DNA of 55,092 nt from positions 1 to 55,092 of the IMG/VR virus record IMGVR_UViG_3300037882_003063; one strand, written 5' to 3'. Under the pieces are notes generated by a model. The model saw only the letters and a list, made by a program, of their open reading frames with translations. It was not told the origin of the DNA and did no database searches. Below, one piece after another: positions 1-55,092 of the stretch (position 1 is its first letter; each line of letters begins with the position of its first letter). Origin of the DNA: a virus. The position numbers and the translations under genes were made by a program.

Positions 1-99
1 ACCAATAAAAATTTCTGACCCGTCTCGAGTTTCCGTTACAACGTAACCAATTTCTTTGGCAAGTTTAACTAAAAAAGTCCAGTCGTCTTGCCCTGTTTG
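1..99. repeat. Terminal overlap, copy 1 (circular closure)
   Basis: Bases 1-99 are identical to 54994-55092. An exact 99-bp overlap that lies inside a single open gene is what a de Bruijn assembler leaves at the ends of a circular contig, so the two copies most likely represent one stretch of DNA. The molecule is then a 54,993-bp circle, from a circularly permuted or circular genome. A true short direct terminal repeat cannot be excluded from sequence alone. Confidence 0.95.
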
Positions 100-1299
100 G
101 ACAATGCCTTTTCGCTCGACTTTTGACCTGTCGCTCTGACTCCTAGGAACGGTTGCAACAACTCCATCGGACACCAACCCCCGACCAACGTTTACAGGCG
201 GCTTAGAAGGCTCTACAGGCTGCACAGCCCCCTTGTCTTTACCAGCAGAAGCGGCATAGGTAATTGTTCCCCAATTCGCCACTGGTGTTAAGCGAACAGG
301 CAAGCCGCCGCCCAAGACATCAGTACCACGATTGACTACTGTGTTTTCGAGGACAAAGCCGTTACCAGCAATAACAAGATAAATACCAATATGCCCCCAA
401 GGGAGGGATACGCCTTCATTCCAAACAATGTCACCCGATTGTAATTGTCCTAAAGGTCTTGTGTAGCCTAGCCGTCTCGAGCTTTGGGCGTAATCATTTG
501 CGTTTGTGCCTTCAATACCATCAGCAACAGAAGTCACGTTCATCACATCACTTCGCACATCCCAAACGGCAGGGTTGCCATTCAGGGCATGACCGACCAC
601 GCAACGTACAAACTCAGCACACCAATTTACTTTGTACCTAGCCTGATAACTCAAGAAGCCAATTGTCGGGTCTGTCGCGCCCGTAGCATCAAGAACCTTG
701 TTGCAAGCATTGACCACAAGTTGATTTACTCGACTGGTAACACCAGCAGTCAAAGAAGGGCGCACAGGAAACTGGTTAGCGCTTTGATTTGGTTTTATTT
801 GTTCGCTATAAATAACCGTTGCTTTTGGTTCTGGTAGTTTCGCGTAGGCTTCTGCCCCAAAACGAACCTTGACATTGTGCCTAGCACAAACCTCGACAAA
901 AGCATCCGCATAAGTCTTCGCTTTTAGACGCTCAGTGTTCTTGCCTGACCTTCTGAGCTTTTGGCTCACACCATAAGCAGTTAAACGAAGTACCGCCCCG
1001 CTATCGGCTTCATCGTCATAATCAATATCCAAAACCTCAAGATTCTTGGCTCGAGTCGTAAAATTGCCGTTGTAACCCTCCTTGACCTCCGAGAAAACAA
1101 CCCCATGCGTCAATAGGTTACTGTTCATAACCTCTATTGCAATTTCACCGCTTAGCGTCAATTCATAAGTGAGCGTCTGACCAAACCCCGCCCTTTGGGT
1201 TAGTGAACTGCTTGGAAAATCTATTTTCCTGAGCGTTTTACCGTCCAGTAACAACACCTCAAAGTCAGGTAGCACGTAAGGGGGTAATTCGTAATTCAC
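1..1299 (-). CDS. Baseplate hub protein with embedded Cys/His peptidase, N-terminal part
   Basis: This is the first 433 codons of a 664-residue protein that runs off the window start and continues at 54993-54298. It starts at GTG 1299, overlapping the stop of the LysM gene by four bases (GTGA). Its position after tape measure and LysM protein, and its size, fit a gpD/VgrG-like hub that caps the tail tube. Residues about 190-340 look like an NlpC/P60 or CHAP-type amidase: the putative nucleophile is Cys227 in NWCAEFV and the putative base is His303 in WGHIGIY. Hubs with cell-wall hydrolase domains open the wall locally during injection. The rest of the N-terminal part has no motif I can name. 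The embedded enzyme is well supported, while the hub assignment rests on order and length. Confidence 0.75.
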   Translation of the reverse strand, partial: MNYELPPYVLPDFEVLLLDGKTLRKIDFPSSSLTQRAGFGQTLTYELTLSGEIAIEVMNSNLLTHGVVFSEVKEGYNGNFTTRAKNLEVLDIDYDDEADSGAVLRLTAYGVSQKLRRSGKNTERLKAKTYADAFVEVCARHNVKVRFGAEAYAKLPEPKATVIYSEQIKPNQSANQFPVRPSLTAGVTSRVNQLVVNACNKVLDATGATDPTIGFLSYQARYKVNWCAEFVRCVVGHALNGNPAVWDVRSDVMNVTSVADGIEGTNANDYAQSSRRLGYTRPLGQLQSGDIVWNEGVSLPWGHIGIYLVIAGNGFVLENTVVNRGTDVLGGGLPVRLTPVANWGTITYAASAGKDKGAVQPVEPSKPPVNVGRGLVSDGVVATVPRSQSDRSKVERKGIVQTGQDDWTFLVKLAKEIGYVVTETRDGSEIFIG

Positions 1300-1922
1300 T
1301 TGTTACCTCGATTCGGGACGTTAATAATCAATCCCACTCGAGGGCGCGGCGGTAAAGTACCATCATTCAAATCAGCAAGCTCCGTTAAGCTACAGTTAAA
1401 CTTCTTGCAAATCTTTTGAAGGTCGTCGCCCTGAACAACTGTGTACTTTCGTACTGGTTGAGAAGTGATTACCAGTCTACCGTCTTGTGTGTACTGCCTT
1501 ATGATGCTGTTGCTTATTTCAATAAAATTCCAAGAAAAAGCATAGGAAAAGTTGGTAAGCCGCCCCGCAGATTTACCAAGCGTGATTTTGTTCGTCGGCA
1601 TGTCAACAGGAAAGCCTGTGAAGGTGTCCTTGGTTTCTGCGCCCCAAGAAATAATTATCTCGTGAGGCTTCAAACCACTATCGGCTCGACCATAAGCCCT
1701 CAAAACCACGTCACGGTAAAACTGCTCACCTTCGTCACCATAAACCACGAGGGGGATTGACAATCTTCTCGCTCCTACCGCCAAAATTTGCACAATAGGT
1801 CTTGACCCGATAACAGGGAACTCTTTTACCGCTCGAGGGCGTTCAATGTTTATTTCCCCGTCAATCGGGTAAAACGGGATTGTCCCTAAATCGCCTGTAG
1901 TGATGTTTAGAATGCTAATCAT
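1296..1922 (-). CDS. LysM-domain tail/baseplate protein
   Basis: This 208-residue protein is encoded directly after the tape measure (TAATG overlap) and before the hub. The last 50 residues form a LysM peptidoglycan-binding domain: YTVVQGDDLQKICKKF, then the LTELADLN motif, then a closing LIINVP strand. The N-terminal 150 residues are an unassigned beta-rich structural domain. In contractile-tailed phages a LysM protein at this place (T4 gp53-like or gpX-like) connects the tube end to the baseplate. Family placement follows from the LysM motif and gene order. Confidence 0.75.
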   Translation of the reverse strand: MISILNITTGDLGTIPFYPIDGEINIERPRAVKEFPVIGSRPIVQILAVGARRLSIPLVVYGDEGEQFYRDVVLRAYGRADSGLKPHEIIISWGAETKDTFTGFPVDMPTNKITLGKSAGRLTNFSYAFSWNFIEISNSIIRQYTQDGRLVITSQPVRKYTVVQGDDLQKICKKFNCSLTELADLNDGTLPPRPRVGLIINVPNRGNK

Positions 1923-4525
1923 TATCCATCCGCCTCTACAACTGTCAAGCCCCTCTTGTTATTTTCGGCTCGTGCGACCATTGTACTACTCTGCTGTTGC
2001 AATTGCTGTACAACTCTTTGCGGGTCAGAACCGTTAATTGTCACCTCAAAGTTATTTGTTTGGGCGTTAGAGTAGCTATTATTAGCGGCTGCCGTCTGCA
2101 TACTGTCAACCGAAGCCGCCGCGTTACCAATAGCGGTTACGTTCCCTGATATTGGGGCTTGGCTGAAAATACCAAGTGGGTTGAATCCGCCGCTAAACAA
2201 CTCTTTTAAGTGCTTACCAATAAATGAGTCTTCGACAGCCGAACCGATAGCGCCAAAAACATCACTGGCTATCTTGCCCATCTGACCAAAGAAGTCAGCA
2301 ACTTTCCCAATCCAATCAAAGAGCGTCATCATTACGATGATAACAGGCTCGACGGCTTGCCCGATTCCAGTGAACATATTCCCTAGGTCTTGGGCTATCA
2401 ATGCAGCAAACGAAGGGATAACTTGGGTGAGCATGAATTGAATAAATGGCGCGAAGATATTTCCCCAAAGCCAACCAACGACTTGCCCAATGACCTCAAA
2501 GCCGTGAGCCATGCCGTCAATAAGTGGTTGATTCTGTGTTATCCAGTTTGCTATGCCTTGAGATACCTCACCGAAAACACCACCGAAGATGCTAACGATT
2601 TGCATTGCCCCGTCAAAGACCCATCCAATGACCTCACCAAAGAAGGGTATGACGTTTTGGGATAACCAATCAAAGCTCTGAACGATAATCGGCACAACAT
2701 TGTTAGCGATAAACCCAACAAACTGCATCAGGGCGGGTACAGCATCAATCAACAGAACATCAATAATCGCTGAAAATGTCGGGTATAAGGCATCAAAGAG
2801 TGAACTGGCTACCCTGCCCCCCGCGTTCACAAGTTCAAAGAATGCGGGTACAACAGTCTCGAGGATAAAAGAGCCAACTTGTAACGCAACAGGGGCTATC
2901 TTTGAAAACGTTTCCCAAATTGCCTGACCAATAGGCATGAAGGCAACGCGAAGCCCCATAAGGGTTTGGACAGCAGCGCCTAGGCTCGTTACTATTGCCG
3001 CGCCAAGCTGCGCTAACTCAGGGCTGTTAAGAATCCCAACAATGGTCTGAGCAATCTCTTGGTAGTAGCTCGAGAGTGCAGCGAAGTCAAAACCTCCGAT
3101 GGTTTGGAATAAGCCATTGAATGCGCCCCCAACTGAATCAAAGAAACTTGTGAGGTCTATTCCTGAAAGAATATCAAAGATTGACTGTGCGAAGCCGCCC
3201 AGGGAATTTAAGGCGCTCGAGAAGTCTAGGCTCGAGAAAACACTGCCAACATAAAGCGCAAAGCCGCCTAGAGTGTTTAGGAAGCTCGAGAAGTCTAGGC
3301 TCGAGAAAACACTGCCAACATAAAGCGCAAAGCCGCCTAGAGTGTTTAGGAAGCTCGAGAAGTCCACTTTTGAGAGGCTGTCAGAAAAAAAACCAAGGGT
3401 TTTAACTGCGAAGTCTGCGAAATCACCGAGCATCTTCGAGAACGGGCTAAAGTCGGTTGATGCAATCAGTTTCGTGGCGAAACTTAATCCCTCCCATATA
3501 ACCTTAATCGTTGGGGCGATAAAGCCGTTATAGATTTTAGAAAAAGCCTTTCCGAATTCGACCAAGAACGGTATGCCGTTCGTGTACGCCCATTTCAGAG
3601 CCTTGGCTATGTCCTCACCCATCTCTGTTAAGTTTGCTCGAATGTTCAAAGCGGTTTTTGACAGTGAGCCGTCAGCAGTTATCAGGCTGTCACGAATATC
3701 CATCATGACCGTTTTTATAAACTCGAATGACGGTTCACCAATAATCTGCCGCCCCATGTCCATGAATTCCTGCATGGTCGAGGACAAACCCGCCCATGAG
3801 TTACCCTGTTCTTTAATCATGGTATCAGGCGCATACTTTTTCATGAATTCCATGACCATGCTTAAACGCTCAGGAGCGCCAAGGGCTTTGAATGCGTTAG
3901 TCCCGCCAATGTCCTCGACCATCTTGTTAAAGCCCCGTGTGTAAAGTTGAATGTCCATACCAACCTCACCACGGATAAGACGGGCTGCATCTCGAGCCGT
4001 TTGTGCAATGTCACCACCCATAAGGGTTGTGCCTACGCTCACAGCGCGGTTTGTGAATTCGGCAAACTTATCAAGCTCACCACCCGCCTGAGTGAACGCC
4101 CCAATGGTCGTCGCCGCAACCCCAAGGCGGTCATTAGTCGTCCCTGCCCCCACAAGCGCGTCTCTTCGGAACTGTTCAACAAGTTTGTTACTGATTAGCA
4201 TTGATTCATTAAACTTGTCTTGTTCATTTAGCAAACCACCACGGGCATTGCGAAGCTCGAGCGTGGCGTTTAGGAGTGAGGTCATCGTAAAAGTTTGCGC
4301 TTCAATCTGCGCGTTCACTTCAATACCAGAGCCTACAATGGCATCAAAAGCGCTCTTGACCCCATAAGCAATTGCTTGACTGGTATACATAACACTATTA
4401 AATTGTTGCGCCCCTCGAGCAATGGAGTCAAAAGCGCCTGAGAAACCACCAGCGCCAAGCCCCGTCATTGACTGGGTTAAATTTACTCCTACGTTCATGA
4501 TATTCATAGTTAAATTATACGCCAC
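1922..4525 (-). CDS. Tape measure protein
   Basis: The 867-residue product is the longest protein here and follows the tail assembly chaperone genes, the standard place for the tape measure that sets tail length. It is rich in long amphipathic and hydrophobic helices (for example residues 300-760), has a Gly/Ala-rich start and a polar, Gln-rich end. Residues around 390-450 contain a 23-residue unit repeated in tandem, encoded by 69-bp DNA repeats. The start is uncertain: GTG at 4525 is the longest, but ATG at 4507 follows TATAAT by six bases, so a leaderless start there is possible. No clear Shine-Dalgarno precedes either. Confidence 0.88.
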   Translation of the reverse strand: MAYNLTMNIMNVGVNLTQSMTGLGAGGFSGAFDSIARGAQQFNSVMYTSQAIAYGVKSAFDAIVGSGIEVNAQIEAQTFTMTSLLNATLELRNARGGLLNEQDKFNESMLISNKLVEQFRRDALVGAGTTNDRLGVAATTIGAFTQAGGELDKFAEFTNRAVSVGTTLMGGDIAQTARDAARLIRGEVGMDIQLYTRGFNKMVEDIGGTNAFKALGAPERLSMVMEFMKKYAPDTMIKEQGNSWAGLSSTMQEFMDMGRQIIGEPSFEFIKTVMMDIRDSLITADGSLSKTALNIRANLTEMGEDIAKALKWAYTNGIPFLVEFGKAFSKIYNGFIAPTIKVIWEGLSFATKLIASTDFSPFSKMLGDFADFAVKTLGFFSDSLSKVDFSSFLNTLGGFALYVGSVFSSLDFSSFLNTLGGFALYVGSVFSSLDFSSALNSLGGFAQSIFDILSGIDLTSFFDSVGGAFNGLFQTIGGFDFAALSSYYQEIAQTIVGILNSPELAQLGAAIVTSLGAAVQTLMGLRVAFMPIGQAIWETFSKIAPVALQVGSFILETVVPAFFELVNAGGRVASSLFDALYPTFSAIIDVLLIDAVPALMQFVGFIANNVVPIIVQSFDWLSQNVIPFFGEVIGWVFDGAMQIVSIFGGVFGEVSQGIANWITQNQPLIDGMAHGFEVIGQVVGWLWGNIFAPFIQFMLTQVIPSFAALIAQDLGNMFTGIGQAVEPVIIVMMTLFDWIGKVADFFGQMGKIASDVFGAIGSAVEDSFIGKHLKELFSGGFNPLGIFSQAPISGNVTAIGNAAASVDSMQTAAANNSYSNAQTNNFEVTINGSDPQRVVQQLQQQSSTMVARAENNKRGLTVVEADG
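3215..3364. repeat. 69-bp tandem duplication inside the tape measure gene
   Basis: Units 3215-3283 and 3284-3352 are identical, and 3353-3364 begins a third. The period is exactly 23 codons, so the reading frame is kept. Each unit carries two CTCGAG sites. Perfect identity points to a recent duplication or to ongoing recombination. Confidence 0.95.
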
Positions 4526-4537
4526 AAGGCGGCGCAG

Positions 4538-4690
4538 TTACCGCCGCCGCCGCCCCGCCAACTCTGCTAAATCTTTCCGCTCCTGCGCCGCCCTCTCTTC
4601 TGATTCATGAAGCTCGAGAATCGCATCCCGAATCCATCTTAAGGACTTCCTTGAAACATCAAAAGAATAGGATTTTGATAAAATCCGCAT
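4538..4690 (-). CDS. Tail assembly chaperone, T-like extension (expressed by -1 frameshift)
   Basis: This frame can encode a basic 50-residue peptide from ATG 4690, but it is open further upstream, through the end of the preceding gene. At 4738-4732 the minus strand reads CCCTTTA, a canonical X XXY YYZ slippery heptamer in the frame of the upstream gene. A -1 shift there joins residue 130 of the upstream protein to this frame and gives a 194-residue fusion ending in RRRR. This is the G/GT arrangement of lambda and the E/E' arrangement of P2, which lie just before the tape measure as here. I infer the frameshift; separate translation from ATG 4690 is the alternative. Confidence 0.65.
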   Translation of the reverse strand: MRILSKSYSFDVSRKSLRWIRDAILELHESEERAAQERKDLAELAGRRRR

Positions 4691-4698
4691 TGCCCTAA

Positions 4699-5121
4699 CT
4701 AGGCTTCGGTAGGCTGCTCTACCTTCGAGGTTAAAGGGGTTTCACCAAACCTTAGACTCTTAAGCCATTGTGTGACACTATCGGGTGTATCTTTAATGGG
4801 GTTTGCCAGCAACGCCTTTACCGCGACTTGTTGCGCTTGCTCAGGGCTTGTAGCATTCATGCTTTCGGCTACACGAATAAGAAGCCTTAAGTCCCTAAAG
4901 GGCATCTTGTTCCACTCCGAACGCTCGAGACCACGCCAACCCGCCCCATCTGGAACATAGGTCATGCGCCTAGTTGTGTGGTGCATGGCATGAATCGCCA
5001 CTTCTTGCGAATCGGCTTGCGCCTCCATTGCTGTTGCCCCGCTAGGTTCAACAATCATGTACTTAATTCCCTTAATTTCCACGACTTCACGTATCAAACT
5101 TGGGTCATCAATATCTCTCAT
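4699..5121 (-). CDS. Tail assembly chaperone, G-like
   Basis: This 140-residue acidic protein lies between tail tube and tape measure. That position and size are typical of the tail assembly chaperone that binds the tape measure while the tube polymerises. I chose ATG 5121 because GAGGTGAT lies at the right distance before it; an in-frame GTG at 5130 would add three residues. Ten codons before the TAG stop, the gene carries the slippery site CCCTTTA (4738-4732) for the -1 frameshift into the next frame. No enzymatic motif is visible. Confidence 0.7.
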   Translation of the reverse strand: MRDIDDPSLIREVVEIKGIKYMIVEPSGATAMEAQADSQEVAIHAMHHTTRRMTYVPDGAGWRGLERSEWNKMPFRDLRLLIRVAESMNATSPEQAQQVAVKALLANPIKDTPDSVTQWLKSLRFGETPLTSKVEQPTEA

Positions 5122-5195
5122 TACTATCACCTCGAGCGCAGTATAAACAAACTATGCGCCCATGTAAAGGCGCATAGTATCTTGCAAGGTAAAGT

Positions 5196-5714
5196 TTAGA
5201 GTAAAGCGTTGCCGCCCTCTCGAGCCGTGTACTTATCATCATCAATATCGGTGTAGACCCATTTGATGGTGAACGAACGCGGGTTAGTGCTGCCCATATC
5301 GCCTTTAATGGCACTGACTGACGCGGGAAAGCATTGTTTGTAAACACGTAAAAGTGTTTGTCGGGTTAAGAGAGCATCCGAATACCAAGCGAGTGTCAAG
5401 ACCCCTCGACGCTCCGTTTCGGATTTGCCTTTGTATGTCCCTCGAGCCAAAGAAACTTCTGTGACAAGTTGGTGCAACGGCTCAAGGAAAATGTTGTTCT
5501 TAACCTTGTCGTGGTGAGTCGTGGTTATCGGCTCGAGTTCGTAAGCCCCGCTATGCTCCTCGACCATCGTTGCGGGAGCGCCGCCCCGTGCCGCCTGTGG
5601 TACTGACCGCATAAGCGGGTTTACTGAGCCGCCGTCATGCGACATATAACTGGCAAATTCACGGGCTGTCGCATTGCCGATGCTGTAAGTCATTAAGACA
5701 AATGCCTCATTCAT
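5196..5714 (-). CDS. Tail tube protein
   Basis: This 172-residue protein follows the sheath gene (TAATG overlap, strong GGAGGT before the start) and precedes the tail chaperone. In myoviruses the gene after the sheath encodes the inner tube, a beta-barrel protein forming stacked hexameric rings. Length and the alternating hydrophobic strand pattern fit. No residue-level signature is decisive, so the call rests mainly on synteny. Confidence 0.75.
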   Translation of the reverse strand: MNEAFVLMTYSIGNATAREFASYMSHDGGSVNPLMRSVPQAARGGAPATMVEEHSGAYELEPITTTHHDKVKNNIFLEPLHQLVTEVSLARGTYKGKSETERRGVLTLAWYSDALLTRQTLLRVYKQCFPASVSAIKGDMGSTNPRSFTIKWVYTDIDDDKYTAREGGNALL

Positions 5715-7834
5715 TATTGACCACCTCCTACAGTTTTCTGAGCGCTACTAAACCGACCTTCAACCCTACCGATTTCAATGATGATTCGACGGGCTACACC
5801 AGCAAAGAGCAAGCCAAGTCGGAAGAAGGGCATTGTCTCACCAGCCTCTTCAACAGTATCGCCATCCCAATCCCAACCGATGCCCTTACCACCCGCCAAG
5901 AGGGTGTTAGGGTACTTATCAAACAGGTCGCTGATTTGACCAGCAATACGATTAAGCGAGTCCTGCGAAATAGGACTGATTTGCCCATTGACTTTTCTGG
6001 CAAATGGATAAGCATTCTTAAGTCGTACATGAAAATCAATCCAGTCAACAATGTCCTGAACCACCATATCCATTGCAACGACCATGCCCCATTGTTGGTA
6101 AGTGTTGGTCTTGTCAAGCGTCAACACGTCACCAATCACAACACCAGAGCCTACACTGCTCGAGTCTCGCATGTAAATCGGATTGACACGGGCTTTGGCG
6201 TACTTCTTTTTGTCATCTTCTGACAAACCATCAGCGTACAACCAACCAGTTATTTCTTCATTTGCCCCTGTGAGGTTCACGCTACCCTTGGTTTGCAACC
6301 AAGATAAAGCGGCTTGAGAAGTGACCCCGCCGATTAAGCTCAAACGCCGTGTAGTGGCATTAGAACGCTGTCCAGCCCCCTTGAAGACTGATAGGCGGTG
6401 ACGGTTACTGGTGAAGAGTTCTGTGTACGTTTCGTTCGCTTCGGGCGTTGTCCCATCCGCTAAGGCTTGCAGAATCATCCAACGCTGTGACGCGCCAATG
6501 TCCATAAGCGATTGTACTTGGGCTTGAGGAGCGGTTGAATCAACCACAATCACAGCGCGGCGCAAGCCTGTGTTTTGTAATGCGGTGACTGCTGCTGTCC
6601 AGTCACCAGCAATCGGGGCGGCTGCATTCGTGCCACCAGCCAAGGCGTACACTCCAAGCTCAGGTTCATCCACCACTGTGTAGCCAGTATCCGCAAAGCT
6701 GTCAGACAGGATAATTGGTAAACCTTGGGCGTTGAATTTGGCTATGAAGTAATCACTTGAGGCAGGGTTAGCATTGCCATAAACAACGCTTTCAAGCTCG
6801 ACTTCGCCCGTGATTCGGTTTTTGTAATAAACTTTGCTGTCCACGCGGCTCGAGGCTGTACTTTGTTGCCCCGCTTCGACCACAAAATCATAACTGTTTC
6901 CTGCTGTTGACGGGTAACGCCATGTGGCGCGGTAACGGGCATTACCGACCACGGCGCTGTCTTCAATCAGTGCTGTCTGAGCGGGAGCGCCGCCCGTGCC
7001 GATTACTCGACCCGCGTAAATGTCACCAACGGATGCCATTTCAAAGTGTGATTTGACAATATCCAAGATGCCCGTTGAGGCTCTTGGGTATCCATACTTT
7101 TTAATCAGGTCACTTGTTGAAAAAATGCTTTTGATTGCATTCTGACCGTTCAGAGTTGCCCCGTCTGGAAAGTCACCAATAAAAACGAACTTTGCGCCGC
7201 GTGATGCTCGAGCGGGGGCGGGTGCTGCTGATTCAATAACTCGCGTCTCTGATGGTTGCGTCATACTGCCTCCTTGTGTTGGCGGGGGGGGTGTGGTCGT
7301 GGTCGAGCCGCTAACTGATAAAGAGTATACAAGACCGACCTCAGTTAAATTGCTAGGTAAAACCGTGAATGCCAATTCGATAAGCCCTGTGACCATTGTT
7401 GCGGCTTCGGCTTCGTCAATCGCTACGCTGTCAATGACTGTATCGGTTGCACTTCTTAACTGAAAAGTCCTCGAGCCGATAGTGCCATAAAGCCCTGCCT
7501 TAAGTTTTGTCCCTGCCGTTTCGGTGTGAGCGAACGGGTAAGAATCACCAAGAATCGTCAAGGTGAGTGTGTCGGGTGTAATCTCAAGTTCTGAATTGCT
7601 AAGCCCAAGGGTGATTGTGCCGTCAACAGTGTTTGAGTAAACAATCTCAAAGCTGTTGAGATTGTAACTAAACACCGCCCCATCCTTCATTAAGCCTAAC
7701 GGGGCTGTGCTGTTAGGGTCTAGCTCGAGACCGTCAGCCACAATAGAGTAATCACCGCGATTTACAAGGGTATCACTTCGGGTGTACCCGCTAAGCGCCC
7801 CAATGGTCATGGTCTCGAAATTATCGGTAAACAT
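5714..7834 (-). CDS. Tail sheath protein with N-terminal extra domain
   Basis: The protein is 706 residues as assembled. Residues 191-706 have the features of a contractile sheath: an N-terminal signal for the virion (RGAKFVFIGDFPDGA), a long alpha/beta core, and a C-terminal stretch with VGSGVVIGDVLTLDKTN and a polymerisation tail. Residues 1-185 are a separate beta-rich domain joined through a TTTT-PPPP linker encoded over a C8 tract (coding strand). Directly after the tract comes AAGGAGG and ATG 7264, an excellent internal start giving a 516-residue sheath of normal length. With one C fewer, the upstream frame would end in TGA overlapping that ATG. The product may therefore be a long/short pair or two genes. 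Confidence 0.85.
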   Translation of the reverse strand: MFTDNFETMTIGALSGYTRSDTLVNRGDYSIVADGLELDPNSTAPLGLMKDGAVFSYNLNSFEIVYSNTVDGTITLGLSNSELEITPDTLTLTILGDSYPFAHTETAGTKLKAGLYGTIGSRTFQLRSATDTVIDSVAIDEAEAATMVTGLIELAFTVLPSNLTEVGLVYSLSVSGSTTTTPPPPTQGGSMTQPSETRVIESAAPAPARASRGAKFVFIGDFPDGATLNGQNAIKSIFSTSDLIKKYGYPRASTGILDIVKSHFEMASVGDIYAGRVIGTGGAPAQTALIEDSAVVGNARYRATWRYPSTAGNSYDFVVEAGQQSTASSRVDSKVYYKNRITGEVELESVVYGNANPASSDYFIAKFNAQGLPIILSDSFADTGYTVVDEPELGVYALAGGTNAAAPIAGDWTAAVTALQNTGLRRAVIVVDSTAPQAQVQSLMDIGASQRWMILQALADGTTPEANETYTELFTSNRHRLSVFKGAGQRSNATTRRLSLIGGVTSQAALSWLQTKGSVNLTGANEEITGWLYADGLSEDDKKKYAKARVNPIYMRDSSSVGSGVVIGDVLTLDKTNTYQQWGMVVAMDMVVQDIVDWIDFHVRLKNAYPFARKVNGQISPISQDSLNRIAGQISDLFDKYPNTLLAGGKGIGWDWDGDTVEEAGETMPFFRLGLLFAGVARRIIIEIGRVEGRFSSAQKTVGGGQ

Positions 7835-7846
7835 CTCTTGCCTCCT

Positions 7847-8536
7847 TTATTCAATAATAAGCAATTCTTGCTTATCAGTTAAAGTTACCACGGGGTAAGT
7901 GTCTAAATCTGGCATTGGTTCGCCAACACCGCCCGTCACCAAAGCGACTTCCTTGGCTGTGTTAGCCTCCACAAAACCGATACCGTCAAGGAGTGGGTAA
8001 GTGATAAGGTAGCGCAAAACAACATGAATCTGCGCCTGATACTCGAAAGAAGACGGGCTTCCAATCAGTTTCGTGACGAAACCACGACTGACACCATCAT
8101 GGATTAGACTTCGCTCCTCACGCTCAGCCCCAAGGACACCCATTAGCTTGCTTTGATTTCTGATGTAAAGACGGTTGACGCTTATTTTGCCGTGGCGTTG
8201 GGCAGCATCACGAGTTTCACGCAACACAAGATGCAGCTTTACCTCATGGTCTACATATTGAAGCATCTGTTCAATTATCAGAGTGCCTAACGTACTCGAG
8301 ACTTCGCGTTTTTCTCTTAAGTCTTTCGCTTGCCCTTCGCTTGGTAAGGGTACTTCAAAGTAATCAATCCCAACCCGAAGCGGGATTTTTTGCCCGTCTT
8401 GGTCAGGGTTCACCATGCCATACGTGACAATACGACCATTAAGCCCGTCTAATAAGTACCTGTCAGGCGGGTCAAACATATAAAGACCAGCCGCATAAAT
8501 ACGACTCTTGATAAAATCTAGGATACTTTCAAACAT
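7847..8536 (-). CDS. Putative tail terminator/neck protein
   Basis: This 229-residue protein is encoded between the tail completion protein and the sheath. In contractile phages this slot holds the tail terminator that connects tube and sheath to the neck. It overlaps the preceding gene by eight bases. A copy of the 15-bp palindrome lies inside it at 8068-8082, read as RGFVTK. I see no diagnostic motif, and the role is inferred from position. Confidence 0.5.
   Translation of the reverse strand: MFESILDFIKSRIYAAGLYMFDPPDRYLLDGLNGRIVTYGMVNPDQDGQKIPLRVGIDYFEVPLPSEGQAKDLREKREVSSTLGTLIIEQMLQYVDHEVKLHLVLRETRDAAQRHGKISVNRLYIRNQSKLMGVLGAEREERSLIHDGVSRGFVTKLIGSPSSFEYQAQIHVVLRYLITYPLLDGIGFVEANTAKEVALVTGGVGEPMPDLDTYPVVTLTDKQELLIIE
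8068..8082. promoter_or_regulatory. 15-bp palindrome
   Basis: Perfect copy inside the putative tail terminator gene. Confidence 0.8.
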
Positions 8537-9131
8537 GACTAAACGCCCTTATGATAGCAGTTTGATACAACCCTCTGAACTCTGGCAAAAGAGCTTTTGC
8601 TACTGGAATTATAATACCTCTTTGCGGGACTCCAATTCCGAATTCATGGGCAAGCATATACGGGAAATTATTAGCGTCATCCGTTCGGGCATCAACACCA
8701 ACATAAATGATTTTTGATGATTGAACAAATTGCCTGAGCGACCCGACTGCTTTACCGCTTGCAATCAGAATCCTACTATCAAGCCCCTCACTGATTTTCT
8801 GGCTTAGGTACTCAGGCGAAAGAGCTTCCCAACCAAGTCTCTGCCCAAGCCAAAACTTTTTTAGATTTTCCTCGTAAAGTTGCGCCGCATCCCTATTAGC
8901 CAAAATAAGGTTAGCGTTCACTCGAGCCTGCAAGCCGTCAAAGTAGCTTGCAAGTTGCGCCCAGTTGCCTGTGAGCCTAGCCTTTGGGTTTGCTCTGAGC
9001 GTTCGGTGTGCATTTCTGATTGAAGCGGCTGTTCTTGCAGCCCAAGGCATTCTTTGGATTGAAACCTTAAACTCGGTTGCTAAGTACAACCCGTCAGGGG
9101 CTTGACGTGTGAACGTTTGCGCGAAGCTCAT
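8529..9131 (-). CDS. Virion morphogenesis / tail completion protein
   Basis: This is a 200-residue protein. Near its end, AHEFGIGVPQRGIIIPV resembles the HExG...iPaRPfl signature of phage virion morphogenesis proteins (Mu gpG, HK97 gp10-like), which complete the tail top or neck. The N-terminal part is helical and basic. The ATGA overlap with the upstream head-closure gene and eight-base overlap downstream show tight translational coupling. Confidence 0.65.
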   Translation of the reverse strand: MSFAQTFTRQAPDGLYLATEFKVSIQRMPWAARTAASIRNAHRTLRANPKARLTGNWAQLASYFDGLQARVNANLILANRDAAQLYEENLKKFWLGQRLGWEALSPEYLSQKISEGLDSRILIASGKAVGSLRQFVQSSKIIYVGVDARTDDANNFPYMLAHEFGIGVPQRGIIIPVAKALLPEFRGLYQTAIIRAFSHV

Positions 9132-9520
9132 AAGTGCCTACCCACGAGACAATCAAACCGAATCACCCCCTCACCTCTAATCAAAGGTTTGACATAAATC
9201 ACGTCAAAGGTTTGATTCACTTGAGGGATATAAAACGACCCGTTAGCAGAGGGCTGACAGTCTTCTGCTAGGACTCTGATAAGTGCTAACGTACCAGTCC
9301 TAAAAGCGCTCGAGTCACCGTAGGCTGTAACCTCTTGAGGGTTTGGTGTCATGTCAATCGCCGCCCTGACGGTCTGACCCGCTAACTCGAGTCCTCCGAC
9401 TGTCTCACCAAAACTATTCACGGTTTCACCGATTCGAGGAGGCTTATAAATCACATCCGCCCCATTGCGCCTAAAGGTGCGTTTTAGGTGAGGCAGTACG
9501 CGGCTAAAATTAGTAACCAT
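9128..9520 (-). CDS. Head closure / head-tail adaptor protein
   Basis: This 130-residue, beta-rich protein is second in the neck block, after the connector-like protein. SPP1 gp16-like stoppers occupy this place. I chose ATG 9520, which has AAGG six bases upstream, over TTG 9526. It overlaps the previous gene by 11 bases and the next by four. The assignment comes from order, size and strand pattern. Confidence 0.55.
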   Translation of the reverse strand: MVTNFSRVLPHLKRTFRRNGADVIYKPPRIGETVNSFGETVGGLELAGQTVRAAIDMTPNPQEVTAYGDSSAFRTGTLALIRVLAEDCQPSANGSFYIPQVNQTFDVIYVKPLIRGEGVIRFDCLVGRHL

Positions 9521-9956
9521 ATTCAACCTTGGCGCGACTTGTTGACGGGCTTGAATCTGCTACGGCTCGAGCGGGTTTAGCGGTTAGCTGGGCGAATAGT
9601 TCACACTCCGCGTTTCGGTCAGCTACAAGTGATTTAAGCGCGAAGCTCGAGTTACCAAAAGAACCACTGCCCATGCCGTCTATTGCTGTTGTTGTTGGTG
9701 CGTTCTGCCCGTCTTTTACCATTCGTTTGTACATTTGGCACTTCATACCAGCTATGACCGCCGCTTCTTTTTTTTCCTCGAGTGTTTCAAAGTCCTTATC
9801 TGCAATCGGGTCAAGGGCGGTTACTCTTGACCCGACAATGGTATCCACAGCATCAAACCACTCTTCAAGGGCGGCATTGAATTGTAATTCCTCGAGTCCA
9901 AAATCTTCGGCTTTGAACTCCTTAATCGTTAGGTTTAGGTAGGTGGGCAAGGTCAT
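9510..9956 (-). CDS. Head-tail connector (gp6-like) protein, first gene of tail operon
   Basis: This 148-residue, largely helical protein is the first gene after a strong bidirectional terminator, so it probably opens the neck-tail operon. Size and place match gp6/gp15-like connectors that dock beneath the portal. ATG 9956 lies five bases after TACAAT (9967-9962) with no Shine-Dalgarno, which suggests a leaderless transcript. Confidence 0.5.
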   Translation of the reverse strand: MTLPTYLNLTIKEFKAEDFGLEELQFNAALEEWFDAVDTIVGSRVTALDPIADKDFETLEEKKEAAVIAGMKCQMYKRMVKDGQNAPTTTAIDGMGSGSFGNSSFALKSLVADRNAECELFAQLTAKPARAVADSSPSTSRAKVEYGY

Positions 9957-9961
9957 GCCTA

Positions 9962-9967
9962 ATTGTA
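9962..9967 (-). promoter_or_regulatory. -10 box of the neck/tail operon promoter
   Basis: TACAAT lies five bases before ATG 9956 and just downstream of a terminator. The -35 is weak (TTTTGT at 17-bp spacing), so an activator may be needed. Short distance to the ATG implies a leaderless mRNA. Confidence 0.4.
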
Positions 9968-9986
9968 GCGCGTTTTAAGGCAAAAC

Positions 9987-10015
9987 AAAACCCGCTCGAG
10001 GGTTAAGCGGGTTTT
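9987..10015. terminator. Bidirectional rho-independent terminator
   Basis: Stem AAAACCCGC / GCGGGTTTT with a CTCGAG in the loop region. It separates the 10-12 kb accessory operon from the neck/tail operon. Confidence 0.85.
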
Positions 10016-10053
10016 ATGGTCTAATTTGCGCTGTAATGGCTTTTAAGAGGCTT

Positions 10054-10161
10054 CTAAGGGACTTCTGGGAGTCTTAGCGTGGTTTCCTTCTCACTGCGCC
10101 TTATAATGGCTCTGCACACCGTAGCTACAAAATACTCCTTGCCGCCTATTACTTTTTTCAC
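10054..10161 (-). CDS. Small basic protein, 35 residues
   Basis: GTG 10161 overlaps the stop of the upstream gene (GTGA), and the frame runs 35 codons to TAG 10054. The product begins MKKVIGGKEYF and is basic. It is the last possible gene before the terminator at 9987-10015. Start coupling supports it, but GGAG lies eight bases away and coding evidence is thin. Function unknown. Confidence 0.45.
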   Translation of the reverse strand: MKKVIGGKEYFVATVCRAIIRRSEKETTLRLPEVP

Positions 10162-10355
10162 AGTTCACGCTCCAAGGTTACAACATGATTATTACTCATG
10201 ACTAAGGGCTTAAACTCGAGGTAGTAACCAGCTTTACCAACTAAGCGGTTTTTTTCAACCTTTGCCTCTTTGAAGTACCTACTATAAGGCGCGATACTGA
10301 GCCACGGGCTAGAGCGAAGAGCTTTTTCGATTTGTGCTGCTTGACTGGTCTTCAT
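10158..10355 (-). CDS. Hypothetical small protein
   Basis: This 65-residue basic protein overlaps the stop of the preceding gene by four bases (ATGA). The N-terminal helix (QAAQIEKALRSS) and following SRYFKEAKVEKN segment carry no motif I recognise. It belongs to the accessory operon that starts from the left arm of the 12.3-kb cassette. Confidence 0.6.
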   Translation of the reverse strand: MKTSQAAQIEKALRSSPWLSIAPYSRYFKEAKVEKNRLVGKAGYYLEFKPLVMSNNHVVTLEREL

Positions 10356-11080
10356 AAGCCTTCTACATCCTTCATGAACAAATTAAAAAGGTAGTCATCA
10401 AAATCGGCGCGAACAATTGACCATGAAGACATTTGTGTGCCATGCACACACACAACGGGCTTACCCTTGTGCGTAATCTCGATTTTCCCGCTATCAACTG
10501 AGTAAAAAATCTGGAAAGAGCCGACTGACGTTTTGATTGACGGGGCAGTTTCATCACTAGGTATCGGCTTGAAGTATCTTGTCAGTTCATCAGCGATGAC
10601 TCGAGACAAACAGCGAAGGGCGTGTTCTTGGACACTTAAAACTGTTGGGCTGTAGATTCTAAAGTGCCAAGCGCTCCCTTGGGGCGTTGTAAAGGTTAGG
10701 ATAACAACACCAGTACCCTGCTCTCTGCTTAAGGCTAACTGACCAACGGATTCATAGAGGGTCAGGGCGTAAAAAGCGGTTTCAGAATTGAACCATTTTT
10801 CGACCTTCTCAGCTATGAACCTATGAAGTAATTCCAAGTATCCACACTTAACAAGGGCAATTGCGCTTTCACTCAAGTCAATCACCGAGAGGGCAAGAGC
10901 TTTGCGTATTGATTGTTCGTCAAGAGTAACAACATTTTCGTTGACGAGACGACCCACAATTTGAGGGAGGTACTTCAACCCAGTGTTGAGAACGGGGCGG
11001 CTCACACCATTAGGTATGTCTAGCGGTCTGTGACCAATTAGGTCGTTGTGATTAGAGGGGTATCCGAATACTAAGCTCAT
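10352..11080 (-). CDS. Hypothetical protein of accessory operon A
   Basis: The protein has 242 residues from ATG 11080, chosen because AAAAAGGAG precedes it. A copy of the 15-bp palindrome (11097-11111) and the conserved CGGGTTAT-loop hairpin lie immediately upstream of the ribosome site, so this gene looks individually controlled. The product is mixed alpha/beta with no transmembrane segment and no motif I recognise. Confidence 0.65.
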   Translation of the reverse strand: MSLVFGYPSNHNDLIGHRPLDIPNGVSRPVLNTGLKYLPQIVGRLVNENVVTLDEQSIRKALALSVIDLSESAIALVKCGYLELLHRFIAEKVEKWFNSETAFYALTLYESVGQLALSREQGTGVVILTFTTPQGSAWHFRIYSPTVLSVQEHALRCLSRVIADELTRYFKPIPSDETAPSIKTSVGSFQIFYSVDSGKIEITHKGKPVVCVHGTQMSSWSIVRADFDDYLFNLFMKDVEGL

Positions 11081-11096
11081 GGTAAAACTCCTTTTT

Positions 11097-11111
11097 GTTT
11101 CGTGACGAAAC
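11097..11111. promoter_or_regulatory. 15-bp palindrome GTTTCGTGACGAAAC
   Basis: Perfect copy. It lies between a CGGGTTAT-loop hairpin and the AAAAAGGAG ribosome site of the 242-residue gene, the same order as at 33455-33497 on the other strand. Confidence 0.85.
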
Positions 11112-11130
11112 CTGTGATAACCCGCACAGG
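11111..11130 (-). promoter_or_regulatory. Conserved hairpin with CGGGTTAT loop, copy 1
   Basis: Stem CCTGTG / CACAGG closes the eight-base loop CGGGTTAT on the minus strand. Stem and loop recur at 11978-12007 and 33455-33476, each time 5' of a gene. Confidence 0.75.
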
Positions 11131-11147
11131 CAACGGGGCAGATGGTT

Positions 11148-11570
11148 TTAGCGTTGTTGGTGTTCCCAAAAAAGCTCTTTATAGCGCAGTAGGTCATTCA
11201 CAAAAAGAGCTTTGAAAGTTTCGGGGTCAGTACGGGCGGCGGCAATAGAACCGAAAACTTCATGGTTGGCAATCTCGAGGGCGGTGATAATCGCACGGTA
11301 AGGCTTGGCAAACTCGATACCATCAGCCATGTCAATTTGGTCAAGGGCGAAGTTGCGTAGTGGCTCGAGCTTGGCGCTAAAGAATGTGTCGGTCAGGGCT
11401 TCACTGTCAGAGAAGTGTTGAAGCATTGTAAAGAAGCTCCAAGTCATCCAGTCGCTACGGTCAGCCAAAGTCATATTGTTATTCATGTGCTTACAAATTT
11501 GCTCGAGAACTGCCACACGGAAAGCATTGATGTTTAGGGCGGCGTTTAACACTGCTTGATTAAGTATCAT
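11148..11570 (-). CDS. Hypothetical helical protein
   Basis: This 140-residue protein is predominantly helical and rich in Phe and Leu. It starts at ATG 11570, overlapping the upstream stop (ATGA). No motif is recognisable. It is third in the minus-strand accessory operon of cassette A. Confidence 0.65.
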   Translation of the reverse strand: MILNQAVLNAALNINAFRVAVLEQICKHMNNNMTLADRSDWMTWSFFTMLQHFSDSEALTDTFFSAKLEPLRNFALDQIDMADGIEFAKPYRAIITALEIANHEVFGSIAAARTDPETFKALFVNDLLRYKELFWEHQQR

Positions 11571-11968
11571 GATGGGACTCCTTGGGATTGTTTTGCGGGA
11601 GGAGGGCTTAGGTGTTGGTGATAAGCGGCTCGAGGGACTAAGATGCCTTTTTTGACAGCTTCGGCGCTCCATTCGGGCGTACCCACGACTTCCCAAATCC
11701 AAACACCAGTAGTATTGTCTTTGCCGATGCAAGTACATATTGCGCCAACACCAAGCTGCTTGGGCGAAAATTCGCTTTCTTTGTATTTGCCAGAGCTAAC
11801 GCCAAGGGTGTGAGCAGAGTTGTGGAACGTGAGCGATTCGGTGAACTTGTGGGCGCTGCTTATTTCGTAAAGTACGCCATCCTCGAGCCGACAGCTACCG
11901 AATGCACCGAATTTTGCATGACCTAATAACTGACCCTTTTTGCCTTCGCTAAAATCAAAGATTTTCAT
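11567..11968 (-). CDS. Hypothetical protein
   Basis: This 133-residue protein is read from ATG 11968, preceded by GGAG and by the second copy of the conserved hairpin. It is beta-rich with a Pro-rich end (SPPPAKQSQ). Function unknown. Start choice follows the ribosome site; longer frames upstream overlap the previous gene. Confidence 0.65.
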   Translation of the reverse strand: MKIFDFSEGKKGQLLGHAKFGAFGSCRLEDGVLYEISSAHKFTESLTFHNSAHTLGVSSGKYKESEFSPKQLGVGAICTCIGKDNTTGVWIWEVVGTPEWSAEAVKKGILVPRAAYHQHLSPPPAKQSQGVPS

Positions 11969-11977
11969 TTTTGGACT

Positions 11978-12007
11978 CCGTGCCTGTGATAACCCGCACA
12001 GGCACGG
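11978..12007 (-). promoter_or_regulatory. Conserved hairpin with CGGGTTAT loop, copy 2
   Basis: This is the longest copy, with an 11-bp perfect stem (CCGTGCCTGTG paired with CACAGGCACGG) around CGGGTTAT. It lies between two genes, just before the ribosome site at ATG 11968. It has no T-run, so it is not a simple terminator, and it lacks the 15-bp palindrome found beside the other two copies. Confidence 0.75.
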
Positions 12008-12017
12008 GGGCTTAGGT

Positions 12018-12311
12018 TTAGGAAAAGATTTTCTCGAGCAGGGTATTAAGTCTGGTTTGACCCTCGGGCGTATCGCTAAAGAGTTCGTCAAGACGGGTGC
12101 AAGTGTCGGGTGAAAAGTTGTATTTGTAGGCATCGTAATATGTAATGGCTTCGCCTTCAATCGTAAACCAAACATCATCTTGTGTTGGGCTACACACTAA
12201 CCATTCGGCGGGTTTCTCGCTACCCATTTTATAGACTGATACTGCGATAGGGCAGTTAAGGTCTTTGGCGGTTTGAAGAGCTTGACGGGCGGTGTACGGG
12301 ATGTGTGTCAT
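12018..12311 (-). CDS. Hypothetical protein, left arm of cassette A
   Basis: This 97-residue protein starts at ATG 12311 behind a perfect GGAGGT. It begins MTHIPYTARQALQTA, which resembles the start of the J-domain protein at cassette C (MTHTEQQALETA). The cassette duplication may therefore have carried along the first codons. The remainder is acidic and unassigned. Confidence 0.7.
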   Translation of the reverse strand: MTHIPYTARQALQTAKDLNCPIAVSVYKMGSEKPAEWLVCSPTQDDVWFTIEGEAITYYDAYKYNFSPDTCTRLDELFSDTPEGQTRLNTLLEKIFS

Positions 12312-12605
12312 ATGTGCTACCTCCTTGGTAGTGAGTGCATAGTATCGTGCATTTTGGAGTTGTACTAGGGACATTTATCCCATACCTAATTTGACCTGCT
12401 TCTATGGGTTCAAAGGGTCAAGGGTAGTGCCTTTATACGCACCGTGAGCGCTTTTAAGCCTGCTTTGGGTCGTTCTGTGGCTCGAGTTACCAGAGCGCTA
12501 TATATAAGGGATTCTAGGCGATTCTAGGAGTCGGGACATTTATCACTGGTATACCTTTCTTGTGTATCGTTATGATGCACTCACTACCAAAGGAGGTAGC
12601 ACCCC
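12312..12605. promoter_or_regulatory. Divergent promoter cassette A
   Basis: Both ends carry the same outward-facing element: TAnnnT, then GCACTCACTACC, then AAGGAGGTAGCAC. The left -10 is TACTAT (12344-12339, minus) and the right is TATGAT (12571-12576, plus). A GGGACATTTATC box lies inboard of each arm (12368-12381 and 12533-12544). The centre holds a CTCGAG and TATATATAAG. It is more diverged than copies B and C. No good -35 is present, suggesting activation or repression through the GGGACATTTATC boxes. Confidence 0.8.
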
Positions 12606-12932
12606 ATGAAACGACACGAATTTATTATCATCAACGACATTGAATGCCGCCCTGACCGTCAAGTGCAAGCGCAGTTTGCAGGAACGGACACAAAACACCT
12701 AACATCTATTGCGCTCATGAACTGCACGGATGCAGATACGCCCCAAGCAGCGATTGATGGTCTTAAAGAAGCCATGACCAAACCATTTGAATTCGCAAAC
12801 TACCAATTCGCAGAAAAGGTCATCCGCCCCCTACTCACTGACGAAACCCTAGGCTCGAGTATCCGCCACGTTTACACAATCGGGTTTTATAGCGTTTATG
12901 CAGCAGCAGCAGCAAAGAAGGTGAGCAAATGA
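12606..12932 (+). CDS. Hypothetical protein, right arm of cassette A
   Basis: This 108-residue protein is the first of five short plus-strand genes behind the cassette's AGGAGGT. It has an alpha/beta pattern and an alanine-rich C-terminus (YAAAAAKK). No motif is recognised. Strong expression is likely given the ribosome site. Confidence 0.7.
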   Translation: MKRHEFIIINDIECRPDRQVQAQFAGTDTKHLTSIALMNCTDADTPQAAIDGLKEAMTKPFEFANYQFAEKVIRPLLTDETLGSSIRHVYTIGFYSVYAAAAAKKVSK

Positions 12933-13258
12933 AGCCCGATGATATGTTTGAACTCCTAGGCGGTAAGAATTCGCTTGTGGCTATGGTAGACGCTCATATG
13001 TTTACCTGTTCCAAAAAAGACGGTTCTGTTAGTTTCCACTTCAAGGGACATAGTAAGTGTAACATTTGCACACTCACACCCGCGCCCGATGCTACTTTCA
13101 CGCTCACGCTTCACAAGTTTGTCAAGTCCACTGGTGAAATTGGTGTTTTTACAAAAACCGAGGGTGTCAAGCCCTCCCGCCTTATGTACTGCTTTGAGAT
13201 GCAAACAGGCTTAAGACTTCAAGTGCATTTTTCCTATGAGGCTTTGGTGTGGAAATGA
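12929..13258 (+). CDS. Hypothetical protein, possible paralogue of the 33.5-kb gene
   Basis: This 109-residue protein overlaps the previous gene by four bases. Its middle, TLTPAPDATFTLTLHKF, resembles TVTPVPDCNAHLALHIY in the protein at 33505-33882, which sits at the equivalent place behind cassette C. The two may be paralogues spread with the cassette. Function unknown. Confidence 0.65.
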   Translation: MKPDDMFELLGGKNSLVAMVDAHMFTCSKKDGSVSFHFKGHSKCNICTLTPAPDATFTLTLHKFVKSTGEIGVFTKTEGVKPSRLMYCFEMQTGLRLQVHFSYEALVWK

Positions 13259-13485
13259 TAACTTTAGAATTTTCGGTTGGATCAAGAACCGCCCTCGAGA
13301 AGTACATTCAAAAGAAGCTGCGTATCCAAGCCCAAGGCGCTATCAAGGATGTTACCGAATGGGAGGACATCCGCTCTGATGGGATTGAAGCTCTTGGGTA
13401 CATTCTGCGTGAAAATCCAGTCTTGGGTTATCACGACCAAGCCCAAGCCCAAGCCATTAGCGACAAGCAAAAGGGTCGTGTATGA
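13255..13485 (+). CDS. Hypothetical small protein
   Basis: This 76-residue protein starts at ATG 13255 (ATGA overlap). It is mostly helical and ends in an Ala/Gln repeat (DQAQAQAISDKQ). Frame choice follows the coupled start. No motif is recognised. Confidence 0.65.
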   Translation: MITLEFSVGSRTALEKYIQKKLRIQAQGAIKDVTEWEDIRSDGIEALGYILRENPVLGYHDQAQAQAISDKQKGRV

Positions 13486-13655
13486 CAAAAGAATTTTATG
13501 AAGTCATAGAAATGTTTGAAAAGCATTTCACGGGTCGAAGGCTTGACAAGGAGGATAAAGCCCGTTGGAAAGAGGGAATTGTTTACCAGCATGGCGAACT
13601 GAACGAACTTTTTAAGGCGTTCCGTTTAGGCTATTACTTTGGCAAATCGGTTTAA
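13482..13655 (+). CDS. Hypothetical small protein, 57 residues
   Basis: ATG 13482 overlaps the stop of the previous gene (ATGA) and reads 57 codons to TAA 13653-13655. The product begins MTKEFYEVIEMFEKHF and is charged and helical. Translational coupling in a tight operon supports it. Confidence 0.65.
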   Translation: MTKEFYEVIEMFEKHFTGRRLDKEDKARWKEGIVYQHGELNELFKAFRLGYYFGKSV

Positions 13656-13699
13656 GGTCTTGCCCGTCCTCGAGCGGGTCATCTCGAGGAAGGAGTTTT

Positions 13700-14041
13700 A
13701 TGTTTATCGAGTGCATGGACGGGATTTTTTGGAATGTTACTCAAGCCCAGTCAATTTCATATTACCCTACTAATGAATTTATAAAAGTACCAGCAGAACA
13801 GGAGCGCGACAAAGATGCCCCTGACGGCTACAAAGCACCCGAGGGATGGGAGTACGAACCTGACGAGCATATGTTTTATCGCCCATTTGAGTACACCATT
13901 AAACTCACTTTTCCAGATGACAGCGTAGTTAGGTTGAGAAAATACAAAACCGAAGCCGAAGCCCGTTCTTTTTGCCGTGACCTTGCGGCACTGCTATCTA
14001 GCAAGCCGCCCTTAATCCTTAACTCGCAGAAACGCTTTTAA
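13700..14041 (+). CDS. Hypothetical protein, end of plus-strand operon A
   Basis: This 113-residue protein lies behind AAGGAGTTTT. The sequence is beta-rich, with a mid segment APEGWEYEPDEHMFYRPFEY and a helical end. It is followed at once by a strong terminator. Function unknown. Confidence 0.65.
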   Translation: MFIECMDGIFWNVTQAQSISYYPTNEFIKVPAEQERDKDAPDGYKAPEGWEYEPDEHMFYRPFEYTIKLTFPDDSVVRLRKYKTEAEARSFCRDLAALLSSKPPLILNSQKRF

Positions 14042-14065
14042 GGCTATTCAAACCACAAGGTAAGG

Positions 14066-14097
14066 AAAGACCCTAGGGAATCACTCCTAGGGTCTTT
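14066..14097. terminator. Bidirectional rho-independent terminator
   Basis: Twelve-base stem AAAGACCCTAGG / CCTAGGGTCTTT followed by T-run. It ends plus-strand operon A and also faces the minus-strand gene ending at 14115. Confidence 0.85.
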
Positions 14098-14114
14098 TTG
14101 ATGCCTTCTAGCGC

Positions 14115-14618
14115 TCAGGCGGGTATCCTTGACTGCTCGAGTTTGTCCATTTCTGCTTGGTGCAATTCTTTAAGCTGACCCATTGAAAGCTCAGCGTCAA
14201 AGGGTACACCCATATCAGTGAGGGCATTGATATACCACTGCTTGCTCGAGCGGCTTACTTTCGCTTTGTCTTGCACTTGCTTTTCTTCTTCTTGGGCTTC
14301 ATTCAAATCCTCCCATAGCGCTATGAGTTGCTTAAGAGTGTAATCGCTTGGGTCGTCTTTTTCGTCGAAGACACCGCCTTCTTGAAGGGCTTTGACATAA
14401 TCTTCAAACGTAACAGGTGAGCTAGAATTCACAACTTCGGATTCTTGCTTTTGTTTGAAGTCACTAGGCTTAGACGGGGTTTGCCCCATAGTTTCGTCGG
14501 CTTCCTCCTGCGATTCGTAAGGCACAAAGCCTTCACCCGCTAACCAACGACCAGAAGCCCCGAATTGGTCTAAAAAGTTTCCTTGGGGAGTACCGCTCAC
14601 TTGATAACCTGCTTTCAT
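14115..14618 (-). CDS. Hypothetical structural-module protein after the capsid gene
   Basis: This 167-residue acidic protein is read from ATG 14618 (GAGGTGA before it). Residues 45-115 are rich in Gln, Glu and Ser. The last 50 residues have a SAP/HeH-like pattern: KQWYINALTDMGV then MGQLKELHQAEMD. Proteins with such short helical domains often follow the capsid gene in gpE-type phages. A terminator hairpin lies between it and the capsid gene. Role unproven. Confidence 0.55.
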   Translation of the reverse strand: MKAGYQVSGTPQGNFLDQFGASGRWLAGEGFVPYESQEEADETMGQTPSKPSDFKQKQESEVVNSSSPVTFEDYVKALQEGGVFDEKDDPSDYTLKQLIALWEDLNEAQEEEKQVQDKAKVSRSSKQWYINALTDMGVPFDAELSMGQLKELHQAEMDKLEQSRIPA

Positions 14619-14647
14619 ATTGTTCACCTCGAGCCATACAATAGCAA

Positions 14648-14672
14648 AACCCCGTGCAGTTTGCACGGGGTT
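14648..14672 (-). terminator. Terminator hairpin after the major capsid gene
   Basis: Stem AACCCCGTGCA / TGCACGGGGTT; on the minus strand it is followed by a short T-rich tail, so read-through to the next gene is possible. Confidence 0.65.
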
Positions 14673-14675
14673 GCT

Positions 14676-14690
14676 GTTTCGTCACGAAAT
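14676..14690. promoter_or_regulatory. 15-bp palindrome, one mismatch
   Basis: GTTTCGTCACGAAAT. It sits exactly between the capsid stop codon and the terminator hairpin, a stoperator-like placement. Confidence 0.75.
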
Positions 14691-15823
14691 TAAGGTGTTT
14701 GGTATGGGATGTTAAACACAAAAACGTTTTCTGGGTTAAGGATGACTGGCAAGGTTGTAGCCCAACCAGAAAGCTCGACCCGTGGCGGTTTGGTTTGAAA
14801 GGATTCTGCAAGCGTAACGATTTTACTTGTGCTTGCACCAGCAGGGCGACCAATGGCGGTATACCCAAGGGTGTCGTCTGGAGTGACAAAATCTTCGCCA
14901 TCGCCCAAGTCAATTCGTTCACTTCGCCCTGTCTCGCAAACAATCACGAAAGCAGTGTCACGCATAAAGCGTTTAGTGCCAACGTCTTGACGGTAGGTGA
15001 GGTTGTACTCGATGATTGGGGGCAAGCCTTCCTGAGTCATGATGTTATTCAATCGGGCGGCGCTTAGGTTCGCTTGGCTTTGAACCAACGTACCAGCGTT
15101 CACAAGAGAAATGTTGTTGACTCGAGCCTGAACCTTTGGGTGCTTTCGCAAAATTGACGTAATGCGGTTACTCGTGAAGATTCGACTTGGAATTAAGCCC
15201 TTGTCTCGCAAGAAGTCAACCGCATCAAAAATGTCTTGCAATGGGTCGAGGGTCGGGTCAAACCAACCATCAGGGACAGCAACACTACCCGATGGAATGG
15301 TGACACGATGCCCTGACGGATTCGAGTAAACAACAGTATCAAGAATACCCATGTCGGTTGTACGGGTGACTTGGGCATCACATATAGCTTCCCAACGCAT
15401 ACGCTCCATTTTTTCACGGAGGGCAAGGTTTACGGTGACATTAAAGAATGAGGCTAAGTTCACTCGAGCCAAATCTGGTAAATCTTGGTCAAGAGTCTCG
15501 AGCAAGGCATCATAATTTTCTGCTGACATTTCAGAGCCAACATCAATATGCCCAAGCTCGACCAACATTGAACCCGTGCGAATGCCTTCTTTTAACTGCA
15601 CAGGGCTGTAACGAGTACCATCATTTGCAATGATGGTGAGGTATTGCACACCATTTTCACGGTAGATGTTACCCTGCTTTGCCGTGGTGGGTTTTTCTGG
15701 CAGGATGGTAGCCCCAAGGTATTGACGGTTTGCATCACCGAATTGAACCCTTGGGCTGTTGGCAAGGTCAACGAAAGTACCATCATTCACTAACTCATCA
15801 ACTAACTGAGCGATATTCAGCAT
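14690..15823 (-). CDS. Major capsid protein (gpE family)
   Basis: This 377-residue protein has the features of the lambda gpE-type major capsid family: an N-terminal helical stretch, RMRWEAICDAQVT in the spine-helix region, a domain with RIFTSNRITSILRKHP, and a C-terminal beta domain around FVIVCETGRSERIDLGDG. It forms the icosahedral shell. The start overlaps the decoration gene stop (TAATG) and has GGAGGTG before it. Order scaffold, decoration, capsid matches gpE-type phages. Confidence 0.88.
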   Translation of the reverse strand: MLNIAQLVDELVNDGTFVDLANSPRVQFGDANRQYLGATILPEKPTTAKQGNIYRENGVQYLTIIANDGTRYSPVQLKEGIRTGSMLVELGHIDVGSEMSAENYDALLETLDQDLPDLARVNLASFFNVTVNLALREKMERMRWEAICDAQVTRTTDMGILDTVVYSNPSGHRVTIPSGSVAVPDGWFDPTLDPLQDIFDAVDFLRDKGLIPSRIFTSNRITSILRKHPKVQARVNNISLVNAGTLVQSQANLSAARLNNIMTQEGLPPIIEYNLTYRQDVGTKRFMRDTAFVIVCETGRSERIDLGDGEDFVTPDDTLGYTAIGRPAGASTSKIVTLAESFQTKPPRVELSGWATTLPVILNPENVFVFNIPYQTP

Positions 15824-16242
15824 TACGCTACACCTCCCTGAGCGCCCGTCTGCAAGATGTATTTACTGCTTAATGCGGTACGGGCTGCACCAGTATAAGC
15901 AATTGGTAAGTAGGCTTCACGAATGGTGGTGTTAGGGCGAACAAAAGTAGCTTCATTGTTTTTGTTCACAATGTCGAGAACGTCAAATGCAAGCAAGTAT
16001 GTTTCTGCCATGCCTGCCGCATTGCCAGTGGTCACAGGAACAAACTTGGCTCGAGCGGTACGGTCTGCATCAGTACGCCCCCAAAGTGTTCCAGCCTGAG
16101 CGTTCTTACGCCCGTTCGTACCAGCAACCAATGTGGTTGCATCCAAGGCAGCACCAGCAGGAATCAATCTTTCGGTTGAAAGATAATCCGCCGCCCATCT
16201 TGGTTGTGACCGTGCGCCTGTTTCGTCAATTACTTTAGCCAT
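15823..16242 (-). CDS. Head decoration protein
   Basis: This 139-residue protein, directly before the capsid gene and behind AAGGAGGG, matches lambda gpD-like decoration or cement proteins in place and length. It is rich in Ala, Thr and Gly, with a central NGRKNAQAGTLWGRTDADRT. Such proteins bind the threefold axes of the expanded shell. The evidence is synteny and composition. Confidence 0.65.
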   Translation of the reverse strand: MAKVIDETGARSQPRWAADYLSTERLIPAGAALDATTLVAGTNGRKNAQAGTLWGRTDADRTARAKFVPVTTGNAAGMAETYLLAFDVLDIVNKNNEATFVRPNTTIREAYLPIAYTGAARTALSSKYILQTGAQGGVA

Positions 16243-16255
16243 GATTCAACCCTCC

Positions 16256-17041
16256 TTATGTGGGTTTTTTGGGTTTGAAACCACTCAGCACCTTCGAGCT
16301 AACACTGCCCTTAGTGCTTTCGTGTGGAGTCCTGTCACTACTTTTTTGTGGTAGCACAGGGGGTTTCTTGCCGTTTTCTTTAGGCTCGACTGACAATGCG
16401 GGTAAGAGCAGCTTTAGAAAGCTGTGTGATTCAAAGTATTCGCTTAACGCCGTGCGTTTAGCGGCTTTGCCCTCACCTTCAACAACAAAAGCGGTTTCGG
16501 TGTGAACCGTTACCTTTTCGCCCTTGCTATTCGTTTGCACTGTTGGGACTGGTACGACTTCAAGATTAAGCGCGTACTGCAACGCTATTTCATTGAGTGT
16601 CTTACCATTCCAGCCCATTAAGTCAGCAACTTTTGTGTTCAGAGCCTCGAGTTCAATGCCCTTGACTTTCCCTCGTAACTCATCACGTTCAGCTATGGCA
16701 GCCTGAACCTCCGACAATTTACCAACTGCTTGATAAGCAGCTAACTGCTTTTGGGCTTCGTTAAGACCTTGTAACTGCGAACGATAATTTTTGTTATCAG
16801 TCTCGAGCCTAACGACCTTATCACTGAGGGCTTTCGTTGTCATGCTCTCGAGTTCGGTCATTCTTTCCGACTGGTAAGCAGCATCGGTCTTGCCATCATC
16901 TTTTTCAGGGGGCTTACTAGGCGGCTCTTTTGTTTCAGTAGCGGGTACAAAGTCGTCACCTGTATCAAAGAAGATGTTTTGCCCGAATGGATTGTACTGC
17001 GTCAGTAAATCCGCGCCAAAAACGTTCGTGTAGTCTTTCAT
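16256..17041 (-). CDS. Scaffolding protein
   Basis: The 261-residue protein lies between portal and decoration genes. Residues 55-135 form a long coiled coil (ERMTELESMTTKALSDKV onward), and both ends are Lys/Pro-rich and disordered. This is the layout of capsid scaffolds that direct shell assembly and then leave. I see no protease catalytic motif. Start ATG 17041 has AAGGGG upstream. Confidence 0.75.
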   Translation of the reverse strand: MKDYTNVFGADLLTQYNPFGQNIFFDTGDDFVPATETKEPPSKPPEKDDGKTDAAYQSERMTELESMTTKALSDKVVRLETDNKNYRSQLQGLNEAQKQLAAYQAVGKLSEVQAAIAERDELRGKVKGIELEALNTKVADLMGWNGKTLNEIALQYALNLEVVPVPTVQTNSKGEKVTVHTETAFVVEGEGKAAKRTALSEYFESHSFLKLLLPALSVEPKENGKKPPVLPQKSSDRTPHESTKGSVSSKVLSGFKPKKPT

Positions 17042-17101
17042 GATAGCCCCTTATGCTTTGGCTTGCCGTGCAAACCAGAGTTTCCGCCGTGCGGTGTCAT
17101 G

Positions 17102-17130
17102 ATTATGCACGGTTGGGCTTAATTGTGCAA
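17102..17130 (-). promoter_or_regulatory. Sigma70-type promoter before the scaffold gene
   Basis: TTGCAC (17130-17125), 17-bp spacer, CATAAT (17107-17102) on the minus strand. The TGCATAAT form recurs at 19.9 and 35.97 kb. Confidence 0.55.
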
Positions 17131-17133
17131 GCT

Positions 17134-18744
17134 CTAAGCCTTCGGTTTAGGTTCTGGCTTCTTGTTTGTTGGGGCGGCAGGGTCTTCAATTGGTGCTTGT
17201 TGCGCCAAGCTGATAGCTTTCTCTTCATTGATTTTTGCTTGCTCAGCGTCAACATCCACAATGCGCCCTGACCGTGCCATGAGGGTATTGGTTGACATTG
17301 CACCTTCTTGCTTAAGCGAAATATCCGCTTGAATATCTTCGGGCGTTGGTTCTGTGGTATTGACAATGCACTCACAGGTAATTCTAAGGTCGTTGAATAA
17401 ATCGGGTTCGTTGTTGTTATAAGCAGCTAAGCGCAAAACAACCTTTAACATCCAACGTACAAGCCCCTCAGTCTCTTCTTTGAGGTCGGCTGTGTCCATC
17501 GTAAAGTCAAGCATGGCGGTTTGTCTCGAGACACCTGACGGGGTAGCGTTACCTTGAATCAAGACGTGCATTTGCGAAACCTCTTCGTAAACCAACATAC
17601 GACCCGCATCAATTGGATTTATGAACGCTCCTGAATCAGATGCTTCTTTGTACACCACGTTTGGGTTAGCGTATGTCTTGCCGCCCTCCGAATCGGTTTG
17701 CTCGAGTCCGACAAGATGGGTTATGGTTTTTGCTCCTAGCTTATAAGGCTCTTCAATGTACGAACGTAAACCCGTTTGCGGGTCACGTTCAAAACGCCCG
17801 TTCTTCATGGCGTTTATGAATGTTCGTTCAATGAAACCAGCAGAGCTAACATTATGATTCATCATACTAGCCGCGTGGGTCACAAGGTTCTGAGCGCTCA
17901 GGGCGGCGGGTGAAACTATGGGTTCAATCTTTAATTCGTACATCATCAACTCACCGTCAATCGGGTAAGCAACGCCCCTTTGAGAATCGGTGTTTAAGCG
18001 TTCAACATCATAGATGTGTGTTCGCCCGTCTTGCTCGAGCCTAGATATTTCATGGCGCTTTGTGTCATCTTCGTCGCTGTAATGGCGATACGAAAAAAGA
18101 GGGACTTCGTTTTTTGAGAAGTAAACACCAGCTTCGCGCCCGTCAACACGAAGAGGCATGACGGCTTTGCCGAAATCTTCTAAGGTTGTGCCTATTAGAA
18201 CTGAATCGCCCTTCTTGTCGAGTGTTGTTTTTTCCTCTGGTATTATCAAGGCAACCACGCCACGACCATAAGCACAAGCGTCTCGAGCGGCTTCTCTAAT
18301 TGCCCTCATGGGTTTATTGTTTTCCCAAAATGCCATGAGTACACGGTTAGCCAAATCAATTAGGTTTTGTTCCTCTTCGCTTGGGCGCTCTGGTTTTTCT
18401 ACGTCAAAACCCGTGAGTGGGTCTTTCTCTGAGACGGTCTTGAGTGTCCTCTTAAGCGTCACGCTCCAATTTGGGGTCACGCCCGTCACCGCTAAGGCTT
18501 TTCGTTTAACGACTTGCTTGATTAGGTTTACAGTGACTTGCTTACTTTCGACTAAGCCCAAAATCTCTTGCACGTCAGGGTCGCTTAAATCACTTGGCAT
18601 TGCGCCAATCCAAAGTTTGCCCCTTTGGAATAAATCATTTTCTTCAATGATTTTTCTGATTGTTTCCCTGAACCTGTAATTTGCATCACGGGGCTTACGG
18701 GTTTTGTTCAGGAGCTTATCAAGGTCTGCCTTAGTAAGTTTCAT
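17134..18744 (-). CDS. Portal protein
   Basis: This 536-residue protein is the SPP1 gp6-like portal, the dodecameric ring through which DNA is packaged and ejected. It has an N-terminal helical part, a middle with ARDACAYGRGVVALIIPEE (typical portal strand), a clip/stem region near residues 260-330 and a disordered Lys/Pro-rich C-terminus. ATG 18744 is preferred over TTG 18789, which lies inside a terminator hairpin. ATG 18744 sits six bases after TACAAT with no Shine-Dalgarno, implying a leaderless mRNA. Confidence 0.85.
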   Translation of the reverse strand: MKLTKADLDKLLNKTRKPRDANYRFRETIRKIIEENDLFQRGKLWIGAMPSDLSDPDVQEILGLVESKQVTVNLIKQVVKRKALAVTGVTPNWSVTLKRTLKTVSEKDPLTGFDVEKPERPSEEEQNLIDLANRVLMAFWENNKPMRAIREAARDACAYGRGVVALIIPEEKTTLDKKGDSVLIGTTLEDFGKAVMPLRVDGREAGVYFSKNEVPLFSYRHYSDEDDTKRHEISRLEQDGRTHIYDVERLNTDSQRGVAYPIDGELMMYELKIEPIVSPAALSAQNLVTHAASMMNHNVSSAGFIERTFINAMKNGRFERDPQTGLRSYIEEPYKLGAKTITHLVGLEQTDSEGGKTYANPNVVYKEASDSGAFINPIDAGRMLVYEEVSQMHVLIQGNATPSGVSRQTAMLDFTMDTADLKEETEGLVRWMLKVVLRLAAYNNNEPDLFNDLRITCECIVNTTEPTPEDIQADISLKQEGAMSTNTLMARSGRIVDVDAEQAKINEEKAISLAQQAPIEDPAAPTNKKPEPKPKA

Positions 18745-18750
18745 ATGATG

Positions 18751-18779
18751 ATTGTACTTGTTTCGTGACGAAATAAAAA
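18751..18779 (-). promoter_or_regulatory. Portal promoter with palindrome in the spacer
   Basis: TACAAT (18756-18751) lies six bases before ATG 18744. Seventeen bases upstream is TTTTTA (18779-18774). The 17-bp spacer is almost wholly the 15-bp palindrome, so a bound protein would block RNA polymerase directly. Confidence 0.5.
18760..18774. promoter_or_regulatory. 15-bp palindrome, one mismatch
   Basis: GTTTCGTGACGAAAT. It lies between the leader terminator and the -10 of the portal promoter. Confidence 0.75.
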
Positions 18780-18781
18780 TA

Positions 18782-18799
18782 CCCGTCAATTAAGACGGG
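18782..18799 (-). terminator. Terminator/attenuator in the portal leader
   Basis: Stem CCCGTC / GACGGG followed by TATTTTTATTT on the minus strand. It is about 30 bases downstream of a promoter at 18838-18833 and upstream of the portal start. Confidence 0.7.
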
Positions 18800-18832
18800 C
18801 TGTTGAAGTGAGCTACACCTCGAAACGAGTGC

Positions 18833-18838
18833 ATTGTA
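18833..18838 (-). promoter_or_regulatory. Cassette-type -10 before the portal leader
   Basis: GTTACAATGCACTC on the minus strand matches the right arms of cassettes B and C, and GTTTTAAGCGT upstream matches their GTTTTAGGCGT. A transcript from here would meet the terminator at 18799-18782. Confidence 0.5.
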
Positions 18839-18849
18839 ACAAGTAGACG

Positions 18850-19014
18850 CTTAAAACACAACACCCGCCTCTCGAGAGGCGGTGTTTGTCCGACTGAGCC
18901 GCATCGGGCGAGGGTCGTCTGCGTCTAGCTACTCCTCGAGCTTAACCCGTGGCGCTAAGTTGGGGCGCGGCATTCCACTAAGCCGTCCGCCTCTGCCGTA
19001 CAGGGTGCAAAATA
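18850..19014 (-). ncRNA. Candidate structured RNA between the 19-kb genes and portal
   Basis: No gene fits 18790-19115. On the minus strand, TTGACA (19037-19032), 17-bp spacer and TATTTT (19014-19009) form a near-consensus promoter. The predicted RNA of about 150 bases starts near 19002. It folds into local hairpins (CGGC...GCCG, GCGC...GCGC and CCGA...TCGG) and ends in a strong stem with CTCTCGAGAG at its tip (18886-18861) followed by TGTTTT. It is GC-rich relative to its surroundings. It is not a tRNA or any RNA family I recognise. Confidence 0.5.
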
Positions 19015-19031
19015 CCATGCTCCGAAAGATG

Positions 19032-19037
19032 TGTCAA
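19032..19037 (-). promoter_or_regulatory. Promoter -35 of the structured RNA
   Basis: TTGACA, exactly 17 bp upstream of TATTTT at 19014-19009. This is among the closest matches to consensus in the genome. Confidence 0.6.
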
Positions 19038-19115
19038 GTATGTTTTCCCTAGCCTCTTGATTATTCTAGTCATGGCTTTGAACCTAGTCGTTAAACAGGG
19101 CGGGCATCGAAGTGG

Positions 19116-19523
19116 TTAGCGAAGCGGCGCTCTTTGCACCTTGTAGCGGTGAGGGCGTAAGATTAGCAACTCGAGAAGAAAATCTTGGTCGTGACTCGAG
19201 GTGTCGAATTTCATGTTTTTTGACAACAACTCTTGGGGCTTATTGTTTAAGGAAAAATGGCTTCTGAAAGCATCCATCTTATCGGGTGTGGAAGGTAGCT
19301 CGAGCATTCTACCCCTCGAGTAACTTCTTGCCGCTTCTGAGATTGTGGTCTTGATTAGTTCAATCAGTTTAGGATGCCATTCTTTGTAGTAAAAGGCAGG
19401 GCTTACGGCTTCTCTGAAAACACGTTCGCGTAATTCAGGCGGGTAGCCTGAATGGTTTATGTCAAGCACATAGGCTAAGTGGTGAGGGGCTACACAAAAC
19501 AGCGTTATCTTGAATTCATTCAT
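19116..19523 (-). CDS. Hypothetical protein
   Basis: This 135-residue protein starts at ATG 19523, overlapping the previous stop by eight bases. It is basic and helical, with two segments rich in Arg and Ser. No motif is recognised. It closes a three-gene minus-strand set driven from 19.93 kb. Confidence 0.6.
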   Translation of the reverse strand: MNEFKITLFCVAPHHLAYVLDINHSGYPPELRERVFREAVSPAFYYKEWHPKLIELIKTTISEAARSYSRGRMLELPSTPDKMDAFRSHFSLNNKPQELLSKNMKFDTSSHDQDFLLELLILRPHRYKVQRAPLR

Positions 19524-19749
19524 TTTGCTTACCGCCTTTGTTGAATTGAACTCGAGCCATCCACTTGAAAAAGGCATCACGGGGTAGGCTGACCGATAGC
19601 TTCAAAGTGTCTTGTTTTGTGAAGTGGCTAACGTTGAAGCCCTTGGCTTGTTTCGTGACGAAACTACCAGCAAGCGAGTGGGTGTAATTGAGTTTTGATT
19701 CAACAAACTCAGGTCTTAAGTAGGAACGAAGGGGCGGCATATTTTTCAT
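19516..19749 (-). CDS. Hypothetical small basic protein
   Basis: This 77-residue basic protein is coupled to the previous gene by TAATG. A copy of the 15-bp palindrome lies inside at 19650-19664 and is read as SFVTKQ. Function unknown. Confidence 0.6.
   Translation of the reverse strand: MKNMPPLRSYLRPEFVESKLNYTHSLAGSFVTKQAKGFNVSHFTKQDTLKLSVSLPRDAFFKWMARVQFNKGGKQNE
19650..19664. promoter_or_regulatory. 15-bp palindrome
   Basis: Perfect GTTTCGTGACGAAAC inside a small gene. Confidence 0.8.
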
Positions 19750-19880
19750 TAAGAACCTCTTTTGGAGCGTGGTTCAAGGTAGATAAACGGTGTCCACTTG
19801 TAACCAAAAATTAGCACTCGAGTTGCCTTGAGGGCTGTACCATGAGCAGATTGCCATTTGCCGAAGTTAATCCAGAACAC
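19749..19880 (-). CDS. Hypothetical small protein, 43 residues
   Basis: GTG 19880 follows AAAAGGAG by four bases and lies just downstream of a consensus-like promoter, which decides the start over longer frames. The product is basic and aromatic-rich (begins MFWINFGKWQS). Unknown function. Confidence 0.6.
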   Translation of the reverse strand: MFWINFGKWQSAHGTALKATRVLIFGYKWTPFIYLEPRSKRGS

Positions 19881-19904
19881 AAAACTCCTTTTGGTGCATC
19901 TATT

Positions 19905-19933
19905 ATTATGCACCAATAAAACGTTGTTGTCAA
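19905..19933 (-). promoter_or_regulatory. Sigma70-type promoter at 19.93 kb
   Basis: TTGACA (19933-19928), 17-bp spacer, CATAAT (19910-19905). It drives the three small genes down to 19116. Confidence 0.7.
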
Positions 19934-19952
19934 GGGCTACCCCAACAATCAA

Positions 19953-20298
19953 CTTTTGATTCTATTCGTCAGGCAAGGGCGACACTGCCATGTATCGGCT
20001 TTCGTTTAATGTGTCCTTTTTGACGGCTCGAGTCATCTCACCGTGCAATGGTGCTACACATCACGCGCCCGTGATAAGAGTGTATCCACGGCGATACTCA
20101 CGGCTTTAAGGTTCGTGACCTCCTCGAGCTATTTTCAAACCGCTCTGGTTTAATGCGCTTCTCAGCCCCGTAGCATTCGTCGGAGTAAAACGGTTTCGTG
20201 ACGAAACCCAAGTCAATATACACCAACCTCGAGTCTTGGGCTATACCCTAGCGTTCGCTGTAGTGGCTTTTAAGGTGTCTCGAGAGTGCGCCAAAGAA
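19953..20298. other. 346-bp gene-free region with palindrome copy
   Basis: I find no credible gene on either strand. It contains three CTCGAG sites, a perfect 17-bp extended copy of the palindrome (20192-20208) preceded on the minus strand by TTGACT, several short GC-rich inverted repeats and stops in all frames. It could encode an untranslated RNA, but no clear terminator lies at its lower end. Confidence 0.4.
20193..20207. promoter_or_regulatory. 15-bp palindrome (17 bp extended)
   Basis: GTTTCGTGACGAAAC with an extra G...C pair, the longest perfect copy, in gene-free DNA. Confidence 0.85.
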
Positions 20299-20299
20299 A

Positions 20300-20329
20300 A
20301 AGACCCTAAGCAGCGACTCTTAGGGTCTT
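20300..20329 (-). terminator. Rho-independent terminator
   Basis: Eleven-base stem AAGACCCTAAG / CTTAGGGTCTT then TTTTT on the minus strand, ending the secreted-protein gene. Confidence 0.85.
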
Positions 20330-20346
20330 AAAAACGATTGTAGAGG

Positions 20347-20934
20347 TCAGTTGATTAGAGGGGCATCGTCAATTGATGTTCCGCGTGGTGTTGGTATGTT
20401 TATATTCAGTTGACCCCAACAGCCCCAACAGCCTACCGCATCATAATCAGCGTCAATAATGGCAGTGATTGAGTTGTATTCGGCAACTTTTAGACTGTGC
20501 GGCACGAAACCAGCAGGCATTGGGGGTATTAGGTTGGGTATGTTGCCGACTGGCAAAGTGCTTAACAGTAGCTCTAATCGTTTAGCCTCATAAGCCTGTC
20601 GCCGCGCTCCATAAATCGGGGTCAGGACGTTAGCCGCACAATTTTTGGCTTCATTGATGCTGTAAGCACGGCGGTTGAAAAAAACCCACCACGGCGTAAC
20701 CGCGTAGCCCCATTGAATGCACTCCCAAACGGCGCGTTTGCCAATTGTTATGCTTAATTCTTTGAAATAAACGGGCTGACCATTGGTGGGATTAGTGATT
20801 TTAACGCCCCTTGACGAGTCATAAATGGAATCAATCAAAGCGATGCGCTGTGAGTCAACAGCATTTTGCGCTACTGCGGGGACTGACCAAATGGCGGCGG
20901 CGGATAAGAGCATGGATAACACAAGTTTTTTCAT
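20347..20934 (-). CDS. Putative secreted protein, unknown function
   Basis: The 195-residue protein has a classic signal peptide: MKK, a hydrophobic core LVLSMLLSAAAIW and an AVAQN cleavage region near residue 22. The mature part is Trp- and Cys-containing, with AVGCWGCWGQ near the end. It lies alone between terL and the capsid block with its own terminator, like a moron gene. It could act on the host envelope or on superinfecting phages. No homology is recognised. Confidence 0.65.
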   Translation of the reverse strand: MKKLVLSMLLSAAAIWSVPAVAQNAVDSQRIALIDSIYDSSRGVKITNPTNGQPVYFKELSITIGKRAVWECIQWGYAVTPWWVFFNRRAYSINEAKNCAANVLTPIYGARRQAYEAKRLELLLSTLPVGNIPNLIPPMPAGFVPHSLKVAEYNSITAIIDADYDAVGCWGCWGQLNINIPTPRGTSIDDAPLIN

Positions 20935-20972
20935 AGAACCCCTTCGGATACGTGTTTGAATGAAGACTTATA

Positions 20973-20995
20973 AAAAGAGCCACCCTTTAGGGGCG
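20973..20995 (-). terminator. Probable terminator
   Basis: Imperfect GCCCCT / AGGGTGGC stem followed by TCTTTTT on the minus strand, after the 23-codon reading frame. Confidence 0.5.
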
Positions 20996-21021
20996 ACTAC
21001 TAAAACACAAACCACTGTTAC

Positions 21022-21093
21022 TTATTGAGGCTCTTCGCCTTGCCCCTCGTCGCCTGTATCTTCGCCTTCGGGAGCGCTTTCTTCGGTTCGCAT
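21022..21093 (-). CDS. Tiny acidic reading frame, 23 residues
   Basis: ATG 21093 is preceded by AAGGAGGTGATGAT, a complete match to the 16S anti-Shine-Dalgarno, and the frame ends at TAA 21022. The product is very acidic (begins MRTEESAPEGED). TATAAT lies just upstream, at the terL stop. Such a ribosome site is unlikely by chance, but the product is too short for a functional call. Confidence 0.5.
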   Translation of the reverse strand: MRTEESAPEGEDTGDEGQGEEPQ

Positions 21094-21121
21094 ATCATCA
21101 CCTCCTTACTTAGATTATACA

Positions 21122-22819
21122 CTAACGCCCTCGGTTTTGCTGTAACAACTTGAGGAACTTGGCTCGAGCTAAAGCCTCTTGTTTGCTATTCTCAGGCGAA
21201 TCCTCAGTAGTCGTGCCGCCTAGCCCGTCATCAACCCTCATGCGTTTAAGCGCTAGGGTCACAGCAAGGCTTACAGCGTCTACACGGTCATCATGAAGCC
21301 CCATTGGGAAAGCGACACATTCATCCACAAAGGCATCGTTCCAAGAGCCTTCTACAAGATAAACCTTACCCTGCTCAGCACGGTAAGACCAAATAGAAGC
21401 CCTCTCAACTTTGTCCCTGTCTGGTACAACACTAAAGAATCTCAAGTGAACTAGGTCAGGGTCGTTCCTAAAATCACTGTACAGGGCAGAGCCGTTTGAG
21501 GCTCTTTCGATACCAGTCTCGAGGGGGTCATTAAAGACGACTTCTTTTAACCATTCTCTTTGCTTTGACCACTCGAGCTTTTCAGCCCCGACGAATCTGA
21601 TGTAAAGATTGTTGCGACCATCAAAAGCAATTTCGGCGTATGCGGTGTTATCGGCTTGCTTCTCTTCGCTCGAGGCACAGTCAATGCCCCTGAACCATTG
21701 CAAACCACGCGGGGCGGTACGAACGATGTGAAACCACTCCCGCTTAAATATGTTTCCATCCTCGAGTATTTCCCAGTCACCAAACAAAAGGCGATTACGT
21801 TTGACAAGGGGCAAGTTCATCAACGTATTCATGTAATTCTGATTACGCATGAGGTACGGGTTGTCTTGCAGCAGGGCGGCAATAAAGGTGCGACTTCTCG
21901 AGAACTTTGTGCCTTCTGGTACTTCGGTCTCAACGTCATTGACACGTAAGAACCAACGAACCTCACCACTGTCAGCCCGTTTGCCTGAGTGCTTTAATCC
22001 CTTGGCTTTGAAAGCCTCATGGTCAATGGCGTAACCCTTTGGATACTTCTTATCAAGCCATGCGCCCCACCGTTTTTTAATCCATCCGTGACCGTTGCCC
22101 CCTGGATTCGCTGTCGCTCGAATCTTGAGTTTTACTTCTGGATTTACGCAACGGTTACGCGAAGTGAGGAAAATATAATCCTCTTCGTTGTGTTGTTGTA
22201 ATTCGTCGAAACCAATAAACGCATAGGCTAGACCTTCGTGGGCTGTGACGTGTTCCTTGTTCCTTAAGTGTCTGAGCGTGACCGTTCCTGCTTGCTTGCC
22301 TTTGACTGATAAGAAACGCCAACGCATTTGACCAGCAGAGTAATTAGCTCTTGCCCTGACGTAGAACTCATTTGTCTTCTCGAGCAAACCGTCAGAGCCT
22401 TGTAAATCACCAATGGTTTTTCTGAAAAGAATTGCGCTGTAACTTTCTAAATGAGCTTGGGCGGCTGCATCTGCAATGAGAGCAATGGATTTACCACCAC
22501 CAGCAGCCCCGCCGTACAATGCTTCATCCGCATCTGTGATTAAGAAGAGGTGTTGAGGACTAATCAGCTTAGGGGCAACTGGCTCATTTGGAATGAAACC
22601 AATTGCCTCGAGTCCGACCTTTGGCACACGGCGTTTAGGGTTTGCCCTGTGAGCCTTTGGGTTTTGCTTGGCTCGAGCCTTGACCCTCTCAGGGACAGGC
22701 ATACCGTAGCTATGGGCTTTGCGTTCAATGACTGACGCGATGACTTGACGCGGGTTAGCTCTTAGTCGGTGAAGACGAACCCTAGCTGCCCCTGATGATG
22801 GTTGGAATGGGTAAGCCAT
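21122..22819 (-). CDS. terL: Terminase large subunit
   Basis: This 565-residue protein is the packaging motor. The ATPase domain shows Walker A GGAAGGGKS (residues 103-111) and Walker B FIGFDE (201-206). The C-terminal RNase H-like nuclease begins with RGIDCA (Asp380) and ends with HDDRVDA. The N-terminal 65 residues are very basic, longer than usual. ATG 22819 is used, three bases after the TerS stop; it lacks a good ribosome site, so expression is probably coupled to TerS. Confidence 0.95.
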   Translation of the reverse strand: MAYPFQPSSGAARVRLHRLRANPRQVIASVIERKAHSYGMPVPERVKARAKQNPKAHRANPKRRVPKVGLEAIGFIPNEPVAPKLISPQHLFLITDADEALYGGAAGGGKSIALIADAAAQAHLESYSAILFRKTIGDLQGSDGLLEKTNEFYVRARANYSAGQMRWRFLSVKGKQAGTVTLRHLRNKEHVTAHEGLAYAFIGFDELQQHNEEDYIFLTSRNRCVNPEVKLKIRATANPGGNGHGWIKKRWGAWLDKKYPKGYAIDHEAFKAKGLKHSGKRADSGEVRWFLRVNDVETEVPEGTKFSRSRTFIAALLQDNPYLMRNQNYMNTLMNLPLVKRNRLLFGDWEILEDGNIFKREWFHIVRTAPRGLQWFRGIDCASSEEKQADNTAYAEIAFDGRNNLYIRFVGAEKLEWSKQREWLKEVVFNDPLETGIERASNGSALYSDFRNDPDLVHLRFFSVVPDRDKVERASIWSYRAEQGKVYLVEGSWNDAFVDECVAFPMGLHDDRVDAVSLAVTLALKRMRVDDGLGGTTTEDSPENSKQEALARAKFLKLLQQNRGR

Positions 22820-22821
22820 AA

Positions 22822-23391
22822 TCAATCTTCGTCTTGGGCTTCGTACCGCTCAGTGTACGCTTCCCACAATTCGGCTAGGTAATCGTCGCCCCATAAGTCT
22901 CTGATAAGGTCAAACATCACGCCCAAGGTCACGCTTTCATCTGCTCTGAGTAAGCGTGATTCATTTGTGCGAGTGGCTAAGAATCGGCTGCTGTGTCTTA
23001 CTCGAGCTTCGGCTTCGGCGGGGGTTTCGTATCTGGTGAGCCTCTTGCCGTCCAGTATTCTTTGTTGCCCTGTCTCTTCGTCTATGTCGGGAACTCTGCG
23101 CCTTGCCGTTGCGATACTTTGAAGGTGATTTGATTTTGCTACTGAACTAGCCCATGAAAGACCTTCAAACAATTGTGTGTGAACTGTGTCCTTGCCGTCT
23201 TGTTGGTCGAGCAGGGCGGTCTCTTTCCATCTGTGATACGTCATTCTCGAGATGCCTATTATCTCGCATACCTCGAGCATGGTTAAGCCCCTGCTGATTT
23301 GTAGTTTGATTTGATTTACGATTTCTTGGGTGAGTTTTTTGGGTGTGCGTAGTGCTTTTGGTTGTCCAAATAAATCGGATATTTCACTCAT
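22822..23391 (-). CDS. terS: Terminase small subunit
   Basis: This 189-residue protein lies immediately upstream of terL. Residues 18-55 form a helix-turn-helix (LTMLEVCEIIGISRMTYHRWKE), the DNA-binding domain that selects the packaging site, and the acidic C-terminus would contact TerL. A GCTCTGC / GCAGAGC hairpin lies at 23431-23448 upstream. AAAGGG precedes the start. Confidence 0.85.
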   Translation of the reverse strand: MSEISDLFGQPKALRTPKKLTQEIVNQIKLQISRGLTMLEVCEIIGISRMTYHRWKETALLDQQDGKDTVHTQLFEGLSWASSVAKSNHLQSIATARRRVPDIDEETGQQRILDGKRLTRYETPAEAEARVRHSSRFLATRTNESRLLRADESVTLGVMFDLIRDLWGDDYLAELWEAYTERYEAQDED

Positions 23392-23488
23392 AGGATGCCC
23401 TTTCTAACCTCTTATCGCCGTGCGAATAGGGGCGGCTCTGCCTTGCAGAGCAGTTAGGCTTTGCATGGTATCAAACAGCAATAAAAAA

Positions 23489-23517
23489 CACAACCCAAGG
23501 GCTTAACTTGGGTTGTG
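23489..23517 (-). terminator. Rho-independent terminator
   Basis: Stem CACAACCCAAG / CTTGGGTTGTG followed by TTTTTTATT on the minus strand; it separates accessory operon B from the packaging genes. Confidence 0.85.
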
Positions 23518-23539
23518 CCTGTGTGACCTGTGAGCCTCT

Positions 23540-23830
23540 TTAATCCATTGGTATGATGCCTTGAGCCTTGGCATACTCAAAATTCTCTGAGACCTGTTTA
23601 GGGACTTCTGACGGCTCAAGAATGAACTTTTGATACTCACCTTGATACAGTGGGTTAGGTCGGGCTTCATCAAGGTAGTAGTTGCTCAGGTGTAAAAACT
23701 TGTAGTAATAATGGTCGTTAATGTACTCACTGGGCGTTACCTTTGTCACGCTAACGATGACACCGTACCTCACTGGGCGCGTTGGTCGTTGCGCTTTGAT
23801 TAGCTGACCGATTCTAAAGAGTTGTGTCAT
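23540..23830 (-). CDS. Hypothetical protein
   Basis: This 96-residue protein ends the minus-strand operon of cassette B. It starts with a beta-rich half (RYGVIVSVTKVTPSEY) that resembles a small SH3-like barrel, followed by a Tyr-rich segment. Overlap with the preceding gene is 17 bases. No family is recognised. Confidence 0.6.
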   Translation of the reverse strand: MTQLFRIGQLIKAQRPTRPVRYGVIVSVTKVTPSEYINDHYYYKFLHLSNYYLDEARPNPLYQGEYQKFILEPSEVPKQVSENFEYAKAQGIIPMD

Positions 23831-24221
23831 TGTGTCCTGCCATGAGGTGTACTAGGGCATCAACTCTATGTTGAGCTTGTTCTTTGTCTCGAGCGGCTTG
23901 CTTCTCGAGTGTTCGTTTTTTTTCTGCAAGCCGCTCTTGTGGTGTTGATACGAAGGGCTTTCTTGGTTTGAAGTATTCGAGTTGTTTTCTGTTTTCAATT
24001 CGGTATCGCATCCAAGCGTCATTAAAATCGTAGCGGATATAAATATAATCATCGCCACGTTTCCAGTAAGCGATTAGGTTTTCACTGTCTTCTTTAAGAT
24101 AATCGGGCTGCTTGCATTTTTGCCATTGCTTATCGAATCCGAGATGTTTTGATAAGCCAACAATTGCAATAATGGCTAGGCTCGAGTCCCAATAAACCCG
24201 CCTTGGGCTTTTAGTCTGCAT
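23814..24221 (-). CDS. Hypothetical protein with basic coiled-coil end
   Basis: This 135-residue protein starts at ATG 24221, with AAGGA six bases upstream. The first half is aromatic and the second half is a charged helix (ERLAEKKRTLEKQAARD). The start is uncertain because ATG 24227 is in frame. Unknown function. Confidence 0.55.
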   Translation of the reverse strand: MQTKSPRRVYWDSSLAIIAIVGLSKHLGFDKQWQKCKQPDYLKEDSENLIAYWKRGDDYIYIRYDFNDAWMRYRIENRKQLEYFKPRKPFVSTPQERLAEKKRTLEKQAARDKEQAQHRVDALVHLMAGHNDTTL

Positions 24222-24477
24222 ATTCATCCTTTTCGTGTGTGCTTGCATTGAGTGTCGCAACGTAAAGGGCTTTCTTGACGTGAATCACCAAGCCTAATTT
24301 TACAAGTTGTTTTAGGCTTTGAATGACCAAAGCCTTATTCTTGATGTAATCGTGACGAGGGCGAACGTGTTGCACCAAAAGAGCGTTTCTGGTGACTCGA
24401 CCCATTGCAACAACGGTTTCGTAGACTCGAGCCTGAACGACTTCTAAAGAATCTTCGGGTTTATGTTTGGGCTTCAT
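24211..24477 (-). CDS. Putative winged-helix small protein
   Basis: This 88-residue protein has helical segments around ALVIQSLKQLVKLGLVIHV and a following two-strand wing KKALYVATL, similar to winged-helix regulators. It is basic at the N-terminus. It may bind DNA, but the fold is only suggested by pattern. Confidence 0.5.
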   Translation of the reverse strand: MKPKHKPEDSLEVVQARVYETVVAMGRVTRNALLVQHVRPRHDYIKNKALVIQSLKQLVKLGLVIHVKKALYVATLNASTHEKDEYAD

Positions 24478-24715
24478 TAACTATCGCTCCTATCTTAATT
24501 TGGATTAGCCTAGGCTGTGCCAAAAATTCAACGTGTGTCTTTGTCGGGGCGGCTGGTGGGAGTTGAATGTAGTCTTTGCATACAACCGCATGAGGATTCT
24601 CAAATCTGACCTGATGATGTAGGCAAACGTTAGAGACTTTGTGTGGATTCGAGAACTGCTTAAAGAAAAGGCAGTTAGCGCATTTAGCAACGGGCATAAG
24701 GTCAAGTTGTTGCAT
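24461..24715 (-). CDS. Putative zinc-ribbon small protein
   Basis: This 84-residue protein is read from ATG 24715, with GGGAGG seven bases upstream. Cys residues in CANCLFF, CLHHQ and CKDY could hold one zinc ion. A palindrome copy is directly upstream of the ribosome site. It overlaps the previous gene by 14 bases. Confidence 0.55.
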   Translation of the reverse strand: MQQLDLMPVAKCANCLFFKQFSNPHKVSNVCLHHQVRFENPHAVVCKDYIQLPPAAPTKTHVEFLAQPRLIQIKIGAIVNEAQT

Positions 24716-25016
24716 TTTTCGCCTCCCGTTTCGTGACGAAACTTTCTTTGACTTTCGCGTTAAACCTAACGCCGCCGTTATCGGCTTCGCATGTGATGAT
24801 AACCGCATAATCAAGAAACGAAAACGTGACGGTTGCACAAGAGGGCTGAATCAGGTTTATACCTTGCTTGTTTGCTCCATCTCGAAGCTGTGAAGCGGCT
24901 TTCAGGGTTAGGTGAAGGGCATCAGAAACCTCAACTTGTGGTAAGCCTTGGTCTCTGAGCGCGGTTAAGGCAAGCTCTAAACTCGAGCCTTTAAGTGCAA
25001 AAATAATGTTATTCAT
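24702..25016 (-). CDS. Hypothetical protein
   Basis: This 104-residue alpha/beta protein ends in SFVTKREAK, encoded by the palindrome at 24729-24743. No motif is recognised. It directly follows the 97-residue gene. Confidence 0.6.
   Translation of the reverse strand: MNNIIFALKGSSLELALTALRDQGLPQVEVSDALHLTLKAASQLRDGANKQGINLIQPSCATVTFSFLDYAVIITCEADNGGVRFNAKVKESFVTKREAKNATT
24729..24743. promoter_or_regulatory. 15-bp palindrome
   Basis: Perfect copy, at the 3' end of one gene and touching the GGGAGG of the next. Confidence 0.85.
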
Positions 25017-25310
25017 TTAATCCTCGAAGTAGTGATCGGCAATCTCGACCCAGTAAACCTCACCTACGCACCAATCTTCGGGCGCGAAGTGTTCAAAGCG
25101 CTCCTTCATTAGTTCGGGTGTCAAGTTGTCGCCATTGTCAATTTTTGCGCGTATCCACTCACTGGACTGTGAGCGCTGCATTAAGTTTAGGCTAACACTC
25201 CAAGTGGCTGAATTGACAAACCCGTTACAGGGTTTGTCATTGCTTTCGGCTTTATAGGCTTCAACTTGGGCGTATAAGAGTTCCTTATACGCCAACTGTT
25301 TAGCGGTCAT
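25017..25310 (-). CDS. Hypothetical protein
   Basis: This 97-residue acidic protein starts at ATG 25310 in a TAATG overlap with the previous stop. Helical N-terminus, then WSVSLNLMQRSQSSEW. Unknown function. Confidence 0.6.
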   Translation of the reverse strand: MTAKQLAYKELLYAQVEAYKAESNDKPCNGFVNSATWSVSLNLMQRSQSSEWIRAKIDNGDNLTPELMKERFEHFAPEDWCVGEVYWVEIADHYFED

Positions 25311-25477
25311 TAGTACCACACTCCCGCCGCGTACTGCATCGGGGCTGTTGTCATTTTGGTCAGATACTCCGTGTTCGCTTTGATGGTTTCGACCAGTTTA
25401 GAAACTGGTGTTTGAAACCACTTGAAACGGTCATCTGGACTTGGGTCGGGGCTAATGTCGCTTATATCTGTTTTCAT
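25310..25477 (-). CDS. Small protein of cassette B left arm, 55 residues
   Basis: ATG 25477 follows the cassette's GGAGGTAGCACACC, and the frame runs to TAA at 25310. The product begins MKTDISDISPDPSPDD and is the first gene of the leftward operon. Strong ribosome site and coupled downstream gene support it. Confidence 0.7.
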   Translation of the reverse strand: MKTDISDISPDPSPDDRFKWFQTPVSKLVETIKANTEYLTKMTTAPMQYAAGVWY

Positions 25478-25759
25478 GGTGTGCTACCTCCTTGGTAGTG
25501 AGTGCAAGGTATCATGCAAAATACAAATAGACTAGGGACGTTTGTCTAGTAGTGACTTTTTGGCTTTTGGTCGTCTCATAACCCTGTCTTGTGAGTGCTG
25601 TGAGCGCTTATAAGGCTGTCCTAGGCTGTCTCATGGCTCGAGTTACCAGACAGCTATATATAAGGCATTGTGAGCCATTCTAGGAGTCGGGACATTTATC
25701 ACTGTTTTAGGCGTTGGGTGTATCGTTACAATGCACTCACTACCAAAGGAGGTAGCACC
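25478..25759. promoter_or_regulatory. Divergent promoter cassette B
   Basis: Left arm -10 is TACCTT (25511-25506, minus) preceded by TGCATGA; right arm -10 is TACAAT (25727-25732, plus). Both lead into GCACTCACTACC and GGAGGTAGCAC. The right box is GGGACATTTATC (25689-25700), while the left box has drifted to GGGACGTTTGTC (25535-25546). Bases 25579-25757 match cassette C with two mismatches. Confidence 0.8.
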
Positions 25760-25969
25760 ATGAACGAACACACTTGCCCTACGTGCGATGGTACTGGAAT
25801 TGTTGAAGAGGTTCGCTCTTACTTTGACCAACACCAACAGCAATGGTATCTCGATTTCAAAGAAAAGCCATGCCTTGGCTGCTCACACGAAGAGCCTTAT
25901 GAGCCTGACGCTTGGGACTTTGACCGTGACTTCCCAACCTATCCCGACAGCGAAGACTTGCCCTTCTAA
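25760..25969 (+). CDS. Small Cys-rich acidic protein
   Basis: This 69-residue protein starts at ATG 25760. CPTCDGTG at residues 5-12 and CLGC later resemble half of a DnaJ-type zinc finger, and the C-terminal third is very acidic and Pro/Tyr-rich. It may bind zinc and a protein partner. It is the first plus-strand gene of cassette B. Confidence 0.65.
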   Translation: MNEHTCPTCDGTGIVEEVRSYFDQHQQQWYLDFKEKPCLGCSHEEPYEPDAWDFDRDFPTYPDSEDLPF

Positions 25970-25978
25970 GAGGTTCTT

Positions 25979-26369
25979 ATGCTGATACCTGACAAACTCA
26001 CAGGCACGTCAATCCCTCGAGCAATAACCCATGTGGACGGCAAAGCCCTGACTATCAAGCAACAAAAAAAACGTTTATGTGAATATCGCCCACTCGAGAG
26101 GTATAGTTTTTGGTACGTTCCTCTATGACACTGACCTAAAATGTGGTTATGGGATTTACATGGTCATCATGGGAATCCTCAAGTTAAGCCCCAAACTGGT
26201 TTGGGATGTAGCGCTCGAATTGGATGCTAACGCCCATTGGACAGCAACCAAAGGCATACCAGATTATGAGGCGGTGCAGTTACGCCTTAAGAGTGGCAAC
26301 TGTGAGTATGTCATCAAACAAATTTTTGTCCATCAGTCTATCGCCCCTAGTCTTGTAAGGAGTTCTTAA
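25979..26369 (+). pseudogene. Probable single gene broken by an A8 frameshift
   Basis: ATG 25979 opens a frame that stops after 48 codons. A second frame, open from 26052 (first possible start GTG 26079) to 26369, has no ribosome site. The two frames meet at an A8 run (26064-26071), and removing one A gives one 129-residue protein that crosses the join smoothly (ALTIKQQKNVYVNIAHSR). This is either an assembly or sequencing indel, a real mutation, or slippage during expression. Function unknown. Confidence 0.55.
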
Positions 26370-26370
26370 C

Positions 26371-26559
26371 ATGAAAGCTGAAAAAATCGCCCTCGACTAC
26401 ATAAACGGCAACCTCTCTGATATTCGGTTAGCCCTTAAGGAACTAACTCCGATTGAGGCAGTCAAAACCATGTTTGCCGCCCGTACCTTCCTTGAGCAGC
26501 ACGGCGGCAAACACGACTGCTCGATTTTTGAAAAGTGGGTCTCGAGGATGAGCGAATGA
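26371..26559 (+). CDS. Hypothetical small protein
   Basis: This 62-residue helical protein is behind AAGGAG. It begins MKAEKIALDYINGN and is part of plus-strand operon B. No motif. Confidence 0.65.
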   Translation: MKAEKIALDYINGNLSDIRLALKELTPIEAVKTMFAARTFLEQHGGKHDCSIFEKWVSRMSE

Positions 26560-26744
26560 AGAAGCCCCTTGAAGTATTTGATTATCGAGGTTTTGAAGTT
26601 TCCAAGCGTTCGGCTGATAGCTACAGCGCCCAAAACAAAGCAGTTTGTAATTATGTTCTGCTTGCATCCACTAAAGAATCCATTCAAGCAATGATTGATG
26701 ACGAGCTTGCCCTCAAAGGAATTGGTTTATATGAAAATTACTGA
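26556..26744 (+). CDS. Hypothetical small protein
   Basis: This 62-residue protein starts at ATG 26556, overlapping the previous stop (ATGA). It has a short beta-beta-alpha-like pattern (FDYRGFEVSKR then ESIQAMIDDEL). Unknown. Confidence 0.6.
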   Translation: MKKPLEVFDYRGFEVSKRSADSYSAQNKAVCNYVLLASTKESIQAMIDDELALKGIGLYENY

Positions 26745-27252
26745 AAAATTCGTTCGTGAAGAACTGGCTCACGCCCTGACTCCTAATACTTCGCTCGAGT
26801 TGTACCCATCAGGCGGTTTGTGGTACGTCTGCGATAACGCCCAAAGGCGTTTAACTCTTGTGTCGGGTTCTCTTCGTGACTGCTATCATTTTCTTTGTGG
26901 TTACGCCACGGGTATGCCCAAAGTTAAAAGAGAAGAAGATGAGCAAAGGAATCTTTTACTTCTTTTAATGCCACGGGTTTTGGTTAGGTCGGAGCATGGT
27001 GAAAGCATGAAACTCTTAAATGCTGCAACTGCCGCCCTCTGGTTCGGTTCGGATAGCACCGATGTATTTTTGCAGCCTCTTAAAAATATGGGTGAGTATA
27101 TAAAAATAAAAGGCTTGATTCAATACGAAATTGAGTTAGGTGCATACCCCGCCTACCCTCACCATGATTTTATTCGTTGCGGCAAAGACACAACGAAAGA
27201 GCAACGCTTAGCCCGACTCGAGTACATTCTAAGTAAATACGCCGTTTCGTGA
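26731..27252 (+). CDS. Hypothetical protein, end of plus-strand operon B
   Basis: This 173-residue protein is read from ATG 26731 (14-base overlap with the previous gene). It is mainly helical with a Cys/His-containing middle. Its stop codon lies inside a palindrome copy (27244-27258), and a terminator follows 15 bases later. Unknown function. Confidence 0.65.
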   Translation: MKITEKFVREELAHALTPNTSLELYPSGGLWYVCDNAQRRLTLVSGSLRDCYHFLCGYATGMPKVKREEDEQRNLLLLLMPRVLVRSEHGESMKLLNAATAALWFGSDSTDVFLQPLKNMGEYIKIKGLIQYEIELGAYPAYPHHDFIRCGKDTTKEQRLARLEYILSKYAVS

Positions 27253-27258
27253 CGAAAC
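27244..27258. promoter_or_regulatory. 15-bp palindrome
   Basis: Perfect copy overlapping the stop codon of the last plus-strand gene and eight bases before the terminator stem. Confidence 0.85.
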
Positions 27259-27266
27259 AAAAACAA

Positions 27267-27292
27267 AACCCGTGCAAATAAATGCACGGGTT
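27267..27292. terminator. Bidirectional terminator between convergent operons
   Basis: Stem AACCCGTGCA / TGCACGGGTT with TTTTTT on the plus strand and A-run on the other side. It serves the plus-strand operon and the minus-strand operon ending at 27342. Confidence 0.85.
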
Positions 27293-27341
27293 TTTTGACG
27301 GCTGCACGTCTAGGGCATCTTAGTCTTTGGTCGTGAGAATT

Positions 27342-27965
27342 CTATAACGTCTGCCTTGGTGGTACTGGGTTAAGTGTGAGCTTTGCACCCGTCACAGGGT
27401 CAGTTAAATCGCCCGTAACGCCTAGTCTTAGGATGTTTGCTGTGATTAAAACATCGTTAAGGCAATAACTTGTCAGTTCGGCGTGTTTGCCGTGCTGATA
27501 CATCATGGGGGCGTAGTGACCGCCGTTCCCTGTCTTCTCGAATCCGTTAGCTCGAGCGATTGAATCAACGTTGTAACCAGAGACGGTCTTGCCCTTCGTG
27601 AAGTTTGGCGGCTGACCGCTTGCAATTCTGACCTCTTGCAAGAGGTCGTAATCAGTCCAGACGTTTACGCCATGAAAACCCAAGACCTTATCATCAAAGC
27701 CCTTTGAGTTGAAGCCAACGATAGAGGCAGTCCCAAAGTCCTTTGGAATTTCAGACAAACGCTTTTCGTCATAAACTTCAAACTGAACGGGCGTGTAATG
27801 CTGGTCGAGCCAACAAGCAACAAGAATACTAAAACCCATTCCAGCGTAATCGCCCCAACTTGTGGCATATGACAAACCCGCTATCATCTCGCTAGGGTCA
27901 CGGGGCATAATCGGTCTTTTAATCTCGAGGTCGTAGACGACTATCGGCGCATTGAACTTATTCAT
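27342..27965 (-). CDS. DEDDy-type 3'-5' exonuclease
   Basis: This 207-residue protein has the RNase H-like exonuclease motifs: VYDLE (Asp12, Glu14), GFNSKGFDD (Asp91/Asp92) and Exo III as Tyr167-x3-Asp171 in SYCLND. These residues would bind two metal ions for DNA or RNA end degradation. It ends the operon containing the PAPS-reductase-like and ParB-like genes, so it may act on the same nucleic acid. The start overlaps the previous stop (ATGA). Confidence 0.75.
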   Translation of the reverse strand: MNKFNAPIVVYDLEIKRPIMPRDPSEMIAGLSYATSWGDYAGMGFSILVACWLDQHYTPVQFEVYDEKRLSEIPKDFGTASIVGFNSKGFDDKVLGFHGVNVWTDYDLLQEVRIASGQPPNFTKGKTVSGYNVDSIARANGFEKTGNGGHYAPMMYQHGKHAELTSYCLNDVLITANILRLGVTGDLTDPVTGAKLTLNPVPPRQTL

Positions 27966-28216
27966 TTTTTAGCCTTACCTTGTCGCTTTCTGAGAGGCTT
28001 TATAACAGGCTTCGGAAGCAATTCTGGTGTTACTACCTTCAAAACGGGTTCAAGAGGCTTTACGACCCGTCTTGAGACCCATGCTGACAGCTTTTGGTCG
28101 AATGGTTTAACCCTGTATTCGTTCCCTCGAGTTTCCATGACCTGTGAGGGTATCTCACGGTAAACACTCCCGCCCTCGAGTTTCGGGATGTGTACGCACC
28201 AAAGAACGCTAATCAT
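27962..28216 (-). CDS. Hypothetical basic protein
   Basis: This 84-residue protein starts at ATG 28216 (GTG 28228 is the alternative). It has a Pro/Val/Lys-rich second half that repeats VVKPLEP, VVTPELL and VIKPLRK, then KKR-type basic end. It may bind nucleic acid. No family is recognised. Confidence 0.55.
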   Translation of the reverse strand: MISVLWCVHIPKLEGGSVYREIPSQVMETRGNEYRVKPFDQKLSAWVSRRVVKPLEPVLKVVTPELLPKPVIKPLRKRQGKAKK

Positions 28217-28634
28217 TTTCAGGCTCACTTAAGGCTAAGTGATTAAGGTTAATGTCACTCACGGGCGCAACAAGACGAACACCACTCGAGACCTTAACGG
28301 CAAAGTCAGCGCTAACTTTTTCCTCCATCAAGCTCAGGGCGGCTTTCGACTCACGCATAAACTCCTCGAGCGTTACGTGTTCACCGCCTGAATTTCTGAA
28401 TGGGGCTAAGCCTAAAACGTTATTTAGGATTTCTGCCACAGCCAAGGTCTCACGGTAATATGCGTTAAAGCTCTTATTGCCGTTTAGGACTTGGCTACGG
28501 CTTGCCAGTTGCTCCATTCGGAGCTTTTGGTCTGCAAAATGCTCTAAGAGTGCTTGGGCTACTCTCTTAACTTCTAGCGCTTCTTCGACTTCATTCATTG
28601 CTGTTTCAATCTCATTCGCCGTTACTGTCTTCAT
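28209..28634 (-). CDS. Hypothetical coiled-coil protein
   Basis: This 141-residue acidic helical protein starts at ATG 28634, inside the end of the ParB-like gene. Long helix around EIETAMNEVEEALEVKRV. It is conserved in the tight operon but no motif is visible. Confidence 0.6.
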   Translation of the reverse strand: MKTVTANEIETAMNEVEEALEVKRVAQALLEHFADQKLRMEQLASRSQVLNGNKSFNAYYRETLAVAEILNNVLGLAPFRNSGGEHVTLEEFMRESKAALSLMEEKVSADFAVKVSSGVRLVAPVSDINLNHLALSEPEND

Positions 28635-29436
28635 CGTTATCACCGTCCTCTAGCTCGAGCTTTGGGGCATCCGCTATTGTCGAGTCACCAAACTCTTTGC
28701 CGTCTTGAAAATTTTTGTGCATCAATGCAATCAGGTCAGGGGCGGCAAAAGCGCGGCTTGAATCTGGCAACCCTAAAGTTTCCATAAAGCTATCCTTGGC
28801 GGTCTTATCGGCGAAGGTCAGAATCAAGTAATGGTCTCGTGACTCCCCCGCTTGGTCAACTTCTAGGTATTCCTTTTTGCGGTCTTTAATTGCTTGAATC
28901 TGAGCGGCTGCTTTTGCTTCGTCAGCCTGTAGCCCTTGCGAGTCGGGTTCATCAGGGATACCAAACCCGTAAGTCTCAGCCCAGTCATCAATTTTGTCAG
29001 GAAACTCTAATTCAAGCTCGAGACGGTCAAAGCCAACTTCAAGAGGATTGACCCCATCATCAAAGATGTCAGCCAGTAACTCCAATTCGTATTGTCCTTG
29101 AAGGGCTGGATTATTGAGGATGATATTGATTTCCTTCTCTTCTTTTTCGGTCTTCTCAACCATTGACACGTCAAGAAGGTAATCAGGTGACTTCTCGAGC
29201 ATATCAAGAATCAAGACCCGTTGGTGACCACCCACAATGTTGCCCGTAGTCTTGTTCCATGTGACCGTGCCAACAAGACCGTGCTTTTCTATTGCCTCTC
29301 GCAACCTCTTACGGGCTGTCTCGTGAATCATTCGAGGGTTGTAAATCGCGTTCTTTAACTCGGAGCGGTGAACCCTAACGTTCTCGAATTTTTGGTAACG
29401 AGTTAGTTGCCCCTCCTTACTCTTAGCCTTAGCCAT
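28612..29436 (-). CDS. ParB/Srx-domain protein, IbrB-like
   Basis: The 274-residue protein has a ParB/sulfiredoxin N-domain: YNPRMIHETARKRLREAI at residues 32-50, then NIVGGHQRVLIL near 70. This is the nucleotide-binding GxxR-type pocket. There is no ParB helix-turn-helix; the second half is acidic and helical with a poly-acidic tail. It overlaps the PAPS-reductase-like gene by eight bases, reproducing the IbrA-IbrB pair of enterobacteria. The biochemical role of such pairs is not settled; DNA modification or transcription control are candidates. Confidence 0.75.
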   Translation of the reverse strand: MAKAKSKEGQLTRYQKFENVRVHRSELKNAIYNPRMIHETARKRLREAIEKHGLVGTVTWNKTTGNIVGGHQRVLILDMLEKSPDYLLDVSMVEKTEKEEKEINIILNNPALQGQYELELLADIFDDGVNPLEVGFDRLELELEFPDKIDDWAETYGFGIPDEPDSQGLQADEAKAAAQIQAIKDRKKEYLEVDQAGESRDHYLILTFADKTAKDSFMETLGLPDSSRAFAAPDLIALMHKNFQDGKEFGDSTIADAPKLELEDGDNDEDSNGE

Positions 29437-30109
29437 TTTTTAACTCCATTTCATATTTTACTATTGCCGCTTCTGCGTAGGGATATTGCGCCAAAATTTT
29501 TATATAGTCATCTGGAAACCGTTTCCTTATTTCATATAACCAAGCTCCTTTTAATTGACCGCCCCATGATTCATAGTTCATTGTGTAATCAGGCGGCATG
29601 ATGATTCGAGCGTGTTGTAAGGTTGCCATAACGTCCCGATTGTTCCACTGTGCAAGCGGATAGAACCGACCACGCTTAGGGTCAATGCCCTCGCACTTAT
29701 TGACCATCCCTCGACGGTCAAGAGAATCAATCATCTTTTCGCCGCCCGTTGTCCAGTAAACGCCATAATGTTTTTTGACCACTGTCTCGAGGTCGCTAAA
29801 CCCGACACGGCTAATCAATGGGTTATTGGTCATGGGGCGGTACTCACCGTCAATCATTGAATCAAACCCGTCAGGATGGCGAAGCTGCAAAATGGGAGTA
29901 TCGAATTTTTTGCTCAGGTAATTAAGATACCTTTCGACGAATCCAATGCCCTCGACGGTGTAATAGTGATACCCGCAAACCTCAAAGCCAAACCGTTTGA
30001 GGATAACCAAGGCGGCTACGCTGTCCTTACCGCATGATATACCAAGGGCAACGCGCTTCACGCCTGTTGCTTTGAATCTTTTAATAACGTCAAGTTTCTG
30101 CTTATCCAT
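29429..30109 (-). CDS. PAPS-reductase-like PP-loop protein, IbrA-like
   Basis: This 226-residue adenine-nucleotide alpha hydrolase has PP-loop SCGKDS at residues 25-30 and a second motif around GYHYYTVEGIGF. It lacks the catalytic Cys tail of true PAPS reductases, as DndC and IbrA do. ATG 30109 is chosen. A terminator and a perfect palindrome copy lie directly upstream. With the ParB-like partner it may transfer sulfur or adenylate a substrate; that step is inferred from the family. Confidence 0.8.
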   Translation of the reverse strand: MDKQKLDVIKRFKATGVKRVALGISCGKDSVAALVILKRFGFEVCGYHYYTVEGIGFVERYLNYLSKKFDTPILQLRHPDGFDSMIDGEYRPMTNNPLISRVGFSDLETVVKKHYGVYWTTGGEKMIDSLDRRGMVNKCEGIDPKRGRFYPLAQWNNRDVMATLQHARIIMPPDYTMNYESWGGQLKGAWLYEIRKRFPDDYIKILAQYPYAEAAIVKYEMELKNG

Positions 30110-30117
30110 AGAAACCT

Positions 30118-30132
30118 GTTTCGTGACGAAAC
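30118..30132. promoter_or_regulatory. 15-bp palindrome
   Basis: Perfect copy between the upstream terminator and the start of the PAPS-reductase-like gene (eight bases from the ATG). Confidence 0.85.
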
Positions 30133-30138
30133 AAAAAA

Positions 30139-30163
30139 ACACCAAAGCATAAAGCTCTGGTGT
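30139..30163 (-). terminator. Terminator after the histone-like gene
   Basis: Stem ACACCAGAGC / GCTTTGGTGT followed by TTTTTTT on the minus strand. Confidence 0.8.
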
Positions 30164-30177
30164 CTACTTGAAAAAAA

Positions 30178-30492
30178 CTAGCGTCTACGGGCTGAGCCGT
30201 CACGGTTGACACGACGACCAGTTTTGGCATTGGTGTACCCGCCGCCGTCACGTTTCGTAATGCCCCGACCAAGTTTGACACTGGCTTTCTTGACGGCTGC
30301 TGCACCTTTACCTTTGCCCTTGGCGGCTGCTTTGGCTTTAGGTGCTGGTAAAGCCTTGGGCTTAGCGGCTCTTGGTAAAGCCTTCGGCGCTGCCTTTTTA
30401 GCCCTGGCTGGTGCTTTCTTAGCTGCTGGTTTCTTAGCTGCTGGTTTCTTAGCTGCTGGTTTCTTAGCTGCTGGTTTCTTTTTGGCTGCCAT
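30178..30492 (-). CDS. Histone H1-like Lys/Ala/Pro-rich protein
   Basis: This 104-residue, extremely basic protein has four PAAKK repeats at the N-terminus (15-bp DNA repeats at about 30416-30476), then more KAxxK, and ends GRRVNRDGSARRR. It resembles bacterial H1-like proteins (Hc1, AlgP tail) that coat DNA. It could condense the phage genome or alter the host nucleoid. AAAGGGGG precedes the start. It has its own terminator, so it may be strongly expressed. Confidence 0.7.
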   Translation of the reverse strand: MAAKKKPAAKKPAAKKPAAKKPAAKKAPARAKKAAPKALPRAAKPKALPAPKAKAAAKGKGKGAAAVKKASVKLGRGITKRDGGGYTNAKTGRRVNRDGSARRR

Positions 30493-30553
30493 AATAAAAC
30501 CCCCTTTGCGGTCTCAAAGGATGTTATCACGCCAAAATGGAGTGTTTGAGGGT

Positions 30554-30769
30554 TCACCATTCCACCTCTAAGGCATCATGGATAATCTTGCCCCGTTCGG
30601 TTGTACTGAGTGCCATATAAGCGGCGAAAGCCTCATCACTAAGGCGAACCTGTACCAGTCGTGACGTGTTCTTTTGACGGTCAGGGTCATTGCCCCAACG
30701 AGCAAAAGCGGCTTGTCGTTTCATCTCGCTCAGTTCTGCACCTGATAATTTAATCTCACTTTTTGACAT
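30554..30769 (-). CDS. Small ribbon-helix-helix-like protein
   Basis: This 71-residue protein starts at ATG 30769. The second half, SRLVQVRLSDEAFAAYMAL then ERGKIIHDAL, has the strand-helix-helix pattern of Arc/MetJ-type repressors, so it is a candidate DNA-binding regulator and possible reader of one of the repeated palindromes. The N-terminal 30 residues are charged. Confidence 0.55.
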   Translation of the reverse strand: MSKSEIKLSGAELSEMKRQAAFARWGNDPDRQKNTSRLVQVRLSDEAFAAYMALSTTERGKIIHDALEVEW

Positions 30770-31196
30770 CTGACCCCTCAATTAAACTCAAGTAAATAAA
30801 ATAATTGTGGCTAACATCATCAAGGGCGGCGCTTAGAATCATTTCCTCAAATTGGGAGGATAAAAATTCTTCTTCTGATTCCTCTTCGTAAGACCCACAA
30901 TCGAGCAGGGCATCAGAGATAAGCTCGAGCCAGTCATCCTCTTCTTGGGTCATCTCACGACTAGGGGCTTTGCTAAAGACTCCTTCTTCATGCAAAGCTA
31001 AAAGGCGCTTAATGTCAACCGTCACGACCTTTTCAACCCTAGCCTTGATTGTGATGGGCGCAGTCCTAGCACCGAATTGCAAGGTGGCAATATCGCCTTG
31101 CAAAACCTTTGAAAATATAGGCTTGTCGCGCTGTGTAGCGCGTTTTAAGCCGCTTCGGTACTCGCCTAGGTGTTTCATCCTATGGGTGATATTCAT
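30756..31196 (-). CDS. Hypothetical acidic protein
   Basis: This 146-residue protein has an acidic middle (TQEEDDWLELISDAL) and a basic N-terminus. ATG 31196 overlaps the previous stop (ATGA) and lies six bases after a TACTAT -10, so it may also be made from a leaderless transcript. Unknown function. Confidence 0.6.
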   Translation of the reverse strand: MNITHRMKHLGEYRSGLKRATQRDKPIFSKVLQGDIATLQFGARTAPITIKARVEKVVTVDIKRLLALHEEGVFSKAPSREMTQEEDDWLELISDALLDCGSYEEESEEEFLSSQFEEMILSAALDDVSHNYFIYLSLIEGSDVKK

Positions 31197-31849
31197 GACT
31201 GTATAGTATCATGCAAGGGTGCGTTTGTGAAGTCCCCGAGTTTAACGAGTCCATAAGACTTCATGATTGTTCGTATAATCTCTTGAGTGTTGTATTCGTT
31301 ATCGTTGAATAAGCCTTTTTTAATCATCGCGTAAACTTCGTCTATTTGCTGCTGTTCGGGCGTGGGTACGCTTCGAGTCCCGACAGCAACAAAAACGGTT
31401 TGTAAGACTGCTTTGGTCTGACCCACAAGTGACCTATCATCAGGCATCACTGAACACATAAGCTCGATAGGGGCGAACTGTAAATAATTTATTTCTCTGT
31501 TTGAAACATGGTGAACCTCTTCACCGACTATTTTTATTTCGGGCGTGTAAAAGTATGCTTTGACGCGGGGCGTGTTCCAGTTCTTGACTATACGAAACTG
31601 ATGTTCGTGTAGCTCTGGTTTGAAATGGGCAACGAGTTTTGCGTCTGCGTGAATCTCGAGGAAGTGATGCCTACTTGAGCCATCAAACACAGGGCTGTCA
31701 TAGTGCATCTTGACGAGTGTCTGACCGTCAAAAAAATGTATCGTATCCACACTCCGCATAAGGAAACTTGGCTTGTCGGGACTTTGGGTGTGTTGGTAAT
31801 CGGAATCGGCAGAGTGGTTGGGCGCGACTTTTCTTATTACTGTTTGCAT
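31193..31849 (-). CDS. Hypothetical protein
   Basis: The 218-residue protein has a beta-rich first half (TIHFFDGQTLVKMHYDSPVF) and a helical last part after QQQIDEVYAMIKKGL. AAGGAG precedes ATG 31849 and directly follows a terminator. No family is recognised. Confidence 0.6.
   Translation of the reverse strand: MQTVIRKVAPNHSADSDYQHTQSPDKPSFLMRSVDTIHFFDGQTLVKMHYDSPVFDGSSRHHFLEIHADAKLVAHFKPELHEHQFRIVKNWNTPRVKAYFYTPEIKIVGEEVHHVSNREINYLQFAPIELMCSVMPDDRSLVGQTKAVLQTVFVAVGTRSVPTPEQQQIDEVYAMIKKGLFNDNEYNTQEIIRTIMKSYGLVKLGDFTNAPLHDTIQS
31203..31231 (-). promoter_or_regulatory. Internal promoter, leaderless type
   Basis: TTCACA (31231-31226), 17-bp spacer ending TGCATGA, TACTAT (31208-31203); the ATG of the 146-residue gene follows six bases later. 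Confidence 0.55.
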
Positions 31850-31863
31850 AAAACTCCTTAAAA

Positions 31864-31887
31864 GGCTCGAGCGGTTAAGCTCGAGCC
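31864..31887 (-). terminator. Terminator built from two CTCGAG sites
   Basis: Nine-base stem GGCTCGAGC / GCTCGAGCC followed by TTTT on the minus strand, after the J-domain gene. Confidence 0.75.
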
Positions 31888-31899
31888 GTGTGAGTGGGC

Positions 31900-32580
31900 T
31901 TAGACTTCTTGTGCTTGGTACTTACTCGAGATGTGAGACCATGACTGAGCTTTGCCTTTTCCAGCAGGAACACCCGCGTAATACCATTTTTGTTTGTTGG
32001 GCGACCAACGCAGTTTAAGCAGACCTAGCGCTTCTTTGTGTTTTTTGGTTTCGCCACTGACCCAAAGCCAAGCATTGGCGCGTTCGACCACAAGACCGTC
32101 GAGGAGCTTAAGGGCGGCAACGATTTGTTGGATTTTGGCTTCTACTTCGTCAGTGATTTTTGTTGTGCTTTGACCCGCTTGGGCGGATGCTTTGCGCTTC
32201 TCGTGAGCTTCATCAGTCTGAGCTTCGGCTTGGGCGCGGCGCTGCTTGGCTTCTTCGGCGCGTTTTGCGGCTTCTTTAACCTGTTCGTCAAACCATGCGG
32301 AGTGTGACCGACTTTGGTCACGGGCGTTAGAGCTTTTAGCGTATTTTGAGTTGCTAAAAGTCATATATCGCGTTCTTGGGTAGTTGCCTTTGGCGATAGC
32401 CTCTTTGACAGCCTTATGAACCGCGTTAATGGCTTGCATAATTTTTTTGTTACCGTTGGGGCGGTCAGGATGCCAACGTTTTGCAAGTTCCCTAAATCTG
32501 GTGGCGCAGTCTTCGCCGTTTCTAATGCTCGAGAAGTATGTCCATGCGGTTTCGAGGGCTTGCTGTTCGGTGTGTGTCAT
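31900..32580 (-). CDS. J-domain (DnaJ-like) protein
   Basis: This 226-residue protein has a J-domain at residues 8-60 with the essential HPD at 37-39 (KRWHPDRPNG), which stimulates host DnaK. A charged coiled coil follows (residues 100-145). The C-terminal domain, WLWVSGETKKHKEAL then RWSPNKQKWYYAG, matches a domain seen in other phage and plasmid J-proteins. No Gly/Phe or zinc domain is present. It is the first leftward gene of cassette C. Confidence 0.8.
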   Translation of the reverse strand: MTHTEQQALETAWTYFSSIRNGEDCATRFRELAKRWHPDRPNGNKKIMQAINAVHKAVKEAIAKGNYPRTRYMTFSNSKYAKSSNARDQSRSHSAWFDEQVKEAAKRAEEAKQRRAQAEAQTDEAHEKRKASAQAGQSTTKITDEVEAKIQQIVAALKLLDGLVVERANAWLWVSGETKKHKEALGLLKLRWSPNKQKWYYAGVPAGKGKAQSWSHISSKYQAQEV

Positions 32581-32874
32581 ATGTGCTACCTCCTTGGTAG
32601 TGAGTGCATTGTATAATGCAGAATTAAGGGAGTCTAGGGACATTTATCTCATACCTAATTTGACCTGTTTCTATGGGTTTAAGCCGACTTTTAACCCTGT
32701 CTTGTGAGTGCTGTGAGCGCTTATAAGGCTGTCCTAGGCTGTCTCATGGCTCGAGTTACCAGACAGCTATATATAAGACATTGTGAGCCATTCTAGGAGT
32801 CGGGACATTTATCACTGTTTTAGGCGTTGGGTGTATCGTTACAATGCACTCAATACCAAAGGAGGTAGCACCCA
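32581..32874. promoter_or_regulatory. Divergent promoter cassette C
   Basis: Left -10 is TACAAT (32613-32608, minus), right -10 is TACAAT (32840-32845, plus). GGGACATTTATC boxes lie at 32637-32648 and 32802-32813. Bases 32692-32870 match cassette B with two mismatches, while the left part (TTTGACCTGTTTCTATGGG) matches cassette A instead, so C looks like a mosaic of both. Confidence 0.8.
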
Positions 32875-33219
32875 ATGAAAAACGTACCAGACAGCGCCCA
32901 AGCAATCGCCAAACAATGCCTGAGCAACCCCGCCCACTTAATTTTTTGCATCACCATCAACCCTAACTTTTTGAGAGCGAGCGCCCATAAGAGATTCCCT
33001 CGCTTGCTTGACTTGCGCTTGCTTGACTTGCTCCTCACAGCTAAAAGTGGAATGACTGGAATCCCAAGCCCCGACTACTGCAAAACAGTTCACGCCCTTT
33101 GCGACGAGTTGACCATCGGCGGTTTGCTCCTTATCTGTGCAATTCTGCTACAAAAAACGAACATCGAAACGGCTCGAGTCTTCGGTAAAGCCCATGCGAT
33201 TTGGGAGGGTAATTTATGA
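32875..33219 (+). CDS. Hypothetical protein, right arm of cassette C
   Basis: This 114-residue protein is behind AGGAGGT. It contains a repeated LLDLRLLDLLL helix and a hydrophobic stretch near residue 85 (GGLLLICAILL) that could be one membrane segment. Unknown function. Confidence 0.6.
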   Translation: MKNVPDSAQAIAKQCLSNPAHLIFCITINPNFLRASAHKRFPRLLDLRLLDLLLTAKSGMTGIPSPDYCKTVHALCDELTIGGLLLICAILLQKTNIETARVFGKAHAIWEGNL

Positions 33220-33440
33220 ATTACATCGTGACGGGTCAGACGCAAAAAGATGTTGGCAATTCAAAAGCCTTTCACAAGCAATCGGTTTTTAGGATTGTAG
33301 CCGAATCAAAAGCTGATGCCCGAAGGGAAGCCGTCAAACTTGGAATGTCTAGGGTCATCTCTGTTTCTCAAGTCAAAGCCCTAAGAACTAGATTCCAACG
33401 TAGAAACTGGTCGGACTCAAGTTCACTCACCCACTGGTAA
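33216..33440 (+). CDS. Hypothetical small basic protein
   Basis: This 74-residue basic protein overlaps the previous gene by four bases. Central segment FRIVAESKADARREAVKLG has the alternating pattern of small nucleic-acid or nucleotide-binding domains. No family is assigned. Confidence 0.6.
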   Translation: MNYIVTGQTQKDVGNSKAFHKQSVFRIVAESKADARREAVKLGMSRVISVSQVKALRTRFQRRNWSDSSSLTHW

Positions 33441-33454
33441 GAATAACGCCCGTT

Positions 33455-33476
33455 ACCTGTGCGGGTTATCACAGGT
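33455..33476 (+). promoter_or_regulatory. Conserved hairpin with CGGGTTAT loop, copy 3
   Basis: ACCTGTG / CACAGGT stem around CGGGTTAT, merging with the palindrome at 33475-33489 and then AAAAAGGAG. It is the plus-strand equivalent of copy 1. Confidence 0.75.
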
Positions 33477-33489
33477 TTCGTCACGAAAC
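33475..33489. promoter_or_regulatory. 15-bp palindrome
   Basis: Perfect GTTTCGTCACGAAAC just before the AAAAAGGAG of the gene at 33505. Confidence 0.85.
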
Positions 33490-33504
33490 AAAAAGGAGCA
33501 ACTT

Positions 33505-33882
33505 ATGAAACACGAACGCGCAGCAGTCTATGAGATTTTAGACCAATTCCAAGCGCCCTTACGCTACATGGACAACGCAAACAAGGAGGAGTTTCTTAAC
33601 ATGCTCTTGTCTGCCCCGCAAAACGATGACTATGATGTTACCCACTCGCTGACAATCAATTTTCGCATGTCTGGATTTATAGCACCGCAACCCAAATTTA
33701 CAATTACTGTCACGCCCGTACCAGACTGCAACGCTCACTTGGCTTTGCATATTTACGACCCTAAGCATCGCCGTTCAAAACTTCGCTTGTTTTTTAAGAT
33801 GTGCTTGGGTGAAGACTGCTTTGAACCCTACCGTGAAAGCGCCCCTAAGCAGTGGTTAAAGGAGTTAGGCTATGAAAATTGA
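33505..33882 (+). CDS. Hypothetical protein, possible paralogue of 12929-13258
   Basis: This 125-residue protein contains TVTPVPDCNAHLALHIY, which resembles a segment of the protein at 12929. It has a helical N-terminus and beta-rich middle. It sits behind the hairpin-palindrome element, so it is probably controlled separately from the two upstream genes. Confidence 0.6.
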   Translation: MKHERAAVYEILDQFQAPLRYMDNANKEEFLNMLLSAPQNDDYDVTHSLTINFRMSGFIAPQPKFTITVTPVPDCNAHLALHIYDPKHRRSKLRLFFKMCLGEDCFEPYRESAPKQWLKELGYEN

Positions 33883-34705
33883 GAAAAGCGTTTATCCGTT
33901 CACCATGCCCCGCCGCCCAAAAAGCGGCGGTAAAACCGTTTTAACGGTTGACTGGGATTATTTTTTCCATATCCCAAACACAAGAACAGAAGCCGTCACT
34001 TATGACACCGATAAGAGGCTTGAAGCCGCCCTATTTACTTGGGGTGTTGGTGCTGGTGAGTTTTTCGAGGTTGAGGTGTGGCAGACTCGAGCAGCCGCTT
34101 TTTTTTCTCAGGGTTGGGAGTTGCCCCAAGTGAATCAAGAATGGCGTTCATTCTGGAATCGTTTTAATTTTAGTGTTGATGCCCGTGCTTGGTATGGTGA
34201 TTGTCACGCCTTGATGATGATGCCAAAAATTGTTAAGGGTACAAGTAAGGTCTTAAACTTTGATGCCCACCACGACGCGGGTTATCGAGAAAATTATTGG
34301 GAGTGGCAACATTACGACTGGCAAGATAAGAACGGTGCATTTTTGGAGTGTTGGGCGATGGTCTACCATCTTGGAGGTGTCGAGGTCATAACCTATTACC
34401 CACACTGGGGGGCATACAAGATGGAAACTGACCCATACCCTATTGCTCCGATTCAAAGACTGGTTGATTCGGTTTATGCTTATCCAACGTTTCCAGATTT
34501 GATTGACGAGGTTTTAATTGTTCGCTCTAGCCCGTGGGTTGCGCCTTGGTGTGACGCTGACTTCATGCGGTTTGTTAAGTTGTGTCCAGTCAAGCCCGTC
34601 TTAGTTGGTGAGTTACCCAAGCGGCGGTTTAGTTTGAAAGATGCCCGTCGAGATGCAAAAATTTTCCAAGAGTTAGAAAGGACATATGGACAATCAATTT
34701 TCTGA
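33872..34705 (+). CDS. Arginase/ureohydrolase-motif protein
   Basis: The 277-residue protein has two motifs reminiscent of the arginase fold: TVDWDYF at about 27-33 and NFDAHHDAGY near 130. In arginases, DAHxD and SxDxD supply ligands of the binuclear Mn site. Their order here is the reverse of canonical arginase. UPF0489-like relatives of the fold are another possibility. Substrate unknown; it could hydrolyse a guanidino group on a metabolite or peptide. It is sandwiched between an unknown gene and an HNH nuclease. Confidence 0.4.
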   Translation: MKIEKSVYPFTMPRRPKSGGKTVLTVDWDYFFHIPNTRTEAVTYDTDKRLEAALFTWGVGAGEFFEVEVWQTRAAAFFSQGWELPQVNQEWRSFWNRFNFSVDARAWYGDCHALMMMPKIVKGTSKVLNFDAHHDAGYRENYWEWQHYDWQDKNGAFLECWAMVYHLGGVEVITYYPHWGAYKMETDPYPIAPIQRLVDSVYAYPTFPDLIDEVLIVRSSPWVAPWCDADFMRFVKLCPVKPVLVGELPKRRFSLKDARRDAKIFQELERTYGQSIF

Positions 34706-35237
34706 GTGTGTTAGGTGTAATGGCGCGGGTCAACTCGAGCCATTCAAGCGAAGAGGCTTAATGAGGACTAAGGAGCTTGAGGGTAAGTGTTTTTGTTGGC
34801 GTTGCTGGTATCACGTAATGTCAGAGAATGGATACCATCTGTTTGACAATCGCCCTCGTGATTACAACATTGCTTATCAGATGCACAAGTGCAACGACCA
34901 CGCTTTTGAACGTATGAAGGGTGAGGCTATTTTTAAGCCCGTGACAAACACTGCTTTGATGGATTTGATTTTGTCTCAAAAGGGTGTTTGCGCCTTAACG
35001 GGTGAATCCACGCACCTTGTCTTTGACCACATCATGCCCCTTGCACTTGAGGGTAATCATGATGTGAGCAATCTTCGAGCGGTGAGCAGGAATGCCAACT
35101 ACGCCCAAGAAGCAATTATTTTGCGGTACTGGGACAGCTTAGGCTTAACGTATGCAGATACATGGGTTAATCGCCCTCCTGTTCCTGACCATATCTTGAA
35201 TGCTAACGCGCTCGAGCTTGAGCCACTGCCTTTTTAA
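34686..35237 (+). CDS. HNH endonuclease with N-terminal Cys cluster
   Basis: This 183-residue protein has an N-terminal zinc-type cluster (Cys8, Cys11, Cys35, Cys37, Cys40). A C-terminal HNH domain spans about 98-142: VCALTG, FDHIMPLALEG (Asp114, His115) and NLRAVSRNANYA (Asn129, Asn136, Asn138). It could be a packaging nuclease or a selfish nicking enzyme. It overlaps the arginase-motif gene by 20 bases and converges by 35 bases with the nuclease gene on the other strand. Confidence 0.75.
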   Translation: MDNQFSECVRCNGAGQLEPFKRRGLMRTKELEGKCFCWRCWYHVMSENGYHLFDNRPRDYNIAYQMHKCNDHAFERMKGEAIFKPVTNTALMDLILSQKGVCALTGESTHLVFDHIMPLALEGNHDVSNLRAVSRNANYAQEAIILRYWDSLGLTYADTWVNRPPVPDHILNANALELEPLPF

Positions 35238-35628
35238 TCTCTTCGATAGCATAGCCACTCATTACCAGTGGTTTGTCATAACTTAAAACCGTGTAACCAT
35301 CAATGGCTGCACGGTTTCTCTTTTTACAGTCTCTCGAGTAACCCTCACCTTTGGAGTGCGCCCCGTCACCAAAAAGTGTAAAGCCGTCAAGCTCGATTAA
35401 GATTCTTTCGGCTAAGAAAACAAAGTCAAAGCGGATTCTGGAATCTGTCCACGGTCTAAACTCTCGAGACCAGCCCGTAATGCCGTTTACCTTCAAATGA
35501 AAGGCTAAGGTTGCTTCTAGCTCCGATTCGGCTTTAGGCAGTTTGACGTTGCCCTTTTTGGTGATTTGAGTATTGTCTAGTCCAGCCCTTTTGAGTAGCT
35601 TTGTGGCTTCCTTTATTGTTAAACGCAT
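35203..35628 (-). CDS. PD-(D/E)XK (DUF559/VSR-like) nuclease
   Basis: In this 141-residue protein, residues 34-40 (ESELEAT), FDFVF (Asp68) and ILIELDG (Glu79, Asp81) followed by a basic RDCKKRN form the restriction-endonuclease-like core typical of VSR/DUF559 nucleases. It may act as a resolvase or repair nuclease. GAGGAG precedes ATG 35628, which lies 95 bases inside the end of the upstream gene, an unusually long overlap. Confidence 0.65.
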   Translation of the reverse strand: MRLTIKEATKLLKRAGLDNTQITKKGNVKLPKAESELEATLAFHLKVNGITGWSREFRPWTDSRIRFDFVFLAERILIELDGFTLFGDGAHSKGEGYSRDCKKRNRAAIDGYTVLSYDKPLVMSGYAIEEIKKAVAQARAR

Positions 35629-35947
35629 TTTTTAGTAACTCCTCAGCCTTAACTACGACTTTTTGGGTTTCGCTTTGGCTCGAACCTAGCCTAGTAACGT
35701 CTGTAAGGCTCTGCAAGGTAGCAGCAAACCACTTTGCGGTGGTAGAGTCCAAACCGTTGTTCCCTGAGCGTTCAGGGTAGCCTGTAGCGATTGCTTGACC
35801 CGTGGCATCGAAAACGACCATGTAACGGCGCATTGAAAACGGCAAAGAAACATCAGCAGGGAACGGAATCACTGTGAAAGCCCCTACCCGCCAAGAGTCT
35901 TTAGTGAGTTGTTCCACGCTTACTTTTTGACCGAATAGAGTTTCCAT
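35534..35947 (-). CDS. Hypothetical protein
   Basis: The 137-residue protein starts behind GGAGGG. The first 100 residues are alpha/beta, and the C-terminal 30 residues, which overlap the nuclease gene, are basic and low complexity. No family is recognised. A promoter lies directly upstream. Confidence 0.6.
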   Translation of the reverse strand: METLFGQKVSVEQLTKDSWRVGAFTVIPFPADVSLPFSMRRYMVVFDATGQAIATGYPERSGNNGLDSTTAKWFAATLQSLTDVTRLGSSQSETQKVVVKAEELLKNAFNNKGSHKATQKGWTRQYSNHQKGQRQTA

Positions 35948-35966
35948 GATGCCCTCCTTGCTTAGT

Positions 35967-35995
35967 ATTATGCACGGCTCGAGCCTTTTTGTCTA
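35967..35995 (-). promoter_or_regulatory. Sigma70-type promoter at 35.97 kb
   Basis: TAGACA (35995-35990), 17-bp spacer containing CTCGAG, CATAAT (35972-35967). Drives the 137-residue and nuclease genes. Confidence 0.55.
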
Positions 35996-36002
35996 TATAA
36001 GA

Positions 36003-36030
36003 AAAACAGCCTAGGGCTTTAGGCTGTTTT
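36003..36030 (-). terminator. Rho-independent terminator of the replication operon
   Basis: Stem AAAACAGCCTA / TAGGCTGTTTT; T-run on the minus strand. Ends the operon that finishes at 36050. Confidence 0.85.
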
Positions 36031-36049
36031 AAGACTCGAGTGAATTAGG

Positions 36050-36601
36050 TCAGGCTTCGCATTTTTTAGCGGTTTCCCGCCAAGCACTCATGGGGCTTTT
36101 GGGAGGTCTTGGCTTAAAGGCGTACCGATAAATGGCGGCAACCAAAGCACTGTTAAGCGACAACCCGTGAGCATGACCAACGCCATTTTTACCAATGCAA
36201 CTAACAACAGCCGCCTTGGGCGTGAATGAGGCTATGCACTCGACCTCTAAGGCTGTAACCCAAAACGAAGCGGCAACGGAAGCCACACCATCAGCCGTTA
36301 CGGTGTGCATAAAAACATCTTGCGCGTGTTGGGCGTAGTGCATAGGGATGATTAGGGTATCTGGTGAGATACCCATGTAATTTTTAATGTAATCGGTCAG
36401 CTTGGAAGCCATTGGTAAGATGCAGACGGGCGTGACCACTTCACACCAATGACAATCAAGGAATTCGGTCAGGTCAACTAATTCGGCTTTATCGCCACTG
36501 AAAATTGTATCAGAGATACCCGAAACGATGCTGTTAGGTTCGTAGTCGTACAAGGGCTTAATCATCTTTACGCCTTCTTCGCTAGTAAAATTAAAGCTCA
36601 T
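36050..36601 (-). CDS. Hypothetical replication-operon protein
   Basis: This 183-residue protein starts at ATG 36601, overlapping the upstream gene by 11 bases; ATG 36562 with AAGG is an alternative. It contains several Cys and His, is hydrophobic in the middle (GVASVAASFWVTALEVEC) and has GKNGVGHAHG near residue 140. No recognised family. Confidence 0.6.
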   Translation of the reverse strand: MSFNFTSEEGVKMIKPLYDYEPNSIVSGISDTIFSGDKAELVDLTEFLDCHWCEVVTPVCILPMASKLTDYIKNYMGISPDTLIIPMHYAQHAQDVFMHTVTADGVASVAASFWVTALEVECIASFTPKAAVVSCIGKNGVGHAHGLSLNSALVAAIYRYAFKPRPPKSPMSAWRETAKKCEA

Positions 36602-37784
36602 TGTCTTCACCAGTAGCTTCTGACTCGAAGGGCATAGGGTCAATCATTTCCCAGTCGCCTATGTCTTCCCATCCCTGCGTTATCATGTACTCCTTGACCT
36701 TAACGTATTCGGCTTTGACATAACCATGTTGCTTCGCGTCACGTTGGGGCAAGTTGTCATCAATTCGGCAAAGTAGCGCAAACAGGCGGTCATCCATGCC
36801 TGTTGGTTGAATTCTTTTTTCGTCTGCTGTGTCGGGTTCACCGATTTGTTGGGGCGCAGTCGAAGCCAACAATTCACCAAGTTCACCGTTTCGTGACGAA
36901 ACGTACATCTTGGACAGGAGGGCAATGTCAATATCGGCAAGAACGCATTGCAAGAATCCCATGCAGTCGGTATAGCTGACCTCCTCACCGATATGAGAGG
37001 CAATGTTACGCACGGCATAATCAAGGGCTTCCTCGAATTGACCCGCGTCTTTACCTGAGATTTGGATTTTCAACGGGCGCATATCCGACATTGGTTTTTC
37101 TTTGCCATGGCTCGAGCTTGACGACCCTGAAAGCGTTTTTAAGCGGTCTTTATAACTTTGCTCTGCGATTTGGTTGACGACCTCACGCACGTCAAAGGGT
37201 TGGCGCTGTTCTGCCTTCACACGGGCAAGACCAGCTAAGGCATTCAAAACTTCGCCTTGGGTGACGTTTTTTTCAATCAAGAATTCTTTTGCTTCTTCGG
37301 GGCTACCGATAGCGGCAAAAACAAACCTATATGTGTTTAGCGCCTTACTGATTTTTGACTTATGCCACGAGTCACGAGATTCGGGGCGCTTGTAGAGGAC
37401 TTCGTAAACGCCGCCTTTTTGCTGCACAGAATCATCTTCGTGCAAGCGACCAATAAAACCAGCTTGGTCAAGGAAAAGATGGTCGGTTTTTACCGTGACC
37501 TTATCCAGTGCTTTAAGAGTCTTTTTGGCTTCTGCGCTTAAACCCTTTTCAATGTCAGGGTCAACATCAGGGCGCTGCTCGTCGTCACCTTCGTCGTTAG
37601 CCTGTTCATTAGGCTGGACTTCGCTCTGACCGCCTTGAGGCGCGTACACCGCCAAAGCAAGCGGGTTATCAGTACCCAACTCGGGCATATGTTCGACCTT
37701 GGCTTTTTTGGCTTTGGTCTTCGCCACTGGGACGGCTTGAGGTTCTGGCTCGAGGGCTTCTTTCTTAGGACGTTTGGTTAGCAT
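36591..37784 (-). CDS. Hypothetical replication-operon protein, 397 residues
   Basis: The protein has a disordered charged N-terminus (first 80 residues, Lys/Glu/Pro-rich), a middle helical domain with NVTQGEVLNALAGLARVKA, a Ser-rich linker (LSGSSSSSHGKE) and an acidic end. It follows the helicase with its own promoter at 37.83-37.85 kb. A palindrome copy lies inside at 36888-36902. AAAAGGAG precedes ATG 37784. It might be a replisome accessory protein, but no motif proves this. Confidence 0.6.
   Translation of the reverse strand: MLTKRPKKEALEPEPQAVPVAKTKAKKAKVEHMPELGTDNPLALAVYAPQGGQSEVQPNEQANDEGDDEQRPDVDPDIEKGLSAEAKKTLKALDKVTVKTDHLFLDQAGFIGRLHEDDSVQQKGGVYEVLYKRPESRDSWHKSKISKALNTYRFVFAAIGSPEEAKEFLIEKNVTQGEVLNALAGLARVKAEQRQPFDVREVVNQIAEQSYKDRLKTLSGSSSSSHGKEKPMSDMRPLKIQISGKDAGQFEEALDYAVRNIASHIGEEVSYTDCMGFLQCVLADIDIALLSKMYVSSRNGELGELLASTAPQQIGEPDTADEKRIQPTGMDDRLFALLCRIDDNLPQRDAKQHGYVKAEYVKVKEYMITQGWEDIGDWEMIDPMPFESEATGEDNEL
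36888..36902. promoter_or_regulatory. 15-bp palindrome
   Basis: Perfect copy inside the 397-residue gene (read as VSSRNG). Confidence 0.8.
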
Positions 37785-37824
37785 GGTTTTGCTCCTTTTG
37801 GTGCGTTTTTTGTACTACTCGTGA

Positions 37825-37853
37825 ACCATATCATGCAAAAAGAGATTTGTCAA
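37825..37853 (-). promoter_or_regulatory. Sigma70-type promoter at 37.85 kb
   Basis: TTGACA (37853-37848), 17-bp spacer ending GCATGA, TATGGT (37830-37825). The spacer end and -10 match the promoter at 42.1 kb. A palindrome copy abuts the -35 from upstream. Confidence 0.7.
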
Positions 37854-37855
37854 GC

Positions 37856-37870
37856 GTTTCGTGACGAAAC
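37856..37870. promoter_or_regulatory. 15-bp palindrome
   Basis: Perfect copy (17 bp with an outer C...G pair), between the helicase stop codon and the -35 of the next promoter. Confidence 0.85.
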
Positions 37871-37871
37871 G

Positions 37872-39185
37872 CTAAAAAACTTTTACGGCATTGTCAGCAA
37901 ACGCCGCTCTTGACGCGACCCACTTAAGCCAGTGTGAACCCACAGCGCCCTCTCGTTGCTTGGCGATAATTATTTCTGCCAAAGTTGGGTCTTTTTCTTT
38001 GTTGTATTTACCCTCCCGATAAATAAAGGAAACTAAGTCAGCATCTTGACCTATTTGGCTTGCCTCTTTCAAATCCGACAGCATAGGGCGCGGGTCGGGT
38101 CGGCGTGATATTTCACGATTCAACTGACTCATGCAAATCATGACTATATTAAGCCGCATTGCGTATTCTTTGAGTTTCCTCGAGATATGAGAAACTTGCT
38201 GTGTCCGATTTTGCCCGAAGTCTTTTTGTGTCTCGAGCAGTTGTAAGTAATCCACTACACAAAACTGAATGTTGTTTCGTCGCTTAAGGGCTGATAGGCG
38301 CGGGTAAAGTGATTCGACAGTCAAGCCAACACCACCAATAATCTCGAGGGGCAACTGTGGAATTCTTGCATTCCACTCTCTTATTCTGGCTATATCTGCC
38401 TTCTCGTAACGCTGTTTCTTTATGTTCTCACTGTCAACTTTAGCCAGAATCGCCAACGAACGGGCATCAATCGCAGTACCACCCATCTCAAGGGTCACAA
38501 AAGCACCCGCATTGCCAAGCAGGGCATTGTTAAGAGCAATCTGCAAACCAAAAGAGGTCTTTCCCATAGAGGTATCACCAGCAATCACAGTGACGCTTTG
38601 GGGCATCATCGGCTCAAGAATGCCGCCGTCTAAGTCCCTGAACCCAGTTGTAATGCTACCAATTGGAAATTCATCTTTTGAGCGCAGGGCTGCATTTTCG
38701 TGGACTTTGCCTAAGAATGCGCCTAGCCTCCATTGGTCAGCTTTTTTGAGTTCAACTGTTTCCACTGCGTTTTGTAGAATCTGACCCCATACCTCATCAC
38801 CTGTTTTGTTGTCCTCTTGTGAGAGGTTCAACACGGTAGCAGCGAAACGCATAGCTTCACGTTTTTTGTGTGCATCCAAAACGATTTGGGCATAAAAATC
38901 AATGTAAACACTTATCGGGACTGATAAACCAACAAGCCAAGCCATACCGCCAACTTCCTCGAGATGGTGAGTCTTGTTCAACTCAAAGGGCAGTGTCACC
39001 ATGTCAATCGGCTCGTTACGCTCGAAAAGTCTAAGCATGGCGGCGTATGTTTTTCTGTGCCTATCAATGTAAAAACATTCTGCTTTTAATGTGGTTACAA
39101 CAAGCAGGAGGCTGTCATTATCAATCAGGATAGAAGCAATAACGCTTTCCTCAGCGTTTATGTTGTGAGGGGACGTGTATTCCAT
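37872..39185 (-). CDS. dnaB: DnaB-type replicative helicase
   Basis: This 437-residue protein has the DnaB N-domain (HNINAEESVIASILID) and RecA-like C-domain: Walker A GDTSMGKTS (203-211), Walker B CVVDYLQLL, then MSQLNR, and DLKEASQIGQDADLV. It unwinds DNA ahead of the host polymerase. ATG 39185 is in a TAATG overlap with the initiator gene stop; a start at 39203 would overlap by 19 bases. Confidence 0.93.
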   Translation of the reverse strand: MEYTSPHNINAEESVIASILIDNDSLLLVVTTLKAECFYIDRHRKTYAAMLRLFERNEPIDMVTLPFELNKTHHLEEVGGMAWLVGLSVPISVYIDFYAQIVLDAHKKREAMRFAATVLNLSQEDNKTGDEVWGQILQNAVETVELKKADQWRLGAFLGKVHENAALRSKDEFPIGSITTGFRDLDGGILEPMMPQSVTVIAGDTSMGKTSFGLQIALNNALLGNAGAFVTLEMGGTAIDARSLAILAKVDSENIKKQRYEKADIARIREWNARIPQLPLEIIGGVGLTVESLYPRLSALKRRNNIQFCVVDYLQLLETQKDFGQNRTQQVSHISRKLKEYAMRLNIVMICMSQLNREISRRPDPRPMLSDLKEASQIGQDADLVSFIYREGKYNKEKDPTLAEIIIAKQREGAVGSHWLKWVASRAAFADNAVKVF

Positions 39186-40105
39186 TACGATAACCTCTGC
39201 CATTCACTGGCTTCTTGAAGGGTAAAAATTGCCTTGGGCGGGTCTTGTTTGTATGCCGACTTAAACGCCTCAACATCAATATGTATCTCGTTGCCAACGC
39301 TATCCACTTTTATAATCTCGACCCGCCTACCCCCTCGAGTTAAATAAACACCACACAAAAGCAATGAATCGTTTCGTTTCGTGACGAAACTACTTTTCCA
39401 AGACGGGAAGCGGTCAATAATTAGGGCGGGAGTTACAAAGCCAAGTTTGATACCTTGCTCCTCAAGAATCCATTTGAAGTAGGGCTTTATATCCTCCTCC
39501 TTGCAACCTATTTCAATGAGGGTTTTAACGGTCTTGCCGATACGGGCTTTCATGTTAGGCGGGACTTGTGCATCAGGTGTTTTATAAAGCTCGAGCCAAA
39601 TTGCATCGTAAATTCTTTGGTGAAGACTTACGGGCTTCGTTTCGTCCTCGACGAAAGAATTTTCTAAATCAGTATTTTCTAAATCAGTATTTACTAGCGT
39701 CTCGTTTACCGAAGTCGGTTTACCCGAAGTCGGTTTACCCGAAGTCGGTTTACCCGAAGTCGGTTTAACGCTACTTTTAGGGGGTAATATGCTCACTTCT
39801 CTGACTATGGTTTCATAGCCAAGCATCTTGCCATTACTCGAGCGCCGCTCACCCCTTGAGGCATAGCCAAACTCGATTAACTCATTCATGGCGTTACTCA
39901 CACCCGTATAACCATCACCGCGAGCCTTAGAATCGGTTTTTCTATCACGGGCTATCGCTCTAAGGTTTACCTCCCAGTGGTCAGGTTTGGATAGCAACCA
40001 AAGCAGCAACCCAAGGGCAGAAAAGCTAAGTCTGCTATCCGTGATTGCGCTATTGCTCATGACTGTGTAAGTGTCTTTGCCGCGCTCTTTCCTTAAAATA
40101 CCCAT
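39185..40105 (-). CDS. Replication initiator (lambda O-like / DnaD-like) with internal iterons
   Basis: This 306-residue protein has an N-terminal winged-helix domain (residues 20-100, LSFSALGLLLWLLSKPDHW pattern of phage replisome organisers) and a repeat linker (four KPTSG-like units, then two NTDLE units). The C-domain is helical. It lies just upstream of the helicase, as O before P in lambda. Direct DNA repeats in the linker make it a candidate origin. AAAAGGAA precedes ATG 40105. Confidence 0.75.
   Translation of the reverse strand: MGILRKERGKDTYTVMSNSAITDSRLSFSALGLLLWLLSKPDHWEVNLRAIARDRKTDSKARGDGYTGVSNAMNELIEFGYASRGERRSSNGKMLGYETIVREVSILPPKSSVKPTSGKPTSGKPTSGKPTSVNETLVNTDLENTDLENSFVEDETKPVSLHQRIYDAIWLELYKTPDAQVPPNMKARIGKTVKTLIEIGCKEEDIKPYFKWILEEQGIKLGFVTPALIIDRFPSWKSSFVTKRNDSLLLCGVYLTRGGRRVEIIKVDSVGNEIHIDVEAFKSAYKQDPPKAIFTLQEASEWQRLS
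39376..39390. promoter_or_regulatory. 15-bp palindrome
   Basis: Perfect copy inside the initiator gene (read as SFVTKR), downstream of the repeats. Confidence 0.8.
39661..39768. repeat. Candidate origin: AT-rich repeats plus four 15-bp iterons
   Basis: Two AT-rich 15-bp units, TTTCTAAATCAGTAT, at 39661-39690 are followed 18 bp later by four tandem CCGAAGTCGGTTTAC units at 39709-39768 (last base of the fourth differs). Each iteron contains the inverted repeat CCGA/TCGG. Iterons beside AT-rich repeats within an initiator gene are the layout of the lambda origin. Confidence 0.65.
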
Positions 40106-40132
40106 ATTGTTTCCTTTTGGCGGGGCTTGTGG

Positions 40133-40196
40133 TACAATGCGTTATCCCTGCGAAGGATATTGCTCTTTAACCCGCGCCGCCAACGCGGGTTTTTTT
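40133..40196 (+). ncRNA. Candidate OOP-like antisense RNA
   Basis: On the plus strand, TACAAT (40133-40138) is followed by a TATCC / GGATA hairpin (40143-40159) and a terminator with stem CCCGCG / CGCGGG (40171-40189) and seven T's. This would give an RNA of about 50 bases. It runs away from, and starts just upstream of, the initiator gene on the other strand, as lambda OOP does near gene O. The -35 is poor, so expression is uncertain. It is antisense to the 3' end of the gene at 40167. Confidence 0.45.
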
Positions 40197-40874
40197 CTTT
40201 GGTTTCGGGTGAGGGGCTTTTTCTAGTCTTGAATACCCAAGACTCTCGAGCAAATGTTTTTGTTTGTCAAGAGACTCTAAACGTACCTGATATGAGGCTT
40301 GTAGGTAGCCTACAAGCTCCTTGGCGCGTCTTAGTGGTGTATTGACCCTCTCGAGTATGCTAGAAGCGGTTTTAGAGTCAACAAAAGACCCTTCAAGTGA
40401 CCAGAATTCACGGCTCATAGACTTCCCTTTGGTCAGCCACATTATAAAATCATGGCTCGAGACAAACCACCACGGGCTATCAGAACCCTTTGAATACTTC
40501 CAACGGGTCAGAACGCCGTCACTCCAATCACGAAGGGCGGCTAGTGCTTGAACCTGTTCGCCACTTGCAAAATCACCCTTCGGGTACTCAGGCTTTTTGG
40601 GAACAAAGGGCGGGTGCAACTCAGTAACCTCAAAAAGAGGGATGTACTTCCGAGTCATGAAAGCCAGAGAAAACGGGTCTTCACCAAAAGCCAACTTGCC
40701 GACTTGAAGGGCAATGTCACGCTCGACCATCTTGCCTCTGCCACACCAAACCGTAAACTTTCGACGACCATCAGGCAATAGCACAACGCGGTAAAAATAA
40801 CGACTGTTTAACCTCGAGTCAAACATGCTCGAGGTCTTAGAGGCTTGAAGACCACGCTGTATTTCAAGCTCCAT
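40167..40874 (-). CDS. Hypothetical replication-operon protein
   Basis: The 235-residue basic protein lies between the ERF protein and the initiator. It has an N-terminal beta region (FYRVVLLPDGRRKFTVWC), a middle aromatic part and a Lys-rich C-terminus encoded over a GC-rich hairpin. It may be a ssDNA or replisome factor, but no motif is recognised. Confidence 0.6.
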   Translation of the reverse strand: MELEIQRGLQASKTSSMFDSRLNSRYFYRVVLLPDGRRKFTVWCGRGKMVERDIALQVGKLAFGEDPFSLAFMTRKYIPLFEVTELHPPFVPKKPEYPKGDFASGEQVQALAALRDWSDGVLTRWKYSKGSDSPWWFVSSHDFIMWLTKGKSMSREFWSLEGSFVDSKTASSILERVNTPLRRAKELVGYLQASYQVRLESLDKQKHLLESLGYSRLEKAPHPKPKKKTRVGGAG

Positions 40875-41825
40875 TTAATCTCGCTTCCCTGCAAACGGGG
40901 CATCATCGTCATTAGGGTTATTGTGTTGCTCGAGAAGAGCCTCAAACCCGCTTTTGGTAGGTGTGAAAGCAACGTTATTGCTTTCCATCCAATCAGTAAA
41001 ATCCTCGAATTCTTCGGTGCTTAAGTTGCTGTGATTGTTCCAACTCCTAAACGAATCAAGGGCGGCAACGACCTTCAAAAAGTCTTCATCCAAGAACTTG
41101 CCTTCTTTACCAGTCACAACACTGGCAAAGTACCGCCTGAATGTTTTCCAGTCGTCCGAATCCATGCCAAGGGCTGACCACCTATCCCTAATGTTTTTAT
41201 ACATTGCTTCTTTAGCGGGATTCGTAGGCTCTGGTTGTGCTGCTTGGGTCTTGGGCTGCTGCACTGGTTGTGTCGGCGCTTCTGTTGGCTTTGGCGGCTT
41301 TGGTGCTTGCTGTTTGGGTTGTGGCTTAGGTGTTGACTTGGGCGCGTCATTAGGTGCATTGTGACTGAGCGCGTCATCATCTTCTGTGGCAACACCAAAA
41401 AATGCGGCTAACTGGTATCGTTTAGCGTAAGTTATGGCAGTCCCTACAGCTTGGGGCGTTGTTTCAGTAGGCTTCATTTCAAACCACGGCGTTATAAGGC
41501 TTTCGCCGCTCGAGTGGTACATGATTATTCTGACACGAATTAAACGAACAACGGTCACAATTTTCTTTATGGTCGTTATTTCGCCGTCTACCTCCATTTG
41601 TTGGGGCATTTCGTCGTTGGTAGTGACCGATTCGACTTCTTGGCTAAAAAAGAGACCTTGCTCATTACAGGCGGGGCGTACCACCTCGAGAATACTGGCA
41701 AGGTCAGCATAACTATAGCTGTACTTACCAATATCCGCCTTTGCGTTCTTTTTAATGTCTGCCGTTGCTCTTTGCGCTAAGGCAAGGGCGGCATACAAAT
41801 TAGGTTTACCCTGCGATGATTCCAT
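40875..41825 (-). CDS. erf: ERF-family single-strand annealing recombinase
   Basis: This 316-residue protein carries ERF superfamily motifs: YSYADLASILEVVRPACNEQG at about 40-60 and the closing AKRYQLAAFFGVATEDDDA near 150. It anneals complementary strands in phage recombination. A Pro/Gln-rich linker (residues 165-215) leads to a C-terminal domain of about 100 residues that may bind ssDNA-binding protein. AAAAAGGAG precedes ATG 41825. It overlaps the XRE gene by 20 bases. Confidence 0.85.
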   Translation of the reverse strand: MESSQGKPNLYAALALAQRATADIKKNAKADIGKYSYSYADLASILEVVRPACNEQGLFFSQEVESVTTNDEMPQQMEVDGEITTIKKIVTVVRLIRVRIIMYHSSGESLITPWFEMKPTETTPQAVGTAITYAKRYQLAAFFGVATEDDDALSHNAPNDAPKSTPKPQPKQQAPKPPKPTEAPTQPVQQPKTQAAQPEPTNPAKEAMYKNIRDRWSALGMDSDDWKTFRRYFASVVTGKEGKFLDEDFLKVVAALDSFRSWNNHSNLSTEEFEDFTDWMESNNVAFTPTKSGFEALLEQHNNPNDDDAPFAGKRD

Positions 41826-42081
41826 ATTTTGCTCCTTTTTCCACTGGTACAACAAAATGAACAGTGTAGTCTGCGGGGTATGCTGCCACGGCATACCCTG
41901 TTTTAGAAAGAATTAGTCCTAGTTGGTTGAATCCTATATCACCTCCCTTTAATGCCTTTGAGATAGTCCTAGGGTCAACTCCCGCTAATTTGGCTAGGGC
42001 GGCTTGGGTAAGACCCTTAGTTTCGAGCAGGGTCTTGACGATTTGTTGGGCGGTGCAGTAATTACCTAAGAATTCAGACAT
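41806..42081 (-). CDS. XRE-family HTH regulator
   Basis: This 91-residue protein has a Cro/CI-type helix-turn-helix at residues 15-60 (GLTQAALAKLAGVDPRTISKAL) and a short C-terminal beta extension. ATG 42081 is used because it lies seven bases after TATGAT of an excellent promoter, so the mRNA is nearly leaderless, as from lambda PRM. It heads the replication operon and is a candidate for the repressor that reads the palindromes. Confidence 0.75.
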   Translation of the reverse strand: MSEFLGNYCTAQQIVKTLLETKGLTQAALAKLAGVDPRTISKALKGGDIGFNQLGLILSKTGYAVAAYPADYTVHFVVPVEKGAKYGIIAG

Positions 42082-42088
42082 GTTCTGC

Positions 42089-42117
42089 ATCATATCATGC
42101 TTTTTTGATGCAGTCAA
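42089..42117 (-). promoter_or_regulatory. Promoter of the XRE/replication operon
   Basis: TTGACT (42117-42112), 17-bp spacer ending GCATGA, TATGAT (42094-42089). The closest match to consensus with a leaderless start. Confidence 0.75.
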
Positions 42118-42126
42118 GTGCATTAA

Positions 42127-42154
42127 AAAAGACCCGCTTCTAAACGGGTCTTTT
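42127..42154 (-). terminator. Rho-independent terminator of the lysis operon
   Basis: Stem AAAAGACCCG / CGGGTCTTTT with TTTTTT on the minus strand. It separates the late lysis genes from the replication operon. Confidence 0.85.
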
Positions 42155-42169
42155 ATTTCGTGACGAAAC
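42155..42169. promoter_or_regulatory. 15-bp palindrome, one mismatch
   Basis: ATTTCGTGACGAAAC between the stop of the last lysis gene and its terminator. Confidence 0.75.
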
Positions 42170-42170
42170 T

Positions 42171-42479
42171 CTAATGGACTGCTGCTGTGCGTTCGTCGCT
42201 AACGTATAGCGATAAATACAAAGAACCAATACAACCAATGGCATCAAGCAGCTTCACGCCGCCCTGTGTGCCATTAACAACCCATACGCTCGAGTCTATA
42301 GACTGTAAAAGAAAATAGAGCGCTAGGCAAATCATTGCCACAGCCGCCCTTTTTCGACCCATCCGCCAACACCTTAGCATTGAACCCGCCGCGCTAAAAA
42401 ACGTCAAAAGTTCTAATGCTATCAAAAGAGGAAAACCGCCAAAGCCCAATAGAAAAACATAGCGAAATGTATCAATCAT
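42171..42479 (-). CDS. Small membrane protein (holin candidate)
   Basis: This 102-residue protein has three predicted membrane helices (about 8-30, 45-62 and 78-95) and a charged end. It overlaps the previous membrane gene by eight bases. Small multi-span proteins in a lysis cassette are often holins or antiholins. Which of the three membrane genes is the holin cannot be told. Confidence 0.5.
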   Translation of the reverse strand: MIDTFRYVFLLGFGGFPLLIALELLTFFSAAGSMLRCWRMGRKRAAVAMICLALYFLLQSIDSSVWVVNGTQGGVKLLDAIGCIGSLYLSLYVSDERTAAVH

Positions 42480-42933
42480 CTTTACCGCCCTCCTTTTGCG
42501 CCTTTTCGTCGAGGTTAAAGGCAGCCTTTATTAAAGAGCGTACACCCAAACTAATACCCGCTTTTAGGGCTGTTGCTATATTTCCTGCACTAATGCCAAG
42601 ACCAGCAGCAATAATCAACTCGAGCCAAACGCCAAAGCCCCCAAGACTCCAAGACATATTGCTTATCAGGAGTGGCGCTAAGCCGCCCGACATTCCACCA
42701 ACAAGACCCGACCAAAACAACCCGTTAAGTAAAACACCTTTGTCGGCGCGTTTCCTTTTGGGTTTCTTTTGCCAATCCAAGAAGTGGGCGGCAAGAGCAA
42801 TCAAGCCCGTCACCATCCCTCGAGAAAAGGCGTACCACTCGTCACAGGTGTAAAAAAAACACTGTGTTGCTACAGACCCTTGGGCAGCAGCAACACAGGC
42901 GCTAAAAAAAATGAGGTAAACCCATCGAGTCAT
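42472..42933 (-). CDS. Membrane protein of the lysis cassette
   Basis: This 153-residue protein has a signal-like N-terminus (ending ACVAAAQGS), two or more later hydrophobic segments and a basic loop QKKPKRKRADK, with an acidic cytoplasmic-type end. It resembles class holin-like families in layout. Role inferred from its neighbours. Confidence 0.5.
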   Translation of the reverse strand: MTRWVYLIFFSACVAAAQGSVATQCFFYTCDEWYAFSRGMVTGLIALAAHFLDWQKKPKRKRADKGVLLNGLFWSGLVGGMSGGLAPLLISNMSWSLGGFGVWLELIIAAGLGISAGNIATALKAGISLGVRSLIKAAFNLDEKAQKEGGKDD

Positions 42934-42938
42934 GAGTG

Positions 42939-43253
42939 CTAGTTTAACACTCTTGCTAGTACCTCACCATCGCTTTTTACATCTAATTCAAAGGGCAATA
43001 CTGCGACCTTGCATGATAATGCTTCTGCCCCGTCACCGATAACGCTTTGCCTTTTTGTGCAAAGAGCGTTAGGGATTAGCGGGTCAAGAGGCTTGCCAGA
43101 TGTGACTGATAAGCGACCAGTTTTAAGGGCGGTCACGCGGTAAATTGTTTTCTCGAGCTTCACGACCTTCGCGCCGCTCCAATCAAAAACATCAGCACAG
43201 CCATTAAGGGCGAACAAAACACAAAAGCCGATTATGCACCAAACCCTAAACAT
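42939..43253 (-). CDS. Putative lipoprotein (spanin-like?)
   Basis: This 104-residue protein starts at ATG 43253 behind AAGGAGGG. A hydrophobic segment ends in LNGC near residue 18, a possible lipobox. The mature part has further Cys residues. A lipoprotein in the lysis cassette could be an outer-membrane spanin, which would imply a diderm host, but it lacks the Pro-rich body of Rz1. The call is tentative. Confidence 0.45.
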   Translation of the reverse strand: MFRVWCIIGFCVLFALNGCADVFDWSGAKVVKLEKTIYRVTALKTGRLSVTSGKPLDPLIPNALCTKRQSVIGDGAEALSCKVAVLPFELDVKSDGEVLARVLN

Positions 43254-43419
43254 CTGCGCCCTCCTTGATTCTCGAGGCAATCATGCCTATCTCGTCTTGC
43301 CGCGCTTCTTCGTCTAAGACGACTGTGAAAATTTGTGCGAGTCGAGCAATCTCCACAAGCGCTTTTTCTCGACTTGCGCCCATGTTCATAAAAAGAGCAA
43401 TCAGAATTTGGTCAGCCAT
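43246..43419 (-). CDS. Small helical protein, lysis region
   Basis: This 57-residue helical, acidic protein starts at ATG 43419 inside the end of the previous gene. No membrane segment. It may be a lysis regulator, but nothing shows that directly. Confidence 0.5.
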   Translation of the reverse strand: MADQILIALFMNMGASREKALVEIARLAQIFTVVLDEEARQDEIGMIASRIKEGADV

Positions 43420-43780
43420 TTTTGCCACTGTCCTTGTCAGTTGTTCGTTTGTACCCGCTAACCATTCCTTGGTCAGCCCCGAAACCTAGGATGGTAACGC
43501 CTAGGGCGGTCAGTAATGCCTCTTGAGAGCCGACCCTGCCATATGCACCCATAAAGTACATTGCAAAGCCCTTGGCGATTACATTAAGAAACAGGTTGAC
43601 CTTGTAAACATCTAAGCCGTCAAGCCCCAAGCGGGTACGAACAACCCATGTCACGGGTGAGGTAAGCCATGACGCAAAAACGGCGGCTACCATCACCCAG
43701 TCAACAGGCGTGGCAACTTCGCCCTGTGCATAGGCTACGGTGAAGGCTAACATCAAAAGTAAGGGAATAATTTTTTTCAT
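43412..43780 (-). CDS. Membrane protein with signal sequence, lysis region
   Basis: This 122-residue protein has MKK and a hydrophobic core IIPLLLMLAFTVAYA, two further membrane helices and a basic tail. ATG 43780 follows AAAAAGGAG and a perfect palindrome. It is the first gene of the lysis cassette after the tail fibre genes; holin is a reasonable candidate. Confidence 0.5.
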   Translation of the reverse strand: MKKIIPLLLMLAFTVAYAQGEVATPVDWVMVAAVFASWLTSPVTWVVRTRLGLDGLDVYKVNLFLNVIAKGFAMYFMGAYGRVGSQEALLTALGVTILGFGADQGMVSGYKRTTDKDSGKNG

Positions 43781-43792
43781 AAACTCCTTTTT

Positions 43793-43807
43793 GTTTCGTG
43801 ACGAAAC
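43793..43807. promoter_or_regulatory. 15-bp palindrome
   Basis: Perfect copy between the tail fibre stop and the AAAAAGGAG of the first lysis gene, the same spacing as at 11097 and 33475. Confidence 0.85.
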
Positions 43808-43811
43808 GTGA

Positions 43812-44981
43812 TTACTTATTAACCAACTCGAGTGACCCCGTAAGGGTGGTTGCTGTTGTGCCGTTTGACAATATGACAGCATGTATGCAACTGCCGTTGT
43901 AAATCTTTATATCCGATTTGTTGTTTAACGTCCCGCCGACATTCGCGTTTAACAACGGACGTGACAGCAGCGCCCTGTAAAGCATAAGCGACACCGCGCC
44001 CGTCAAAAGCGAAGTACCCAAGGTGATACTTTGGATGCTCCTGATACCCTTGTCACCAGCCGCCAAGCGGAATTGCGCTATGTACCCCGCAACGGCTGTT
44101 GCAGCAAATGAGGCAACTGTGGCAGTACGCCCCGCCACACCATCACTGTTTGTATAGCTTAGAGTCATATTTGTAATTGCGCTTGCGTTTGTAGTCGCTG
44201 TTGTAACGAGTATTGCAGCGTTAATGCCCTCCCCGTTCGTCGTCCCGTTTACGTCTCGAGCGGGTAAAGTGGGTTGTGTAATCGTTTGGGCTGTTGTTGT
44301 TGTGACAACAAGACCGTTGTTCACCCAGAGGACATCCCAAAGCTGCAAAAGAGCCGCCACAGAAGAAGCTACGTTTGCATCACGCAAATACATTGCCCCC
44401 GTGGGCGGAGGAGCAAAACCAAAGCATCCGTTATCAGCAGCAGCATTGCCGTCAGTCACTCGACCATTGATGCCGCTTGTGCCTACCGCCCAAGCGCTAG
44501 GTACACCCGCATCCTTCGAGAACCAATACAATGTTCCAGCCGCTTCGGGTGCTGTGCCAACTTTATACAGTCCTCGAGACGAACCCTCTTCAACTACTGC
44601 AGAGGAATCAACAGTCTTTTGAAGCCCTGTAGCAGTAAGAACTTTCAAGCCATTTTCATCATAAAGTAAAGTTTCATTTGGGGCTAAGTTTACCGTAATT
44701 GCTTCAAAAAACCAAGCAGGGTCAAGAACGCCAAATTCGACTTTTGAAGTTACTGATGTGCTTGAATTATGCACAATGAGATTTTTGAGGATTCTAACCG
44801 TACTGGCGGCAGGGGCTAATCCAGCCGTGTGTGTTCCCGCTATCAGGTTCTCGTTGACCAGAGGGGCAACTAAACCGTAGCCTGCGGCTGTAACATCGGT
44901 AAAGTTCGCTAAAAGATTTATTATCGAACCCGCGCCCGTTACAACTAATCTAAGTGTCTGAGTGCTGTCGTATTGAATCAT
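43812..44981 (-). CDS. Tail fibre / receptor-binding candidate
   Basis: This 389-residue beta-rich, Ala/Thr/Val-rich protein starts in an ATGA overlap. Composition and place after the baseplate genes fit a fibre or tip protein. The C-terminal third has strand repeats. CTCGAG sites are scarcer from 44.6 to 47.6 kb than elsewhere, so this module may be a later acquisition. Confidence 0.6.
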   Translation of the reverse strand: MIQYDSTQTLRLVVTGAGSIINLLANFTDVTAAGYGLVAPLVNENLIAGTHTAGLAPAASTVRILKNLIVHNSSTSVTSKVEFGVLDPAWFFEAITVNLAPNETLLYDENGLKVLTATGLQKTVDSSAVVEEGSSRGLYKVGTAPEAAGTLYWFSKDAGVPSAWAVGTSGINGRVTDGNAAADNGCFGFAPPPTGAMYLRDANVASSVAALLQLWDVLWVNNGLVVTTTTAQTITQPTLPARDVNGTTNGEGINAAILVTTATTNASAITNMTLSYTNSDGVAGRTATVASFAATAVAGYIAQFRLAAGDKGIRSIQSITLGTSLLTGAVSLMLYRALLSRPLLNANVGGTLNNKSDIKIYNGSCIHAVILSNGTTATTLTGSLELVNK

Positions 44982-45997
44982 ATTAAACTCCCTAGCGCCA
45001 ATCTAGCCATAACTTCTTGATGTGTAAGCCCAGAGCCGCCGCCGCCAGATATTTGAGCTTGAGCAATATAAAGTAACCCGTTACCTCCAACCCCGACAGA
45101 ATAGCTATCGCCCGATACGCCAACAAACGCAAAAAAATACAAAATACCTGTGTTGGCGCTTATGCAAACAAGTATGTTTCTACCGTGCAGCGTACCAATC
45201 TCCCATCCACTAAAACGAGTCCAATCCCCAAAAGCGTTGTAAAGCCACAACCCACCCAAGCTAGTGCCGCCGTTTGTTGCATCAACCGCAACGAGAGCGC
45301 CGTTTGCAAAGCCCGCCGTTTGTATATTTGGCGTGGAAACACCATTTGGGACACCCGAAACAAGGTTAATTACATCATCATCAAAAGTAGCTTCTACTCT
45401 ATAAATACCCTCTGTTGGGGTTGTTTGACTAAAAATGTCAGTAGTCCAGCCACTAATTCCTAATCTGGTTTGATGCAAAAACGAAGGTGCGCCCCGTTGT
45501 AAAGTGTATATAACTAACACATTCCCGTCTACTCGGAATAAACTTGGATTTGGGATTTCTGCACCGTCTTCAAAACCTCTAGCCCGAGTCCATTCTGCTG
45601 TCGAATTATAGACCCAAATCCCACCCCATTTAGTATTGTTACCTATCACCGCATCAATCACAATTAAGTTACCATCAATTGCAGTTCCCACAAAAGGAGT
45701 AACAGCACCAGACGGAGGGGCGGCGTTGGTAAACAGCGAATCATCAGTTATAGCGGTCACTGTTTTTATTGCAGTAGCATAGTTGTTCTCGGCTTGCCAC
45801 GTTGTACCTGTCCAAAATACAGTCCTCGAGCTACCAGCCCAATCCGTGCATTGTGCCTTTGCCCCGATGTCCCCTACTCCCAAACCAAGGGCGTTAAGTA
45901 CAGCCAAAGTCCCTCTTGGAATAGCCACATGGTCATTAGTGGGCAACTGACTAATTGTGCTATCAGGCAGTAAAACTAACGGCTTGCGTTCTGCCAT
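44978..45997 (-). CDS. Tail fibre protein
   Basis: This 339-residue protein begins with a short adaptor (KPLVLLPDSTISQLP), then a repeat-rich beta region in which GGIWVYNSTAEWTRARGFE and GGLWLYNAFGDWTRFSGWE are duplicated. A segment, DWAGSSRTVFWTGTTW, resembles fibre spike repeats. It probably contacts the host surface. Confidence 0.65.
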   Translation of the reverse strand: MAERKPLVLLPDSTISQLPTNDHVAIPRGTLAVLNALGLGVGDIGAKAQCTDWAGSSRTVFWTGTTWQAENNYATAIKTVTAITDDSLFTNAAPPSGAVTPFVGTAIDGNLIVIDAVIGNNTKWGGIWVYNSTAEWTRARGFEDGAEIPNPSLFRVDGNVLVIYTLQRGAPSFLHQTRLGISGWTTDIFSQTTPTEGIYRVEATFDDDVINLVSGVPNGVSTPNIQTAGFANGALVAVDATNGGTSLGGLWLYNAFGDWTRFSGWEIGTLHGRNILVCISANTGILYFFAFVGVSGDSYSVGVGGNGLLYIAQAQISGGGGSGLTHQEVMARLALGSLI

Positions 45998-45999
45998 GA

Positions 46000-46677
46000 T
46001 TACACCAACTTTATAGGTAGGTTGTTCTGGAAGTTAATTGCCGTGGCGCTTACAGCTACGCCGATGATTTGTGAAATATGCCCTGCCGTTGTTGGCGGCG
46101 TTGCTGTTGCCAAACCCGCCGTTGTTGGGCTAAGGAAAACGACACCGCTAGTCATACCTGTTACTTGGGTGTTTGTGCCTTCAAAATAAACGGTTGCGGG
46201 TGCAGCCGCAGCCACAGCAGTCAAAACGAAGCCGTGAGCTTCTTTGCCACTCGTTGAAGCATCTGCTTTGCGTACCCCAGAAGCCCAGACGTTCACAAAG
46301 TCACCAGCAGCTAGGGCTTCGCTTGCCGTGATAATGGCAGTATCCGCTCCGATACCAACAGGCAAAAAGCTATTGTCGAGACGACCCGAAGCGTCAAGAG
46401 CGGGTATTTTACCAGAGTCACCAGCCCCCGCGCTCGAAACTTTGGAATTGACTATGGTCGCATCCAAAACGCCGTTTGCGTTCAACTGTGGGATTTTTGC
46501 CGCATCACTTACCCCCGCGCTTGTATTTTTCGCGTTAAGTAAGGCGGGTGAAATAATTCCGCCCGTTGTTGTAGAAACAAGTTCGTTCACCAAGGGTGTG
46601 TCACCTGCAACGTTTACACTTCGTTGCTCCTCGAGTTGCCCCTGTGCGTTCTTGAATAATGCTTTCTTGCCAGCCAT
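46000..46677 (-). CDS. Tail fibre protein with 100-residue C-terminal domain
   Basis: This 225-residue protein starts at ATG 46677 behind GGAGGA. Two ASA-type repeats (SDAAKIPQLNANGVLDA, SGKIPALDASGRLDN) form a trimerising shaft. The C-terminal domain, with GVVFLSPTTAGLAT and SQIIGVAVSATAINFQ, is a phage fibre domain also present in the next protein. Confidence 0.7.
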   Translation of the reverse strand: MAGKKALFKNAQGQLEEQRSVNVAGDTPLVNELVSTTTGGIISPALLNAKNTSAGVSDAAKIPQLNANGVLDATIVNSKVSSAGAGDSGKIPALDASGRLDNSFLPVGIGADTAIITASEALAAGDFVNVWASGVRKADASTSGKEAHGFVLTAVAAAAPATVYFEGTNTQVTGMTSGVVFLSPTTAGLATATPPTTAGHISQIIGVAVSATAINFQNNLPIKLV

Positions 46678-46678
46678 A

Positions 46679-47179
46679 TTATCCTCCGATGAAAATTGCG
46701 TCTCGTTGAGAGACAAAGAGGGCGGTTGTTGAAGTTGCTAATCCGATTATTAAGCTAAAGCTACCGCTTGAGCTTGGTGGTGCTTGGGTAAGGTATCCGT
46801 TAAGCCCAAGAAAAACAGGTTGATTCGGAATCCAATTCCAAGATGGTTCGGTGATATTGCCAAGAACAACGACATTCACCGTACCGCCTATGATAGCAGC
46901 ATTCAGGCTTACGCCCACCAACTCCAAACTGTGAATTGGATTGTCATTACTCGCATAATCCAAGCCGTTATTTGTTTGTATCACGGCTCGATGCCCCGAC
47001 ATATTGATTGCGGCAGGAGCGGCAAAAAAAGTACCACTTTGCGGTAAAGCTGCACCATCAATGCCGTCACGCCCGTCAGCGCCTTTCACCCCTTGCCGAC
47101 CAGCTAAAACAACAGGTCTTTGCGGCTTTGGAGCAATAGCAAGGACTACGTGAGGCTTGACGATGATGTTAGGGGGCAT
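46679..47179 (-). CDS. Fibre protein with short collagen-like segment
   Basis: This 166-residue protein has GVKGADGRDGIDG, a short collagen-like Gly-X-Y stretch, near residue 30. Its C-terminal domain, with FLGLNGYLTQAPP and SLIIGLATSTTALFV, is paralogous to the end of the 225-residue fibre. A short trimeric fibre is likely. Confidence 0.65.
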   Translation of the reverse strand: MPPNIIVKPHVVLAIAPKPQRPVVLAGRQGVKGADGRDGIDGAALPQSGTFFAAPAAINMSGHRAVIQTNNGLDYASNDNPIHSLELVGVSLNAAIIGGTVNVVVLGNITEPSWNWIPNQPVFLGLNGYLTQAPPSSSGSFSLIIGLATSTTALFVSQRDAIFIGG

Positions 47180-47540
47180 TAGAAACCTCGGTCACGATTG
47201 AAATATCAAAAGTCGCGCCTGTTGTTGGGAGTGAGTCACCCGCAAAGTAAATGTCGAGGTCAGCTACATAACTTGTTTCCGTCATAATAGCCCAAGCAGC
47301 AGGATTCATTTGCCACATCACAATTCCAGTCAAAGGAGCGACAGTAAGCCCGTTCCCAACAGTCATGGAGTAAAGGCGGGGTGAACCCCGCCTTTTTGCA
47401 ATGTCGAATTGGATTGTTGCGCCGCTCAGGTTTATTGCTGTGAATAAATCTTCGCCGACCACAGCAAGCTCGACACCAGACTTATTGCCCCTGTAAAGAC
47501 GTAGTTCATATTTTGGCGGTACAAGGTCAATTACATTCAT
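47169..47540 (-). CDS. BppU-like baseplate/fibre protein
   Basis: This 123-residue beta-sandwich-like protein, with YELRLYRGNKSGVEL at the start and YVADLDIYFAGDSLP near the end, resembles N-terminal domains of BppU-type upper baseplate proteins. On the plus strand an intragenic hairpin with T-run (47371-47399) looks like a terminator for antisense transcription. Confidence 0.5.
   Translation of the reverse strand: MNVIDLVPPKYELRLYRGNKSGVELAVVGEDLFTAINLSGATIQFDIAKRRGSPRLYSMTVGNGLTVAPLTGIVMWQMNPAAWAIMTETSYVADLDIYFAGDSLPTTGATFDISIVTEVSNAP
47371..47399 (+). terminator. Intragenic terminator-like hairpin, antisense direction
   Basis: AAGGCGGGG / CCCCGCC stem followed by TTTTT on the plus strand, inside a minus-strand gene. 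It may stop antisense transcription or only reflect coding constraints. Confidence 0.4.
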
Positions 47541-47547
47541 ATAAGCC

Positions 47548-48045
47548 TTAAACTTTGGCGATTCTGATGATGCTTGTTGGTGTTTGGTGTTGCTCGAGCG
47601 GGATTAGTTGTAACGCCCCGCCAAAGTCTATACCAAGTTTTGTAACGGTTGTGTTTTGTGCAACCCAAAGTTTGCCTTCAAAAAGAATCACAACACCAAT
47701 ATGCCCCCATTGAGGCGGGAGGTTATTCCAAAAAACTAAGTCGCCCTCCTGAGCGGTTTGCACAACCCAGTTGGGGCGCTGCTGACGTAATAACGACTCG
47801 AGTTCTTTGGCGCTTGGGTTAGAGTCAACACCAGTCACCAGTGAGTAAAACCCACGGTCAGGCAAGCCAAGGGCGGTTTCAATTACGCGCCGTGCGAATT
47901 GAAGGCAAAAATTCCAGTCTTTGGTTATCCCTGACACTTTGCCACGTAAGGCATCAAGAGCCGCCTTGGTGATTTTTTTGGGTAAAGGTAGGACGGGTTT
48001 GATTGCTACAGGCTTAACGGTCTTCACAGGCTTTGTCATAGGCAT
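47548..48045 (-). CDS. Cys/His peptidase, candidate endolysin
   Basis: This 165-residue protein has CHAP/NlpC-like motifs: Cys47 in WNFCLQF and His115 in PQWGHIGVV, with VTKLGIDFGG near the end. A basic, Pro-rich N-terminal 35 residues may bind the wall. AAAAAGGAG precedes ATG 48045. It is the only free-standing wall hydrolase, so it is the likely endolysin, although its place among fibre genes also allows a virion role. It shares the WGHIG motif with the hub's embedded domain. Confidence 0.65.
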   Translation of the reverse strand: MPMTKPVKTVKPVAIKPVLPLPKKITKAALDALRGKVSGITKDWNFCLQFARRVIETALGLPDRGFYSLVTGVDSNPSAKELESLLRQQRPNWVVQTAQEGDLVFWNNLPPQWGHIGVVILFEGKLWVAQNTTVTKLGIDFGGALQLIPLEQHQTPTSIIRIAKV

Positions 48046-48530
48046 TACTCCTTTTTGGCTAATCCTTCTTTGATTAGTCCAAGCCAGTCTATATTAAACT
48101 GCCCTCGAGATAAATGCTCTGCTTTTAGCAGAGACCTACTCGAGTTGGTGAGTGAACGGGCAAACACAGCATATTTGATATGCCACACAAAAACATAACC
48201 AGCTACCATCAACGGGCTTGTGTCAGTAGCAAACTGCTCAGTTTTATAAACTTCGTTCAGGGTGTTGAATTCGTCTTCGCCCCACTTCTCGACTTCGTAA
48301 CCAACGACCCGACAGGCTTTGACGGCAAGCTCTTTGCAAAACTCAAGCCCCTCCTTTGGCGTGTCTGCGAACCTTAAACCATAAAGCAAAATTTCAATCG
48401 GTAGGCTCATCACCTCACTGACCTCAAGGAGTGGCATACCCTGAGCGATTTCTGCAATCGCTTTTTCGCTAGGCTCGAGTCCAGCCCCGCAAATCCATTC
48501 GGCGGGAACGTTAGTCCAATTTATCCGCAT
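48045..48530 (-). CDS. Hypothetical protein, baseplate/fibre region
   Basis: This 161-residue protein starts at ATG 48530 in a TAATG overlap with the preceding fibre gene. Mostly helical and acidic with several Cys residues. It could be a fibre assembly chaperone. No motif is recognised. Confidence 0.5.
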   Translation of the reverse strand: MRINWTNVPAEWICGAGLEPSEKAIAEIAQGMPLLEVSEVMSLPIEILLYGLRFADTPKEGLEFCKELAVKACRVVGYEVEKWGEDEFNTLNEVYKTEQFATDTSPLMVAGYVFVWHIKYAVFARSLTNSSRSLLKAEHLSRGQFNIDWLGLIKEGLAKKE

Positions 48531-49885
48531 TAGTAAACACCTCCGATTACATTTGTAAAGCCTTGGTCGGGTGCGCCCGTTGGCGCGTAGGGGTTGAAGT
48601 CCTGAGCTACCATACGCCAAGTTGATTTTACGTTTATCGGAACGTTTTCTGGTCGGGCGTTATCGCTAAGAATCGCTAACCAAAGGCGTTTAGAGGTTGT
48701 ACCGCTAGGCACATCAATAACGAATGCCCCGCCAAAAGTACGAACGCTGTCATTTGCGTTTACTTCCTCGCTCGAGTTTGATGCTTGTGTGCCAATCAAG
48801 GTATAGTTTGGCGCTGACGGGCTACCGCCAACCGCCGCAAATGTCTGACCAATGTTGTTGGCACTTGAGAATTGACCTGATGTTGTTGCCCCGACAGCAT
48901 CACCCAAAATCACGGCTGCACTTACCACGGGTGAATAGCCGCTTTTGCCGCTATCGTCAATGCAGACAACTGATAGCGCCCCTAAGGTGAAAAGCATTTT
49001 TTTGCCAGCAAAACCCGTGAGGTTTATATCCCTATCGGCTCTAAGGTAGGTCGTTGCACCAAGGGCGCGGTAAACATGAAACTCAAAGTAACTGCCGTCA
49101 CCAGCCTCTAAGTCGTCAAGCCTGCTTTCATGGTCAGAGATTGACGCGGCTTGGTCTAGGTTTTCGGCTTCAATTGCTGTCACCGCGTCATTAAGGGCGT
49201 TTATCGAAAGCTGTTTTGCCGCAAGGTCAGCCGTGTGTCCTGCTACGGTTGCCTTGACCGCGTTTATCTCGACCTTAAGGGCTTCAATCTGAATCGCCGC
49301 AACAGCATAAGTGCGTTGAGTATTCTCAGTGGTTTGTATGTCGGCAACGGTGACAGCGCCCATACCCGCGTACATCCTCACGACTCCGATTCTGCAATCG
49401 TTCGTTGTTGGTGTGGGTGTCACGACTAAACTTACTTCGTCCCTTTGAATCCAATGCAGATTGTAAGGAGTGAAGGCAGGGTCAAAATCAGGGTTCTGAC
49501 CGCCGCCGCTCAGTAGGGCGGGTTCTGCATCAACCAAAATAAACGCTTCGGGGCTAACGTTGTAGCTTGGTCGAGCCACAATGTAAATATCTTGAGTGCC
49601 AACCAGTGGCACATAGGTCGAAACGTCAAGAGTGACCACGGCTCGATTTTCGAGGTGTCTACCAAGTTTTAGGGTTTCGTCACGAAACACACCGCGCCCC
49701 GCCGTGACTCTGACGTTAAGGCTTGGCACTGTGTTTTGTAGCAACTCGAGTCCAGTTAAAACGCCACTGCTGATGCTGTAATCAAAAAGAATCTTCTCGA
49801 GGTTCGCCCGAGGGACTTCTTGCAACATCCGATTCCAGTGTTCATCTTCTGGATTCCAATAATAACCAAAGTTTGGGTATTCCAT
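48530..49885 (-). CDS. Tail collar / fibre protein
   Basis: The 451-residue protein starts with an aromatic adaptor (YPNFGYYWNPEDEHWNR), followed by a beta domain. A coiled coil lies at about 195-255 (EALKVEINAVKATVAGHT onward), and the C-terminal lectin-like head (residues 265-451) is beta-rich. This is the architecture of a long trimeric tail fibre. It follows gpI, where the fibre usually lies. A palindrome copy is inside at 49674-49688, read as VFRDET. Confidence 0.7.
   Translation of the reverse strand: MEYPNFGYYWNPEDEHWNRMLQEVPRANLEKILFDYSISSGVLTGLELLQNTVPSLNVRVTAGRGVFRDETLKLGRHLENRAVVTLDVSTYVPLVGTQDIYIVARPSYNVSPEAFILVDAEPALLSGGGQNPDFDPAFTPYNLHWIQRDEVSLVVTPTPTTNDCRIGVVRMYAGMGAVTVADIQTTENTQRTYAVAAIQIEALKVEINAVKATVAGHTADLAAKQLSINALNDAVTAIEAENLDQAASISDHESRLDDLEAGDGSYFEFHVYRALGATTYLRADRDINLTGFAGKKMLFTLGALSVVCIDDSGKSGYSPVVSAAVILGDAVGATTSGQFSSANNIGQTFAAVGGSPSAPNYTLIGTQASNSSEEVNANDSVRTFGGAFVIDVPSGTTSKRLWLAILSDNARPENVPINVKSTWRMVAQDFNPYAPTGAPDQGFTNVIGGVY
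49674..49688. promoter_or_regulatory. 15-bp palindrome
   Basis: Perfect GTTTCGTCACGAAAC inside the tail fibre gene. Confidence 0.8.
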
Positions 49886-49894
49886 ATTTTGCTC

Positions 49895-50494
49895 CTATGG
49901 CTCGATTAAATCATAAATCATAAAGGGCGGCAATGCTGTGTTTAAGATACCAATAAGTTTTTCTTTGATACTGGCATCCCAAACAATGCCGTTTAGATTT
50001 GTAACCCGAATAATCAGGTACTCACGAGGGAACGAACGGTAAATTCGCCGCCGCCCGATTCGTGAAGTCCCTATCCTAAAGCCGTTTGTAATTTCACCGC
50101 GCCAATTGATACTAATTTCAAGCGAAGTGACAGCAGTGCCGTTTCTGAAATACTCCCAAACAATGTCCTCGACCACGCCCCTATTACTGAATTCTGCAAC
50201 CGACGATTTGCCATAATGCTTGTACCATCTTGGGATTTTTTTTAAGATGATTCTTTGGTTCACGCTCGACAAGGTTTCTGGTTGCCCTACGCGCCAGTTA
50301 AGAGTGTGAACCAAAAACACAAGCGCGTTTGTTGGGGCTAGGTCAGGGTCAGCAAGGCGCAAAACGGCTCTTTGGTCGAGCTTGTTAGCGGCTTGCTCGA
50401 GCATTGCGTTTACACCAACAAAAAGAAGTCTAGTGAACGGGCTTCTTTTTGCGCTAGGCGGGAGGAGTTGCATCATATCGCTAATTTCCGACAC
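49895..50494 (-). CDS. Baseplate tail protein I (gpI-like)
   Basis: This 199-residue protein has MQLLPPSAKRSPF at the start, the hallmark of P2 gpI-like proteins, and a domain with WRVGQPETL. It connects baseplate wedge and fibre. GTG 50494 is used because GGAGG lies six bases upstream. It overlaps gpJ by 14 bases. Confidence 0.75.
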   Translation of the reverse strand: MSEISDMMQLLPPSAKRSPFTRLLFVGVNAMLEQAANKLDQRAVLRLADPDLAPTNALVFLVHTLNWRVGQPETLSSVNQRIILKKIPRWYKHYGKSSVAEFSNRGVVEDIVWEYFRNGTAVTSLEISINWRGEITNGFRIGTSRIGRRRIYRSFPREYLIIRVTNLNGIVWDASIKEKLIGILNTALPPFMIYDLIEP

Positions 50495-51698
50495 GGTACG
50501 CCTCCACGGTAAAGCTAATCGTTCCTGCCCTGACTATTTCATCAATTTCAAGGTCGTCAGTTGGCGTGATGGTAAGGCTTTCTCTTATAACCCTGTCTAC
50601 ATCAAATTCGTAAAGCGACCCAAGGAAACCAATTAAGTATTCCTCCTCGAGCCTAACGCCAATTGTGTAGCCCTTGCCTAACACCGTCTTGCTCGAGTCT
50701 GGATTAGGCTTGAAAAACCGCCCTCCTGTGAAGGCATCAAAGAATAGGGTCGTGTTGCTTTCGGCTGATGTTTTCACTGTAGCATTGACCGCATTAGAAG
50801 TTGCGATAATCACACCCGATACGTTCACGGCTCGAGGGCGAACACCAATCACGAATAAACCCGCATCCGTTGGGCTTGAACCTTTCAGGTGAAAGTAAGA
50901 CTTGAGGTAAAGCTGAACAGCCAAGGCATCTAAGACGCTCTGAGAAGGCGCTAGACCCGCCTCAGTCATGCAAACTAGAGTCATACACCCTGCTTTGCGT
51001 TTGAAGCCGCCTGTGGTGGGTTTTACGCCACCGTATAGCACGACCTTGGCAATGCTTGGATATGCTTCTGCCTCACTGATGTACTGTTGGGGCGTATGCA
51101 ACGACTCATTGTAAAGGCTCGAGGGTACGCGGTCACGCCATTGCTCGAGTGTTTCCCCGTCAGTGCCGCCCGTCATTGGTGTGATGTTGTAAGCCGCGTA
51201 AACGTTGCCTGTAGTCACAGGAACGGTATTACGGACACCCCTGACCGACCCGATTGTTTCAGTGTTTGACCCTGTGCCTGCAAATTCGGCTTCGTATTCA
51301 ATCGGATGCACCCCCGCCGTTGCAAAAGTGACGGTGTTACGAGCTTTGAAAACAATTCCGTTGACTTCATCTGCTACCTGATGCCCTTGAGGGATTACTG
51401 TTCCCGCGTCAACAGAAACGCCAACCATGCCCCTTGATTTTTGCGGCGGCGTTGTCTCTTGACCAATGAGTTTGCCAAGTAACAAAATCAGGCTTTCACC
51501 AAAGAGGCGAATACTACGCGAATAAAGATGGAATTGAATCCGCCCTAGCACAACACGAATTGCAGCTATGAGCGGGTCAGCATTAGCAACGTTCGTGTAT
51601 TTGCCCTCACTGCCAGCAACAACAGCAACCTTTGAGGCTTCCACTTCGTCGTCAAGGTTAAAATCTGAGTAAAGCTCTGGGAATTCAGGTGATGCCAT
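50481..51698 (-). CDS. Baseplate protein J (gpJ-like)
   Basis: This 405-residue protein has the gpJ signature TGGTDGETLEQWRDRV near 180 and typical preceding domain with VIPQGHQVADEVNGIVF. It forms the baseplate wedge with gpW/gp25 and gpI. AAGGGGG precedes ATG 51698. Confidence 0.88.
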   Translation of the reverse strand: MASPEFPELYSDFNLDDEVEASKVAVVAGSEGKYTNVANADPLIAAIRVVLGRIQFHLYSRSIRLFGESLILLLGKLIGQETTPPQKSRGMVGVSVDAGTVIPQGHQVADEVNGIVFKARNTVTFATAGVHPIEYEAEFAGTGSNTETIGSVRGVRNTVPVTTGNVYAAYNITPMTGGTDGETLEQWRDRVPSSLYNESLHTPQQYISEAEAYPSIAKVVLYGGVKPTTGGFKRKAGCMTLVCMTEAGLAPSQSVLDALAVQLYLKSYFHLKGSSPTDAGLFVIGVRPRAVNVSGVIIATSNAVNATVKTSAESNTTLFFDAFTGGRFFKPNPDSSKTVLGKGYTIGVRLEEEYLIGFLGSLYEFDVDRVIRESLTITPTDDLEIDEIVRAGTISFTVEAYRVGN

Positions 51699-53421
51699 AT
51701 TGCCCCCTTATAAAGTCGTCGAGTGGTAAACGGATACTCTCACCCGAATCAAGCGGGATTGAAATACCCGTTTCTGAATCAGTGTACCCGATGTTGATGT
51801 AAAGAGTATCGCCCTCAGCAGACACACTAACGCCGTCTCTGGTCAGGATGCCAAAAGCCGTTATCTTAACCTCATCAACCACAATGGGCGGTTGTTGATT
51901 TGTAAACCAATTTGCAGGGTCATTCAAAACGGTTTTGATTCGTGACGAAACAGCAGTATAAGCAGTCTCATTCATTGGTGTTCTGAGCAGCACTGAAAGC
52001 TCGAGGAGGTCAATCAGAATGCAACCTATGGTTTGCTCGAGCGCCGCTCTGCCCTCGAGTATTACGGGTCTGCCGCCTTGGAATTCAAAGCCAAGAGTTC
52101 GCAAAGTAAACGCCGCATCTTTGGGCTGAATCGGTATGATAGTTGGCGCTACTGTACCATCCGAGATTCGAGCCGCAAAGATTTTGTAGTCAAACGCGCC
52201 CGTGAAGTGTTGGAATCGCACAATACCATCATCAAGCGCCCCCGCTTCTCTTAATGAAGTAACGCCATAGGGAAAAGTTTGATACCAGAGAAAGTCTTGA
52301 CTTGGTACTGTGCTGTACATCTGGTCGTAGTTGGACTCGTTGTGAGCGTACCCGTACACAAGGTCGCCCTCGCTTGCCTCGCATGAATTTGACGCAATTA
52401 CCGAAAAGGCGTTCACCCCCGTAACGGGTTCTGACCACGAAACCGTTAAGTCTTCGAGAACTGCGCCGCGCACGATAAAACCGACCAACATAGGGGAGTC
52501 GTAAACAGAGTTGGTGTCGCCTCGAGTGAATTTGTACACAGGGGGTTCACTGCTTGTTATGGTTCTTGCCCAAAACCTTTGGAATCCAACAGCGCCTATC
52601 GAAACGTCTTTGGCTGGACTTAATGCTGTAAATTGTCCTGAGATTCTTGGGAGCATCGAATTGCCCCCGTAGTCAGAGCCTTCATGGGAACTGACAATGA
52701 TAATATCGCCCACTGTCACCACGTCTTCTAGGTACGTGGGTATTACAAGGTCTAGGTTTCTTTGCTCAAGCCCGAAGGCATCGAGGTAAAAGAATTGTAG
52801 GGTAAGAGGATAATCACTGCCGTTCGCAGAAAAGAATTCGACGACTTGGATACTATGGGTTAAAATTAAATTTGCTACGAAGGGCGTAACACCAACGGTC
52901 ACAACAACAGTATTTGATGTTTGGTCATAGTACAGTTGAATTTCTGTACCTGTTGATTCTGCGCTAGTATCCACAGCTAAAAGGCTTGTGTAGGAAAACC
53001 CGTCATGTTCCAAGACTTCGATTGCATTGCGGTTTATCAAAATCTTTATAGAGTCATCCCCTACAACTTGGGATAATGTTCTTAAGCGCAAACCGACATC
53101 ACCACCAACATACTCGGGCAAGTAAAAAAGTGTGCCTACTTCATCCAGTGGCTCGGAGTAAGACCTAGTGAGCCTACCGCCCTGATACCCATACTGGGCA
53201 AAATTCATCCAAGTATACGAGCCGTTAGTCTGGATAACAGTGTTGATGGCGTTACTTGGTGATTTTATCCAACCCTTTGAACCATCCACAAAGTCGTAAC
53301 CTACGGGGTAGTTTGTCCCGTCACTGCTAAAATTCGAGGAGTCATCAGCGCCTCCAACCACTAAATTACTTGTGAATAACCTAATGTCATACACGGGGTC
53401 AACAACTATTTCAAGTGCCAT
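51685..53421 (-). CDS. Baseplate protein with C-terminal gp25-like domain
   Basis: The 578-residue protein has an N-terminal part of about 440 residues that is a series of beta-sandwich-like domains (phage structural type). Residues 455-578 resemble gpW/gp25 wedge domains (ILIDLLELSVLLRTPMN, VSSRIKTVLNDP). Order gp25, J, I is conserved in P2-like baseplates, and here the gp25 part appears fused to a large extra domain. A one-mismatch palindrome lies inside at 51937-51951. Confidence 0.6.
   Translation of the reverse strand: MALEIVVDPVYDIRLFTSNLVVGGADDSSNFSSDGTNYPVGYDFVDGSKGWIKSPSNAINTVIQTNGSYTWMNFAQYGYQGGRLTRSYSEPLDEVGTLFYLPEYVGGDVGLRLRTLSQVVGDDSIKILINRNAIEVLEHDGFSYTSLLAVDTSAESTGTEIQLYYDQTSNTVVVTVGVTPFVANLILTHSIQVVEFFSANGSDYPLTLQFFYLDAFGLEQRNLDLVIPTYLEDVVTVGDIIIVSSHEGSDYGGNSMLPRISGQFTALSPAKDVSIGAVGFQRFWARTITSSEPPVYKFTRGDTNSVYDSPMLVGFIVRGAVLEDLTVSWSEPVTGVNAFSVIASNSCEASEGDLVYGYAHNESNYDQMYSTVPSQDFLWYQTFPYGVTSLREAGALDDGIVRFQHFTGAFDYKIFAARISDGTVAPTIIPIQPKDAAFTLRTLGFEFQGGRPVILEGRAALEQTIGCILIDLLELSVLLRTPMNETAYTAVSSRIKTVLNDPANWFTNQQPPIVVDEVKITAFGILTRDGVSVSAEGDTLYINIGYTDSETGISIPLDSGESIRLPLDDFIRGQYGIT
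51937..51951. promoter_or_regulatory. 15-bp palindrome, one mismatch
   Basis: GATTCGTGACGAAAC inside the gp25-domain region (read as SSRIKT). Confidence 0.7.
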
Positions 53422-53423
53422 TT

Positions 53424-53879
53424 TTACACCTCATTTATAAACGCGGATAACCTTAACAGGGCTGACTCTGCGTTTGCTTGGGCTTGCTCGAGAATGACAA
53501 TACCACCCGCCGCCGTTATTGCCGACAAGGGTAAGTTTGGAATTGCTAGGGCAGATGACACCAATTTTGTTGTTGAAGTCAAAACCTGAATCGCTAAAAT
53601 CGGCGTAATTGCACTCAAGGCAAAACGTAATTCATTCACCTCTGGTAAATCCTGCCACTGGGCAAGTTGAGTTATCAGACTCGATAACTGAGCGGCTGTG
53701 TTCGTTAAAAACTCGAGTTCTTTTGTGATGCCAGAAGTGAGTGCAATAAAGGGTTCTGCCTCTGCCCTCATTGCGTCACTTGCCTTAAACGTTTTCCTCA
53801 CAACGGTTGTGATACTCCCAATATGGGGCGTGATAGCGGCTCGAGCCTGAGCCTTGGCGGCTTCGGTAATATCGCTCAT
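53424..53879 (-). CDS. Hypothetical baseplate-region helical protein
   Basis: This 151-residue, almost entirely helical and Ala/Ser/Leu-rich protein lies between the spike-like protein and the gp25 fusion. No motif. It may be a baseplate linker. GGTGA precedes ATG 53879; it overlaps the previous stop by four bases. Confidence 0.55.
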   Translation of the reverse strand: MSDITEAAKAQARAAITPHIGSITTVVRKTFKASDAMRAEAEPFIALTSGITKELEFLTNTAAQLSSLITQLAQWQDLPEVNELRFALSAITPILAIQVLTSTTKLVSSALAIPNLPLSAITAAGGIVILEQAQANAESALLRLSAFINEV

Positions 53880-54283
53880 ATAACTTCACCTTTGGCGCTT
53901 ATGGGAATGCTAATCGGCACGGGCAGGGGTGTAACACCAGCAGCGAGGATTGAAGCGGCTACAAGTTGGGTGAGTTGAATACTACCCGTGATTTTTACTG
54001 TTGCCCCTTTCCTAGCGGGTTCTGAATCGTTCTCAGATAATGGTTGTCCCTCGAGTGGAAAAAATTCCATCACCCTGAATCGGTCTAGGCTTTGCCCGTA
54101 ACCAGTATCCCAAACCGCCACCTCTTGACCAACTTGGACACCTGACCCAAAAGTGCCATACCATGCGCCCAAGCCGATAACTAGGTACTCCTCCAAGCTA
54201 CCGCCTGACGTGTTGAAAGCCACTTTGATAGGTCTTAAAACGTCTTGCCTTATTTCACTGATAACGCCCAAATACATATCCAT
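53876..54283 (-). CDS. Baseplate spike / assembly protein (gpV-like)
   Basis: This 135-residue protein starts at ATG 54283 (GGAG before it). It has a beta-rich OB-like start (YLGVISEIRQDVLRPIKVAF) and hydrophobic repeats at the end (PLPVPISIPIS). Place between hub and gp25 matches gpV-type spikes. Role from synteny. Confidence 0.55.
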   Translation of the reverse strand: MDMYLGVISEIRQDVLRPIKVAFNTSGGSLEEYLVIGLGAWYGTFGSGVQVGQEVAVWDTGYGQSLDRFRVMEFFPLEGQPLSENDSEPARKGATVKITGSIQLTQLVAASILAAGVTPLPVPISIPISAKGEVI

Positions 54284-54291
54284 AAAACTCC

Positions 54292-54306
54292 GTTTCGTCA
54301 CGAAAC
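54292..54306. promoter_or_regulatory. 15-bp palindrome
   Basis: Perfect GTTTCGTCACGAAAC overlapping the hub stop codon and ending nine bases before the next start. Confidence 0.85.
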
Positions 54307-55092
54307 AATTGTGTTTCGACACAGGGTAATGCTCATGTCAAACCCGCTTTCGGCGCTTATGTTGCCGCCTATCTCACGAATAATATACAGCCCTTTAACC
54401 TTATCGGGTACTCGAGCGCCTTGGAGTTGAATCTCTTCGCCCACGAAAATGCTTGGTAGCCCGTGCATACTGACCGTCACGACCTGAAACTTCAACTGTT
54501 GCAAAGCAAGGGACTCTAAGGCTTTACGTTTAGCGTCAAGGGTCGAGGTTGAGCCGCCCGTAACAATGCGTTTGACTTTACCAGAGCCGTAACCGTTAGC
54601 GATTAGCTCACTTACTTTTTTAGAAGCGAAGTTTGCCGCTCCATCAGCAACGCCCGTGCTTGGCTTGGTCGGCGCTTGTGTGGCTGTGACGGTTGCACTT
54701 ACGCCACTTGATACAAGGTTGCCCCCAACGTTTTGAGTGACCGTTTTTGGTTTTGGTGTATCAGTAACCCTCACTTCGTCAGCTAAGTCCTCTGGTTTTG
54801 CAATAACAGTGAATCGCCTACCGCCCTCGATTCCAGTTACAACGACCTCACTGGGAATTTCATACAAGGAGCTTCTGACCGAAAGTTTGCCTACGTTAGA
54901 AGCGACATTTTCAATCAAGCCACTTACATTCTTAGCCCGAAACTCACCGTAAACCAATAGGGCGCGTGGTCGTTTGCCTATTTCAATACCAGCACCAATA
55001 AAAATTTCTGACCCGTCTCGAGTTTCCGTTACAACGTAACCAATTTCTTTGGCAAGTTTAACTAAAAAAGTCCAGTCGTCTTGCCCTGTTTG
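54298..55092 (-). CDS. Baseplate hub protein, C-terminal part
   Basis: This is the remainder of the gene entering at 1-1299; bases 54994-55092 repeat 1-99, so unique residues are 54993-54298. The part beyond the join contains FIGAGIEIGKRPRALLV, a QNVGGN strand region and a C-terminal domain that ends FDMSITLCRN. It resembles gpD-type hub C-domains. The frame passes the join without a stop or shift, giving 664 residues in all. Confidence 0.75.
   Translation of the reverse strand, partial: QTGQDDWTFLVKLAKEIGYVVTETRDGSEIFIGAGIEIGKRPRALLVYGEFRAKNVSGLIENVASNVGKLSVRSSLYEIPSEVVVTGIEGGRRFTVIAKPEDLADEVRVTDTPKPKTVTQNVGGNLVSSGVSATVTATQAPTKPSTGVADGAANFASKKVSELIANGYGSGKVKRIVTGGSTSTLDAKRKALESLALQQLKFQVVTVSMHGLPSIFVGEEIQLQGARVPDKVKGLYIIREIGGNISAESGFDMSITLCRNTIVS
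54994..55092. repeat. Terminal overlap, copy 2 (circular closure)
   Basis: Exact repeat of bases 1-99. Confidence 0.95.

Follow-up and report, generated by a model that had tools for sequence, protein, structure and literature searches.

This locus raises the question of how many proteins are made from a single open reading frame (ORF) that appears to join an extra domain to the N-terminus of a phage tail sheath. The frame lies on the minus strand at 7834-5714, begins with ATG and encodes 706 amino acids (aa) with no internal stop. A run of eight C residues and a second in-frame ATG lie between its two parts. The window analysed here is the whole 55,092-base virus record, which is probably a complete, circularly closed assembly because it carries a 99-base terminal repeat. 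The record encodes a contractile-tailed phage, with a terminase matching phrog_979 (E 3e-77), a baseplate J protein matching phrog_6 (E 2e-19), a head protein matching phrog_29 (E 9e-19) and a tape measure gene matching phrog_4200 (E 3e-8); Erf, DnaB and portal proteins are also encoded in the window. A 451-aa protein encoded close to the baseplate genes (48530-49885) is similar over a 64-residue stretch (E 8e-6) to phrog_4896, a family of phage glycerophosphodiester phosphodiesterases, and may be a tail enzyme that acts on polymers of the host wall. Three divergent intergenic regions, each of ~310 bases, are nearly identical (12300-12620, 25465-25775 and 32568-32890; mean column identity 86%). 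They carry AAGGAGGTAGCAC leaders pointing outward on both sides before the ATGs at 12311/12606, 25477/25760 and 32580/32875, and look like a repeated bidirectional control region. Tandem repeats of 15 bases were also seen within ORFs at 30407-30480, 33001-33031 and 39659-39767. The features of the locus, in the direction of translation, are as follows.

7841..7847, minus strand: Shine-Dalgarno AAGGAGG of the outer start at 7834
7265..7834, minus strand: extra N-terminal domain (~175 aa) and linker, codons 1-190, recognised by its frame and native codon usage
7284..7291, minus strand (G8 on the plus strand): C8 tract, read ACA CCC CCC CCG CCA
7269..7275, minus strand: Shine-Dalgarno AAGGAGG of the internal start
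7261..7263, minus strand: TGA that overlaps the sheath ATG, in the frame entered after loss of one C or a +1 shift
5714..7264, minus strand: putative 516-aa tail sheath starting at the internal ATG, assigned by a phrog_1036 match and gene position
5196..5714, minus strand: next gene, 172 aa, in tail-tube position, its ATG sharing the final base of the sheath stop codon (TAATG)

The sheath identity of the 516-aa part is weakly indicated by its sequence. The tail sheath family phrog_1036 was matched at E 6.1e-4 by the 516-aa form and at E 1.3e-3 by the 706-aa form, both weak values, and no sequence match to the sheath was found in Pfam, NCBIfam or PDB. The gene position agrees with the weak family match, since three genes of fitting size and order follow the putative sheath gene: the 172-aa gene in tube position, then a small gene and finally that of the tape measure. 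In Pfam and PHROGs, no tube family was matched by the tube-position protein and no informative family by the chaperone-position protein. A sheath starting at M191 would have an ordinary register, since residue 221 of its 516 aligns with position 248 of the 531 in phrog_1036. An hhalign pairing of residue 410 of the 706-aa form (sheath residue 220) with residue 217 of Mu L was not significant (E 0.83, probability about 0), and AlphaFold2 modelling of the 706 aa from the single sequence without relatives gave a mean pLDDT of 32.8. In the same block of genes, the tape measure gene contains a perfect 69-base tandem repeat (3215-3364; 2.2 copies, 23 codons per unit), and a short ORF (4525-4699, ATG near 4688) is present between the chaperone-position and tape measure genes, at the usual place of tail chaperone extensions.

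The internal start consists of AAGGAGG-N4-ATG at 7275-7262, with the ATG at 7264-7262 in frame with the 706-aa ORF. AAGGAGG occurs 14 times on the minus strand, and 10 of the 14 copies have an ATG 3-10 bases downstream, compared with 0.54 AAGGAGG-N3-10-ATG motifs expected per strand under a first-order model. Nine of these 10 motifs are located at ordinary ORF starts, with at most 21 open codons behind the ATG. The ATG at 7264 has 194 open codons behind it and belongs to the sole minus-strand AAGGAGG-ATG inside a long ORF. That the internal start exceeds chance is thus well supported, and because the other nine motifs sit at gene starts, 7264 is most likely a true start placed within a longer open frame. 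The sequence-only reading, which had this AAGGAGG-ATG starting a sheath of normal length, here 516 aa, holds on this point.

A separate domain upstream of the sheath had also been proposed, at 185 codons. An extra pre-sheath part is indeed present, and its length is corrected here to 190 codons, comprising the ~175-aa domain and 15 residues of linker. The C8 tract lies within this linker and encodes its prolines, as had been claimed, through the codons ACA CCC CCC CCG CCA, and the frame is open across it. The linker contains STTTTPPPPTQGGS, a Thr/Pro stretch that begins upstream of C8 and continues in frame 0 past the tract. The residues directly before the tract, SGSTTTT, and the frame-0 continuation, PPPPTQGGS, together make a plausible interdomain linker. 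The domain itself is acidic (pI ~4.05) and has no cysteine. No family, Ig-like and lectin-like families included, was matched at E <0.1 in Pfam, PHROGs or NCBIfam, and no paralog was found within the window. Single-sequence structure prediction of the 190-aa part gave a mean pLDDT of 32.0. A beta-sandwich or lectin-like reading made by eye is not claimed, as simple propensities and the structure model were both uninformative.

We give an even chance to a natural in-frame fusion with two translation starts, which would supply free sheath together with a version bearing the N-terminal domain. This reading is supported by the unbroken frame and by codon usage, which fits frame 0 on either side of the C8 tract and is native in both halves. 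Initiation at 7834 would produce a 706-aa (75 kDa) protein in which a flexible Ser/Thr/Pro/Gly linker joins the acidic ~175-aa domain to a whole sheath subunit, and initiation at 7264 would produce a plain 516-aa (55 kDa) sheath. If both forms are made and both enter the sheath, the tail sheath would be a mosaic in which the subunits are mostly plain and a share carries the extra domain. The domain would sit on the N-terminal arm via a flexible stretch of ~38 residues, formed by the linker and the Ala/Pro-rich first sheath residues, and could decorate the tail and either contact the host surface or lend the tail stability. Among 112 modelled sheaths (PMC9230969), extra domains are found away from a tube-contacting core built from N- and C-terminal parts, and are proposed to serve stability or adhesion. 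The Mu sheath N-arm takes part in an inter-subunit handshake (PMC11915804). By comparison with these sheaths, a bulky domain at the N-terminus would be unusual, which counts against the fusion, and would need a flexible stretch because the N-terminal part belongs to the core and the N-arm to the handshake. Such a domain would be easier to tolerate if most subunits were without it, which the inner start would provide.

The length of the tract determines what the upstream frame encodes, and frames were computed for 6 to 10 C. With eight, the 706-aa ORF is unbroken. With seven, the upstream frame gives ...STTTTPPRQHKEAV before it ends at the TGA overlapping the ATG at 7264 in an ATGA pattern, which confirms what had been predicted from the sequence. 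With six or nine, the stop is reached 29 nt beyond the sheath ATG, and with ten the frame ends at ATGA again. An alternative that we consider unlikely is that two separate genes are present, the natural state being C7 with the upstream protein ending at TGA, and C8 arising from misassembly or from a minority of the population. Its strongest point is that the 4-base ATGA overlap would be an ordinary junction in this genome, where 4-base gene overlaps occur at 5 of the 30 junctions examined. Both starts (7834 and 7264) also carry their own strong AAGGAGG, as two separate genes would, and an N-terminal addition to a sheath core is unusual (PMC9230969, PMC11915804). However, the 99-base end repeat suggests assembly from short-read k-mers, which would seldom miscount a C8 tract, so that the count is usually correct. 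A stand-alone protein would, moreover, finish in SGSTTTTPPRQHKEAV, an unused linker and an odd protein end. The in-frame fusion is favoured as the true genomic state because the Thr/Pro linker spans the tract in frame 0. If only an indel were involved, the locus would be a warning about gene calling at C tracts in metagenomes.

A further alternative is a switch, in which a +1 ribosomal frameshift on CCC_CCC_C or C7/C8 slippage during replication would free the domain, with the unslipped product remaining attached to the sheath. Apart from the C8 tract, no C or G run in the window reaches seven bases. Under a first-order model, 0.53 C and 0.28 G runs of at least eight are expected (0.81 in all) and one was seen; its length is thus not unusual and lies within chance, and eight C is short for phase variation. 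A +1 shift would indeed stop at the TGA on the sheath ATG, and shift-prone proline codons are present (ACA CCC CCC CCG). CCC-C is described as intrinsically prone to +1 shifts, reaching up to 1% in E. coli when at codon 2 (PMC4519876). In PMC5009743, +1 shifts are reported at CCC in the tail gene of Listeria phages A118, A500 and PSA and at ACA_CCC in the PSA capsid gene, and the tract here reads ACA_CCC_CCC. Nevertheless, sites of the Listeria PSA type are also marked by rarity of CCC, or by a stop codon or pseudoknot directly 3' of the shift site, whereas here CCC makes up 99 of 400 Pro codons and so is not rare, and no frame-0 stop follows the CCC codons. No RNA structure was detected downstream of the tract (z = +0.42 against shuffles, by a method without pseudoknots), no Rfam family was matched at the junction, and no excess of promoters or terminators was found near it. 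The C8-SD-ATGA pattern was present at 38 viral loci, with upstream stretches that were mostly short or out of frame. Only two of the 38 (L037 and L045) had at least 100 upstream codons open in frame with the ATG, and the ORFs of L045, like those of L041, look like unrelated GC-rich genes. The switch is judged improbable. The chance length of the run, the lack of downstream RNA structure, the common use of CCC and the empty searches for a relative to compare give no support to the suggestion of the sequence-only reading that the tract may be an assembly indel or a slippage switch; low-level slippage at C8 by chemistry alone is likely.

The two-start reading could be extended to a mosaic sheath with a tunable share of domain-bearing subunits, with C8 slippage setting how much attached domain, free domain and plain sheath is made relative to one another, and this we hold to be decidedly unlikely. 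It is very unlikely that the 706-aa protein alone is made, with a fortuitous internal start and an obligate N-terminal domain, since the internal SD-ATG is strong and lies at the normal sheath start, even though type 2 sheaths span 426 to 713 aa (PMC9230969).

Relatives of the in-frame fusion were sought with the sheath, the extra domain, the tube-position protein, the terminase, baseplate J, the head protein and DnaB as queries. At the DNA and protein level, phages and plasmids, viral_contigs and genome_contigs yielded no relative of either the sheath or the extra domain; the contig scans relied on short exact peptide patterns that miss distant relatives, so these negatives weigh little. The terminase gave distant matches only (best ~33% identity across long stretches), and baseplate J gave six weak matches. 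The sheath protein had no match in any of the 15 records behind the loci of one terminase search, nor in 41 of the 80 loci of another, mostly on longer contigs. A search for phrog_1036 in these 41 records and in the window matched the window alone. Word searches of open-licence papers brought up no account of a sheath that combines an N-terminal domain fusion with an internal start, nor of a sheath gene containing a homopolymer.

Should the virion contain both forms, its contractile sheath would be a natural mosaic, decorated through the N-terminal arm at a position regarded as constrained by the inter-subunit handshake. Sheaths would then be able to accept N-terminal cargo as long as plain subunits are produced alongside. 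An in-frame internal start within a phage gene is known from lambda C/Nu3, where two products from one frame likewise share their C-terminal part; the difference is that the shorter product here would be the major tail sheath. Major structural proteins also occur in a second, extended form in phage T3 (coat protein) and in Lactobacillus phage A2, whose Ig-like extensions arise by frameshifting or in-frame decoding, whereas the domain described here has no Ig-like family match. Listeria phages A118, A500 and PSA similarly obtain second capsid or tail products through proline-codon slippage (PMC5009743). In the T3, A2 and Listeria systems, the extra part is C-terminal and added by frameshifting, whereas here it is N-terminal, in frame and would be omitted by the internal start. 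An architectural parallel may be drawn with the type 2 and type 3 multi-domain sheaths (PMC9230969), which likewise combine a sheath core with extra, dispensable domains. In contrast to those sheaths, the extra domain here precedes the whole sheath and would be separable from it by the internal start.
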